NCBI GenBank assembly: GCA_947170225.1
Contig: CAMVSQ010000001.1
Coordinates: 1-64,000, forward strand
Origin: an uncultured bacterium
GTDB taxonomy: Bacteria; Patescibacteriota; Gracilibacteria; Absconditabacterales; Absconditicoccaceae
DNA length: 64,000 bases
Direction of reading: 5' to 3'
Every line of letters starts with the position of its first letter. The first letter of the stretch is position 1. Made by a program: the position numbers and the translations under genes. Positions 1 through 64,000 of the stretch are shown one piece after another. Under the pieces are notes generated by a model. That model was not told the origin of the DNA and did no database searches. It saw only the letters and a program-made list of their open reading frames with translations.

Positions 1-96
1 TATACCAATCCATTTTTGATTTACAAGTTATAAACTGGTTTTTTATTTGACAAATATTGAAATATATGGATAGATATTAAAGAAATTATTTTTTAT

Positions 97-120
97 AAAA
101 AAGCCCACAATTTTGTGGGC
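97..120 (-). terminator. Rho-independent terminator
   Basis: An 8-bp stem GCCCACAA/TTGTGGGC is followed on the minus strand by six T. It lies just past the TAA of the gene that ends at 143, so it probably terminates that transcript. Confidence 0.8.
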
Positions 121-142
121 ATATCAATTATTTAAAATTTTA

Positions 143-1261
143 TTAGAAGTTTCTAAATACTCATTTTGCCATATTTTTTTCTTCTTTTTCTTTTTGGTAT
201 TTTTGTATTTTTTTGTGTTCTTCATCTAGTAAAAACATAAATTTATTCATTTTTTCTATAACTTGCATTTTTTTGCTTGGGTCACTTTGAAGATCTTTGA
301 CTTCATCAAACAAATCTACACCATTTACTGTCGTCGATAGGGAATTTCAATTTAAAATAAATTTTAGTGTGTTTGTATTATTGGACTCATCTAATTTATT
401 TAATTCATTTTTTTCAATTTCCACATAATCGGCTCACGATAGTATTTTGTATGTTATTTTTTGTCTATCATCATTTCATCACAATAAATCAAATCAAATT
501 GATGGATCTTTTCATACTAATTCATGGATTTTTTCGGTCTTTCGTTGTAATTCTCCAAATTTTTTTTGTACATCCGTAAAAAATCTTTCTGGATCATATT
601 TTTCATAGTCTTGGACTACAATACTTTCAATAGGCTCTGTATTTGTAATTTCTGGAAGTTCATTGGTTGTATATTGAATTTGTCCGCTTTCTGTACTGTT
701 TTTTAAAACATTTCCAAATCATCAGTTTCATATATTTTCATTTCATTTTTCACTATCAATATCGTCAAGATCTTTTAATCCATCCAAATTATATCAATTT
801 TCATTATCATGACTGTTTACCTCTGCTATGATATTATTTGTTTCTCCTACAATTTCTTCATTTATATTTTGATTATTTATTGTTTGTGGTTCTTCTGGTT
901 TGATATCCACGATTTCTGGGGGAGTTTGCAAATCATTATTTTGCGATGTTTCCGGCACAGATTCAAAAATATTGTCATTTGCTGAAAAATCATCTAAATC
1001 TACCTTGTTATTATCTTCAAAAAGATCATTAGTATCCAGATGATTGTCGTTTATTTCGTTATTATTTTTAATTTCTCAACCAAAATTATTTAAATCATTT
1101 TGTGATTTTATGACTTGATGTGCAGAATCTATTTCTGAATTAATTGGTTGCAAAAGATCACTATTTTCAAAAATATCATCGCTTCATCAAAACAATTCAT
1201 CACTTTCATTTTGAGGAGATACATTTTGATTTGGATTCACTTGCTGATTTTGATCTGGCAT
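143..1261 (-). CDS. Acidic Asn-rich protein of unknown function
   Basis: 372 residues when TGA is read as Gly; ATG start and TAA stop. I recognise no family. The first ~200 residues are low-complexity and rich in Asn, Asp, Glu and Gln, probably disordered. The C-terminal part (about 225-372) looks folded and ends in a charged Lys/Glu helix. There is no signal peptide or membrane segment, so it is probably cytoplasmic. It has its own upstream promoter at 1362-1389 and a terminator right after the stop, so it is likely monocistronic. Glycine is encoded mostly by TGA, as in neighbouring genes. Confidence 0.8.
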
Positions 1262-1286
1262 TGTGTTTTTTTGTTAATATATAAAA

Positions 1287-1356
1287 GTCGCTAGTCACTA
1301 GCTACTAGTCGCTAGAATCTAAAGACTACAGACAAGCGACTAGAGACTATCGACTA
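1287..1356. repeat. Fold-back CTAG-rich repeat, copy 1
   Basis: Two inverted half-sites built from GTCGCTAGTC and AGCGACTAGAGACTA surround a short spacer. Related copies lie at 25284, 38643 and 52760. This copy begins directly downstream of the -10 box of the minus-strand promoter at 1362-1389, so it would form the 5' end of that transcript. Confidence 0.7.
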
Positions 1357-1361
1357 ATATA

Positions 1362-1389
1362 ATTATACTCAGAAAAAAAAATAATGCAA
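1362..1389 (-). promoter_or_regulatory. Sigma70-type promoter for the 143-1261 gene
   Basis: On the minus strand TTGCAT, a 16-bp spacer and TATAAT. The gene start is about 100 bp downstream; the fold-back repeat fills most of the leader. Confidence 0.7.
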
Positions 1390-1406
1390 ATTTTTGGGGA
1401 GAAAAT

Positions 1407-4400
1407 TTAAATTTTTGGATTCATTACTACTCGATGGAAATTTTCTCATCCATCCTCTACTATTTCATTCCTCGTTATTTCATATCACTGTTTTTCTGCA
1501 TATGCTTCTATCATACGATAACTTGTTTCTTCCCTTGCTCTCGTAAATACAGACATATCTGGATATTTCTCTTTTACTTCTTTCATCCAATGATGGATCA
1601 TCTTTATTCATGCTGGTCATCTATATTTTTTGTCCATCGCAAAATCTGATATATATATTCATGGTGTTCCATCTTCCATTTTTCACTGATATGCCAATAT
1701 ATATCATCATATTTGTCATTCTTCATTATACCATGCAAATGATAGATTTGGTCTGTTTTTCAAGGTATTATTTAAAATACTTGCTGTAATTTCATGCTGT
1801 AAATTTCATAAATGGTCTTTCATTGATGATGGATATATTTTTCATTCCATATACGATATCTGTACTACATCCTCTATAGATAATGGATGGATTCAGACTT
1901 TTTTCTGCTTTTCTTTTTGCTCTCATGCATCTAAATCTCATTTCAAACTATATGATTCACTATTATCACTATATGCATTTACAAATACTGGTAAACTCTC
2001 ATTTGGCACTTTATCTGTCAATATATTCAATTTATTGTAGCTTACTCATGAATAAAATTTACTTGTATTGATTGGTATTCCATTGGGTGATATTGGATTT
2101 TGTCTTACATATTCTGAGAAAAATTTCTCATACATTTTGCGAACCGCTAATTCATTTTTTCTTCCAAAATTTGGATTTGCTTCGATATTATCCATAGTAA
2201 TCACATACTCACTTGGATCTTTGTAATCTTCAAATTTATCTCACAATACATTTGCTATATCATGAGTTGTCTCACTTTTTACTTTGTTTAATAATGTCTC
2301 AAAATTCTCTGGTATTGCTCTATTTAATGTCACCCAACTCGTCACTTTCAGATTATCTTCTTTTGGATTTTGTTCTCATTCGTAGATACAGAAATCTGTA
2401 CAATATGGATTAAACATCGCTACTACTTTCTTTCCATGTCATTCTGCCAAACTATCACAATTAAATCCATTAAACCGATTATTAGGGTCACTCTTTGGAC
2501 TAATTTTGGCTGTCATCAGCTTTAAATCTTTGTATTTATTGAATTCACTATATCACAGATTTACAAACATATTTATGAGGTCTTCTGCTCAGTATTTTCA
2601 TAATAGGTTTTTAACGAATTCATCTTTATTGGCTTTCCATTCTTTAAACCACATTGTCTCATCTCCTTGTTCCTTTAATTTTGTGATAATAACGGATATT
2701 TTTTTCTTATCAGCTCAAAGCAAAAATTCGCTTATTCTTTGTTGCAGTGCTTCCTTTGTATATACATCACTTCCACTTATATAAAACTTCATCTCAAATG
2801 GCTTGAAATAACTAAGCTGATCATATATTCATAATGGTAAGCAATCTACTAAATCCTTTGCATCAAAATCCAAATATTCAAAATTCTCTACCATATTTGA
2901 TGGTTTCTTTGCTTGATGAATTCTATTCAAACTGCTAAATGTAGTGTCATCCAATCCCAAAAATTCTCATGGGTTTTCATACATATCCATTATTATTGGT
3001 TTTGTCCTTGGATGATATATCGCTGATTTAAAGTATTCATACAACTTTTTATCTTTTGGATCTTCGCTCTTTGCTAGTTTCTGTAATTTGATTAGTGCTT
3101 CTTTGTTTCTTATCATATGGAGCAAAGTTAGGATTTGTTCAAAATTATCTAAGTTTTTGTATAGTTCACCTGTCTTTTCTTGTTCTAATATTCATTCTGC
3201 CAAGTCTATAAATTCAATATTTTCTTTAAATTCAGTCATATTCATAGCTCATTGTACTGATTCTTTCCGACCCGAATCATATTTTTCTAAAAAGTTATTT
3301 AATTGTTGATATCCGTTATTTCTATCTCAAGCTACTCATAAATAATTTTTTATAAATTCTTCTTTACTTATTCATTTGGTTTCTAGCTGTTTTGCTAAAT
3401 CTATTATTTTATCTGCATGCAACAATGCATTATGTGGATCTCTAAAACGATTTTTTAATTTTTTATCTCATGGTACTTTATCTACAAAATATGTCCAAAC
3501 TCATTCTCAGAAATACTCTTCCATTTTCTGTAATTTATTCTTTTCTTCCTGTGGATAACATTCTTTTTTTATTTCCCATATTTTTTGGTAGTCTTTTTCT
3601 TTTACTACAATTTCTATTCCTTTAAAATATTCATAATCATGTTTATATAAATACTCAATTTCTTCTTTTGAAAAACAATCATCCATTTGGTTTATAAACT
3701 CAATATCTTGTTCTCTAATTTTATTCATATTTTTCTCAAAGAAACTTATTCAAACTAATGTAATATTTTGTAACAAGCTAATATCGAAATTTATTTCACT
3801 TTTATCCAATATATTTAATTTTAACAGCTCTGGTACGATATATCTTGCAAAATCAGCATCTGAATGTAACCAAATATGATCTGATTCTGATTTTGCTCTC
3901 TCAAATGCTCTTTCCAATAGTTCCCTATATCGTTCTTTATCGCTTTTTTCTAGTATTTCTAATTTTAACAGCTCTATCACAACTTCTGCCCAAGCACGAT
4001 CTGATTTTGCTCTCTCAAATGCTATTTCCAATAATTTCTTATATCGTTCTTTATCACTTTTTTCTAGTATTTCTAATTTTAACAACTCTGGTACGATATG
4101 TCTTGCCCAATAAGAATGTGAATTTGCTCTCTCAAATGCTATTTCCAATAATTTCTTATATTGTTCTTTTATTTCACTTTTTTCTAGTATTTCTAATTTT
4201 AACAACTCTGGTACAATATGTCTTGCCCAATAAGAATGTGAATTTGAATCTGATTTTGCGTTCTCAAATACTGTTTCCAATAAATCTTTATATTGTTCTT
4301 TTATTTCACTTTTTTCTAGTATTTCTAATTTTAACAGCTCTATCACAACTTCTGCCCAAGCACGATCTGATTTTGCTCTCTCAAAAGCCATTTTTAGTAA

Positions 4401-5594
4401 TTCTTTATATTGTTCTTTTATTTCACTTTTTTCTAGTATTTCTAATTTTAACAACCCTGGTACGACATAGCTTGCCCAATTTCTACTATCTATTTTTGCA
4501 CTCTCAAATACTATTTCCAATAATTTCTTATATCGTTCTTTATCACTTTTTTCTAGTATATTTAATTTTATCAGCTCTGGCACTACACATTCTGCCCAAG
4601 CACTATCTGATTTTGCTTTCTCAAATGCTATTTCCAATAATTTCTTATATCGTTCTTTATCACTTTTTTCTAGTATTTCTAATTTTAACAACTCTGGTAC
4701 GATATGTCTTGCCCAATAAGAATGTGAATTTGAATCTGATTTTGCGTTCTCAAATGCTGTTTCCAATAGTTTCTTATATCGTTCTTTATCACTTTTTTCT
4801 ATTATTTCTAATTTTAATAGATTTGGTACGACTCATACTGCCCAATGCCAATCTACTTTTGCTCTCTCAAATGCTGTTTCCAATAGTTTCTTATATCGTT
4901 CTTTATCACTTTTTTCTAGTATTTCTAGTTTTAATAGCGCTGGTACGATATGCATTACCCAATACTCATCTGATTTTGCTCTCTCAAATGCTGTTTCCCA
5001 TAGCTTCTTATATCGTTCTTTATCACTTTTTTCTATTATTTCTAATTTTAATAGATTTGGTACGACTCATACTGCCCAATGCCAATCTACTTTTGCTCTC
5101 TCAAATGCTGTTTCCAATAGTTTCTTATATCGTTCTTTTATTTCATTTTTTTCTAGTATTTCTAATTTTAACAACTCTGGCATTACATAATCTGTCCAAT
5201 TACGATCTGATTTTGCTTTCTCAAATGCTGTTTTTAGTAATTCTTTATATTGTTCTTTTATTTCACTTTTTTCTAGTATTTCTAATTTTAACAGCTCTAT
5301 CACAACTTCTGCCCAAGCACGATCTGATTTTGCTCTCTCAAAAGCCATTTTTAGTAATTCTTTATATTGTTCTTTTATTTCACTTTTTTCTAGTATTTCT
5401 AATTTTAACAACCCTGGTACGACATAGCTTGCCCAATTTCTACTATCTATTTTTGCACTCTCAAATGCTATTTCCAGCAGCTCCTTGTATTCATTTTTTA
5501 TTACTTGATTTTCAATCGCCTCTGGATTAGTTTTTAGTATTTGTAAAAAATTTTCAATTTTTTCGTTTTCTGCATTGTTATTTATTCTTTCCAT
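1407..5594 (-). CDS. Giant helical-repeat protein with C-terminal GNAT-like domain
   Basis: 1395 residues with TGA as Gly; a single uninterrupted frame from ATG 5594 to TAA 1407. After a ~35-residue leader come 14 tandem units of 38-48 residues (about 35-610) with the core LLKLEILEK, each predicted as paired amphipathic helices, so an alpha-solenoid scaffold is likely. Residues ~620-1250 are a large region I do not recognise. The C-terminus (~1255-1395) resembles a GNAT acetyltransferase: IYISDFAMDKKYRGPAG fits strand beta4 plus the acetyl-CoA pyrophosphate-binding loop. There is no signal peptide. The promoter at 5624-5652 serves it alone. I infer a protein-binding repeat arm attached to an acetyltransferase; substrate unknown. 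The fold of the middle region is open. Confidence 0.85.
3780..5490 (-). repeat. 14 tandem ~120-bp coding repeats
   Basis: The repeats encode the solenoid of the giant protein. Units differ by small in-frame indels. Two-unit blocks at about 4326-4506 and 5286-5466 are almost identical in DNA, and another pair (about 4795-4880 and 5030-5115) is also nearly identical, which indicates recent duplication or gene conversion. Confidence 0.9.
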
Positions 5595-5623
5595 TTTTCA
5601 TTTTAAAATTTAAATCTAATTTA

Positions 5624-5652
5624 ATTATAACTAAAAATTCAAAAATTTGCAA
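5624..5652 (-). promoter_or_regulatory. Sigma70-type promoter for the giant repeat protein
   Basis: Minus strand TTGCAA, 17-bp spacer, TATAAT. It is 30 bp upstream of ATG 5594. The flanking sequence around the -35 resembles that at 1384-1413, so the two promoters may be related by descent. Confidence 0.75.
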
Positions 5653-5743
5653 ATTTTTTGGGAGAAAATTTATCCTTGAATATTTAAATTTTATCTCTAT
5701 TATGAAGTTAGTGGTAAACTTTTTTATCTAATATTAGATTAAA

Positions 5744-6295
5744 ATGTCTAACTACCGTGATGATTTTTTGGAAAATTCTTATTATTTGATATCAAACAAA
5801 TGATTCAATGATAATGTATTATTTTCAAATGCGGATGATTACAAGACATTTATGCTGTATGTGATAGAAAATTTATTGGAATACAAAAGTTTGATATTGT
5901 CTGCCTATTGTATGGTACCAAACCATTTCCTTTTGGTAGTAAAAAACACTGAAAAAGGGTTGAAACTTTCTGATTTTATGAGAAAAATTCAGGTCAGCTA
6001 TGCTATGTATGTAAAGAAAAACAAGGATGAAAACAATAGATGAGTCCCTGTATTTGAATGAAGATTTAAAGCAAAATTAATTGAACCAGATGATATTGAA
6101 AGGATTGAAAGTTGCGTTGCTTACGATCCACTCTATCACGAATTAGTTGAAGATATAAAAAATTGGCCATACACTAGTGCTCATCAAATGGCTGATACAT
6201 GATACGACTACTCTACTCAAACTCATATAAAAATTTATAACGATAATAGAAAAATTTCAAAAAAAATGTTCACGGAAAAGGAACATTTAGTATAA
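5744..6295 (+). CDS. RAYT (REP-associated tyrosine transposase, IS200-like)
   Basis: 183 residues; ATG to TAA, UGA as Gly. It matches the Y1-transposase family that mobilises REP palindromes: the N-terminal SNYRDDFLENSYYLISN-type strand, AYCMVPNHFLLVV around residue 65, the SYAMYVKKNK helix carrying the expected nucleophilic Tyr, and the GPVFEGRFKA motif. The HUH metal site is unusual: the family has MPNHxH, but here the second His is replaced (NHFLL), so cleavage activity is doubtful. A REP-like palindrome begins 6 bp after the stop, the usual arrangement for RAYT genes. It may be a domesticated or decaying copy. Confidence 0.85.
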
Positions 6296-6300
6296 ACAAA

Positions 6301-6377
6301 TCCTCCGCCCTTTGGGCACCTCCTTTATCAAGGAGGAAAATTCCCCTCTTGACAAAGAGGGGTTAGGGGAGATTTGT
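6301..6377. repeat. REP-like palindromic repeat next to the RAYT gene
   Basis: Two nested hairpins: CCTCC...GGAGG around CTTTATCAAGG, and CCCCTCTT/AAGAGGGG. This type of element commonly neighbours RAYT genes in many bacteria. It separates the RAYT stop from the convergent FtsL-like gene and could also act as a transcription barrier. Confidence 0.75.
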
Positions 6378-6395
6378 CTACACACACAATTTTCT

Positions 6396-6770
6396 TTATT
6401 TGCTATATGTCAATTCTGTTTTGTTTGGAACTTGTACAAGCTCTGGAGAGACTTCTACTATGGTTTTTGTCCTATTGTTTCAGTACATATTTGCCCAATT
6501 TTGTTGATTTTTTTCCAAAATTTCCGTTTTTATTATTTCGTATTCAAAATTTAAAGATGAAAGATTATTATTTGCTTTTCTCAAAAAATATCATTCTGTA
6601 GAAGCTAATGATACATAGCGAAAATAAAAAAATAAACAAAGTATCACAAAAAATATTATTCAAAATATTTTTACCAAGTCAACAACATATTTATTTGCTT
6701 TTTCTTTGTTTAACAAAAAATCATAATATTGTTTTATTGAGTTAGTTGATATAAATGCAAACTTTTTCAT
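6396..6770 (-). CDS. FtsL-like single-pass division protein
   Basis: 124 residues, ATG to TAA. A short cytoplasmic N-terminus is followed by one hydrophobic segment (about residues 29-48, VKIFGIIFFVILCLFFYF) and a coiled-coil-prone extracytoplasmic tail. Sequence alone would not identify it, but its position 13 bp downstream of rsmH, the size and the bitopic topology match FtsL in the division and cell wall (dcw) cluster. ftsI, the usual next gene, is absent. The gene runs into the REP element on its 3' side. Role as FtsL is inference. Confidence 0.6.
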
Positions 6771-6783
6771 GAGATATTTTGAA

Positions 6784-7665
6784 CTAAATAATTTTTTCTA
6801 TTACTCTGTATTTCGCACTTCTACTTGGTCTATTTTGCTGAATTTCTGTATATGTAGGCTGGACAGCCTTTTTGTAAACTAATCAAAAGTTTCAAGTCTC
6901 AGCTAATGTTTTGAATCACTGTTTGACTAATCTATCTTCCAAACTATGAAATGTAATAATTCCACATCTTCATCATACAGACAAAACATTAGGAATCTCT
7001 CCTAATAACATTTTTACATTATCGATTTCTTTATTAGTTTCAATCCTAAATGCTTGAAAAATCACAGCACAAGCTTTTTGCCCAAGCCCAAGCTCATTTA
7101 GGAGAAATTTTAGTTGAAATGTAGTTTCTACTTTTTTATTTTTTCTAGTTTCAACGATTTTTTTTGCTATTTCTTCAGATTTTTTTGGAGTAAATTCTGC
7201 ATAATCTGTAAATATTTTTGTCAATTCTGGGACTGGATAAGTATTTACAATATCGTATGCTGATTTTCCGTTTGTATTATCAAATCTCATATCCAATTTT
7301 CCATCAATATTGGTAGAAAATCCACGATTTCAGTCTTTGAAATGCTCCAAATTCACTCACAAATCAACCAAAAGAAAATCCGCTTTTTCATCTCACAAAA
7401 CTGATTGAATTTCTGTGTAAGATTTATTCTGGAAATCTATTTGGTTTCCAAATTCTGGCCGTAATTTCTCTTTTGTTTCCTTGAAAATATTTGGGTCTAG
7501 GTCGAATCAGTACAATTTCTGGATTGTAGGAAAAAGTTTCAACATATTGCTTGTATGTCAGCCGTGTCACAGTGTTCAATCTACTATTATTTTTGGATTT
7601 GCTGGAAGTGAGTTTAGCACTTCTTGAAGCATCACAGGAGTATGGTGAATATTTTTTTCTGTCAT
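6784..7665 (-). CDS. rsmH: 16S rRNA m4C1402 methyltransferase RsmH
   Basis: 293 residues; the expected family length. It transfers a methyl group from SAM to N4 of C1402 in 16S rRNA. Seen: HHTPVMLQEVL at the N-terminus, the SAM loop VDGTLGHGGH (three of its glycines are TGA), FLLVDLGV, the NRGFS and LDMRFD motifs, and a C-terminal GIITFHSLEDRLVK. The ATG at 7665 places HTPVML at the usual distance from the start. It is followed directly by the FtsL-like gene, a remnant of the dcw operon order; mraZ is not upstream. Confidence 0.95.
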
Positions 7666-7994
7666 TGCATTTTGTAAGCTAAATGTTCGGTGGTTATTGT
7701 ACGGATTATTGGATGAGATTCAATTGAAAAAAATATTGTTTTTTAATTTGTTAATTTTTTATTCAATGTCACATTTGTAAATAGATAAAATATGTCAATA
7801 TACAAAAAAACATATTTGTCCAAAATTCATTTGACATCAAGTTTCTTTTTTGTATACACTGGAAGTGTATATATTATTTTACTATTTATATTCGCAAATA
7901 TTTAAATAAATTAACAAAAATTGTAAATTTATTTGCAAAAAATATAAATTTTGTTATAATGTATATGATATTTTGGTTATTACTTGAATAAAGC
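7666..7994. other. Divergent intergenic region between rsmH and higBA
   Basis: 329 bp of very AT-rich DNA with no coding frame that I can support. It carries the plus-strand promoter of higBA at 7933-7960. A minus-strand TTGGAC...TATATT pair near 7780-7830 might serve rsmH but its spacing is poor. An inverted repeat GTATACACTGGAAGTGTATA lies at about 7852-7871 and might be an operator. Confidence 0.5.
7933..7960 (+). promoter_or_regulatory. Promoter of higBA
   Basis: TTGCAA, 16-bp spacer, TATAAT; 34 bp upstream of the higB ATG. Confidence 0.7.
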
Positions 7995-8288
7995 ATGAAA
8001 GTTATATGTCCACCTGAATTGGAAGAACTTCGTTACAATGGATCTGATGGTTGATTCCCCAAATGAGTTGCAACAAAATTTAGAATGCAATGTTCATTAA
8101 TTGAAGTAATCGAAACTTCGATAGAACTCTACAAGTATCCGACTTTGAGATTTCATAAATTACATTGAAATTTACAATGATTCCATGCTATAGATCTAAA
8201 TAAATCATGGAGAATGGAAGTCAAAATATTACAAAATAATATGGTTGAAATAATGAAAGTTTACCGTATTTCAAACCATTATCAATAA
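7995..8288 (+). CDS. higB: HigB-type toxin (RelE/ParE superfamily)
   Basis: 97 residues, ATG to TAA. In this family the toxin is a ribosome-dependent mRNA endonuclease. The C-terminal half carries the recognisable LHGNLQGFHAIDLNKSWRMEV stretch of HigB killer proteins. Toxin first, antitoxin second is the typical hig order, and the two genes are 26 bp apart under one promoter. Gly is encoded largely by TGA, so the pair has adapted to, or long resided in, this code. Confidence 0.85.
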
Positions 8289-8314
8289 ACTCTTTAACCC
8301 CTAATCAAAAAATA

Positions 8315-8623
8315 ATGAAAAAAAGAATCAAAATAGCATATCATCCGTGAATTTACTTAAAGGAAGAATTGGAAGCTAGAAACTGGTCTCAAAAACAGTT
8401 TGCTGAAATTATTTGATTATCTACACCAGAAGTAAATCTTATAATAAAGTGAAAGAGAAATCTAACTCCAAATTTGGCATTTTTGGTAGCAAATGCACTT
8501 TGAGAAGATACTTATGTATGGTTATGATTACAAGCAAAACGAGATACTTATCAGATGGAAATCAATAATGAAAATCAAAAATTATGATTTCAGATATATC
8601 AAAAAGCACTACAATATGCATAA
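8315..8623 (+). CDS. higA: HigA-type antitoxin, HTH XRE family
   Basis: 102 residues. It neutralises HigB and represses its own operon in known systems. Seen: the HPGIYLKEEL lead-in, then a helix-turn-helix (about 19-72: NWSQKQFAEIIGLSTPEVN, IIKGKRNLTP, NLAFLVANAL), and the characteristic WLGLQAKRDTY tail that contacts toxin. A bidirectional terminator follows. Confidence 0.9.
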
Positions 8624-8637
8624 AATATTTTTACTAA

Positions 8638-8669
8638 TAAAAAAGCCTCTTCCAAGAAGGGGCTTTTTG
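8638..8669 (+). terminator. Bidirectional terminator between higA and rnj
   Basis: A 9-bp stem AGCCTCTTC/GAAGGGGCT with loop CAA, flanked by A-run and T-run, so it can terminate both the higBA transcript and the convergent rnj transcript. Confidence 0.85.
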
Positions 8670-8685
8670 TTTATTTATTTAAAAA

Positions 8686-10671
8686 TTACTCTTTTTTTTC
8701 TCCTCCTTGTTCATCGATTGTCATTCACAAAATTGCTTCATCTTTTGTCACATCGAATTTTGTGTCTTTATTTATGTATACAAACATTGGCATGATCATT
8801 GGGACTCTACCTATAATTTGCTCCATAAAATTTCACAAATCTTCTTTGATTATTTTTAGATTGTCTTTTACTTGCATTTTTCTTTTTGCATTTTCCATAT
8901 ATTTAGCTCTAGCAAAATCTACTATCTTTGTATGAATATCTTTTACTTCACTGGAATAAACAAATCATCTAGATTCGATTTGGATATTTCAGACTAATTC
9001 TTTTGTTTTTGCATCTACTTTGAAAATCAAGGCCAAAACTCAGTCTTCTGCCATAATGCTACGAGCTTTGATTACATATTCTCACGACATATGACCAGTT
9101 CATTTTCCATCAACCATCACTGTATCCAATTTCAAAGTATCTTTTCCGAGAACTACTACATTGTCATACATTTCAATTATTTCTCCATTTCTACTTGGCA
9201 TGAGAATATGATTTTCTGGCATTCACATATCGATTGCCAAATTTTTGTGAGCATATCTTTCTTTTGCTGGCATAAAATATGGCAAGAAAAATTGAGGTCT
9301 AAGCAAAGACAACATCAATTTATGATCTTCTGCACAACCGTGTCAACTAGCATGGACATCGATATCATCATTTGTGATTAAACGGATATCTTTGAATACT
9401 AAATTGTTTATCATATCGTTTACTGCTGTTTCATTTCCTGGGATTGGAGTTGCAGACATCAAAATTGTGTCTCCTTTCCTGAATTTCATAAAAGAATGTT
9501 CATTTCTGGCCATCCTAGTCAGTGAAGCAAACTCCTCTCCTTGAGCTCATGTAGAAAGGATTAAAACTCTTTCATCTGGAAAAGTATCCACTTCTTCTGA
9601 AAGTTTGCGGATGTATCACTGAGGGACTTTGATATATCATAATTGCTGACAAATTTCAACATTGTTTACCATAGATCTTCCTGAAAGGAATACAACTTTA
9701 TTGTATCTGATAGCACTTTGTACGATCTGAATTATACGACCAATATTTGAGGCAAAAGTCGCAATAAGCATTCTATTTTTTGTCTTTTGAATCAGTTCAT
9801 CCAAATTTTCTCAAATTTGTTTTTCTGAAACTGATCGTCATTTTTTGTTTGCTCCCAATGAATCTCAGATATATAGTTTTACTCATTCTGCTCAAATTCT
9901 GGCGATTTTTGCTAAATCTGCAGGTCTATCGATAGCAGGCGTATGATCAATTTTGAAATCGGCAGAATCAAAAATTAGTCATTTTGGAGTTTGGATTGCT
10001 ATTGCCAATGTCTCTGGGATATTGTGGTTTACTGGCACAAATTCCAAAGTGAAAGATCATAATTTCAAAATATCTGTATCTGGATCGATAATTTTGTATT
10101 TTAATTTTTCAGCATCTTTTGGATTTTCAAATGTTTTTTTGATGATTCATAGGCTCAATGGAGTTGTGTAAAGCATAGGAAATCCCAGTTCTGGCAAAAG
10201 ATCTTTGAGCGCTCAAATATGATCCAAGTGCCCGTGAGTCAAAACTATTCATCTCAATTTTTTGATATTTTTTTTAATATAAGAAATATCTGGAATGATA
10301 TAATCTGCTCAAAAGTTTTCTTTTCCACAAAATTCCATACCAGCATCAATCATGATGATATCGTTATCGTATTCGATAAACATACATTGTCAAACTTGCT
10401 CTAATCACATAAGGCTTCAAATTCTGACAGGTTTTTCTCATTTTTTGATAAGTTTGTATGGATCATCAAATTCTGTATAATTTTTCTTTCATAAATGACG
10501 CAAAAATGCTTCTGAAGTCATTTCTTTTGGATCATTGTCATGTTTTTTTCCAAAAAATTTGGTTAATTTATTTTCTGATTTTTCTTTTTGTGAAGTTCTA
10601 CCTCTTTTTGAATTGTTTTTGTTTAAAAAATCAATATTAAGGTTTCAAAATAAATTTGTTGTTTCTTCCAT
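8686..10671 (-). CDS. rnj: Ribonuclease J
   Basis: 661 residues. A 5'-3' exo- and endoribonuclease of the metallo-beta-lactamase/beta-CASP type that acts in mRNA decay and rRNA maturation. Domains: a ~90-residue basic, low-complexity N-terminal extension, then the metallo-beta-lactamase core with LTHGHLDHIGAL, the beta-CASP part with GDSLGANKKGRSVSE and ATFASNIGRI, and the HASGHG motif, then the C-terminal domain (about 560-661). Start chosen at ATG 10671 because the extension is in frame without a better ATG. Single gene, convergent with higBA. Confidence 0.95.
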
Positions 10672-10774
10672 TTTTCTTTTTAGTTGTAAATATTAAAATA
10701 ATGTATAATATATAATCATTTACCAAATGTCCGTATTTTGGACGAACAAATTTTATTTCCTACCAATACATTGT

Positions 10775-11314
10775 ATGAATTTACAAGAATTGAGAGCATC
10801 CTGTACTGATAGAAAAATACCTATAATAAGCATTGAGACTGAAAATTTTTTGTGAAACCACTTGAGACAATATAAACCAAAATTTTGCTTGGAAATTGGT
10901 AGTGCTGTGTGATATAGTTCTATTTTTGTGGCAAATACTATCAAAGAATGGTGATGAGTATTGTATTCTTTTGAAATATCGTATCCATCTTATATGGAAG
11001 GGCTACAAAATATTTGAAAGTATGGATTGAAAAATTTAATTGTATACCCCTTTGATTTTCAAAAAATAGAGCTAAAAGAACTGATTGGACACACAATTGA
11101 TTTTGCCTTTGTAGATTGACAAAAAAATCAGTATGCTAATTATTTGATAAACATTAGTAATATTTTGAACACAAAACACAGTATAATACTGGATGATGTG
11201 ATTAAATTTAAAACTAAGATGTCTACATTATACTGATATTTGGAAAAAATGCAAATTGATTATCAAGAATTTGATATGGAAAAATGAGATGGAATTATTG
11301 TATTGAAATCTTAA
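10775..11314 (+). CDS. SAM-dependent O-methyltransferase-like protein
   Basis: 179 residues. The class I methyltransferase fold is visible: motif I CLEIGSAVGYSSIFVA (about 37-52), an acidic strand end LYSFEIS, and IDFAFVDGQKNQY (~117-129) followed by SIILDDVI. This is the pattern of the catechol/caffeoyl-CoA-type family, which in bacteria includes tRNA-modifying TrmR. It is shorter than most members. Divergent from rnj with ~100 bp between. Substrate not predictable. Confidence 0.75.
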
Positions 11315-11338
11315 GTAAAAATTTATATTTTTTTGTTT

Positions 11339-11367
11339 AAAAAAGCATATGTCATAGGGCTTTTTTA
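11339..11367 (+). terminator. Weak terminator
   Basis: AAAAAAGC...GCTTTTTT with an imperfect interior, 25 bp after the methyltransferase stop. The stem is short and mostly A-T. Confidence 0.4.
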
Positions 11368-11454
11368 TTATATTTTTATTTAATCTTGAATATAAAAAAA
11401 TATTGATTATAAAATCATCCGCAAAAAATTTTATTTAAATATGGGTTTGTAGAT

Positions 11455-12813
11455 ATGATCAAAGATTTGACACAATGAAAAATTACAAAGACGTTGATTT
11501 TGTTTGCTTTGCCGATGATTTTGGGAAACATGATCCAGCAAGTGTACAATATTGCAGATACTATTATTGTTTGAAGATTTATTTCTGACACTGCTTTGGC
11601 TTCTGTAGGTGCAGCATTTCCTATATTTTTTTTGTTAATTTCTATACCGATTGGATTGGCTACATGAGCGAGTGTAATCATATCTCAACTTTTTGGTGCA
11701 AAAAAAGATAAAGATGTAAAGAAAGCATCTTACACAGCTTTAATAGCTGCATGAATTTTGGGGATAATTGTAAGTTTTGTCTGAATCTTTTTGTGTAAGC
11801 CAATATTGGTTTTGCTGAATACTCCTGCAGATATAATTTTGTGATCTCAACAATATTTGCAGATAATTTTTGCATGTGTAGGATTTTTGTTTGTATTTGA
11901 TATGGCTACATCTACCTTTAATGCTTTGGGAGATTCTAGGACTCCTCTAATATTTTTGACCATATCTGCAGTATTGAATATATTGCTAGATTTGCTGTTT
12001 GTGATCAAATTTGGATGGGGAATTGCGGGGACAGCTTGGGCTACTGGGATTTCTTGTATAATAGCGACCATACTTGCTGTATGGACACTGCTAAAGAGAC
12101 TAAAAACATTTAACACTGAGAATTTGGACAAAGTTTTTGACTTTTCATTTTTGAAAAGCATGACAAAAATTGCTGTACCAGCAATGTTAAACCACTCTTT
12201 GGTAGCAGTATGAGCTTTGGCTATACAAGCAATAATAAATTGATTTGGAAATAATGTAATTGCATGATACACTGCTGCTTCCAAAGTAGATACTTTGGCA
12301 ATGTTACCAATTATGAATTTGTCTGTGGCATTGGCTACTTTTGTAGCTCAAAATCTATGATCTGGAAAAATTGGTAGAGCAAAAGCATGATTTAGATCTG
12401 CACTAATAATTTCGATTTGCTTTGCTATATTTATGGGTATAATCATACTTTTGTGGTGAGATATGATAATGAAGTTATTTTTGGATAGTGAAGTAAACAG
12501 TGAAATCATTGAATTTGGAAAAGGATATCTCATGGTCGTTGCTTTTGGATATGTTTTGATGTGATTTTTGTTTAATTCTGGAGCGGTATTGAGAGCGTCT
12601 GGGACTATGAGACCGTTTGTGATTAGTACTATAATATCAATTTGAGCAAAAATTGCTGCCGCCTATTTGTTGGTGTGAGTTTTGGGAGCAAGTGTAATTT
12701 GGTGGAGTGTGATTATAGGTTGGTGAATTGGGGCAATAATTTCTATGCGAGCATATTTGAAATGAAGTTGGCAAAAAACTAAGATAATAAACGATAATGT
12801 TTTGAAAATTTAG
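11455..12813 (+). CDS. MATE family efflux transporter
   Basis: 452 residues, usual for the family, with about 12 hydrophobic segments. Exports drugs or metabolites in exchange for H+ or Na+. Seen: PMILGNMIQQVYNIADTIIVGRF near the N-terminus and the internal pseudo-repeat PAMLNHSLVAVGALAIQA around residue 242, each opening one half of the transporter. DinF/NorM-like by sequence; substrate unknown. Gly is TGA at many transmembrane positions. It stands alone, followed by the small-RNA region. Confidence 0.9.
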
Positions 12814-12852
12814 TTTGCTGATTAAGAATTTGATATAAAAATTGGAAATTAC

Positions 12853-12880
12853 TTGACTTTGAATTTTATTTTGCTACTAT
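12853..12880 (+). promoter_or_regulatory. Promoter of small RNA candidate 1
   Basis: TTGACT, 16-bp spacer, TACTAT. It resembles the promoter of the second unit 230 bp downstream. Confidence 0.65.
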
Positions 12881-12886
12881 CATTGT

Positions 12887-13042
12887 GGTCTAGTTTTTCT
12901 TCAGGGAGGAGGCTACCTTTGTTTTGCATGATTCTTGGTAGGTAAACTGCTTTCCTCCCTACCATTTGACATCAAAGGAGAATTTGTATATATCAAGCAT
13001 TGCTTGAGCAAGCTAGGATGTATGTTGATCCTAGCTTTTTTT
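12887..13042 (+). ncRNA. Small RNA candidate 1 of a tandem pair
   Basis: About 156 nt from the predicted +1 to a strong terminator. No reading frame of note. Internal pairings GGGAGGA/TCCTCCC and, mutually exclusive, GGTAGG/CCTACC suggest two alternative folds. Length and lone-standing nature would suit 6S RNA, but I cannot show the 6S bubble. It is not upstream of a gene that would make it an obvious riboswitch, because a second complete unit follows. Confidence 0.5.
13012..13042 (+). terminator. Terminator of small RNA candidate 1
   Basis: GCTAGGAT/ATCCTAGC stem followed by seven T. Confidence 0.85.
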
Positions 13043-13081
13043 GTAAATAATGAATTTATTGATAATTTCTTTTAATATTGC

Positions 13082-13109
13082 TTGACTTTTAATATTATTT
13101 TATTATAGT
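13082..13109 (+). promoter_or_regulatory. Promoter of small RNA candidate 2
   Basis: TTGACT, 16-bp spacer, TATAGT; near-copy of the first unit's promoter (CTTGACTTT in both). Confidence 0.65.
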
Positions 13110-13115
13110 TAATAA

Positions 13116-13312
13116 CACAAAGATGGAGAGGTGATAGCAAGAACTTCAGGTTCTTCCTATATTATAAATCAATTCAGACGCGTTTTTTTAATACTACACT
13201 TCTCTTTCTTTGTTGTATGCTATGGAATCCATACGCATAATGTCATATATATACTCCAATACTTTTTGTGTTGGACCAAGACTAGGATGATTTTGTATTG
13301 TCCTAGTTTTTT
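13116..13312 (+). ncRNA. Small RNA candidate 2 of a tandem pair
   Basis: About 197 nt. Inferred long-range stem CACAAAGA..AGAG with CTCT..TCTTTGTTG, a local hairpin AAGAAC/GTTCTT, and the same 3' end style (CAAGACTAGGATG, terminator) as unit 1. Similar promoter, similar terminator and shared TATATAT tract upstream of the terminator argue that the two units are diverged duplicates. Confidence 0.5.
13281..13312 (+). terminator. Terminator of small RNA candidate 2
   Basis: ACTAGGA/TCCTAGT stem followed by a T-run. Stem sequence CTAGGA is shared with the terminator at 13012-13042. Confidence 0.85.
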
Positions 13313-13389
13313 CACTTGAAAAAAAAATAATTTATTGTAAATTAGTTTATAGTTTGTTTGTATTGTTTTTAATTTATAAAAATTTCATA

Positions 13390-15867
13390 GTGGATTTATT
13401 AGCGATTTCTTATAGTAATATCTGACCATTTAAGTGAAAAAAGAAGAATATCTTTTTTAAAAATTGAAAATATTTGATCAAAGCTCCAATTGGAAGTGGA
13501 AAAAGTTTTTTGTTTTTTGATGGTCCTGTCTATGCTTTGTACAAGTACAGCTCGAGGAATATTTTGAATACCGATAGCAAAAATTGATTCATAAAATTGC
13601 TTTTTGAGCAAGATGAACAAAAATATTTGATAATCAGGAATTTGGAACAAGGGAAAGCAAAAGACATCTGCAAATCTCAGTTTTTTACAGTAGATTGAAA
13701 TTTTGAATTTGATGGCTCTGAAATTTTGGAAGATTGAAAAAAAGATATCCAAGAAATACTAATTGAAAAATGATTAAAATTAGATGAAATAGTTTTCAAA
13801 AATGAGACAGATTTGGATTGAACTTTGAGGTGATATTTGCCTCCAAAAGAGGTTTTTTTGAGCACGGTTTTCTTATTGCAAGATAGTGAAAATATCTTTG
13901 AATTGCAGCCAGCAGACAGACTTACTGTCATGAAAAATATCTTTAATTTAGTCTGAATTGATGATGTAAAAGATCAAATCGCTGACAAAAAAAAGGAAAT
14001 TCAAACCACATTGAAAATAAAATCTGACACTACCCTATTCGACAGTAAAATTAAGATAAGTTTGAATAATTATATCAGAGATTTTAGAAATATTGAAAAT
14101 AGCAAGATAGTCGAAATCAGTAGCGAAACATCTGATTTTGTGAATGAATTAGAAATGATTGCCGAAAAAGTAAATATTAATGATTTCAGTATGGAATGAT
14201 TTGATATGGAATTAAGTGGAAAACTAGAAAATAAGATAGCTGAAAAAATGAAAGATTACCAATGATTTTTGTTGAATCTACAAAATACAGAAAAAAATAT
14301 AAACGAGAAAAGAGAGAAAATATTGTGATTTAATACCGAAAAATCTGGTATTGAAAGGCAAATCTTTTCTATCGAACAGAAAATTTCATGATTTGATCCT
14401 GAAAAAATAAATTTGAAAAAAAAGAGAAAATTAGAGCTATTTAATGAGATGGAAGGCTTGCAAAAATGAGTAAATTATAATGTGCAAATCCCAAATGAAT
14501 TAAAAGATATGGACTTAAAGGTCTGAAATGATTTGGAGTCGATGGATGAACTCGTAAATCAAATCACAATCCAATGAAAATCACTGGCAGATCAAAAAAA
14601 GTTGAGAGAAAGCCAAATAGAAACTGCAAAAATCAAAATTGAGTCACAAAATAAGAATTTAGAAATTGAAATGAAAAATTTACAAATGAATATTGAGTGA
14701 ACGAAGTGACAGCTGAAAAATGTGGAAAAAAGAATTGGGGAAATAGATAATACAATAAACAAAGAATCACAGTTTGATTGTGCAAAGATCAATTCAAATT
14801 GCCCTTTTGTAAAAGAAATAAATAGATGAACTTTCCAAGAATTGGAAAGACAAAAAGGAAATTTAGAGAAAGAAAAGTCTGAGCTTATGACGAAATTGGA
14901 ATGATTTGAAAAATTATTGAATGGAAAAAAGTGACAAAATCTCGATTTATGAGAGAATCAAAGTATTTCAGATTTGACCAAAGAAATTGGAAATATAGAT
15001 AGACAAATTCAATCATTGAGATGATTTTTAGCACAAATCGATTTCAAAAAAGTACAGGAAAACTGGCAAAGCTGGAAAGGTTTGAATATGGAAAGTCAGT
15101 CTTTGGACAAAGAGATCTTGGAATTAGAAAATTGAGCAAAAGAATTAGAAAATCTGAAAAATGAAAAAATCAAATTATCACAACAAATTGAAAATATTGC
15201 TTGAAATATTGAAAGTCTAAATAAAGAAATTCAGGACTTAGAAAATCAAAAAACTGAACAACAAAAACTAGTAGATAGTTTTGAAATCAGAAAATATGAA
15301 GAATGGGATAAAGTAAACAAAAATATGGAAAGATCATTGCATGAAATCAAAGTCTTGGTCGATGATTTCAAATGAAATTCATTGGAAATAGAAAAGCTGA
15401 AACAAGATGAAATTATGGTAAAAAATCTTCATCAAATTTTCTCAAAAGAATTATTGTTGTTTGTTTTGGAGTGATATTTGCCGATTTTGACTGATATAAT
15501 CAATGCTCTACTCGCACAAGTAGTAGATTATACAATAGATATCAAATTGAAGCAAAAAGGAGAAAATTTGGAAATGGATGTAAAAATATATGATGAAAAA
15601 TGAGAAAGAGATATCAAATCTCTGAGCTGATGACAGAAAGTCATTTTGAAACTCGTACGAATGCTCGCAATATCAAACTATATCAAGTCTCCAATGCTAT
15701 TTATGGATGAGACTATAAATAATTTGGATCAGGACACAGTCGGAAAGGTCGCTGAAATGCTATGAAATTTCGTAAAACAGAGAAATGTAAAACTATATAC
15801 AGTCACGCATAGCCAACAAATTCAAGAAATGGATATTTGGGATGAGGTGGTAGAAATTAAGAATTAA
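13390..15867 (+). CDS. SbcC/Rad50-like AAA ATPase
   Basis: 825 residues; GTG start chosen because VDLLAISYSNIGPFK is the typical first strand of SbcC/Rad50 and no upstream ATG exists. Walker A APIGSGKS at ~30-37; two long coiled-coil stretches (about 200-640) around a short hinge with SNCPF (a possible zinc-hook-like CP, but only one Cys); C-terminal signature SLSGGQK, Walker B MLFMDETINNLD and the H-loop THS. These proteins hold DNA ends and drive a nuclease partner; no sbcD/mre11 gene is adjacent. Glycines of the LSGGQ signature are TGA TGA, direct evidence for the code. Confidence 0.9.
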
Positions 15868-15944
15868 GAATTTTATTCATTCACACTTGATTTTTTGGTT
15901 GCAAATAATATCAATAAGTCATTATTTCTTAATTATTTATTACT

Positions 15945-16403
15945 ATGAAATACAAGCAAGCACTCAAAGAATTGTGAAAAGATTTTGACCCATTTTTACA
16001 TTTGGAAAAAGATGAATTAGTTGATGAAACTGAGAGATTTTTTGTAATTCCTGCTCGTGCTCCTTATGTCGAAAATCATTTATTGATTATACCAAAGAGA
16101 AAAGTTTATGTTTTGAGAGAATTAACAAGTGAAGAAAAAGAAGAAATGTATGATTTAGTAGATAAATGGTCAAGGAAGTTGCATACAATCCATCATGGAG
16201 TCAATCTACTTTTGAGAGATGGTTTGGTTTGAGATTGAGAAACCGAAATACAAAAATCTGTGAACCATTTACATTTTCACTTAATCCCTGACTGCCCTAT
16301 TTGAGCTGAAAATTTGAGCAATGATGATAGAAAATGGTATACTGATGAAGAATATTTGGATTTGGCAAAGTGAATTAGAATGAAGTTTTTGGGAAAAAAA
16401 TAA
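15945..16403 (+). CDS. HIT-family hydrolase
   Basis: 152 residues. Histidine-triad nucleotide hydrolase or transferase. The triad is visible as NHLHFHLIPD (about 109-118) with the upstream strand VIPARAPYVENHLLIIPKR. It follows the SbcC-like gene by ~77 bp on the same strand and ends in a clear terminator, so the two may be co-transcribed. Substrate unknown. Confidence 0.9.
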
Positions 16404-16443
16404 AATATTTTGTATTTTTTTTACATTTTGTCAATCTAATATT

Positions 16444-16465
16444 AGTCCCAAATGGGACTTTTTTT
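16444..16465 (+). terminator. Terminator after the HIT gene
   Basis: AGTCCC/GGGACT with loop AAAT and seven T. Confidence 0.9.
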
Positions 16466-16492
16466 GATTATTTTTTGATTTTGTATTATAAT
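16464..16492 (+). promoter_or_regulatory. Promoter of the LytM/lysozyme-like gene
   Basis: TTGATT, 17-bp spacer, TATAAT. The -35 overlaps the T-run of the preceding terminator. Confidence 0.65.
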
Positions 16493-16524
16493 AATAGTGT
16501 ATTTAATATTTAACAAATACTAAA

Positions 16525-18483
16525 ATGTTTACTACAATTAATTTCAGATCGTATAAGGCTATTTTAAAATGGATTATAGCTATTGTGGCTGTGTTTTTGG
16601 CTTTTGTGGCAAATACATGAGCAGAAAGCATTTATCAGTCGCAGATTGATACTGATTCATTTGATATACAAAATGCCAAACAAACGATTGATACTTTGCA
16701 AAAAAGTATAGATTCAATAGTGGAACAATTGTATGATTTGGATGACAAAGAATTGAACGACAAATGATCTGTGTCAAATAAATATAAAGAAATAAGGAAA
16801 GAAATCGTAAATGTTATCCAAGATATAAATAAAACTACAGAATATGTTTCTACTATGGTTTCTAGGATTGCTTTGTTTAAAAAACAAATACAAGAAAATA
16901 CATTGGCATTGAAAGAGACTAGGGAATGAATTAGTGTTTCTAGAGAATATATTCAAGAATTTTCAAATTTTTTGTATAAATTAAATAATCAGATTTCTTA
17001 TGGTAATGAAATTGACGATGTGAGGCTTTTGGCGTTGTCGGACAATATTTCTGTATCGCTGTCAAATGAACAAATGGTAAAATCTATATTGAATCAATTT
17101 AATGATATGATGAATTCTCTAGATGTGGATGAAGATAGACAAGTACAAATTATAAAAACACTAAATAAATTGAAACTTCAAGCTAGTGAAAATGTAGAAT
17201 CATATTCCGCTATACTGTCTGCATTGAATCAAAAGAAAAATTATTTGGTACAGTTTATGGAATTGTACAAAGAAGATAAGCTAGCTGAACAGAAATTTAG
17301 TGTAATATTTGACAATATAAAAGATGTTTATACTGCTATACAGTCTATAATCTGAAATATCGTAAAAAAAGATTATTCTGATGCAACTTTTGATATGAAT
17401 GAAAAAATGAAACAAGCTGAAAAATTTTATAGCGATACAAATGCCTGATCATCTAATTTCCAAGTTTTAGCTTGGCCAATCTATCCTATCCAAGAAATAC
17501 AAAAATATTTCAGAGATCCTGATTTTGAAAAAGAAAATGGAATTCCATTTCAATGAATCCAAATTGTGGCTGGACAATGATCGCCAGTCTACTCTGCAGG
17601 AGATGGAGTTGTTTATCATGTATCAAACAATCCATGAATCTGAATCAATTGGGCTTTGATCGTCCATCCAAAATGATATACTACAGTTTATTTATACTTG
17701 AACAATATAGTAGTAGATAAGTGAGATGTGGTAAGAAGATGACAAATTATCTGATATTCTGGATGAGAACCATGAACAAATGGTGCTGGATTTAGCTCTG
17801 CTGGTCCAAATTTGACTTTTATAGTATTTAAGGACTGAGTAGCACTGGATCCATTGCAGTTTTTGGATTTGAGTGTGATAGAAAACAAAGACATCATCCC
17901 AGATGAATACAATATAAAATATTTGAACGACAAATATGCTAGGACAATTGATATTTCTGAAATAAAATTTGCTAGCGGTGATACAGTGGATGAAAGAGCT
18001 GAATCATTTTTGAATGAATACGGAGTTTGAGCTTATAGACAACTAGCATTTTGGGAAGATGCAGTAGTAAATACAAAAATTGATAGGGATGTGACTATAT
18101 GTATTGCTTTTGCTGAAAGTACATTGGGTAGATATTTGACCACAAGCAACAATATATGAAATGTGTGAAATGATGACAGTGGAAATAGGGTTTCATTCTC
18201 CTCTGCTCTAGCTTGAGCTAGGTCTATCGCTGATACTCTAAATAATATACATTTGTGAAATTATCACACAATCAGTCAACTTAGTAGATATGGAAATGTG
18301 GATGGAAAAATTTATGCATCAAGTACTATAAACTGGCAAAGAAATGTGACAAAATGTTTGAGCCAGATCAAATGATATTATGTGCCAGAAGATTATCCTT
18401 TTAGGATCTGACAAAATCCAAGATTGACTGGAGAGGATGAGTGAATCAAAGCTGAAATGATTTATGTAAAAAGAGTAAATTAA
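16525..18483 (+). CDS. Secreted EnvC-like protein: coiled coil, degenerate LytM (M23), lysozyme-like domain
   Basis: 652 residues. N-terminal membrane anchor or signal (about 13-33), then coiled coil (40-310), then an M23/LytM fold (about 340-455) with VRRGQIIGYSGGEPG. The zinc ligands are gone: the usual GxDxxA Asp is Val (QIVAG), YAHL is YLYL, and HLHFE is NLTFIVF (429-435). This is the pattern of EnvC-type LytM factors that activate amidases instead of cutting. The C-terminus (about 500-620) has CIAFAESTLGRY with E531 and a following NNIGNVGN, as in soluble lytic transglycosylases. Likely acts on septal peptidoglycan. Own promoter and terminator. Confidence 0.8.
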
Positions 18484-18503
18484 AAAAAAACATATGATTT
18501 CAC

Positions 18504-18527
18504 AAGCCCCAAATGGGGGCTTTTTTT
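18504..18527 (+). terminator. Terminator
   Basis: AGCCCC/GGGGGCT stem, loop AAAT, seven T; 20 bp after the LytM-like gene. Confidence 0.9.
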
Positions 18528-18572
18528 GATAACAAAAAGTTTTCAAAAGGATGAATTTTTTGTTGTTTTAGT

Positions 18573-18600
18573 ATGGCAAAAAGTTATAATTACCGTGTTA
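18573..18600 (+). promoter_or_regulatory. Promoter of the AbiEii-type pair
   Basis: TTGTTT, 16-bp spacer, TATAAT; 25 bp upstream of the first ATG. Confidence 0.55.
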
Positions 18601-18625
18601 TAGTTTATTTGACTTGAAATAAAAT

Positions 18626-18922
18626 ATGCACAAGGCAACATTGCGAGATAGATTTGGAAAAGTTGATATAAAACAGGACAAAGTATATACCATTTTGAGG
18701 GTTTTACAATTTGGGACTTGGTCTGACTTTTTGGAGTTAAAAGAAAGGTACTGAATGGAAGAGATTTTGCTTGTTGCAAAGCAATTTTATTTTAATTTAG
18801 ATGATCTGACTAGAAATTTTTTAAACATAAAATATGGTCTGGATTTACCATTAAAATGAACATTAAATGAAATTACATCTGGATACAGTCTTAGATTCCA
18901 AGAGGAAATCTTTGTTAGATAA
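18626..18922 (+). CDS. Probable antitoxin partner of the AbiEii-like toxin
   Basis: 98 residues, ATG to TAA. I do not recognise the family from sequence. It begins with a basic stretch and a helix pair (VYTILRVLQFGTWSDFLELKERYG, then MEEILLVAKQF) that could be a small DNA- or toxin-binding domain. Its last 56 bp overlap the start of the downstream nucleotidyltransferase gene in another frame, so the two are translationally coupled. Antitoxin role is inferred from this arrangement; it is shorter than classical AbiEi. Confidence 0.65.
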
Positions 18923-19484
18923 ATTTGGTTGGACCAAAGATTATGGATTTTATTTAGCTTGAGGGACTGCTCTATCTTTGCAATATGGGCATAGGAAAAG
19001 CGAAGATTTTGATTTTTTTAAAGAATGAGATTTTGATATAAATTGGCTAAAAGATCAGCTTAATAGGCAATGATTTGAGTATAGAGTAACCTATCAAGTA
19101 CCAAATACTTTGTACATTAGTGTAAATGGAGTAAAGATTAGTTTTATTTGAGTGAAAAAATTGACTTTGATTTATCCTTTGATTTCCACTCCATACTTTG
19201 ATATGGCAAGCGACAAAGAGATTTGAATTATGAAGCTAATAACTATCCCAGCAAGGAGAGAATTAAAAGATTATGTAGATTTGTATTATTTGACAAAAAA
19301 ATATGATATAAATGAATTGATTGAACTGATTCCACAAAAATATTGAGCAAAACAAAATTTGTTTGTTTTGAAAAAAGCACTACTGTATACTGAAGATTTG
19401 CTGGAAAATGTGGAATTTATAGGCAAAGCTGTACCTTTGAAGACCATGAAAAAACATTTTGAGGAAGTTGTTGAATTTATCTAG
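18867..19484 (+). CDS. AbiEii/AbiGii-family nucleotidyltransferase toxin
   Basis: 205 residues. AbiEii toxins are DNA-polymerase-beta-fold nucleotidyltransferases of type IV toxin-antitoxin and phage abortive-infection systems. Seen: YLAGGTALSLQYGHRKSEDFDFF (35-57), which contains the GG and the paired acidic residues, and a C-terminal RELKDYVDLYYL. Overlap with the preceding gene and a shared promoter support an operon. Whether it targets phage, tRNA or host growth cannot be told here. Confidence 0.85.
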
Positions 19485-19496
19485 ATTAGATTATTT

Positions 19497-21950
19497 ATGC
19501 TAAATTATGGGATATTGTGAATTAATGCTAGAAACCTATCGTATATAAAAAAATTTAATGGAAAAAAGGAAATCCGTCTGGCAAATGACAAATTGGCTAC
19601 AAAAAAATTTTTGTCTGAAAGATGAATTCCTTTTGCCAAAACCTATGAGATAATCAAAGATCGTAAACAGCTTTTTGATATTGATTTTGGAAATTTGCCG
19701 AGTAAAGATTTTGTGATCAAGCCAAATAGATGATCAAAATGAAAATGAATTTATGTAGTCAAATATTTGTGAGACATTGATGATTGACAGCAAGAATTGC
19801 CAAAAAATCGTTTTGAAAAAATGAAATTTAAATTTCGCAAGATGTTTGATAGATTTCAAAATATGCCAAATTTCCCTTGTAAATATAAAATATGAGGCAA
19901 TATAGTATCGGACAATGATTTGAGGAGGTTTGTTTTGGATGATTTGGATGGAAAAAATTCTATGACAAACGGAAATGACAAGGTGATTGTAGAAGAAAAA
20001 TTGGTGCCATGAGATAATTTCAAAAATTTTTGTGAATTTGGATTGGCTGATATGAGGATTATCGTATTTAATCTAGTGCCTGTATGAGCTATGGTAAGAA
20101 TCCCAACAGAAAAATCTGGAGGAAAAGCTAATTTGGCAGCATGATGAATTTGAGCATGAATAGATATAGGAACTGGGATTATCAAGTCAGTTTATGTAAA
20201 CCACAAGTCATACACAAAAAAATTTCCTGAAAAATATAAACATTTGAAATGACTAAAAATACCGTATCGAGATGATATTTTATTGTGGTCTAGCAAGATA
20301 CAGTATTTTGTAAACTTGTGATATTTGGCATTGGACTGGGTAATAACAGACGATGGGCCAAAGCTTTTGGAGATAAACGCCAGAGCTGGACTGGAATTAC
20401 AAAATATTACTTGAATAAAATTGGCAAAGATTTTGGAAAAAATTTCAGATTTAAAGATAAAATATCCGGAAAAATGAGTAGAAATAGCAAAAACACTATT
20501 TTCTCAAGAAGAAAAAGAAATAGTAAGTCAAAAAATTTTGTATCTATCTCAAAGGTGAAAATTGAAGATAAAAACAGATGAAACTAGATATTACAATGAA
20601 ACATTGGTCAAAGTAGATACAACAAAATCAGAAAATTATGTGTCAAAAGATATTTATGAATGGATCAAATCTTTTAGTCCAGAGGAAACAACTCTAGTAC
20701 TGTGAGAAAATGATATCACTATAAAATGAATAAAATTTTTGTTGGACAAAAATTTGGCCGAAAATGAGATTGTTTTGTGAAATAATACAAGTTCTAATTT
20801 TTTCATCAAATCTATAAATAAAACTGAAGAAAATATCAGCATAATTGATACAAAAAATATTGAAATTCATGAAAAAAATAGGTTGCACACCATTGATGAT
20901 GAAATTAGCAGAATTAGCAAAAAAACTATATTATCATCTATACTAAAACCTATAAATTATATTGAAGAATGGGATAAGTTTTTGTTGAATAATGGGAAAT
21001 ATAATCCACAATTTAGATATAATTGGCCAAAAGATGATATTTTGCAGTCTATGACAAAAAATCTTTTGTCTTTAAAAGATGAATTAAATAAAAATCTGTA
21101 TAATGAAAAATTTTCTAAATTATTTTTATGAAAAATAGAAGAACTGCTGTGTAGGATAAATTTGATAAATGCTTATAAAAAAAAGGATTTTAAAAATATA
21201 CTGTTTTACAATGAGAAACTTTATGGAAAAATTGACAGTAAATTGCTAAAAATGTCCAAAGACAAAATTTTTGAAAGTAGCAGTGAAAAATCTTTTGATT
21301 TATGAAGGGAATTGACCATAAATGAGGTAAAAGATAAAATAGAAAAATATTTACAAAAAAAATGAATAAAATGAATAGATATTGTGGTATCTATGGCACA
21401 TTTGAGCAGAATTAGTGTAATTTTTGGTAAAAGACCAAAAATAAAAATTAGCTGACTAATCCCTTTTAAAGAAAAAGAATTGGACTCTATACTTGCTCAT
21501 GAAATAGATACACATTTGACTAGGTACATAAATGGATGAAAAACTATGCGAAAAATATTTAAAGAATGAACTTGATTTTATCTTACTGATGAAGAGTGAT
21601 TTGCTATTTTTAATGAGACCAAATATGTACAAAATGGCTATGAAAAATTTACTAATTATAAGATGTATTTTTTGATTTCAGAAGCTCAAAAATATTCTTT
21701 TGCAAAATTGGTCAATTTAGCCCTGTTTTTCTATCCAAATAAAAATTTAGAGACTATATTTAAAACTGTAGTAAAAATAAAAAAGGGCATAGAAGATACT
21801 AGTGTAATAAGTGAATGAGCTGTATATTTCAAGGAAAAAGTTTATTTGGATTGATATAAAAAAATTAGTGAGTGGGTAGAAAAATGAAACAGTATTGAAT
21901 GAATGTATAGGGGAAAAATAAAGCTTGATGATTTAAATTTAATAAAATAA
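19497..21950 (+). CDS. Fused ATP-grasp ligase / DUF1704 metallopeptidase
   Basis: 817 residues. N-terminal half (about 1-330): ATP-grasp of the alpha-L-glutamate-ligase-like type, with FVIKPNRGSKGKGIYVV as nucleotide-binding lysine loop and a closing LLEINARAG that gives the metal ligands E292 and N294. C-terminal half (about 370-810): DUF1704, with HEIDTH (668-673), the NGGKT lead and DEEGFA (698-703), the counterpart of the family's QEGLA box. Eukaryotic relatives of DUF1704 (MATCAP) remove a C-terminal Tyr from tubulin; ATP-grasp ligases add amino acids to carboxyl ends. One chain may thus ligate and remove a residue. In other bacteria the two are usually separate adjacent genes. It starts 12 bp after the toxin stop. 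Confidence 0.88.
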
Positions 21951-21954
21951 AATT

Positions 21955-22440
21955 ATGGTCAACTACGAAATATTTAAATATTGATCGCATAATACTATAA
22001 GCGATTATGAAAAAATTAGACATATAGCTTATAAGGAAAATATTGAAAATAATATTTTGGTTGGTACTGTAGAAAAACCAAAATACGAACTATTTTTGTT
22101 ATACAAAGATTGAACTGTTGTATGATTTTGATGATACAATGTAAGCAACAAAGAACTACTCTCACACAACTATACTATTGAAAATTTGTATATATTAAAG
22201 GAATTACAATGACAATGATTAATGGCAAAACTTTTTAATTTTATACAAGAAGATATAAAAAAAAGTGGCAAAAAAATAATAAGATTGGAAGCAAAAGTGG
22301 TTGAAACAAATAGTCCTTCATTGAAATTCTTTGAAAAAAATTGATTTTATAAATATTGATTTGCTAAAAACAGAGTTTATGATAAAAAAAATTGAAAATA
22401 TATTTGAACAGTTTTATTGGAAAAAATAATTAATATTTAG
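21955..22440 (+). CDS. GNAT family acetyltransferase
   Basis: 161 residues; starts 4 bp after the ATP-grasp/DUF1704 stop, so it is in the same operon. GNAT motif A is visible as LYILKELQGQGLMAKLFNFI (82-101), and motif B as NSPSLKFFEKNGFYKYG. Likely acetylates or conjugates an amine; GNAT-type enzymes can also form peptide bonds. Substrate unknown, but operon context suggests action on the same peptide or protein tail. Confidence 0.85.
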
Positions 22441-22456
22441 CTTTTTATATAAAGGG

Positions 22457-23965
22457 ATGAAAATAGTAAAAAAATTAAGCAAATTATTTGTTATTGTATT
22501 TTTTGTAATAAGCTTTTGATCTGCGGATAATCTTTGTAAAAATATTGATGATAGATTTGCTATAAGATGAAATACTGATATTATTGTACAGCAGATTGCC
22601 GAATATCATACAATAGATACACGGAATCAAAACGATATATTGGAGACAAAATTTTCCATATTTAATGGCGACAAAAAAATTACCACTTCTACATGAGAAA
22701 GTTTTAGTTTTAGTAGTGATAGTGAATGAACATTTTTGCTGGTGACTGAAACCAAGTTGGATGACTGTACTTACAAAATTGAGACAAATATAAATGTATA
22801 CAATAAATCTATTGTGTATATTTGAGACAATTTGGATGATTTTCAGCTGTGATATGAAAACAATTTTAAAGATCACTGAATATTGTTTACAAAGATAATA
22901 AGCAACAATAATGTATTTTTTGAAAATGAATTTAAAGAAGAAATTATAAAAAATAAAGTATTTATAGATAATGCAAACACAATAATAATAAACAATAAGG
23001 ATTTGGAGTCGGTATTTCAGATATTGTCCAAATTGGATGAATCAAATGAATTAAATTTATCGACCAAATCTATATTTATAGTAAATAATACAAATAAACA
23101 TTTTTTGAAAAGGACCTTGTCCAAATATGCAAATATACTAGAAAATGAAAATAAATATATGATAAATTCAAATGATTTGATTGTTTTGATTTCAAATTTG
23201 TCATTTGACAAGGATGTATTGTGAGAAAATTTAATTGAAGTATTTTCTTTATCATTTGAAAGTAAATCGTCGTGGCTGTTTTTGTCTTATTTTATAGATA
23301 ATTTGATTGCAAATTGAATTCCTATCAATTTGATTTGACTTTTGCTGACTTTGACACTGGCTTCACTGATAGTGACTGCATTTAGACAAGTGATAGGATT
23401 TTCTGTATTTGGGACATTTAGTCCGCTGTTTTTTGGATTGTCGGTGGCTGTCCTTTGAACAAAAATGACTATAATATTTTTTGTAATCGCTGTAATTGCC
23501 ACACTGATTACTAGGCTGATAACAAAAAGATTGTATCTGTTAAACAGTGCCAAACTATCATTGCTATTGGGAATGTATTTTTTGATGGCAATTTTGATTT
23601 TGGGTATAGATTCTGTATTAAAATTAAATCTGGTATGATATCAGATATTTAGCAATACTTATGTAATTTTCCCTATATTATTTTTGATATTTACTACTGA
23701 CAAAATTTTTGGAGAATGATACAAAATTTTTAGCAAACAGCAGGTAATCTCTTTGCTAGAATTTATATTTATATCTGCTGTGGTTGTGCTTGTCATCAAT
23801 TCTGTGTGGCTGAAATTGGTTTTGCTATCTTATCCAGAAATAATAGTGCTGATAATTATTGCAATAATATTGGTATGAAGATTTACAGGGTTGCAACTGC
23901 TAGAATATTTCCGCTTTTCTCCTATACTAAAATGATGAGAATGAAATGAAGAAGAGGAAGAATAA
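22457..23965 (+). CDS. 7TM protein of the inactive-transglutaminase/7TM family
   Basis: 502 residues. A signal/anchor segment (about 7-20), a ~260-residue extracytoplasmic part, then seven hydrophobic helices from about 285, including TAFRQVIGFSVFGTFSPLF, which matches the conserved TARxxIGxxTxGTFxPxL-like stretch of this family. It ends in a Glu-rich tail. In other bacteria the family accompanies ATP-grasp ligases and DUF1704 peptidases, the set present here. The GGGATG start has an AAAGGG just upstream as possible Shine-Dalgarno. The extracellular part lacks a clear Cys-His-Asp triad. Confidence 0.82.
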
Positions 23966-23972
23966 ATTGGTT

Positions 23973-24437
23973 TTAAAATCTTAAATCAACAACATCTCCA
24001 ATTTTTATTCAATATTTTTGTGCAAGTCAGGCATTGATTTCTAGTACAAATAGTGAAGTTCAAGCTGGCTCATAAATTTCGCATTTGGCTGTGGTACATG
24101 GTTTGGCAGTCTGGATATCAACTACTCTATTTTGTCAATCAAATTTACCAATCCAGATCATATCCAGTGGAATCAATGTATTTTTCATCCAAAAACTCTG
24201 AGTTCATAAATCTGGGAAAACAAAAAGCATTCATTTATTTTCATCTAGTGTTTTGCGATACATCAATCATTTTTGTCTCTCTTGATCTGTCTGTGCCAGC
24301 TCTACTTCAAAAGTTTTGTTTTTGAATATTACTGTAGATTGATTTAATTTTTTTGGAAATAAAAATATTCAAAAAAAGATGATTAAAAGACCGAATATAA
24401 TCAAAACAATAGTTTGGATCTGTGATTTTTTGTTCAT
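23973..24437 (-). CDS. DUF192 protein, membrane anchored
   Basis: 154 residues. An N-terminal membrane segment (9-28) then the full DUF192 barrel: TDQERQKGLMYRKTL, GMLFVFPD, FWMKNTLIPLDMIWI and FVLEINAGLAQKYGIKIGDVV. The family is widespread and its biochemical role unsettled; location outside the membrane is inferred from the anchor. Convergent with the 7TM gene (7 bp between stops). Confidence 0.92.
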
Positions 24438-24446
24438 ATAATATTG

Positions 24447-24474
24447 TTGATATTTAAAAAATATTTTTTATAAT
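24447..24474 (+). promoter_or_regulatory. Promoter of the first DUF4230 gene
   Basis: TTGATA, 16-bp spacer, TATAAT, 45 bp upstream of the ATG. Confidence 0.6.
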
Positions 24475-24519
24475 CGCTCATTGTAATAATTAATTATTTA
24501 TTTTTTATTTTCAACAAAT

Positions 24520-25191
24520 ATGAAGATTTTAAAAACATTATTTAGATTGATTATTTTAGTAATTATTGTTGTTGTTTGATTTTATCTGTATTTCTTTTTA
24601 CAAAAAAAGGAAGTAATAGTTTTGAATAGCACAAAATCTATCATGGTCAGGCTAAATGCTATCAGCAAGCTTGAAACAGCTGAGATGGAATTTGTCAAAA
24701 CTATGACGGCTGAAAAAGAATGACAAGATTTTTTTGAATGAACTACTATAGATGATACAATCTATGATTTCTTATTTCAAGACAAGATGGTCTTTAATTT
24801 GGAATGAAGAGTTGTTGCTTGAATTGATTTGAAAAAAATATCTAGATGAGATATCATCACAAATTTGGATGGAAGTGTAAGCATAAAATTGCCAGAAGCT
24901 GAAATATTGTATGTAAAAATAGACAAAAATGAAACACCAAATAGACAATTGTGAATTTTGGCATGATGAGGTTATGCAAATATGGAGACAGAAATTAGAG
25001 AACAAGCAGAAAGAGAGATGACTGATGAAGCTATAAAAGAATGAATTTTGGAAGCCGCCACAAAAAATGCTCATGAAGCTTTGAAAGAATTGTTGCAAGA
25101 AATGGATATAAAGCTTTCAGATTGAATTATCAGTGATATAATAAATGATGATAATGAAAATGTTTGAAACCTAAATTGATATGAAATATAA
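24520..25191 (+). CDS. DUF4230-like membrane-anchored protein
   Basis: 223 residues. One N-terminal membrane segment (6-26), then a stomatin-like soluble part: SKLETAEMEFVKTMTAEKEG, FNLEGRVVAGIDLKKI, SIKLPEAEILYVKID and a long C-terminal amphipathic helix region. This pattern fits DUF4230. A second, longer member is encoded at 41077-42429. It has its own promoter and a terminator, so it is monocistronic. Function unknown. Confidence 0.78.
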
Positions 25192-25207
25192 TTTAGAATT
25201 TTTTGAA

Positions 25208-25238
25208 TAAACTCTCTTAAACTTTTGAAGAGTTTTTT
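25208..25238 (+). terminator. Terminator
   Basis: AAACTC..TT / AAGAGTTT imperfect stem with T-run, 17 bp past the DUF4230 stop. Confidence 0.7.
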
Positions 25239-25250
25239 GGTATATAAAAT

Positions 25251-25278
25251 TTGCATTTTTTTTGTTTCTGGTTATAAT
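25251..25278 (+). promoter_or_regulatory. Promoter of the CBS gene
   Basis: TTGCAT, 16-bp spacer, TATAAT. The +1 falls at the start of fold-back repeat copy 2. Confidence 0.75.
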
Positions 25279-25283
25279 TATAT

Positions 25284-25318
25284 CAGTCGATAGACACTAG
25301 TCGATAGTCTCTAGTCGC
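25284..25318. repeat. Fold-back CTAG-rich repeat, copy 2 (short)
   Basis: Contains GTCGATAGTCTCTAGTCGC, the reverse complement of the second half of copy 1. It lies between -10 box and start codon and would form the whole mRNA leader of the CBS gene. Confidence 0.7.
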
Positions 25319-25323
25319 TTTTT

Positions 25324-26097
25324 ATGTGAAATGAAACTATGTCAACAAAAAAAGAAATAAAAAAATATTTGGTGGATATAGAAACACCAGATGCTATAAT
25401 GAAGTTTTTGGCGTTATTTAACCAAATTGATAAATATTTTGACAAAATTTTGTGATTGGATGTATTTTTGCCATACAATGAAAAAATAAAAAGAATTATC
25501 AAATGAAATTACTATATTTCTTGGTTTGTAAAATTACATCAATTTCAGCTGAAATATTTTTGAGAGATCAGAAATCAAATCACACATGGAATACAAATTG
25601 ACTGACATACATATATACAGCCTACTGACTATTCCATTTCGCAATTGGGAAAATATGTAAAAGAAATCAAAGCACCTCCAAAATGTATTGATTTGTTTTC
25701 CAAAGAGGTTTTTGTGTGCCACTATGATGATAATCTGAAACATGTGGTACAAATAATGGAACAAAAAAATTATTCCCATGTGCCTGTATACAATAGAGAA
25801 GAAAGATTTGTGTGACTTTTGAGTGAAAGTAATATATTGTCGCGATTGGCAAATTATAATGATATTATTTGAGCAAAAGTTTGAGATGTCAGACTGATAA
25901 CTGACAGTAATTATGTCCGTTTTATCAGCAAAAAAGTGAATGTATATGAAGTAGATAAAATATTTTCGGAAAGGAAAGAACGCAGTGATAAAATTTGAAT
26001 TTTGTTAATTACAGAAAATGGGCATAAAAACGAACCATTACTCGGATTGATTTCTGCTGGAGACACAGCATTGATTGATACTTGGGTCGTTCATTAG
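25324..26097 (+). CDS. CBS-domain protein
   Basis: 257 residues from ATG 25324; a second in-frame ATG is at 25339. Residues 1-115 are a helical region I do not recognise. From about 118 there is a CBS pair: DNLKHVVQIMEQKNYSHVPVYN and RFVGLLSESNI, then a second, more divergent unit ending in GLISAGDTALID. CBS pairs usually bind adenosine nucleotides and regulate an attached or partner protein. No transporter or enzyme domain is attached. Confidence 0.82.
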
Positions 26098-26144
26098 TTG
26101 AAAATTAACTGTTAATAATTAAGAATACACAGTGATGTATTTTT

Positions 26145-26205
26145 GTCATTCTGAACGAAGTGAAGAATCTATTTTAAGATTCTTCGGCTAAAGCCTCAGA
26201 ATGAC
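26145..26205. repeat. GTCATTCTGAACGAAGTGAA palindromic repeat, copy 1
   Basis: Left arm GTCATTCTGA and right arm TCAGAATGAC are inverted, with AAGAATCT/AGATTCTT as an inner stem. Further copies at 31062, 43201 and 46018. Confidence 0.85.
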
Positions 26206-26227
26206 GTTTTAAATCAAAAAATAATTA

Positions 26228-26794
26228 ATGCGAGATAATCTAATAAACATATTTCTAGAAAAAAATAATCAACTCAACTTGAGCGCTATCAGAGATTATG
26301 ATTGAATTATGACAAAACATATTTTGGATAGCATTGAGTTAAATAAATTTTTTGAATTGGAAAAATGAAATAAAGTCTGTGATATTGGGACTGGATGATG
26401 ATTTCCACTTTTGCCTTTGGCTATGACAAATCCAGAAGTAGATTTTGTTTGAATAGATGCCAGGAGGAAAAAGGTAGACGCTGTAAATGAAATGATAGAT
26501 AAACTTTGAATAAAAAATGCAAAATGTACACGAAGCAGGATTGAAGATTTCACTGATCAATTTGATTATATCACTGCAAGAGCCGTATGATATGTAGATA
26601 AAATCATCTCTCGAAGCTATAATTTACTGAAAAAATGATGAAATTTCATTTTTTACAAGCAATATGATGAAGTAGAATTGAATGTTTTAAATGATTTGTG
26701 TAAAAAATTTAATTTAAAAATAGTAAATACTCATAGATATTCACTTTTTGATTGAGATATTGAAAGGGTGATTTATGTAATAACTAAAATTTAA
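26228..26794 (+). CDS. rsmG: 16S rRNA m7G527 methyltransferase RsmG
   Basis: 188 residues, somewhat short for the family. Seen: NQLNLSAIRDYDGIMTKHILDS, SAM motif VCDIGTGGGFPLLPLA, RRKKVDAVNEM and ARAVGYVDKI. By my count 10 of its 12 glycine codons are TGA, including two in the GTGGGFP loop, which strongly supports the recoding. It is usually near parA/parB or mnmG; not so here. Confidence 0.93.
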
Positions 26795-26811
26795 GAAATT
26801 TTGGATGATTA

Positions 26812-27906
26812 TTAGTTTGTAATTAGTTTTTTTGCCTTTTTTTGAATTCGCTCTCTATCCCAGTTTTTTTCAACAAACTTTTTAAAGTTTGAAACCAGAG
26901 TTTCATGATTTTTGTCTGGGACAAGAATTCAGCTTTTTGAATCAACTAATTCAACTGAAGCTCATTCATTGAATCCAAATACAGGCACGCCACAAAGAAG
27001 TGATTCCATCGTACACATTCAAAAACTTTCTTTGGTAATATTGACCAATCATTTTGATCTGCTAATTATTTTCATTTTTTCTTGAGGATCGTCTATCCAA
27101 CCAATGAAAATTATATTGTCTCAAGCAATAGATTTGAGAAAAAATTCATCTGGACCACTTCACATAATCAAAAGTGGATTTTTTGTTTCATTGAAAAGTT
27201 TGATTATTTTGTCTAATTCTTTTACAAATTTTACCGTCCTTCAAACATAGATATAGTAATTATCTGGCTGTAAAACTAAATTTGCCGCTTGAAAGACTGG
27301 ATCAATTTTTGGATAAACTACTTTTCACTCAATTCAATACAACTCTTTAGCTAGTTGGGCCGTATATTGGCTATTAAATTCCACTTCGTCAAATTGTATG
27401 AATTTTTTGTCTCGTCTTTTGAGTCTTGGAGTAATTGCTTTGAACAAGGCAAGTTTGTATCACGAAAGTTTGTGTGTATATTCATCATAATGACTTCGAA
27501 TGTATTGCATTGGCGAGTGTAAATATAATTTCTTTTTGATATTTGAAATTGATATATTTTTTGCAACTGCAAATGAGGAAATTATGATTTTATTTGGTGA
27601 ATATTTTATGATTTTTCTGGAAAGGATTTTCATAAAAAATGGGTAAAACATCATCAAATTGCGGTAGTCAAATAATGATGACAAAAGTTTTATTTTATGT
27701 TTGGAAAAATATAGGAATATTTGATTTATCCGTTTGGGTAGTGCAGTGACTATTTGTAGTTTTTTTGATCAGACTGAAATTGAGGATCTATCTGAAAAAA
27801 GTGTAAATACTTTTGCCTCTGAGTACTCCTCTTTTTGTATCATATTTTGGAAAACATCCAATACTCATCATGGCATTATCCGGCAATTTACAAAAGCTTT
27901 TTTCAT
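26812..27906 (-). CDS. Family 4 glycosyltransferase
   Basis: 364 residues, GT-B fold. C-terminal Rossmann half shows YYIYVGRTVKFVKELDKIIK, LLIMGSGPDE, IIFIGWID and the E-x7-E type motif ESFGMCTMESLLCGVPVFGF. N-terminal acceptor half starts with CRIMPGGVLDV. Transfers a sugar from an NDP-sugar, most likely for surface glycans. Alone on the minus strand, convergent with rsmG. Confidence 0.9.
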
Positions 27907-28049
27907 ATATTATTGCAATAGATTGTAAAATCTGTGTTTATATTACAGAAAGTGAGAAAAAAAACAATATTTTGTAGTTGAAATGGATTTGGAAAACTAT
28001 ATCATGATCTGTGACTGAAATTCGTTTTTTTTATTGTTAAATGTAAATT

Positions 28050-28484
28050 ATGACTGAAGAAGACATAAAAGTTGTATTAAACAAGTACGACAAAAGGCAA
28101 TTGAAATGAAATATCATTAAATTTTTGATATGACTTGGATTACTTGCTTTATCATGGTGATATATACAAAATCATCCAGCTGAAAGAGTTAGCGTATTTT
28201 CTGGGTTTGATGTTTTGTGGCAGAAAGTTGAGATATTTTTTCACAATACATTTAAATGAAATTGAGATTTATTGGAAAGAAAATATGGTTTGGAAAAGTA
28301 TTACAAAGAACTTTTGAATATGGCAGAATGAAACGAATGCCTATCGTCCGATGATTATAATACTATTTCTCAAGCTTATGAAGATTTGAAAGCAACAAGC
28401 AATGATGTGCTAAATGAGACGCTCCCAAAATATATTGAAAGTGCTTATAAATTTGAAGCACTGGTACAAGATGAAGATTGCTAA
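28050..28484 (+). CDS. Small single-pass membrane protein, unknown
   Basis: 144 residues. Cytoplasmic head (1-20), one membrane helix (about 21-40, NIIKFLIGLGLLALSWGYI), then an extracytoplasmic helical domain (GLEKYYKELLNMAEGNECLSS...) with two Cys (one terminal). I recognise no family. Its stop overlaps the stop of the convergent M50 gene by 3 bp. Confidence 0.75.
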
Positions 28485-29722
28485 AATATTCCTGCTATTC
28501 GCTGAATCAATCGTTTAATTGGATACAATAAATCAATTCCAACCCTAACTTTGAAATCATTGTAGATTATCAAAATTCAAAGTCACATCAAAATTAGGAA
28601 AAATACTGTATTTACATATCATTCTATATTGAAATATTTTTCTTTTTTTAATCAGAAAACTTGTTGAATAATTACACTTACTGCTCTTCCTCCGTCCAGT
28701 GCTGGAATTGGCAAAATATTGAAAATTGCTAGTGCCAAAGATATCATTCCAGCAAAAGCTAGATAAACTGTCCAGTCTCCGCTATACATCAATTCTTTGA
28801 GTACTACAATAACTCCTACTGGTCCTGCAAGAGAATTTAGAGAATCTTGCATTTGTTCTTTTTCAAAAGAAAATGCTTTTTTCAAGATTCCTCACAAAGA
28901 TGAAAAAGTAAGTTTTCGTTGTGCTCAGATTTCTTTTAGTCACATCCACATAGCTTTGTGAAATGGATATTTTATTTCTTTTAGTTCCAAATTTGCTGCT
29001 GATGAATAAGTAATTCACAAAATGCAACTATCAGACGGACAAATTGCAGTTCATATATAATCTTGTCAGTCTCTCTGATATTGTATCTGTATTTCTTGTC
29101 ATATAGATTTTTTTAGTGTTGTTCAGATATTTCGAGCATTTACTGGCTTTTGGTTTACAGATAATATTGTATCTCATTCTTGGATTCACAACTCCTCTAC
29201 CAAATAACCAGATATAGTAGAGCTAACAATCAGTGGTGTACTTCATACTTCTCAACTTAGCAATCATTCTCTCTCCAAAAAGGAATATGTAGGCATGAGC
29301 AAACTTGTGCTTTCTGATTTGATAGAATTTTCTGGTAAAATGGAAATTGGTTGAGTTCAAGCTGTGAATATTACTGTAAACAGTACCCATGCTACCAAAA
29401 AATTTGCAGTCACTCATCACAATAAAATTATGATTTTTTTCCAAAATTTAGCAGACATAAAACTATCTGGTGCATTGAAATCATCTGGATTATTTGGGTC
29501 TTCTCATTTTAAACTACAAAATCATCACAAAGGAATGGCGTTTGCAGTGTATTCTGTACCCTTTTTGTCAGTTCAAAGTTTACAAACTTTTGGTGATATT
29601 CATACTCAAAATTCTAGTACTTTTACTCCAGATTTCCTTGCGGCTGTGAAATGTCAAAGTTCGTGAAGTATTACAAGTATCATAAACATCAATATTCAAG
29701 CAATAATAGCGATAGCAACCAT
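28481..29722 (-). CDS. M50 site-2 protease (RseP-like)
   Basis: 413 residues. Intramembrane zinc protease. First helix carries VILHELGHF (about 19-27) with the Gly encoded by TGA; then FGVGISPK, a PDZ domain (about 170-260, GYLVEELGIQEGDTILSVN) and, near the C-terminus, the third metal motif NILPIPALDGGRA. Four membrane segments as expected. In RseP the substrate is an anti-sigma factor; no such gene is nearby. Confidence 0.93.
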
Positions 29723-29753
29723 ATTTTGTTTTTTTAACAAACTAAAAATGTGA

Positions 29754-30098
29754 TTAGTGGATTATAATAATATAGTAATTAAAAGCAAGGAAAAACAAAA
29801 TAGGCCCAGACAAATTTGTCTGAGCCATGATTACGGTTGAAAATCAATCATACCACTGCCAACTCAAAATCGTAAGTTCATCAACACCATGCTTTTGTTT
29901 GAGTTCACTTCGGATTGCATCCAGAATTTCTGGTGTAATCATTGGCATACCTGATTCGCTCAACTCTGTCTCAATTTTTGAGCAATCTCCTTCCTTGAAC
30001 TCATAGACCGTATCTTTAAAGATTGGTTTATCAACAACTGGCAAAACTCCCAAAGCGTAATGATAAGCAATGTGTAAATTAAAAACTTTTTCTTTCAT
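29754..30098 (-). CDS. Small UGA-free gene of unknown function (stop uncertain)
   Basis: With UGA as stop it is 84 residues (29844-30098), ending in LSWQWYD. With UGA as Gly it runs 30 residues further through a terminator hairpin to TAA 29754, giving a hydrophobic tail that looks like noise. All four glycines are GGA or GGT, none TGA, unlike its neighbours. It also has an unusually clear Shine-Dalgarno (AAGGAAA, 6-7 bp before ATG). I recognise no family. I infer a gene recently acquired from a standard-code donor, e.g. phage or plasmid. The longer coordinates follow the genome's own code. Confidence 0.6.
29803..29826 (-). terminator. Terminator of the small UGA-free gene
   Basis: On the minus strand GGCTCAGACAAA/TTTGTCTGGGCC followed by TATTTTGTTTTT. 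It starts 18 bp after the first TGA of the small gene, which is the spacing expected if that TGA were the true stop. Confidence 0.8.
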
Positions 30099-30253
30099 AT
30101 GTTTTCCTTTCTTTTTTTGGATTATAATTTTACTTTCAATATGCGGTTTGTATTATATTTATTTTTAACAAAATATCAACTATTTTAAAAAATTTTGTTG
30201 ATTTCTATTTAAGTTTTAATACAAAGAATTAGATTTATATTATTTTGAAGCAA

Positions 30254-31051
30254 ATGCTTGATTCACATACACATTTAAATTCTTGAGCTCTATTCCAAGA
30301 TTGGGAAAAATATATTTCTGATTTTGAAAAAGCTGGATGAAATAGACTTGTAAATTCTTGATCAGATTTGGAATACAATAAGAATTGAATCACAATTTGT
30401 ACAAAATATAGATGAAAATCGTATATAAAATGCACAGTTGGACTTCATCCATTGGAAGTAGTGGAATGAAAAATTACACAAGACAATATTGATGAAGAAT
30501 TGATAAGATTAGAAAATATGTATATAGAAAATAAGGGACATGTCGTTGCTATTTGAGAAATTTGAATTGATGTGCATTATGATTTAAAACCAAATTTAGA
30601 ATTACAAAAGGAATTATTTGATAGACAGATGAAACTTGCGAGAAAATATGGTTTGCCTGTTGTTATTCACTCAAGAGATGATTTTAAGTCAACTTATGAA
30701 ATATTGGAAAATTATAAAGATTTGAAAATTTATATTCACTGTCGATGATATTGACCGCAAGAGATTGCAAAAATGCAGAATAATATTCCAAATTTATGGA
30801 TTGGATTTTGTGGAAATACTACATATCCAAGTGCACAAAATTTGAGAGAGAGCTTGAAAATGATTGATTTGGATAAGTTATTGATTGAAACAGATGCTCC
30901 ATACTTGCCAGTAAAACAATTTAGAGGACATACAAATACACCCGCTATGATTACGCATCTATACGATTTCATTTCAGATTTCCTATGAATAGAGAGAATT
31001 GAATTAGAAAAGAAAGTTGAAGAAAATTTTGATAGACTATATATTAATTAG
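30254..31051 (+). CDS. tatD: TatD-family metal-dependent DNase
   Basis: 265 residues. Seen: DSHTHLNS at the N-terminus (metal ligands), CTVGLHPLE, VAIGEIGIDVHY, PVVIHSRDDF, YIHCRGY and LLIETDAPYL. These are all the metal and active-site motifs of TatD hydrolases, which act as 3'-5' exonucleases or in RNA/DNA repair. Eleven of 18 Gly codons are TGA by my count. Divergent from the UGA-free gene. Confidence 0.95.
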
Positions 31052-31061
31052 TAAAAAAATT

Positions 31062-31127
31062 GTCATTCTGAACGAAGTGAAGAATCTAATATACACATAA
31101 AAGATTCTTCGTTTCACTCAGAATGAC
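31062..31127. repeat. GTCATTCTGAACGAAGTGAA palindromic repeat, copy 2
   Basis: Arms GTCATTCTGAACGAAG and CACTCAGAATGAC around AAGAATCT/AGATTCTT. A fragment GTAGAATGAC follows at about 31136-31145, suggesting a partial second element. Between the convergent tatD and the TraG-like gene, where it could serve as terminator for either. Confidence 0.85.
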
Positions 31128-31158
31128 AATGTGTACGTAGAATGACATTATTATATAT

Positions 31159-33660
31159 TTATACTCAGATTCTGAAGTAGATTTCTTTGTCTACAAGTTC
31201 TCTCTTTGTTCATCGTTTAAGAGAAGAAATTTGTTTAATTATTTCAACTTTTTCTGGACTATTACGGAAAGGTAATCAGTGAGGAAATCAAGGATAAAGT
31301 ACCTTTGCTTTAAATGAAAATGGTCTTGATTGCTGATTGTTGACTGATACTTTACAAGCTCCCATGAAAGCTTCTGGAGACGTCAAATCAGTTTGTGTAA
31401 ATTCAGGCTCAAATTCTTTTGTAAGGAATTCTGCGTCTGGTGCTCAGACCTTGAATACAAACATATTTCAGACGTTTCAGAATATAGTTTTTGACATATC
31501 CATATTTCATCCTAGTCATTCTTGTTTCAATTGGTCTGTATATTGGTGAGCTACTACAAGTCAAAGCTTATATTTTCTGGCTTCTGAAAGAATAGATTCA
31601 AAAGAAGCAGATACATAGTTTTGGAATTCATCTACATATAGGTAATGTGGTACTCTCTCAGATTCAGGTATTTTAGCTCTCTTTAATGCAGAGAGTTTTG
31701 CTTGCATTGAGATAATTTTTCACACTAATTTCGATGTTTCTTCTCAGGCTATTCACTTTGCTAAGTTCATCAAAATTATTTTTTTCTCTTGCATTGCATC
31801 AAACATTTTGAAGGCTGATTTTGGCTGTCCTATAATATTTCTGACATATACTCAAGTAGTAAATGGTCCAAATTTAGCTTGTATAAATGGAATAATTTCT
31901 GCTTTTTCTCTGTCTCACATTTTTTTGTAAGTCTTATTCCACCATGCAGCTACTACTGGATCTTTTAAATTTCTAATTTTTGCTTCAGCAAAAGCATCAT
32001 CTGTAAATAGTCTCATTATATCTACCAATGTTCATCATTCTGGTTGATCCATCAAAAGAAGACAAGCATTACGGAAGTAATCCTGGATACGTGGACCAAA
32101 TATTTCTGGTCAATACATTTGGATAAACATCTCAACCAGATCATTTGTTACTACATCTTTTTCATCGGCATCTTCTGGGTCTACTTCAAGCGGATTTAAT
32201 CCGATTGGATATGCAGTATTTCAAAGATCAAAATATATCAAATCATCAATTCTCTCTTTTGGAAACCACTTCAAAAGATATTCACAAGCCTCTCAGTGCG
32301 GATCAATAAATGTGAATCATCTACCGTGCTCCATATCATCTACAGCTTGTGCATACATAATTGTAGATTTTCAGGTTCACGTCTGTCACAAAATATAAAT
32401 ATGTCTAAACCTATCTTTATCTGTAATTCTGATTTCTTTTTCTTCTCAACCGTAATTGTTGTATCAAACAACGATTCACTCATTTGGTAAGTCATTTGGT
32501 GCTGGCACAATTTTACCTCTTTGCCAATCTAATCTAGGATTTTGATTAAACCTAGCATGTGGAAAATGAATTATAGAAGATAATTCTTTTATATTTAGCA
32601 TATTTTTTTTATCAAAATCTTTTAGATCTTCAAAAGTAGGATAATGTGTATAAAAATCTCTCAATACAACATCTTTTGCGAACATTCTGATTTCTTTTAT
32701 CTTTTTCAATTTCAATGTATTTAGACCTATATAATTGTATTGATTAAATAATCTTCACATTTCATCAATCATTTTTTTTGGTCTATCTTTGTCCGAAGAT
32801 ACAGCAAAAACTCTTAATTTTGTTAAGAATATTTCATCATCCATTTTTTTATCAAAATCCTGCAATTGTGTTTGTGAAAAATCATGTTTATGTTTATCTC
32901 ATTCTTTTTTTTCGTGTTTAGTATCTTCTTTTGATCATGCCTTTCGTACTTTCAAAAACGTAGTTTTTAGCCATCAAAAATCTTTTCATTCTTTTATCTT
33001 TTCAGCTTTTTTCCTCATCTTTTTCAAAACACTTTCGTGTAATGGTTGCACTAAAATCTGCAGATCCATCTTTTCATTTTTTCAAACATTATTGAATGCT
33101 GAAAGAATACTATCCATAGGATCTGCTTCAAATGCTTCATATGTTTTGATAGGATGAACACTATTTTTTGTAGGATAGAATTGTCCTCAAGCCATAAATT
33201 TTCATGCTTCCAAAAATAGTGGAGCCGAACAATCTTCTATAAAAGCAGTAGGATAAAACGCTGCTATCATTTTTTTTACTGTTGAAACATGTTCTTTCGG
33301 TATTCATAAAAAGTATTTTATTGTTTCTTTTTCTACTACAAGCTCCATGCTTATGTAATTATTTCAAAATACTCTATTTTTCCAATTATCTTCATATATA
33401 CAATAGAAATTTTTGAATACTTGATTCATTACTTCAATGTTGTCTTTCATTTGCTGAGTATGGTCTGTAGCTTCAATATCTCACGACTTTGCTACAGCTT
33501 TTTTTTCCAATCTCACTTGTATAAATCTCAAATTTTCTGCTTGTTTGAGTGTATGTTTTTGTTTTAGATTTAAAAAAACCAATCTATATGCTGCTTTACC
33601 TGCATAAAATATTGCAATAATTCATAATATACACAGTAATATTGTAAGTAATACGGTCAT
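31159..33660 (-). CDS. TraG/VirD4-like P-loop ATPase, membrane anchored
   Basis: 833 residues. One N-terminal membrane segment (about 3-22), a ~370-residue domain I know only from uncultivated bacteria, then the ATPase: Walker A ILGQTGTGKSTIMY, GFTFIDPHGE, Walker B HYLYVDEFQNYVS and a HQYTDQL sensor. The family couples DNA or protein export to type IV secretion/conjugation machinery. No other T4SS gene is in the window. Related proteins are common in candidate-phylum genomes, where they may drive DNA uptake or pilus function. Confidence 0.82.
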
Positions 33661-33785
33661 AAATTTTTTTCTGATTTAAAGTTTTTTTCAATATATATTA
33701 TAACTAAACTTATGAAAAATGGAAAAAATTTGATATAACATTATTATTTTTTACAACCATTTTTGGGAAAATGGTATATAATATT

Positions 33786-35528
33786 TTATTTTTTTGCTTT
33801 TATCAATCATTTTAGATATGAAAAAATATCCTTTTCATTGTTTCTATTTTTTATGTCCACCAAAACCCAGTTCATAGCTGAATTTAACAATTCTCAAATT
33901 TTTGGTCATGGTAATAGTTGAAAATGATCCATTATTTTTTTGCCATTTACTTGCAAATCTTTTTGTGTAAATTGTCATTCTTGTTTTTCCAAATCTTTTA
34001 GCATTTCTCTCAAAGTGTTCACATCTGTGATATCGGCACTATTTTGCATTGGATTATACTGACCTAGCCTATCTGCTATTGTGATATCTAGCAAATTGTT
34101 TACTTTTTCAAATCATGCTTCGCTATACAATTTACGAAGTTTTTTAATCCTATTTTCTTTGTTTGCGTTTAGTATTTCTCATGGCACATGATGATTGAAA
34201 ATATATCGGCAAATATCTTTGATTTCAGATTTTGAAAAAGTCAGTCTGGCAAAATCAACTTTTGCCAATTCTGGTCATGAAACACGGTGATTTAGTGGTC
34301 CAGCCAAAATTTCGCGAATTTCTTCACGAGATAGATTTTTTTCATAAGCGGAATACTGCCCCACTTTTCCCACATCGTGATATAGCATAGAAAATCTGAC
34401 CAAATAATCTTTGTTTATTTTTTGTAGATGATAAAGTGACAGCAAAGAATGTACATACACATCAAATGGATGATATCTCACTGGCTGATCGATATTTTTG
34501 GTTGCAAACAATGCTGGGAAGATATATTCAAGTAATTTTATTTCGTCCAACAAAGAGACAAAAGCAAATGGATCTCATGAAATAAAGACTTTCATCAATT
34601 CATCATGAATCCTCTCTTTGGAAATATTTTGAACCAGATTTGACAATTCTTTGGTAGACCTTCGTGTGTCTGTATCTATATCAAATAATGTAATTTTTGG
34701 TTTATCTCATTGATTATCTTTGAGTTTTTGGTTTAAAACTGATACGAATCTCAAAGCACGGATTATCCTCAAAGCATCTTCTGTAAATCTTTTTTGAGGC
34801 TCTCCTACACATTTAATTTTTTTATTTATCAAATCTTGGATTCATCTGTGCGGATCAATGATTATACGAACTTTTGATTCAGAACATCTTTTTGAATTAA
34901 CAAAATTTTCATGCAATATATCTATCAAATATGTAGCAAAAGTCTGATCAAACTGTCATTGTGGAAACAATTTGGAAATATAGTTTTGATCTTGCACAAT
35001 AAAAAGATTTAAATCTGAATAAAAAATTATTCAATTATCTTTCAATGATCTCTGGAAAGTGGTTTCATCTTTGATATCTTTTTGTATTTTAAATTCTTTG
35101 GTCAGATTGTTTTTGGGAAATTCTGCTGAAAAATAGTAGATACAATTTATAGAAAAATCTCTCCTATTTGAATCAAGCAGAATATCATTTTGCCAATTTA
35201 TCATCTCAGGATGGCGATTGTCTGAATAATCGTTTTCTGTACGAAGTGGAGTCAATTCGTATTTCAATTCTTTATTATCTTTTGGGATTAGTGTAATTGT
35301 ACCAAATTTTTCTGTGATGAAATGGTGAACATCGTCTTTCTTGATATTTGAATAAATTTCGTTTGGCTGGCCTGCCATGGTAAAATCTATATCTGTAATA
35401 TCTTTTTCTATATCCAGCAAAATGTCTCTGATAGATCAACCAACCAAAAAAAGGTTTGTATTTTGGCATTTATCTTGGAGAAATTGTATATGCTTATCTA
35501 ATATTTTTAGTCAATCAAAATTTAACAT
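33786..35528 (-). CDS. tRNA nucleotidyltransferase (CCA-adding/poly(A) polymerase family) with HD domain
   Basis: 580 residues. Class II nucleotidyltransferase head LVGGSIRDILL with DIDFTM supplying the catalytic carboxylates, then [11 protein letters not shown], ERxHDEL-like [11 protein letters not shown], and a C-terminal HD domain (about 340-500) with [13 protein letters not shown] and [12 protein letters not shown]. It adds or repairs CCA at tRNA 3' ends; the HD part may have phosphatase activity. No separate CCA enzyme is visible. Start at ATG 35528 gives the family's head position. Confidence 0.92.
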
Positions 35529-35669
35529 TGTATTTGAATTTTATAAAAAATTGTCTTTTGTAATATACTTGAAAAGATATAAAAATCAATTGAAAATCAT
35601 GTATTATATTAGTTATGTTGCCAATACAATTACAATTGTGTATCCACAGATATTTATATGCCTAAATTT

Positions 35670-35697
35670 TTGCAAATTTTAATATTTTACTTATAAT
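35670..35697 (+). promoter_or_regulatory. Promoter of the HEGQH protein
   Basis: TTGCAA, 16-bp spacer, TATAAT; 35 bp before the ATG. Confidence 0.7.
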
Positions 35698-35732
35698 TAT
35701 ATTGCTATGAGATTTTATAACTAATCAAAAAT

Positions 35733-36602
35733 ATGATTGAAGCTTTAAAAATAGATGAGTCATGAATTGATAGAAAAGGGGGAGCGCCGGTAGATTATTT
35801 TGATACTTTAGAATATGAAGATATTTCAAATGAATTAAAACAAGTAAAGGATAGTCAAAAAATAGAACAGTGACAACTAGCAACAAAACTGAAAATTTTA
35901 TTATCTCTAGGAGATTTTTGAATTAAAAAAGAAGATTTTGAATTGGTAAATGAAGATTGAACACTGGTCGTAATTTCTAATTCATCATATTTTTCATCAA
36001 TTGTGGGATTGAATTGAATACAAGAAAAAGAAAATAGTAGAAGTTTAAAAGATAGGAGTAAATATGATTGATTTGATAATCAGATAAACGATTTTTTGAA
36101 ATTAGGTATATCAAGGGATGATGCAAAAACTCAATTGAAAAAATATTGTGATGAGAATGATCTTGATTTTGAAAGTATGATAGTTTGATGAGGTTGTGTA
36201 ATTTCAGAATGAGATTTTTCATTTATTTGACTAAAAAAAGTAGTTTGAAATTCTGGAGATATTATTGAAAAGAATAAATGAACTATTGCCCATGAAGGTC
36301 AACATATAAAATTTGATAATTATTGTAAGGAAAAATGAATAGAAAAAAATTGAAATTTAGCGATATTAGATGAAGTTATTGCTCATTGTTTTAATACTTT
36401 TGATAAAAAGTGAAATATAGATTTCACTAAAATATATAATGACATGGTGACAAATGATAATTATTTTAAAAAATCATTAATTAAAGACAAGCCGTCATTT
36501 GAAAATAAATTATATGATATGATACAACAAACAAAAGTAGAATTACAACACCACAAAAAGATTTATGTAGCTATGAAAAATTTAATTGAAAAGCATAAGT
36601 AA
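35733..36602 (+). CDS. Putative zincin-like protein with HExxH motif
   Basis: 289 residues, no membrane segment. I do not recognise the family. A single HEGQH motif (TIAHEGQHIKFDN, about 189-201) is followed ~27 residues later by LAILDEVIAHCF, where the downstream Glu and His are placed like the third ligand of a gluzincin. The N-terminal half has a charged helical region. Protease activity is inference. Upstream promoter is clear; the next item is a small RNA with its own promoter. Confidence 0.7.
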
Positions 36603-36632
36603 TACTCTTGTCAAAAAAAGCTGAAAAAAGAT

Positions 36633-36660
36633 TTGCATTTTAATTTTTTTTGAGTATAAT
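36633..36660 (+). promoter_or_regulatory. Promoter of the 36667 small RNA
   Basis: TTGCAT, 16-bp spacer, TGAGTATAAT (extended -10 context). Confidence 0.75.
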
Positions 36661-36666
36661 GTGATT

Positions 36667-36733
36667 GTTGGAGTAAAGCCCTATACGCCGGTTGCCGGAG
36701 GTGACCCTTATGAGTTGTGTATAGGGTTTCCAT
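36667..36733 (+). ncRNA. Structured small RNA candidate, GC-rich
   Basis: About 65-75 nt whose GC content stands out. GGA..AAA..CCCTATAC pairs with GTATAGGGTTTCC to close a long stem, and CCGGTTGCCGG forms an inner hairpin followed by AGGTGACCC. No open frame, no downstream gene on this strand. It ends at the stop codon of the convergent DUF3800 gene. I compared it by eye with SRP RNA and did not find the conserved GGAAGGAAGCAGCC region; the family stays open. Confidence 0.5.
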
Positions 36734-37366
36734 TTAATCAAGAAGTTTTTCAAAAATAATTTTATCCTTTATAATATCATATAGATATGAATCATTTGAT
36801 TCATATTTTTTGTAAACTGAAAAAGATATGGCATCCACAACTTCTAATCATTTTTCAATTCTTGGTATTCAAATTTGTAATCTAAAATCTCGAAAGTATG
36901 AAGTAATTTCTCTGATATATTCTAAAAAAGCGTTATTTAATTCTTTTTTTGTTTCTCTACGAGATGCCGTAAAAAATATTGTATCATTATGCAAAAGGAA
37001 TCATTTTTGTTCACATATCTTTAGTAATTCTCAGACCATTAAGTTATACAATTTATGTTTTTCATTTTTAAGGCTATATGGAAGTTTCTTTTTATCAAAA
37101 ATTAATGTGGCAATTTTTATATTTCTATAAGAACTAAGATTTAAAACTTTTCTTACACATGCTATAGATTCTTTATTTGAATGGAAAAATGATTCTTTGA
37201 TTCTAATTCACTTTAAACTCATCCAAGAATAAGTATTTTTCATGACTAATTCCAAATCTTTTTTATCGTCAGACATCAAAAATGTTATTGTGAAATATTT
37301 TGAGTTTTTAGTTCAAATATTTTCAAATCATAAATCTCAACTTTCATCCATATAAATATGTATCAT
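36734..37366 (-). CDS. DUF3800 protein
   Basis: 210 residues. Begins MIHIYMDESGDLGF, the signature of DUF3800, an RNase-H-like fold family often found in phage, defence and mobile contexts. A C-terminal IPRIEKGLEVVDAISFSVYKKYE fits the family's DxxA end (VDAISFSVYKKYE). Acidic residues D7 and the later VVDA aspartate could form the metal site. No partner gene is adjacent. Confidence 0.88.
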
Positions 37367-37523
37367 ATTTATTATCGAAACTAAAATATCGTATATTTTA
37401 TAATTTTTCTTGTCAAAAAATCAATTGATTTATGTTGTTTTTATCAAAAAAACTGAAAAAGTATGATAAAGAATTGATTTGGAACATATAACCTTGAAAA
37501 AGTATTTCTCATAAGTATGATCT

Positions 37524-38141
37524 ATGAGAAAAATAATAGCTATTAACTCATTGACGATGCAAAATTTAAATTCAACCAATATTGTAGAATCATTTATAAA
37601 CCAGCATAGATGTGAAAATAAAATAGCGGAGAGAATCGCAATTTTTGAATCTGTGAGAGATTTTTTGTATCAAATAAATTGAGTAAATAATCCAGAGAAA
37701 TTATTGGAAAGGAGAGAATGATACTGTGCTGTAAAACATAGACTATTGAAAATGGTTTATGACCAGCTTTGATATAAAACACAACTTTGTTTTGTTCCAT
37801 TTTCGTTTGATATGGTATATTTGCCAGATTTTTTGAAAAATTGGTGATATGCAAATAAAAAATGATATCATGTATTTCTAAATGTAAATATTGATTGACA
37901 ATGGGTTTATATTGATGCAACATTTAATTCTGAATTAAAAACTTATTATGTAGTAAACGAAAATCGAGACTGAATTTCCTCTCAAAATATTATTTGTGAT
38001 TACGACAAAATATATGTTCCAAAATCCTCTGAAGAGGAATGGGAAATAAAGAAAAAGTTATCTGATCCTAGAGGGATAACCGCTGGTGATAATGTATGGC
38101 TTGAAAAATATAATGATTGGATAAAATCATTGAAAAAATAG
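37524..38141 (+). CDS. Transglutaminase-like cysteine-protease-fold protein
   Basis: 205 residues, cytoplasmic. A catalytic triad of the transglutaminase-like superfamily is visible: Cys in EGYCAVKHRLLKMVYDQLGY (about 72), His in GYHVFLNVNIDG and Asp in VYIDATFN. The intact triad contrasts with the inactive domain associated with the 7TM protein at 22457. Start at ATG 37524; TAG stop. It may be a peptidase or amidase; substrate unknown. Confidence 0.8.
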
Positions 38142-38169
38142 TAGCGGTCAGGGATAAAAAACGAAATAT

Positions 38170-38607
38170 TTATTTTTCTATAAATTTTTTGAAATCCTCT
38201 AAATTATCAAAAGATTTGTACACCGATGCAAATCTGATATAAGCTACAGGATCTATATTTTTTAAAGCATCCAAAATATCATCCCCAATTTTTTGTGAAG
38301 AAATTTCATCTCATTCTGAAGTTCGTTGATTTTCCAAATTATTTAAAACTTCTTCGATTTTTTCGCTATCGTACTCTCTTTTTGCCAAAGAAAGCATGAG
38401 TGCTCTTTTTATTTTTTGTCTATCATAAAGCTCTTTTTTGCCATCTTTTTTTATTACAGTCAAATCTGTAAATTCTCTCCTTTCAAAAGTGGTAAATCTA
38501 TTGTTGCAAAATTCGCATTCTCTCCTCCTTCTAATAGTTTGTCAGTCGTCAATTACTCTACTATCTATTACTTTAGTTTCTAAATTTTGACATTTTGGAC
38601 ATTTCAT
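38170..38607 (-). CDS. nrdR: Transcriptional repressor NrdR
   Basis: 145 residues, the family length. N-terminal zinc ribbon MKCPKCQ...RRRRECEFCNNRF and an ATP-cone (about 48-140, LTVIKKDGKKELYDRQKIKRAL). It senses dNTP/ATP and represses ribonucleotide reductase genes through NrdR boxes. No nrd gene lies in the window, so targets are elsewhere. A fold-back repeat lies upstream. Confidence 0.96.
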
Positions 38608-38642
38608 GAGAAAAAAATTTGTATGGGATAAAAAATTTTTTG

Positions 38643-38714
38643 GTTGTTAGTCACTAGATAATAGTAATTAGTCGTTAAAAACCAGCGACTAGAACTTATA
38701 GACTAACGACTATT
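38643..38714. repeat. Fold-back CTAG-rich repeat, copy 3
   Basis: GTCACTAGATAATAG..TTAGTCGTT and its inverted partner AGCGACTAG..TAGACTAACGACT. It fills the gap between nrdR and the stop of the upstream gene. Confidence 0.65.
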
Positions 38715-38716
38715 AA

Positions 38717-40906
38717 CTATTTTGGTATCAAATATCTCTTATTATAATATGTAATATTTTTTAAAAATCATTTAAACCAAAGTACATCTTCTCCGGATAC
38801 TGATTTGTATACATCATCTTTTCATTTTACGAATTCTTTCCAGTTTGATAATGCGATTTTGAAAAAAGATCAATTGTCGTCCAAGCTGATTCGTAATTTT
38901 AAAATTTCATCAAATTCAGACAAAATCTTTTTAATCACATTTTTCATTTTTTTGTTATATTTTTTTGTTATATTTAAAACATCTACGCAGTAAATTTCAT
39001 AAAGTACATCAAAGTCCATATTTCCAGATTCATTTTGCAAAAATGAAATATACAACAAAAATCATGGTAAAGTTTCCATCATAGACGAGATTATACCGTA
39101 TATATTGGTATCGGAATATTCTGATTTTAGATCTACTTCATTTAAATACTTTAGCAATCTATCATATACCCAAAAATCTAGCGAATATAGGCTTTCTTTG
39201 ATACGAAATACATCATTTTCATCCAAATATTTTTTTACAATTTTTCACAAATCTTTGTTTTCCAAAATCTCTTGATATTTAGTTTTGTACAATGTATCCA
39301 AAAAATCATTTTTATCTTTTTTTACAAGCGATGAAATTTCGCGACCAAACATATTTTTAAAAACTTGCAAAATTTTTTTGCTATTTACATACAGTCTGAC
39401 ATCTTTGTAATTGATCCATTGAAACATAGTTGCTAAAAAATTTTCTTCAAACATCCTCACTATATGCATATTTGAGTAAATATTTTTGGAAGTGTTTTTG
39501 TATGGCAAGAAAAATTTTTGTTTTCCAGCTCTAATATTTTCGGAAACATTTTTGTAATAAAAAACATTTTTTCCATAATTGTACAGTAGCGATCAGTAGT
39601 AATGAATTGTATTTGCTTTGTTGTCGGACCAATTTAAAAATCACAAGATTTCGTTAGTCATTTCTTTTTTAAAGAGTCTAAAATTTAGACTATCTCATCT
39701 AGCGATTCGCAACCCTCCAAGTAGCGTGATATAAAAATTTAGTATCTTTTCCATAATTCTGGACTCTTTTTTTATCCTTTCAGGGACTTTAAAATCTTTT
39801 AATCAATCTGGATCGGATCAAATATCGGACATCATATCGTCGATTTCGTCGCTTAAAGATTTTCCAGAAATTTTTTCTTCTTCTCTAAAATAATTTAAAA
39901 TATATTTTTGTACTCATTCAAAAAAGTTTTTTTTGAACAATCTATAGTCGGTGATGATGAGATAAAGTTCATTTAAATCTCATTTTCATGAACGGAATTT
40001 GCTTATTTTTTTTGCTAGTAAATTTTTGTCATATACTTTGCATAGTATATCATTTACTACAGATGAAATATTTGACTCAATAAATAAGTATTTTAGCAAG
40101 ATATCTGCAGGTAATATATATTGTAATACTTTTTTGTCAACTAGAGAAAAATTGGTTTTGTAGACAAAATTTTCTCTCTGCTCTACAAAATTTTCAATTA
40201 GTGGTTTGATATGGGCATCATTTAGCTCATCATTAAAAATCCATTTATAAAAATCTTCATCTCAATCAATAGGATCAAAATATACATCGTTGAAAAGTTG
40301 ATAATGATCAAATAGCAAAAAGAAAATATCCACTTCTCACAACAGTTCTTTTTTTAATTTCAAAAATTTTTCCATATTTAATTTTTGTCCAGATTGATGG
40401 AAAATCATTTCATAAAAATTGAAAAAAACATCTACAAACCAATTGAAATTTTTTTGTTTATCTGTGTGTGGAAATACTTTTATCCTCGATAAAAACACAA
40501 AATTTAGCAAATATACAGAAAAAATGAAATTGATGAAATAGACATCGTCATACTCATCAAAGATATCATTTACAAAAATACTCACAACCAGCGACAAAGT
40601 ATTTCCTATATTGCTAGGATTCATAAATCTATACCCGTTTATGTTTGCACTTCCACAATATCAGTAATACAAATCAATATCTTTTTTGTTTATTCACTTA
40701 CTCTCTCCAAATCCAATTTTGAATTCAAAGGGATCAATTGCGATATCAAATAAATTTAATTTATAATTTTCAATTATTTTTCTATTTATTACAGAAAAAA
40801 ATTCTTTTGCAGAGATAAAAGAGATAAACATGCTAGCAGGATTTACATTGTTTGCCATCATTTCATCTGGGAAAAGCGATAGCAATACTCTTTTGAAAAG
40901 TTGCAT
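38717..40906 (-). CDS. Large hypothetical protein rich in aromatic residues
   Basis: 729 residues, ATG to TAG. I recognise no domain. Helical, with many Phe, Tyr, Lys and Asn, and no signal peptide or clear membrane span. A Gly codon bias to TGA is present but Gly is scarce. Upstream of nrdR, separated by the fold-back repeat; divergent from the DUF4230 gene. It might be an intracellular structural or enzyme subunit, but nothing in the sequence says which. Confidence 0.72.
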
Positions 40907-41006
40907 AAAAATGTTTTCAAAAAGCTAAACAACATCATACTACATAAACAAACAAATTTTTCAAATAAAAAAATAAATATTTTCAACAAAAAAATATTTC
41001 AAAAAT

Positions 41007-41034
41007 TTGACAAAGAAAAATTTGTGATTATAAT
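41007..41034 (+). promoter_or_regulatory. Promoter of the second DUF4230 gene
   Basis: TTGACA, 16-bp spacer, TATAAT; consensus -35. 42 bp before ATG. Confidence 0.8.
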
Positions 41035-41076
41035 ATAATTGGAAAAAATTAAATTTATATTTTAAATTACACAAAA

Positions 41077-42429
41077 ATGAATGTTTTGAAAGAAAACTAT
41101 GAACACAAAGATGTATCTATTGAGGATGTAAAATATGATACAAAGAATAAATTATCAAATTTGGAAAAAGATATAAGCAAAGATTTAGAAAAATTTGAAA
41201 AATTGGCAAACGACAAAGATGTCCAAATTTGAGCAATAAAAATTTTTGAAAAATCGTGTAATGATGTCATGGCAAAAGATTTTGAAAAAATGAAAAATAT
41301 AGATGTCAAAGATTTTTTGCACAATATATCCAAAAAATATAAAGATTTGCGATTTTATGTATCGTGAGAATTGCAGTTGCCATTGTCTGTCGCAAATTTT
41401 TCAAATTTAACTACTAATCAAAAGCTCAATTTCCTTGCTTTGTATGAAACTATGAATGTAGGGAAAGATGAATCCTTTAGATGAAAACTAAAAGATCTTT
41501 GATGGAAAAAAGTAAATAATTCTGCAGAAATCATAAAAAGTTGTAATAATCGTTTGGATTGGTATTACAAAGATATAAATAAATGATTTAAAAAAATAAA
41601 TAATCTAAATTTTTGAAATATCAAAAATACTTTGATAAAAGATTTTGGTTTGACAGAGACAGAAACGACTAAATATAAGGAATATATTTTATTGATAAAA
41701 AAACATCCAGAATATATTTGAATCATTAAACCACAAGAAGCTGGGAAATGATGATTGGTGATCACTTGAATAGTGATTTGAGTGATATTGTGAGCATTGT
41801 GATACCATTTTGTAGATAATTTTGGGAAATGAGATGGACAAACAGAAATCCGCAAAAGCAAGATAGAAATATCAGATCCAGAAAATATTTTGAGATTGTT
41901 GACACAAGAGTCAGATTTTATAGCTTCTGATATTGCCGAAAAACCACTTTTCCAAATTCAAGAAGACGATGGGATAGTAAAAGAACTTGGAAAAAAAATA
42001 ATAAATAGAGCTGAAACAAAAAAAGTAGAAATGATTGTAGAGTGAAAATTGGCACTCCAATATGATGCTGGCAAATATCTAAAAATGGAAGTAGATAAAG
42101 ATACATGAATGATATCTATGTATGTCTGTCCACCAGATGTAGTTGTGACACAAGCCAATGCAAAAATAACTAATAAAAAAAATGAATTTGTCAATTTATC
42201 GCATTTTGACCAAGTGGAGCTTGAATTGCTTGATAGTATAAAACAAGATGCCATAAACGACGCAAAAAGAGATCCAAATTTTTTGAGCAAAGCACAACAG
42301 CAAACTTATGATATGCTTTTGCCACTGTTTCAATCATTGCACCCATATGGAGTAGATATTAGATGACTTGAAGTAATCTATGTAGACAATAATTGAAAAC
42401 CACTAAATCAATGATTAGTAAAAAATTAG
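41077..42429 (+). CDS. DUF4230-like protein with extended N-terminal domain
   Basis: 450 residues. An N-terminal cytoplasmic helical domain (1-220), one membrane segment (about 225-250, GLVITGIVIGVILGALGYHF), then a DUF4230-like region (265-445) with VEGKLALQYDAGKYLKMEVD and VCPPDVVVTQANAKI, followed by the long helix. Compare the short paralogue at 24520. The large N-terminal extension is the difference. Function unknown. Confidence 0.72.
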
Positions 42430-42509
42430 GAAATAAATTTTAATAACTATTGTTGCAAATCAATCATGAATCCTTAATTATTGATTATTCATTTTTCATT
42501 ACTAACTCC

Positions 42510-43826
42510 ATGTTTTCAATTTACATTCATATCCCATTTTGCAAAACTAAATGTAATTACTGTAATTTTCAAGTCTGTCCGTTGGATAAAATGAAATCAG
42601 AAATGATCCAACCAGAATTTGAAAAGTACACAAACCAAATTATTTCTGATATAAAAAAATATTCTGAAATATTGGATGATAAAGAAGTAAAATCCATTTA
42701 TTTGGGTGGATGAACTCCGCAACTCATTTGACTTGAAAATATTGAAAAAATCACAGATACTATAATTCAAAATTTTGATACAGAAAATCTTTGAGAGTTT
42801 AGTATTGAGATGAATCCTTATCCAAAAGATGAGGTTTATGATTTTGTACAATCTTTGACAAAAAAATATAGAGAATTTTCTAGAGTTAGGTTTAGCTTTG
42901 GGATCCAGTCATTTGAAAACAAAATGTTAGCGGCAAGCTGAAGAGATATTACATTTCCATGAATTGTAGATTTTTTACGTGATTTGCAACCATTAAAAAA
43001 AGATAATAATGTTTTCAATTTAGATTTTATAGCATTTGGATATTTCAACAAGAGTAAAACTTGAAATTATCAATTGCGAAATCCTACGGCAATAAATTTT
43101 TTTCAATCACTTGCAAAAAGTAAATTCGTTGATTCTTATTCACTATATACTTTGGAACTTTTCCCAGGAAGTTTGCGATACTACAAAGAAAAAAGAAAAT
43201 GTCATCCTGAACGAAGTAAAGGATCTAATTTAGATTCTTCGGCTAACCCTGCTGAAGCCGGGCAAGATGCCTCAGAATGACAAGAATATTGAGATCAAGA
43301 TGATATCTATGAAGAATTTGCTATTTTGAAAGATATTTTGCTTGATGCTTGATACAAAAGATACGAAATTTCAAACTTTTCATTGCTGTGAAAAAGTAGC
43401 ATACACAATAGGGTTTACCGAGAAATGTGAGATTATCTAGGACTTGGTACATCAGCATCATCATTTTTTAAAAATCCAAACGAAAAACTTTGCTCATTAC
43501 TCAATATTCCAAGCTGAACAAGAGCAGTTCGCTGGATGAATTCCTTGGAATTTTCAAAATTTTATTTGTGAAAATCTGAAACAGAAATTGTTGCAATGAC
43601 AGAAAAAGATCTGCTGATAGAAGAATTTTTTCTCTGATTGAGGACCGATAATTGAATTACGGATATTGAAAAATATAAATCTGTCCTAGTTCCAAATTAC
43701 AACGAAAAAATAAAATCATATTCAGATCAATGATTTATAGAAATTGTGGATAATTGAATAAGATTTACAGATGAATGAATGGATATTTACAATGATATTG
43801 TGACAGAGCTTTTGACAGAAATCTAA
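42510..43826 (+). CDS. hemW: HemW-like radical SAM protein
   Basis: 438 residues; start at MFSIYIHIPFC. The radical SAM cluster CKTKCNYCNF is intact, followed by IYLGGGTPQLI, VRFSFGIQSFENKML and the C-terminal HemW domain EEFFLGLRTDNGI. HemW is a heme chaperone; family members are often misnamed coproporphyrinogen oxidase. Residues 231-258 are an in-frame translation of a dispersed palindromic repeat (43201-43281), absent from normal HemW, adding a Ser/Ala/Glu-rich loop. The family's heme-binding role cannot be tested here. Confidence 0.92.
43201..43281. repeat. Palindromic repeat copy inside the hemW coding region
   Basis: GTCATCCTGAACGAAG...TCAGAATGAC as in the intergenic copies, with a longer centre. 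The reading frame stays open, and its TGA (in GAATGAC) is read as Gly. Confidence 0.9.
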
Positions 43827-43879
43827 ATTTGATGGTGGATATGCCATGTATTATTTTCAAGAAAAAAGTAATCGAAAAT

Positions 43880-43908
43880 TTGCATTTTTTTTCATTTTGA
43901 TATATAAT
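43880..43908 (+). promoter_or_regulatory. Promoter of the 43943 gene
   Basis: TTGCAT, 17-bp spacer, TATAAT; 35 bp before ATG. Confidence 0.75.
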
Positions 43909-43942
43909 TAAATGTGAATTTTTATATTTTTATGAAACTGAC

Positions 43943-45544
43943 ATGATAAATGAAATTTCTACATCAACTTTGGAAAATAGCGAGCAAAATGCTGTAAAAA
44001 ATGAACCAATAAAATCAGCAACAGAATCTGCAAAAACTGATCTTTTAGAAAATTTATCCAATCAAGAAGACAAAGAGACTGCAGATAATGATTGAGAATA
44101 TTTGAAACTTTATGAAAGACAAAATAAAGTTGCTCAACAATTACGAAAACGAGCTGAAGAAAATAATTTAAGAGATATAAATGGAGAAAAAGTATCTTTT
44201 AGCCCAAAAAATTTGGAATTTGATTGAGATGTGATTATCTGTACCTCACCACGACTATCAGACTTACCACATTTGTTTATTATGGAAAATGGATCATTTA
44301 AAGAAATTCCTATATTACCAGAAAAAATTTCTCCAATAGATAGACAATGAGATTGAGTAGTCCCTAGAAATATTAGAAAAATAAAAGATGGAGTTTATTG
44401 TGTAGAATTAGTACATTTAAAAAATAATGGAGTCGAACAGCGTTGACGTATATGAGATGCTTATTTATGAGATTACAATGAATCATATTTTATTGATAAA
44501 ACAGGGAAAGTATTGGATCAGATTTGAAAATTGTGAAATTTTGTAGAAAAAGATGGTATCTATAGTAGGCACAACCGACAGCATGCTTCTTTGTGATTTA
44601 GACAAACAGAATTTTCAAAATACGATTTTAAGTGAAAATTACAGTCAAAATCTTTGACAATCTTTGATAAAAAATTTAATGTATTATTTACGATTGAAAA
44701 TAGTCAACAATATCAAGTCCAATATTGTGATGAGGAAATATGTATTTGCCAAGATACCAAAGAATATTTTCCAAAGAAATATATAATTGTAAACAAAACA
44801 TGAATTATCGCTCAATGAACAGAAGATGAACTAAAATCAAATGAGTATATGCAAAAATTTTTAGAAAAAGAAGAAATAAGACAAAAGAAACGGAAAGAAA
44901 ATGATGAGAAAGAACGAGAAAAGAGAAGACTTCCATTTGGAGAAAGATTTAAAGAAATAAATCATTGTATTATTTCACTAAATGAAAAAGGAGATATAGC
45001 CACTATTCAAAATGAGAAATGAGAGGCATTGTACGAGATAAAAGATATTTTAGATTTTTATGAAGATGATTATAGGCCAGAATTTAGAACAAGTGATTGA
45101 AATTTCAGAATTACTGAACGAAATAAAGATTCAGGAGTATTATGCATCCATAAATATGTATGAGGTTACGCTAAAAAATCAATTTTTATAAATAAAACAA
45201 CATGAGAGAAACTTGAATTTGAATGATATAAATGAGAAAATTCAATATTGCAATGAAGGTTGATAGAAGTTTTTGTTAATTGATATGATTCAGAAATTTA
45301 TGATGAAAATTTAAATAAATTGTGAATGAGACTTTGGTCTGGATACTGACTTTATGCAGTAGCAAGACAAGAAAATTGAGAGATAAAAACTTACCTATAT
45401 AATTCAAATACATGAGAACAGTTGTGTGAAATAGAGAATGGACATAGTGTCAAAACAATAAAAAGAAATTATAGAGATGAAAATTGAAAATATCACTTGA
45501 TTATAGAAAAAAAAGATTGAAGTTTAATGGAAGTTTCACCGTAG
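43943..45544 (+). CDS. Beta-rich protein, loosely WG-repeat-like, unknown
   Basis: 533 residues, ATG to TAG. An acidic low-complexity leader (1-60), then repeating short beta units such as SYFIDKTGKVLDQIG, LTIFDKKFNVLFTI, IFINKTTGEKLEF and TYLYNSNTGEQLCEI, interrupted by a charged KEEIRQKKRKENDEKE helix (about 315-335). This rhythm resembles beta-propeller or WG-repeat proteins; I cannot assign it firmly. No signal peptide. Own promoter; its terminator lies within the convergent rlmH gene. Confidence 0.75.
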
Positions 45545-45549
45545 AAGGA

Positions 45550-45996
45550 TTAGTAGTGATACGATTTTCCAGTTTCAATAGTTCAAATTCTATAAATCTG
45601 CTCCAGCAAAGTTAGTTTTGCAAGTCAATGAGGTAGCGTAATCTTTCAAAACGCTACCTTTTTTGCTCAAAATTTCACAAGCTCACTCTCATTTAAACCG
45701 TACGGTCATCAAACGATGAAAACTATATTTTTGTTTTTACAAATATCCAAAAGCTTTTCAGTACTTACCAAATCTCCATCTTTACTCATCAAAATATAGT
45801 TCCAATTTTTATATTTTTTATTCAATTTTTCCAAAATTTCTAAAGTCTCTTTTTCAATTATCTGCTCTCTTGTCCCATTTTTGCATGGTTTCAGGTTTTC
45901 CAAAATTACAGACTTTCAGAGTCTTTTCGTATATTCTCAAATCGCACTAGCCCAGTGCTTATCTGAATCTGAAATATTTAAAATCACATAAGTCAT
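45550..45996 (-). CDS. rlmH: 23S rRNA pseudouridine-1915 N3-methyltransferase RlmH
   Basis: 148 residues, near the family's ~155. SPOUT-fold methyltransferase. Seen: YILMSKDGDLVSTEKLL, IVFIVGGPYGLNE and the C-terminal ITLPHGLAKLTLLEQIYRIGTI...YHY, which is diagnostic. Read with UGA as stop the protein would lose this C-terminus, so the recoding is required. The DNA for KKVAFGKITLP is at the same time the hairpin of a plus-strand terminator. Confidence 0.94.
45631..45665 (+). terminator. Terminator embedded in the opposite-strand rlmH gene
   Basis: GGTAGCGT/ACGCTACC 8-bp stem then TTTTTT on the plus strand, 87 bp past the stop of the 43943 gene. It lies wholly within the rlmH coding sequence. 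Confidence 0.75.
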
Positions 45997-46017
45997 AAAA
46001 ATATTTATATATAAACC

Positions 46018-46075
46018 GTCATTCTGAACGAAGTGAAGAATCTATTTTTAGATTCTTCGTTACACTCAGAATGAC
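46018..46075. repeat. GTCATTCTGAACGAAGTGAA palindromic repeat, copy 4
   Basis: Arms GTCATTCTGA and TCAGAATGAC with AAGAATCT/AGATTCTT; between obg and rlmH. Confidence 0.85.
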
Positions 46076-46083
46076 ACTAAATA

Positions 46084-47559
46084 TTAAAACAAAATATATC
46101 TATCTTTTTCTCAATCGTAATAGCTTTTTACTTTTAGCACATCTCATTTTTTTATTCATGAATTTTCAAATTCTTCCATAAATCAAATTTCATCCATCAT
46201 TTTCCAAAAATACATTTCTCACTCCTCGTTTCCTCGCCGAGTGATAAATACTCGTTTACAAAATTCTGGGTCTCTTATCTCCCAAACTTTATTGTATTTG
46301 GAGTCAACCTCATCTATGTATCATTGGTCCAAAAGTTTTTGTTTTTCTGTGCTGGTGATATCTTTTATGAGTGTATTGTATTCATCTCTAAACTCTCATT
46401 CCTGGACATCATCATCAAAAATATGTTCAACAGCTGGAGATTTTTTCAATATTTCAGCAATTTTGTTTATCCATTTGTCCAATCAGTAATGACTTGCAGC
46501 AGAGACAACGAAACAATTTTTTTCAAAAGTATCTGAATTTATCTCAAAATTTACTTCCTTTTTTGTGAAATTATTTAAATTTATCAAAAACTGCTTTTTG
46601 TATTCTCAAACTATTTCATCATCATTTATGAGGTCGTATTTATTTAAAGCAAAAATAATCTTTTTGAAAAGTATTACTTCGTCAAATTTTTTGGCTATCA
46701 ATACTAGAGAACCATCTCTCGTTTCCAAACTGATTTCTGCATTTTCATCCACTTTTTCGTGTATGTATTTTACTATTTCATCCAATAAATCTGGAATTTC
46801 ATTTAGTCAATTATCCAATTTTTCCAAATCTCATATAAAGCAGAAAATCCTAGACTTTAAAATGTGTCTCAAAAAATCGTTTCCAAGTCATTTTCATTCT
46901 GCTGCTCATTTGATCAAACCAGGGATATCTATCATATTGAAATGGAAATTTCACACAGATATACTTCCAAGATTTGGCACGATCGTAGTAAATGGATAAT
47001 CTCAAACTTTTGCTTTTGTATTTGATACTGAGTTTATCAGACTGGATTTTCATACACTTGGACTACCAATTAGAGCCACATCTGCCAAAAGTTGCAATTC
47101 TAGTGTCACATTTTTTTTTCTGGCTGGCTCGCCAAGTAATGCAAAATTTGGATACTGATTTACTGAATCTTTGAAATGGATATTTCATTTTCATCATTCT
47201 CATCATTTTAAGGCTGTCCGCTTTTGTCCGTCTTTTGAAAGTTGTTTGATGATGTTTCCGTTTTCATCTTTGATAATAGTTCATACAGGTACGGTTAAAA
47301 CTAAGCTTTCTCCATTTGCTCAGTACTGATCTTTTGTCCTACCAGGCTCTCCACTTTGTGCTTTAAATGTTTTTTTGTATTTGTATGGCAAAAGTGTATT
47401 TTCGTCTTTGGTTGCCAAAAAAACGAGATCTCCTCAATTTCCTCCATCTCATCCATTTGGTCATCCAAATGCTATTTTTGCTTCTCTCCTACCCGAAGCT
47501 AGTCAATCGCCACCCCTTCCAGATTCTATATGTATTTGTACTTCATCATAAAATTGCAT
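46084..47559 (-). CDS. obg: GTPase Obg
   Basis: 491 residues. Obg fold at the N-terminus (FYDEVQIHIESGRGGDG...GGPNGGDGGNGGD), G domain with LIGSPSVGKSSL (Walker A), DIPGLI (G3) and NKYD (G4). The C-terminal OCT-like part (about 390-491) is present. It acts in late 50S ribosome assembly and stress signalling. The family Gly-rich loops use TGA and GGN mixed. ATG 47559 gives the canonical N-terminus. The rlmH gene follows after the palindromic repeat. Confidence 0.96.
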
Positions 47560-47635
47560 GTTCAAAAATGTTTTTTAAATAAATATTACAACCCAAACAT
47601 AAGAAAAAAATTTTTTTTTGCAAGTCATTAGTATT

Positions 47636-50398
47636 TTAGGCTTGCGAAAGTTCAATGGTATTTGCACCATAAGCCTCATCAAGTTTTTGCTCTATATCTG
47701 CCAATTCTTGTTCTCTAAAATTTGGCAAAATATTTTCATTTACATATTTTTCGTAATTTTGGCCAAAAAGGATAGATGAATTGTCTAGCAAATTGAGATG
47801 ATTCATTTCTATATTTTTTAGTGAATTTTCAAATTCGTCCAAATTTATCAGTCTTTGACTTCATTTATTTTCAGATAGCAAATCCAAAAATATAAAATAA
47901 TTCAGTGGACTGTCTCAGTTGTTTTTTATTTCAGATTTGTAGGTCAGTGTATTGTTTTCCCCAGATAGTGTCAAATCTTCATTTTCTTTTTTCATGATAT
48001 CTTTGCTTGTGTCGTTTACATCGCTTATATCAGATACATTATCAGCGAACAAAAATTTTAGTAAATCATCTTTTTTTACCATATCTTGCTTTGTATCCAA
48101 AATTTCATCAAATTTGTTGATCGCATTTCTAAATCTCAATAATTCATTTGCATTGTTGCAATTGTCTATAGTATCGGATATCAGCTTGATCAATTTAAAT
48201 TGTTCTGGTTCATTTCATTCGTTTATAATTAGTGATCATTTTAGTTTTTCGTCTATATCTGTTTTATTGTAAAATTTGGAATATATACTTTTTATGATAT
48301 CTTGTTTCAAAATATTTTTTTCGTTAAATTGCTGGACAAATTGCTTATTTACTTCCATATCTACTCATATAAATCACTGAAAACAGTTTAGCCGTATGCG
48401 TTCTCACATAGCAAATCCAAGCTTGCGTATGTAATCTTTAGTATTGATAGATAACTTTTCAATCAAATCAAAATTTACAGATTTTGCTTGTTTTTCCATT
48501 TCATTCATGGTTGGCAATTTGACATTTATTTTTTCTCTAGCTCCGCTTCACTGTCATATTTTGTATCAAACTTGTGGATCATAAGCCAAAAAATTGTCAA
48601 AAGATAATTCTCAAGTTTGAGTATTGTAATACAGTCAGATATGGTTTTTGTTTGCTCAAATTGTTCAAGTCATTTTTATTATTCATGTTTTTTCATCAAA
48701 TTCTATGTTTTCATTTACATCTTTTATTTCAAATTCACTAGCAAAATTTTCTCACTTGGTGTTTGCTTTGTCAAAATATTTGGAAATAGCACGAAAACAG
48801 CAAATCATTGCACTTTTTTTGATACTAATTCCCTTTATTTTTTCTGTTTGATTTTTTGTGTCAAATTCATTTACTGCCAACTCATATATCATTTCATCAA
48901 TAATTTTTTTGTTTGACTCAATGCTAGCTATATCAATACCGTCATTGGCCACTTTGTCTTTGTCAATATTTCCGTTTTTGTCCAAATATTTTATACTTTC
49001 TTGAAAATCTTGGTCTCCCCTTTTTATTTCAACTAATTTTTGAAAAAGTAGTGATCTATCTTGGGATGACAAATTTCCATCATATTCCTTTTCGTTTGCT
49101 CAATTTACTTTTGGATCTCAATAAATATATTTGGAAATAGATTTATTGTTTTCTACTATTGCCCAAGGCTTGATATCTTTCATGTTTCAGGTAGCATACT
49201 CTATATTGTTTCTATTTCATATTTTTTGATCCACAAATTTTCTTCATATTTCAGATTTTTTCATTTCGTGGATTTTTCTCAATTTCGTTATCTGTCATTT
49301 TTGTCAAAACAATTCTTCCAAATAAGGCAAGATTTTTTTCTGCTCTGCTGTCAATTCTTGTTTATTTGCTATTTTTTCTTGCAAAAATTTGTGCTCTTTT
49401 ACAACTTTTTCAGCATTTTCTCTAGCAAGTCATTTTTCTTCAACCAAAAAATCAATATTTTTTTTATCTTCTTGTGATAATTCAATATCTTTTATGAGAG
49501 ACAATTCGGCACTGGAAATATTTTGGGATATGTAGTCTACATATCTATGCAAAGTATCTCCATCGCTGATCAGATTTTCTTTTAGTTCTCAAATCAAAAT
49601 ATCATATTCTAGTTTGTAATCTCAATCATTAGCCACATTGTAGCAAGAATAAAGTATCTGGCTGACTATCTCTTTATTTGTAAAAAAATTATCTGGAATT
49701 CATCCAAATATTTCAGAAAAATTTGCCAAATTTATAGCCACTTCATTAAAAAATCATTCTGCCAAATCTCTCTTTTGACCTGAATCTAAATCCAATAAAT
49801 CAAAAACGATATTTTTTAGTCACTGAAATTGGGGCGATATTTCCAAATTTTTCATCTCTTGTACTTCTTTTTCAGATGGTCAATAATGTGGGTTTTGTGT
49901 TTGTTGTCAGTCCACAAATTCATTATTGCTTTTATTTTTGTTTATTTCTTGCACAATAGTATCAAAATCTGGGATTTGATTTATTTTTTTTGCTTCCAAA
50001 AATTTATTTTCGATAATTTTTATATCACTTGAATGTAAATTTCAAAATTTTTGATCCAATTTGATAGCAATTTCTCTAAATTTTCTTTGTTTGTTTGCAT
50101 CACTTATAGTCCTAATAGTTTTGTCCAATGTGATAAAATGAGTATATTTGTATTCAAATAGTCAAGTATCTATCCTGTTTCCAATTATGGCTTTTTGTAC
50201 TTTATTCAATGGGTTTCCATATTCTGTATATCACTTTTCCCAAGCTCACTTTATCAAGGCTATCTCACTATCAGAAAAATCATTTCAATACCAAGATGAT
50301 ATTTTTTCATACATTGTCAAAAAATCATCTTTGTTGACGATATTTTCAAGATCTTTCGGTAAGTTTATCTGATCATATCAGTGTTCAATCTTTTCCAT
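47636..50398 (-). CDS. Very large hypothetical protein
   Basis: 920 residues, one frame from ATG to TAA. No family recognised. Highly charged, Asn/Lys/Asp/Glu-rich and helical; no signal peptide or membrane span. About residues 560-650 look more beta-rich (IIKMTGTIGANKNH..YDPQVGYKI). Consensus promoter (TTGACA-17-TATAAT) right upstream, so it should be well expressed, and no partner gene follows in the operon (obg starts 77 bp later and could be co-transcribed). Confidence 0.75.
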
Positions 50399-50426
50399 AA
50401 TAAGATATAATACTAAAGCTTGATCT

Positions 50427-50455
50427 AATTATACTCAAAATTTGCAAAATTGTCA
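50427..50455 (-). promoter_or_regulatory. Perfect-consensus sigma70 promoter
   Basis: Minus strand TTGACA, 17-bp spacer, TATAAT, 29 bp before ATG 50398. The best promoter in the window. Confidence 0.85.
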
Positions 50456-50466
50456 AATTTTTGCTG

Positions 50467-50494
50467 TTGATTTTTTACTAAATTTATATATTAT
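50467..50494 (+). promoter_or_regulatory. tRNA promoter
   Basis: TTGATT, 16-bp spacer, TATTAT, 28 bp before the tRNA. Confidence 0.5.
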
Positions 50495-50522
50495 AGCTAG
50501 CGTCGTTTTTTTGTTGTTAAAT

Positions 50523-50596
50523 GGGTGTGTAGCTCAGTTGGCTAGAGCAAATCCCTCTTAAGGATGAGGTCGAGGGTTCGAATCCCTCCACGCCTA
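50523..50596 (+). tRNA. tRNA-Lys (CUU anticodon)
   Basis: Full cloverleaf: acceptor GGGTGTG/CACGCCT, D arm GCTC/GAGC, anticodon loop CTCTTAA with anticodon CTT, T arm GAGGG-TTCGAAT-CCCTC. CCA is not encoded and must be added, consistent with the CCA-adding-type enzyme at 33786. The base pair 27-43 is a mismatch. Confidence 0.93.
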
Positions 50597-50617
50597 AATT
50601 AAAAAGACGGCTAAAAG

Positions 50618-50648
50618 CTGTGTGACTCATTTCATACAGTTTTTTTTT
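50618..50648 (+). terminator. Terminator after tRNA-Lys
   Basis: CTGTGTGA/TCATACAG stem, loop CTCATT, then eight to nine T. Confidence 0.75.
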
Positions 50649-50654
50649 ATAAAA

Positions 50655-50678
50655 TAAAAAAGCCACCAACTGGTGGCA
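50655..50678 (-). terminator. Terminator of the DUF1622 gene
   Basis: Minus strand GCCACCA/TGGTGGC stem followed by a T-run; about 27 bp past the stop. Confidence 0.85.
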
Positions 50679-50704
50679 TTAATTTACTCACATTCTATTG
50701 TTAT

Positions 50705-51136
50705 TTATTTTTTGGTTGTTTTTTTGTTATTCCCCTTTTTTATTTTTTCTTCCAAATTTTTTGATTCAAAGGCTCTAGATTCTTCATCGGCTTTCATTTC
50801 TTCTTTTACTTCAGAAATTTCTCTGTTTAAGAAATATGAAAGCACTGTACGAATTGCAACTATAGCTCACAGAGCTATCAATCATTGAGTCGTTGGATTT
50901 ACGATAGATTCCAAAATGTCTTTTGCAACCAAAAATTCCAATGCCAAAACTAGGTAATGTCCCAATTTGATACGGATTTTTCCCATAGGGATTTTGTGGT
51001 CTACAATCCATCTGTATACCAGCAAATACAGAGCTTTTACTCATCAAACGATCATAATGGCAATACCAATATAAGCAAATACCATCCCAACAAATTCTAT
51101 CAAACTTTCCATTGTTTCATAATCTAATAAGTACAT
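50705..51136 (-). CDS. DUF1622 membrane protein
   Basis: 143 residues, three hydrophobic segments. The family core is clear: IRIKLGHYLVLALEFLVAKDILESIVNP, then LGAIVAIRTVLSYFLNREI. A Lys-rich cytoplasmic tail follows. Role unknown in the family. Divergent from cysS. Confidence 0.9.
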
Positions 51137-51322
51137 TTTTTTTTAATTTTTTTACTAAAATAAAATTTTGTATAAATCAATTATATACCATTTTTGTAAA
51201 ATAATCAAATTTTTTTGCATTTTGTTTAAAAATAATACTTTACATTTTAACAAAATAATTATAGTTGCAATAGATTTAAAAATAAGTATCAATATTTAAT
51301 AATTATATTATAATATTTTTTT

Positions 51323-52759
51323 ATGGAATTTAAAATTTACAATACTATGTCTCGCCAAAAGGAAACTTTTGTGCCACTCATGGATGAATGAAAAAAAGAT
51401 TTTGTCTGAATTTACAGCTGTGGACCTACTGTCTACTGGAATCCACATATTGGAAATATGAGAGCTTTTGCTTTTGAAGATCTCTTGAGATGCACAGTCA
51501 GAGATATTTTGTGATATCCGACAAAGCATGTAATGAATTTGACTGATGTAGGACATCTGACTGATGATGAGGATACTGGAGAAGACAAAATGGAAAAATG
51601 AGCAAAAAGGGAAAATAAAACAGTTTGGGAATTGGCTGATATGTATATTGCCAAATTTTTTGAGTATATGGATGAGCTAAATATAGAAAATTTTGATGTA
51701 ATGCCAAGAGCTACCGACCATATAAAAGAACAAATTGAAATGGTGAAAATTTTGGAACAAAAAGGTTATACCTATGAAATTCCAGATGATGGAATTTATA
51801 TGGATACTTCAAAAGTTGCAGATTACGGAAAATTAGCGAATTTGGATAATCAAAATTTGAAAGCTGGAGCTAGAATCCAAAATGATAATAAAAGAAATAT
51901 CACGGATTTTGCACTTTGGAAATTTTCCCCAAAGTGAGAAAAAAGACAAATGGAACGAGATAGTCCTCGATGAATTTGATTTCCGGGGCGACACATAGAA
52001 TGTAGTGCTATGTCGAGTAAATATCTGGGACATCAGTTTGATATCCACACATGATGAGTAGACCATATATGAATTCACCATACAAATGAGATAGCACAAA
52101 GTGAATGTACTTTTGGAGAAAAACCACGAGTAAAATATCGAATGCACAATCAATTTTTGAATTTATGATGAAAAAAATTGTCAAAATCAACAGGTGGGCT
52201 AATTACTGTAGACTGACTTCAAAAGGAATGATTTAGCTGATTGGATTTGAGATTGCTATATATGACAGCTCATTATAGGAGCTTTTTGGATTTTAATATG
52301 GATTTATTGAAACAAGCACAAACTCAGAGAAAAAATCTGAATAAAAAATTGAGCAATTTAGAATATGTAGAATTATCTGGAGATTATGAAAATGTAAAAT
52401 CGCGATTGACTACAAATGAATGAAAAGAATTTTTGGATAAATGTGTATGAGCAATCTGTGATGATTTAAATACTCCAAAACTTTTGGCTGAAATCAATAC
52501 ATGACTTCGTACTCCTACAGCAGAAATCATTTGAGTGATTCATCGATTGGATCAAGTATTTTTAAAGTTAGATTTATTTGAAAAAGTAGAGGAAGAAACA
52601 ATAGAAATTCCAGTAGAAGTAAAAGAACTAGCAGAACAACGCTTACAAGCAAAAGCTGAGAAAAATTATGCTTTAGCTGACGAATTGAGAAATAAAATCA
52701 CTGGGATGTGATTTACTATCAAAGATATTCCAGGATGATATGAAATTAATAGTCTTTAG
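51323..52759 (+). CDS. cysS: Cysteinyl-tRNA synthetase
   Basis: 478 residues, family length. HIGH-type motif [13 protein letters not shown] (zinc Cys in SCGPT), [36 protein letters not shown] and the KMSKS counterpart KKLSKSTG. Ends after the anticodon-binding region. Charges tRNA-Cys. Gly residues in GGVDH and the KLSKSTGG stretch mix TGA and GGN. Confidence 0.97.
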
Positions 52760-52814
52760 TTGCCTGTCACTTGTCTCTAGCATCTAGTGACCAATGACTA
52801 GTGACTAGCGACTA
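52760..52814. repeat. Fold-back CTAG-rich repeat, copy 4
   Basis: CTAGTGACCAATGACTAGTG and AGCGACTAAAA-type half-sites between cysS and mraY. Confidence 0.6.
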
Positions 52815-52840
52815 AAAATTTTATGAAATAAAATTTTACA

Positions 52841-53905
52841 ATGTTTGCTAAACTAAATAGTATTATATTATTTGCTCTGGTAGCTTTTGCATTAGGACGA
52901 TTGCTATATCCAGTGTATATCAAATTTTTGAAAAAAATTCATGCAGGAAAGACTATCCGTGAGGAAGCTGTGACAGGAGAAAAATCTGTGATTTTTTCAC
53001 AAATGCACAAGCACAAAGCATGAACTCCAACTATGTGATGATGACTTTTGATTTTGATTGTACTAATTATGATACTTTTGTCAGTATTGGTGCAAAAAAT
53101 TGGTTGGACAAACAATAGTCTGATAAATAGACAAGAAACATACGTGCTTTTGGCAGGATTTTTTGGGATGGGATTGATTTGATTACTTGATGATTTCTTG
53201 AATATAAAATGATATGGAGCAAAAAAGTGACTCAGTGCCAAAGCAAAATTGATTATGATGTTTATTTTTGCAGGGCTAATTTCTCGATGGTTCTATGCCA
53301 AATTATGAATTGATTACATAAATTTACGACCAATAGCATGAAAAATTCACTTATGAATATTCTGGCCAATTCTGACCTTTGTATTCACAATAGCAATTGT
53401 TAATGCCATCAATATTACAGATTGACTCGATTGATTAGCATGAGGATTGATGTGACTTGAACTTTTAGCGTTGCTGGTAATAACTTATACAAATCAGACA
53501 TATATTGCCACTACATTTGTTACAATAGTTGGTGCTGTTTTAGCATCGTTTATGTTTTTCAATATATTCCCAGCAAAAATTTTTATGGGAGATAGCGGAG
53601 CATTTGCTATGTGATGATTGTTTGCAACTCTGATATATTTATTAAATATGAGAATTTGAATAATTATCCCCTTCTTGATACTATTTTTGCCATTCATTGT
53701 TGATCTTTGCACAAGTTTTTTGCAGATATTTTGGAAAAAAGTATTTCACAAAAAATTATTTGAAGTAGCACCATTGCATCATTTGTTTGAAAAAAGATGA
53801 ACCCATGAATCTACGATAGTGATGAAATTTTGGATGATCCAAGCACTATTGGTCGCTGTTTTTGCAATAATGATGTTTTACCAGATTGGAGGTGAATTGA
53901 TATAA
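52841..53905 (+). CDS. mraY: Phospho-MurNAc-pentapeptide transferase MraY
   Basis: 354 residues with about ten membrane helices. First lipid step of peptidoglycan synthesis. Seen: HKHKAGTPTMGG near residue 60, GLLDDFLNIK (~115), NITDGLDGLAGG and MGDSGAFAMGG, all conserved. UGA encodes many of these Gly. It is the only precursor-synthesis wall gene in the window; rsmH/FtsL-like, its usual cluster mates, are 45 kb away. Confidence 0.96.
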
Positions 53906-53926
53906 TCAGAAATTAGTTAATAAAAA

Positions 53927-53952
53927 AGTGGCAAAAATGCCACGTTTTTTTT
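53927..53952 (+). terminator. Bidirectional terminator
   Basis: GTGGCA/TGCCAC with loop AAAA; T-run on the plus strand, A-run on the other side. Confidence 0.9.
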
Positions 53953-53969
53953 GATAAATGAAATTACGA

Positions 53970-54188
53970 CTAGGATTGTCAGAATCTCCACTCAAAACCG
54001 CCTGAGTACTCGGCTAATCCCCTTAGACACTTCATAATATCCAAGGCTTTTACATTACATTCTTCGGCTGCCTCAAAGACATTATCCCACTCACGAATGA
54101 GTTGATGAGTATCTTTTGAGATTTGTTTGATTTTGCCTTTAATGTTATAAGCATCCACATCATAAAGAACCATACCCTTTTGGCCCAT
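53970..54188 (-). CDS. UGA-free gene with NUMOD1-like DNA-binding module
   Basis: 72 residues from the only in-frame ATG (54188), but the frame stays open and coding-like upstream to ~54300 (including WGTAESERLLCIYI and KWEEAFPTHPEAIKYI), with no canonical start, so the true N-terminus is unclear or truncated. NVFEAAEECNVKALDIMKCL then GGFEWRF matches the helix-turn-helix and GGYxW end of NUMOD1/IENR1 modules of homing endonucleases and phage proteins. None of its glycines is TGA. Under the standard code it ends ...EWRF at 53979; under code 25, three residues later at TAG. Likely an import from a phage or mobile element. Confidence 0.6.
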
Positions 54189-54339
54189 TATATATTTAAT
54201 AGCCTCTGGATGAGTTGGGAATGCCTCTTCCCATTTTCCATGATTGTTTGCGATATATATACATAGTAACCGTTCAGATTCCGCTGTTCCCCAGGGTCTT
54301 AATTGATTATTATTTATTTAATAGATTTTTATTTACCGA

Positions 54340-54367
54340 AATATATTGATTTTTAAAATAAAGTCAA
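54340..54367 (-). promoter_or_regulatory. Promoter of the NUMOD1-like gene
   Basis: Minus strand TTGACT, 16-bp spacer, TATATT. The -35 resembles those of the tandem small RNAs (TTGACTTT). The ~140-nt leader includes GC-rich CCCTGGGGAACAGCGG, which may be structured. Confidence 0.5.
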
Positions 54368-54451
54368 TATTATAATATTCAATCCATTAATCTTGAATAA
54401 GGGGTGATTTTTTATATAAACTCAATATTGATTTATCTATAAAACCACAAA

Positions 54452-55828
54452 ATGCTTGATCGAATCAAAAAAAATCTCGTTGTGATAACCAAAGTATTCC
54501 TCGGAGTATTATTACTCCAATTTTTCTTGCAAACATTTGTGACATTTAGTCTTGGACGAGATTGAACATTCTGGACTTTGATTTGGATGTGGAAAGAATT
54601 CTTGATTGTTGCTTTGACAATATTCGTGATTCGATTTTTTGCAAAAAGAGTTGAAAAAGAAAAAATAAAAAAAATGTGGGAAGATTTTCCACTCAAATGA
54701 TTTGTGATTATTTTTGTTTTGACAATTCTCATAGCATTCGTGATATCATTATTCAATTCATCAATTTCAAATTTCGTACTCTCGATCAGGTATAGCATGT
54801 TTGGATATTTTATTTTTGTGTTGTTTTACGCTATTTCATACCTTTTCTTTAACTTAAAATCAGAAAAAATTGCAGAGCGATATACAAAGATAATAAAACG
54901 AATACTTTGTGGAGCTTTGATTCGATGGGCGATTATTTGGCTTTGTCCAGCATTCATAGAATTATTTTGATATAATCAATGGAACTATGAGTGAAAAGTA
55001 TGAGAGCAACCACCGGTGGCTTATTATACACAGTACAAAGATGGTTTTACTCGTAATCAATTTTTGTTTGAAAGGCCAATTACTTTGGGATTTTTCTTGG
55101 TAGCTTTTTGGCCATTGTTTTTTATGCTTGTATTGTACAAAAAGTGAACAAAAAAATGGCTTTTGCGATGATGACTGTACTGAATCGTTTTACTTTCCAC
55201 TTTTTCTCGTGCGGCTTGGTGAGCGTGGATAGTCCAGACTGTGATAATGTTTTTTGCACTATACTGGAAACAAAACAAAAAATTATTTTTGAGTTTTTTG
55301 ATTCCAATTATTTGTCTATTGTGAGTTGTGACTTACTATTGAAGGGATCAAATAATATACAGAGATTTTTCAAATACAGGGCATATAAAGGAGCTTGTAA
55401 TTGCTGTAAACAAAGTCAGAGAAAATCCATTTTTGTGACAGTGAGCAGCTAGTGCTGGACCAGCATCTCACCATCTATGAGAATGAAAAGAGTACAATCC
55501 AGAAAATCAATATCTCCAGATTTGGATTGAATACTGATTACTAGCATTTATCGGATGGATGGCTTTGTATTTGTATCTCAATTTCGTTTGATTTAAAGCA
55601 CTAAAAAAAGATTATCTGGATGAAAAAACTTCAAAAGAAATGAAAAATCTTTCGTTGATAATTTTTGCATTTTCACTGTGAATGGTGGGACTCAGTATCG
55701 AATGACTAGTCTTACATAGTTTTGTGGATAGGATGATAGTTTATCCATATACTGCTTTGTTTGGAATATATTTGGCCACATACTACAAAATGAAATTATA
55801 TTCATGAAAAGTGGGCAAACTGGTTTAA
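54452..55828 (+). CDS. O-antigen ligase/polymerase-like membrane protein
   Basis: 458 residues with about 10-12 membrane segments. The large periplasmic loop and the following PENQYLQIWIEYGLLAFIGW (about 355-375) match the Wzy/WaaL family pattern HxxNxYL..w.e.Gl. This enzyme class transfers or polymerises surface glycans. With the GT4 at 26812, it suggests that a glycan coat is made. TGA used often for Gly within helices. Confidence 0.85.
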
Positions 55829-55836
55829 AAATTAAA

Positions 55837-56184
55837 CTACACATAATATATATTTTTTTGGGCTGATAATATTCAATCTGCGATAGAATCAAAAATATAA
55901 ATTGAATTTGGATCTAATTTTGGGTTTGATTTGAGGAAAGAAATAGAATCAGGTTTGGACAAATCAAATCTCAAAGCAGAATCCATATCTCCCAATTGCA
56001 AAAATTCTTCTGGTGACAAAATTCCGTCCAGAAGTTTTTTGTATCACTCAAATATAAAAAAATGCTGATGATAAACTTTGATGTCTTTACCTTTGTTTGT
56101 TTCTATTATTTTGGATACTTCTATGTACGGATCTTTGTTTTCGATTTCTAGCAAATCTAGCAATAATTCAAGGTATTTAGTCAT
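55837..56184 (-). CDS. Small hypothetical protein, third gene of the SufD-like operon
   Basis: 115 residues, ATG to TAG. Acidic and helical; repeated motif-like pattern ILSPEEFLQLGD and LKSNPKLDPNSIYIFDSIADGI. No family recognised. Its ATG lies inside the last codons of the SufD-like gene (8-bp overlap), so it is translationally coupled. Confidence 0.7.
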
Positions 56185-56812
56185 TTATTTGGATATTGGA
56201 TAAAATGATATTTTCAATTTCTTTTTTTTGATTTTCATCAATTGTATGGAAATGTTTCAATATGTACTGTATGTAGCTATGAACTATCAGCTCAATAGAT
56301 TGCTGGTTGGATAGTCCTCTACTCTTGAGATAAAATTTTTTTTCTGGATCGATTTTGTCTATGCTGACTCCGTGCGTGGCTTGCACATTTTGAGAATAAA
56401 CATCCAATTTAGGAGCCATTTTTACATTTATTTTATCTCAAAAAATTATGTTTTTTTCCATCAAATGTCATTGAGAATTTGATATATTTTTGCCTAGTAC
56501 CACATCTCAGTCTACATCTATGATATTATTATCTTGCAAAAAACTCAAGATAAAGACATTTATTTTGCATTCAGAATTTTTTATATGCGTTTTTATTTTG
56601 CTTTTCAATTTTCATTTTCAGAAACAAATTGCAAAAATATTTCACTCTACATAATTTCACTTGGTTTGGATATCTATATTTATATCTGCATTTGACACCA
56701 ATACTAGATAATTGAAACAAATATTTTGGTCTAATAAAAATTTTTCTGTAGCGGTCGTACAAATATATTTGTTTATTATATCTTTGTTTATACTAATTGT
56801 CTGTGTTTCCAT
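56177..56812 (-). CDS. SufD-like Fe-S assembly scaffold protein
   Basis: 211 residues, about half the usual SufD size. The C-terminal part is diagnostic of the SufB/SufD family: NVQATHGVSIDKID, then FYLKSRGL. The preceding beta-helix rungs (GDVVLGKNISNSQGHLMEKNIIF) also fit; the normal N-terminal region is missing. The SUF system builds Fe-S clusters with SufB, SufC and a cysteine desulfurase; none is visible in the window. It lies in a three-gene overlapping operon with a membrane protein and a small acidic protein. Confidence 0.85.
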
Positions 56813-57299
56813 TTATATTAAATCAAACTTCTCATAAATCTTCAATTTCCTCAACAGAGATTATTTCTCAAGTTTTTTCTGCTGTAGTACCAAAAAAGCT
56901 ATTGAATTCATCTTCATAATCTGGATCATATGGATTGCGATTTGGTTGTGATTGTTGTATAGAGTCTCTTGGAGTATCTCAAGATAAATATTCATTTAGG
57001 ACACTATCCACATTTGAAGTTTTTTGCACACTATTTTCATTTGGCAAACTATCTTCTATTTGCGTGAATTCATCTATGATCATCGTTTCATCTTGGGCTG
57101 TTTTGTAAAATACAGATACCCATGTTTTTGGTTTAAATAATGATATTTCTGAAATACTTTCTTGTCGATTTGTGTTATTTAATACTGTTGAATATTTTTG
57201 GATTCATCAATACTTTACCGATCAGATTAACAAATTTATCAAAATAAAGCATATCAATATTCACAAAATCCAACATATAATTTTTGAAACAAGTTTCAT
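56793..57299 (-). CDS. Membrane-anchored acidic protein upstream of SufD-like gene
   Basis: 168 residues. One membrane segment (about 4-27, SKIICWILGILICFILINLLI), then an acidic, Asn/Gln-rich, likely disordered tail. No family. Its last 20 bp overlap the SufD-like start. First gene of the operon. Confidence 0.7.
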
Positions 57300-57433
57300 T
57301 TTTGTATTTTTGAAATAAATATCCACTTGTAGTATTTAATAATCTTTTTTTTTATATCAAGTCAATTTGGATATTTAAAAAAATTTTATCAATAAAAATA
57401 AATATGAAAAGTCAAAATATCTAAAATAATCAT

Positions 57434-57461
57434 TTGATTATTGTTTTTAAATTAGTATAAT
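57434..57461 (+). promoter_or_regulatory. Promoter of the repeat adhesin-like gene
   Basis: TTGATT, 16-bp spacer, TATAAT. A small hairpin GTGAA/TTCAC followed by CTTTTT (57471-57495) lies in the leader and may attenuate transcription. Confidence 0.6.
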
Positions 57462-57514
57462 TATTGATGTGTGAAAGATTAGCCTTCACCTTTTTATAAT
57501 TCATCATCATAAAA

Positions 57515-60295
57515 ATGAAAAAATTATTAAAAGTATTTTCTTTGTGCTTGGCATGATTCGTTTTATTTTCTGGTTTCTCTTCTGCAGCAGACGACTGCAT
57601 AAGACAAAATGTCTGAGACAACAGTGTGTGTGTAAGTATAGAAAAATGAAGTAACAACAAATATACTGTAGATGGAAACGTAAAATGTAGGGACGACTAT
57701 TGCGCAGTATCTTGTGAGATATTATTGCCAGACAATACTTTACAAAAAGTTTGAGCTTGTAATTGAAAGTTTACTTACAATAGTAGTGCCGCAAAAAAAA
57801 TAAAAGTATATGTCACTATAAACAATGAATGGAAAAGTTTTGAATCTTATTATCATTTTGGGAAAGGTTATTGGGTAGATGGTGCAGATTGAAGTGGTGA
57901 AAGTGATGGAGATTTGACTTTGTCTACAAACAATAAAAAGCTTTCTACTTCTGATTATGTGAGATTGACTATAAAAGCTGAGGATAATTACCGTGGAAAT
58001 ATTGATTTGTCTGCTAAATATAGAGCTTCTAGTTCTGATCCTTGGAAAACTATTTCAAATAGTAGTTCTACTTATTTTTCCAATATATCTGATGAGCGAG
58101 ACAATGGTTACTACAAAATGACCTCTTCTGATGATGGTGAAAAAACTATCAGCAAATTGCTTAAATTTACAAAAAAATGATACTATAGGATTTTTGCAGA
58201 GGATAAATATGGGAATTCTAGCTATGTAGAATTTAATGTGTGATGATCTTCGTCTAGTAGTAATGAAATAGAACTATCTGCTTCTACTACTTCTCCAAAA
58301 GTGTGAAATTCTATCAAATTGACTGTGGAGACTGATTATGTAGGTACGATATACTTTGACAAAGTACAATACAGATCATCCAATTCAAATTCTTGGTCTA
58401 GTATTTCTAGGACAAGTTCTTCCTATTTTTCTGACTACTCTAGTGTACGAGATGACGGTGAATTTAGGATAAAATCTTCTGATAATGGAAAAAAGACATT
58501 GAGCAATTTGGTTGAATTTGCTAAAAAAGGTTATTATAGGATTTATGTAAAAGATGGTTATGATAATTCTAGCTATATCGATTTCAATGTTTGAACTTCT
58601 TCATCTTCTAGCAATAGTGATGAAATAGAATTGACTGCTTCTACTACTTCTCCAAAAGTATGAAATTCTATCAAACTAACTATAAATACTAATTCAAACT
58701 ATGTGGGAGATATTGTATTTGAGAAAGTGCAGTACAGATCATCTAATTCAGCTTCTTGGTCCAATGTTTCTAGGACAAATACTTCTTACTTTTCTGACTA
58801 CTCTAGTGAGCGAGATGATGGTGAAGTAGTGATGAAATCTTCTGATAAATGAAAAAAAATTATTTCAAGTTTCCTAGAATTTGCAAAAAAATGATACTAT
58901 AGAATCTATGCCAAGGATGTTGATTGAAATTCTACTTATATAGACTTCAATGTTTGAACTTCGTCTAGCAGTAGTAGCGATGAAATAACATTGTCTGCTT
59001 CTAATACATCTCCAAAAATAGAAACTTCCATAAATTTGACTGTAAAAACTGACTATATTGGTACGATATATTTTGACAAAGTACAATACAGATCTTCTAA
59101 TTCAAATTCTTGGTCTACGGTTTCTAGAGCGAGCTACACTTATTTTTCTGACTACTCTAGCATATGGGATGACGGTGAATTTAGTATAAAATCTTCTGAT
59201 AACTGAAAAAAGACATTGAGCAATTTGGTTGAATTTGCAAAAAAAGGTTATTATAGGATTTATGTAAAAGATGGTTATGATAATTCTAGCTATATCGATT
59301 TCAATGTTTGAACTTCTTCATCTTCTAGCAGTAGCGACGACTTGGGATTGAGTACAAACAGTAAAAATCCATCTACTTCTGATTATGTAAGATTGACTAT
59401 TAGTACAGACAGTAGCTACCGTGGAAATATTGATTTGTCTGCTAAATATAGGGCTTCTAGTTCTGATTCTTGGAAAACTATTTCAAATAGTAGCTCTACT
59501 TATTTCTCCAATATATCTGATGAGTGGGACAATGGTTATTATAAGATGACTTCTTCTGACAATGGAGAAAAAACTATCAGCAAGATGTTTAAATTTGCAA
59601 AAAAAGGATACTATAGAATTTTCGCTGAAGACAGAGATGGTAATTCTAATTATATAGACTTCAATGTCTGAACTTCGTCTTCTAGCAATAATGTAGAAAT
59701 TAGTACAAATGACAAAAAACCTTCTACTTCTGATTATGTGAGATTAACTGTAAACACAGATAGTTCATACAGAGGAAAAGTAAATTTCTCTGCAAAATAT
59801 AGATCATCTACTTCTAATTCTTGGACAGATGTATCTAGGACTAGCTCCACATATTTCACAAATCGCTCTACTACTTGGGCAAATGGATATATAACAATGA
59901 CATCTTCTGATAAATGAGAAAAAACTATTTCGAATGTATTTAAGTTTGCAAAAAAAGGTTATTATAGGATTTATGCAGAGGATGAAGATGGAAATTCTAA
60001 CTATGTTGAGTTTAATGTTTGAAATTCTTCTTATTCTCCTGTGGATGGATTCACAGAAAAAGAGTTTGAGATGATTGAAAGGATATACAATATATGGCCA
60101 ACTCTTATCTCCAAATTGAGGTCTGAATATCCAAAATTGAGAAATAGCTCAACATGGAAAAACTTGTCTGATGAATTTTATAATAATATAAGGGATGTGA
60201 TAAATAAGAAATCAAATAGAGAATTTAAAGACTATGATGATTTCAATAAAGCGTTTACATACTGGTTCTCTTATACTCAAAAGTTGATGAAATAG
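57515..60295 (+). CDS. Secreted protein with six Ig-like tandem repeats
   Basis: 926 residues. Signal peptide at the N-terminus (KLLKVFSLCLAGFVLFSGFSSAAD), a Cys-rich segment (about 25-110, eight to nine Cys), then six ~110-residue repeats joined by Ser-rich linkers. Two repeat types: A (repeats 1, 5, 6; STSDYVRLT) and B (2-4; SPKVGNSIKLT). Each ends in KKGYYRI..DxxGNSxYxxFNV and has a beta-sandwich pattern. The C-terminal ~85 residues are helical and unlike the rest. Likely a surface adhes or stalk protein. The AT-hook membrane protein follows 30 bp downstream. Confidence 0.85.
57911..60020 (+). repeat. Six tandem ~340-bp coding repeats
   Basis: Units begin near 57911, 58265, 58622, 58979, 59336 and 59693. 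Repeats 2 and 4 share long identical DNA stretches, as do 1 and 5, so units have been duplicated in pairs (A-B-B-B-A-A order). Confidence 0.85.
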
Positions 60296-60325
60296 GCGCT
60301 GTTTTTAGATAAAAACAATGCAAAA

Positions 60326-61372
60326 ATGACAACAAAACAAACACAAAATCGCTGAAGGCCAAAAAAAGATTTTTGAGAGCTCAAAAATAAATTGGCTGTA
60401 GAAAGTGCAGAAAACAAATGAAAACTAAAGCGTGGAAGACCAAAAAAAGAAAAAAAATTGGATGATAGTATAAATACAAAACTCGTCTCAAAAAATAAGG
60501 AGATAAAAGTTTTGGAAAAAGAAAACAATGAAATTCATCAAAATATTTGAAAAAACGCTTTTTCATCCAAAAAAATTGAAAATATTGAGCAGGTGGAAAA
60601 CAAAACTGAAAAATACTCAAAAATGCTTTTGATGTTTGCAATATTATTTTTTGTAGCCTCGATTTTGTATAAGTTTGTATTTACTGCAAAAAATACTGAT
60701 GATTTAAAATTTTCTGAAATAACACCGCTGGAAAAAATAGAAAATAGTGCTAGTTTATGAGCTGAAAATGATACTGAAAACAATATGGATTTGGTGGGAA
60801 ATGATAGTCAAAGCAATAATTTTGAGATCCAGATAGGGAATAATGATGAAAACTGAAATTTTGTGGAAACAGAAAGAATTATTATTTCAAATAATGAAAC
60901 ATCTTGAGATGATATTTCTACTGATGAAATTGATGGAAGTTTTGATAATAAAAGAGAAAACATTGTCAGTGGTGACATTTATGAAGAAATTGAAAATGAA
61001 TACACTGCTTTGATAAAATTATTTTATGAAAAAATAAATGCTAGAGAATTTTGAGAACTTGCGGGTCTAACAGACAGTTATTTGAAAAATTCTGATGTTT
61101 TTAGGACTTACTATAGTTCAAATTGGTTGAATAATTTTTTGGATAAAGTGGCTGGAGGTAGGATTTATGTGGTTGAAATGAAAGAGTTACCAAGTGACAA
61201 ATCACATGTAAAAAAATATTGATACAAAATAAAATACAAAGTAAATTGAGAAAATTTGCTTACACAAGAAGATTGGGAAATGGCGATAATAGATAGAAAC
61301 TGAAATAGGCAAATATGAAGTATAATGTGTACCACTGTCTGATGTAGCAAGATGCCTTTTTTCCAAAAATAA
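60326..61372 (+). CDS. Membrane protein with two AT-hook motifs
   Basis: 348 residues. Two AT-hooks (RGRPKK at 9-14 and 36-41) sit in the basic N-terminus, separated from one membrane segment (100-118) by a coiled-coil-like stretch. The C-terminal domain (about 225-348) lies on the other side of the membrane and includes a SNTF2-like-looking ALIKLFYEKINAREFGELAGLT. Gly10 of the first AT-hook is encoded by TGA. It could tether AT-rich DNA to the membrane; this is inference. Same strand, 31 bp after the secreted repeat protein and 21 bp before miaA, so possibly one operon. Confidence 0.75.
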
Positions 61373-61392
61373 TATGCTAAATAAAATATATC

Positions 61393-62349
61393 ATGAGATT
61401 TGAAGAAATTGTATTATGATCAAGAGAGATAATACAGGATTTTGTTTTGAAAAATCCAAATTGAATTGTAATAATTCGATGAGCTACTGCCACTGGAAAA
61501 AGTAAGCTATCAGTAGAGTTGGCAAAATTTTTTGATATAGAAATAATTTCTAGTGATAGTAGGCAGATTTTTAGAGAAATGAATATAGGAACAGACAAAG
61601 TTTCTCAAGAAATTTTGGATAAAATCCCACATCACCAGATAAATATTATTTGACCTGAAGAATCATACACAGCATGACAGTGGCAAAAAGATGTTAAAAA
61701 GCAAATAAAAGAGATTCAATCAAGATGAAGGCTACCGATTATTGTGTGATGAACAGGTCTTTATATCGATACAATATACAAAAATTTTCAAATGCCAGAA
61801 ATCTGACCAGATTTTGGATTTAGAAAAAAAATGTTTGATTTAGAAGAAAAAAATCCTTGATATTTGCACAAAGAATTAGAAAAAATTGATCCAGACGAGG
61901 CAAAAAAAATTCATCCAAAAAGTACAAGGTATATTGTCAGAGCTTTGGAAATTTTTCATAGTTCGTGAAAGACAAAAACTGAGAGTTTTTTGGAAAAAGA
62001 AGTTGAGCGACCAATTTTGATGATGGGAATCTGGAGAGAAAAAGATGAAACAAATGAACTAATAAATCGCAGAATCAAAGAAATGATAAAATCATGACTT
62101 GTAGATGAAGTCAGATGACTTTTGAAAAAATGATACTCCCCTACTTTACAATCTATGCAAGGAATTTGATATAAAGAGATTGTTGGATATTTGGAGTGAA
62201 AATATGATTTGGATGAGATGGAAAAATTATTGCAACAAAATACTCAACACTTAGCAAAAAGGCAAAGAACTTGGTTTAGGAGGTATATTGCGGATGAAAG
62301 AGAGAATCCAAAAAAAGGTGTAGTTTATAAGGTTTGGTATTTGGGTTAA
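61393..62349 (+). CDS. miaA: tRNA dimethylallyltransferase MiaA
   Basis: 318 residues, family length. Walker A-type RGATATGKSKLS near residue 37, SSDSRQIFREMNIGTDK, IVGGTGLYIDT and the C-terminal QGIGYKEIVGYLEG. It adds the dimethylallyl group to A37 of tRNAs reading UNN codons. TGA codes conserved Gly in GGTGLY. Confidence 0.96.
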
Positions 62350-62351
62350 AA

Positions 62352-63674
62352 TTATCATTTATATCTCAAAACTCAATTCCATCCAAAATTAGTTAACCAA
62401 TTTGCACTAGTCTCTGCTATCTCATTTCCACTACTATCTCACGATTTTTTATCATAATTGGAACGAGCTCATACAAACTTTCAGTTTCAAGTATAAATTT
62501 CTGTATGTCTTTCTCCATCTGCTCACTGATTTTTTAATACAATATCTCACCTTTTTAGATTGTTTGGATCATAAGGAGCAATCCATTCAAATCATAAGGC
62601 TTCATACTCTTCTTTCATTGATTTAGTTCATAATTTATTTTGAATATTAAATCAAGCTTGTTTAAAAGCTGCATTTACTAGTCACGAGCAATCATACTGT
62701 CAATTGTTTCATTTACTTCATCGTTCATATCCATGACAATTATTTTCTGCAATACTGATTGCTCGCTGTACTGCTTTTTCTACCTTAGGATTTTCTGCTA
62801 TTTCTTGCGAATCTGGAACATATCATTTTGATTCATAAAAATGTACTTTTAATATTTTTTTAACTTTTATATAGTCTTCTAATTTTTTGGGTGAAGTATC
62901 TAATTTTCAATTTACTCTGGTGTATGGATCTAATACATACCATTGTCCAGAATCATCTTTGAAAGCTGAGACTCTATGTCCATAATCAGATCACGATTCT
63001 GTATAAATGTCTGCATAATTTCATTTACTTCCTGATATAAAATCTTGCGTTTCTATTGCTTTCCGTCTCTTTTTTGGCTTATCATTGATTTTATCCTTTG
63101 GTAAGGTTCATACACAATCTTGTCATGGTTTTTCTCATGCATCGTAGGCATTTCACGATGGTAAAATAATTCCAAAATTTTTTCAATTTTCACGGGCTGT
63201 TTTTGAGCACCATGTAACTCAAGTTTGAGAATTTTTGTAATATGGACTTGATGAAATATTATTTATACTAAAACCACAAAAACTTTTTCATTGAAATTCT
63301 ACAAATTCATGTCAAGTATTTCAAGATTCTCAATTTTCTCAAGGTTGTGGTGAATATTCTCATTTATTTAATTCCTCCAAAAATGCTTGAAAATCTTTGA
63401 AATATGGGCAAGTAACGGATAATCTTAATTCTAATAGTTCCATTTTTACTTTGTCTCATCGTTTTAATTCTTTTTCTTTTGATTTTAGTTCTGCATATTT
63501 CAATAAAGCTTTGTCATTTTTCAATCGTTCAAAAAGGTGGAGTCCATCTTTGGTCTCTTTTTCTTCTTTTCAAATTAGAGAATTGAATTCAGATGTTATT
63601 GAATCAATGGATCACAAAACTGAATCTTTTTGTTTATTTTCTATATATTCTTTTATTTTTGCTTCTTTTTCCAT
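62352..63674 (-). CDS. NlpC/P60-type cysteine peptidase with N-terminal helical region
   Basis: 440 residues. Residues 1-110 are charged and helical; 110-300 a region with GGHEF-like loops not assigned; the C-terminal ~140 residues show YDCSGLVNAAFKQAGF (catalytic Cys) and RGDIVL...ERHTEIYTGNGKFVGARSN (catalytic His), the NlpC/P60 pattern. Such enzymes cut peptide bonds in peptidoglycan stems. No signal peptide is visible, so export must use another route or the enzyme is injected or acts inside. The next minus-strand gene ends 24 bp upstream, so they may form an operon. Confidence 0.85.
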
Positions 63675-63697
63675 TTGTAATATTTTTGTAATAAAAA

Positions 63698-64000
63698 TTA
63701 TATTGTAATTATTTTTCCTTTTTCAAACCTATATAAATGCTCTCATGCTCATTTTCGTCACGCTTTCCTTGCCTTAATAATTAAATGATATGGAAGTGCA
63801 ATATATCACTGTGATGGATTATGTGTTTTTATGTACTCTACAATTCATGTATTTAAATTACTTTTTCTCAATGAAATATAATCATCAATTATTTTCAGCA
63901 TTTTATTTCAGATTTCTTGATTAACTTGAGAACTTTCTGTAAACATTTTTCCACTTCATGATTTGTTTACATTTGCATTTATATATCTTCTCATTCTTTC
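63698..64000 (-). CDS. C-terminal part of an unknown protein (cut by window end)
   Basis: The last 100 residues are visible, ending in FEKGKIITI and TAA. Basic and helical, with PSQGYIALPYHLIIKARKAGRKGAGEHLYRF. No family recognised. It is upstream of the NlpC/P60 gene, 24 bp away on the same strand, so probably co-transcribed. Confidence 0.7.

Follow-up and report, generated by a model that had tools for sequence, protein, structure and literature searches.

Two short units, each with a promoter and an intrinsic terminator of its own, lie one behind the other on the plus strand of the 64-kb stretch of DNA that was analysed as a whole (the window). The source assembly comprises 953 kb and belongs to a bacterium with genetic code 25, in which TGA is a glycine codon. 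Both units are located within a 576-base gap (12814-13389) between a gene for a MATE-family transporter (11455..12813, plus strand, code 25; PF01554, E 2.8e-57) and a gene for an SbcC/Rad50-like protein (13390..15867, plus strand), which has a putative GTG start and matches PF13558 weakly, under the curated cut-off. The SbcC-like gene is present in 47 of 49 family genomes. The family genomes with any match at all to the MATE gene number 10 of 49, and the same-genus genome is not among them; the gene has likely been acquired, and no relative of its protein was found among viral contigs. The arrangement is not kept in the family, be it followed via the SbcC-like gene or via the MATE gene, and the regions upstream of the SbcC-like gene that were examined in relatives, the same genus included, do not contain comparable units. 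As an observation apart from these genes, the minus strand of the window carries at 1407-5594 a frame of 1395 codons with many repeats of a EKSDKERYKKLLETAFERAKSD-type unit.

The promoter of unit 1 (12853..12880, plus strand) consists of TTGACT (12853-12858), a 16-base spacer, and TACTAT (12875-12880) preceded by TG; that of unit 2 (13082..13109, plus strand) consists of TTGACT (13082-13087), again a spacer of 16 bases, and TATAGT (13104-13109). The intrinsic terminator of unit 1 (13010..13041, plus strand) is formed by a AAGCTAGGAT/ATCCTAGCTT stem at 13010-13037 and a subsequent T run, and the terminator of unit 2 (13281..13313, plus strand) by an ACTAGGA/TCCTAGT stem at 13281-13307, likewise followed by a T run. 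With its start placed from the promoter, unit 1 would give rise to a transcript of about 155 nt (12887..13041, plus strand), a prediction drawn from this anatomy, and the putative transcript of unit 2 would have about 197 nt (13115..13313, plus strand).

A strict rule that asks for the promoter consensus and, at most 300 nt downstream, for a perfect stem that holds G+C and is followed by a T run identifies exactly two units on both strands of the window together, and these are the two described here. The sequence-only reading of this DNA, which had proposed two promoter-to-terminator units of about 156 and 197 nt, is thus confirmed in this respect. Among 5000 dinucleotide shuffles of the gap, 4999 contained no unit, one contained a single unit and none contained two. 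A permissive consensus scan provides weaker support: it yields 7 promoter-like sites vs 4.6 expected, i. e. shuffles produce such sites nearly as often, and the only terminator that it reports is the one of unit 1.

The two units resemble each other in their control elements. The promoter blocks (12848-12872 and 13077-13101) are identical at 22 of 25 bases (88%), a likeness that was reached by none of 1000 shuffles, and 2 of 1000 shuffles were as good as the two terminators; the shared promoter core and terminator stem noted before are therefore beyond chance. The genome contains no exact matches to the promoter pattern other than these two, and nine viral contigs match it. Since TTGACTTT is also found upstream of several reading frames in family members, part of the likeness of the promoters reflects a lineage consensus. 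The bodies of the units, as had been seen, differ: an alignment of equal or better quality was reached by 781 of 1000 shuffled pairs. The AU-rich tract that was taken as a further common feature is indeed present in both units, but it is low-complexity sequence. Since promoter and terminator are alike and the bodies are not, our data speak for shared control elements, and the idea that the two RNAs are tandem paralogs is not supported.

Folding, conservation and possible partners of the units

The two bodies behave differently when folded. The fold of unit 2 has a predicted energy of -60.7 kcal/mol (z about -6 to -7), and even the body of this unit without the terminator is far more stable than expected by chance (z -5.4). 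The predicted fold begins with a long imperfect hairpin (13117-13213), followed by two smaller hairpins and the terminator. For the whole of unit 1, z is about -2, and its body without the terminator is ordinary, with 48 of 200 shuffles being as stable. In unit 1, two alternative stems are predicted (12904..12963, plus strand): In state A, GGGAGGA at 12904 pairs with TCCTCCC at 12953 and encloses a CTACC/GGTAG pairing, whereas in state B, GGTAGG at 12937 pairs with CCTACC at 12958. For the whole RNA the two states have nearly the same energy (-44.3 vs -44.0 kcal/mol; pair probabilities of about 0.93 and 0.07), and the predicted best fold alternates between them as the chain lengthens. The two mutually exclusive stems that had been recognized in unit 1 thus exist, but they are not exceptional: an equally dissimilar alternative fold within 1 kcal/mol occurs in 13 of 200 shuffles, and the stems are for this reason no evidence of a switch. 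More generally, PMC8250186 stresses that the stability of one sequence's fold does not show that the structure is conserved, and we regard such folding as weak evidence of function.

In a blastn search of the 481-base region against 59 genomes, only short matches were obtained, most of which fall on the AT-rich spacer that separates the units. One terminator-like match (in G022) was dismissed as it lies antisense within a large reading frame. Both units are present in single copy: among the matches listed, the others in this genome correspond to the AT-rich spacer and the second promoter. Covariance models built from the single sequences of units 1 and 2 and applied to up to 49 family genomes gave a convincing score only with the units themselves. 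Of the weak hits of the unit 2 model, one lies within a coding sequence (L136), and at two further loci (L071, L073) inspection of the sequence revealed no comparable unit. As a positive control, the 6S RNA of this genome was compared with that of the same-genus genome by blastn, and the two are 76% identical over 138 bases (E about 1e-20). As 6S RNA is so easily found there, the units must be less conserved than 6S RNA in that genome, or absent from it; the same-genus genome does possess the SbcC-like gene, with no such units upstream of it. The genomes searched included one of the same genus, and relatives in other species are possible. Collections of phages and plasmids did not contain a match to the units. 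Without conservation, there is no covariation for either unit. The sequence-only reading had made its proposal dependent on conservation in relatives, and none were found in the family; of the lineage-specific sRNA family that it had envisaged, no second member was found in the genome or in the family.

Known RNA classes do not account for the units either. Rfam, used with the gathering score and with E up to 10, assigned them to no credible family, and the covariance searches for 6S RNA, tmRNA and SRP RNA, which had been suggested, did not match them: RF00013 and RF00169 gave no match to the units, and neither ARAGORN nor Rfam detected a tmRNA in the window. Independent of the units, RF00169 was used to scan the whole genome and 12 relatives. 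With E <= 1 as the limit, neither this genome nor any of the 8 family members included was positive, and 13 of 14 control genomes were; SRP RNA may have been lost here or may have strongly diverged. A CsrA sponge RNA was considered and rejected: PF02599 is absent from 21 genomes, i. e. this one and 20 relatives, in a search that found the family in 3 of 14 control genomes. The numbers of GGA triplets in the units are ordinary by the standards of the window.

The units pair with the translation start regions of 40 genes of the window no better than shuffled units do. If the first possible start codon is taken for these 40 genes, none has a Shine-Dalgarno-like motif (GGAG, GAGG or AGGA) about 3-20 bases upstream, and with starts chosen by this rule, the presence of such a motif carries little information in this genome. 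An anti-Shine-Dalgarno action of the C-rich CTTTCCTCC in unit 1 was set aside, given that there are no such motifs and no excess of pairing.

A divergent 6S RNA elsewhere in the genome

6S RNA binds RNA polymerase and serves as template for short product RNAs. Among 49 family genomes, RF00013 reached the gathering score in none and gave four sub-threshold matches, none of them in this genome. Closing stem and central motif are common to all four, and these four family members were used to build a lineage model. At E values no higher than 4e-4, this model detects 6S RNA in 29 of 39 family genomes, including the four training genomes. In the genome studied here, 6S RNA is located on contig 3 (64854-65009, plus strand; E 3.8e-10 with the lineage model). 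In the alignment, which is fitted to the model and hence leans towards its structure, 87% of the cells pair; the share is 72% in shuffles and drops to 37-55% when the partners are slid. The covariation score amounts to 0.51 vs 0.22. A TTGAAA-type promoter is present just upstream of the gene in most of the genomes, and 16 of 29 have a gene for a protein with the RNHCP motif downstream, as confirmed by Pfam for this genome. In a sample of 145 genomes of the class that was searched with stricter filters, the model found one more genome outside the family; beyond the family, 6S RNA is either too different for the model or absent.

On the strand of the units, the lineage model gives only 9.0, 8.7 and 6.2 bits, and the top two matches fall on the terminators. 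The proposal that the units are duplicated 6S-type RNAs, which would bind RNA polymerase, does have points in its favour: their lengths fit, members of the 6S family are found in this lineage, and the Bacillus cereus group provides an example of tandem 6S genes (PMC7726162). However, the genome's own 6S RNA, with conserved structure and promoter, lies elsewhere, and neither 6S model recognizes the units. We therefore regard the proposal as refuted at the level of sequence and structure, and the chance that it is right as negligible.

Discussion

Our work suggests, with a probability of roughly 60%, that the two units are orphan sRNA genes restricted to their lineage, which are transcribed separately and probably act in trans. 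The anatomy of the units supports the earlier view that they are genes for small non-coding RNAs. From its own sigma-70-type promoter to its intrinsic terminator, each unit would produce one discrete RNA (about 155 and 197 nt, respectively), and the genes may be confined to this species and its nearest relatives. The product of unit 2 is predicted to be a stable RNA with several hairpins, and that of unit 1 to be folded weakly or in alternative ways. The near-identical promoters suggest that both RNAs are made under the same conditions. As to their origin, the promoter or the whole cassette may have been duplicated, with the interior diverging or being replaced later on. Most orphan intergenic sRNAs are trans-acting and base-pair with mRNAs, and this would be the most likely mode of action for the units as well.

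It is tempting to consider the position of the units upstream of the SbcC-like gene: They could form a cis-acting leader, with an attenuator at the end of each unit that permits read-through upon a signal. The gene is on the same strand, 76 bases separate the second terminator from its putative start, and unit 1 is predicted to adopt either of two folds that hardly differ in energy. On the other hand, equally different folds are found in the 13 of 200 shuffles mentioned above, unit 2 has a promoter of its own downstream of the unit 1 terminator, and the gene is nearly ubiquitous in the family, yet the upstream regions examined lack comparable units. We thus consider such a leader unlikely, and to about the same degree we doubt that the units are functionless remnants which entered the genome along with the MATE gene or in some other insertion event. 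The patchy occurrence of that gene, for which the same-genus genome and most family genomes gave no match, would agree with the latter scenario, as would the lack of relatives of the units. Decay does not fit well with promoters and terminators that are still intact, nor with the fold of unit 2, which is far from random, and no copy is present elsewhere in the genome or in the phage and plasmid collections.

Even less probable is the idea that the units are small mRNAs for short peptides. Code-25 frames of 77 and 69 codons do cross them, and in unit 1 AAAGGAG precedes a TTG by 3 bases. However, both frames run on through the terminators, their best Pfam match is no better than E 0.09, and AAAGGAG tells little if none of the 40 genes of the window, with their starts chosen as described, has such a motif. 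A further possibility builds on the contrast between common control elements and unrelated interiors: The units might represent a cassette that keeps its promoter and terminator while the RNA in between is exchanged or evolves rapidly. With two units that carry unrelated payloads, we regard this as quite improbable; if true, it would provide a bacterium with a small genome with a way to make new regulators.

The interpretation of the units as two orphan sRNA genes provides concrete, well-delimited targets for a first transcript test. The more useful result, however, is the by-product of the analysis, i. e. the discovery of a family-wide and divergent 6S RNA that is largely missed by the Rfam model. 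Accordingly, calls on the absence of housekeeping RNAs in organisms of this kind ought to be repeated with lineage-specific models. A search of the literature, mostly outside subscription journals, for 6S RNA or small RNAs in Gracilibacteria, Absconditabacteria, Patescibacteria and the candidate phyla radiation returned nothing on point.

A comparison with known systems places the units closest to the orphan intergenic sRNAs. With 6S RNA (RF00013), including the tandem genes of the B. cereus group, they share the length range and the tandem arrangement, but 6S models do not match them and the true 6S RNA is encoded on contig 3. Sponge RNAs of the CsrB/RsmZ type are similar to unit 2 in their multi-hairpin build, their several GGA triplets and their poor sequence conservation, whereas a CsrA protein to be sequestered is lacking in this genome and in 20 relatives. 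The units differ from orphan intergenic sRNA genes of bacteria in being two adjacent genes that have promoter and terminator sequences but not their bodies in common; what they share with these genes is their own sigma-70 promoter and intrinsic terminator, a length of 155-200 nt, the intergenic location and the occurrence in one lineage.
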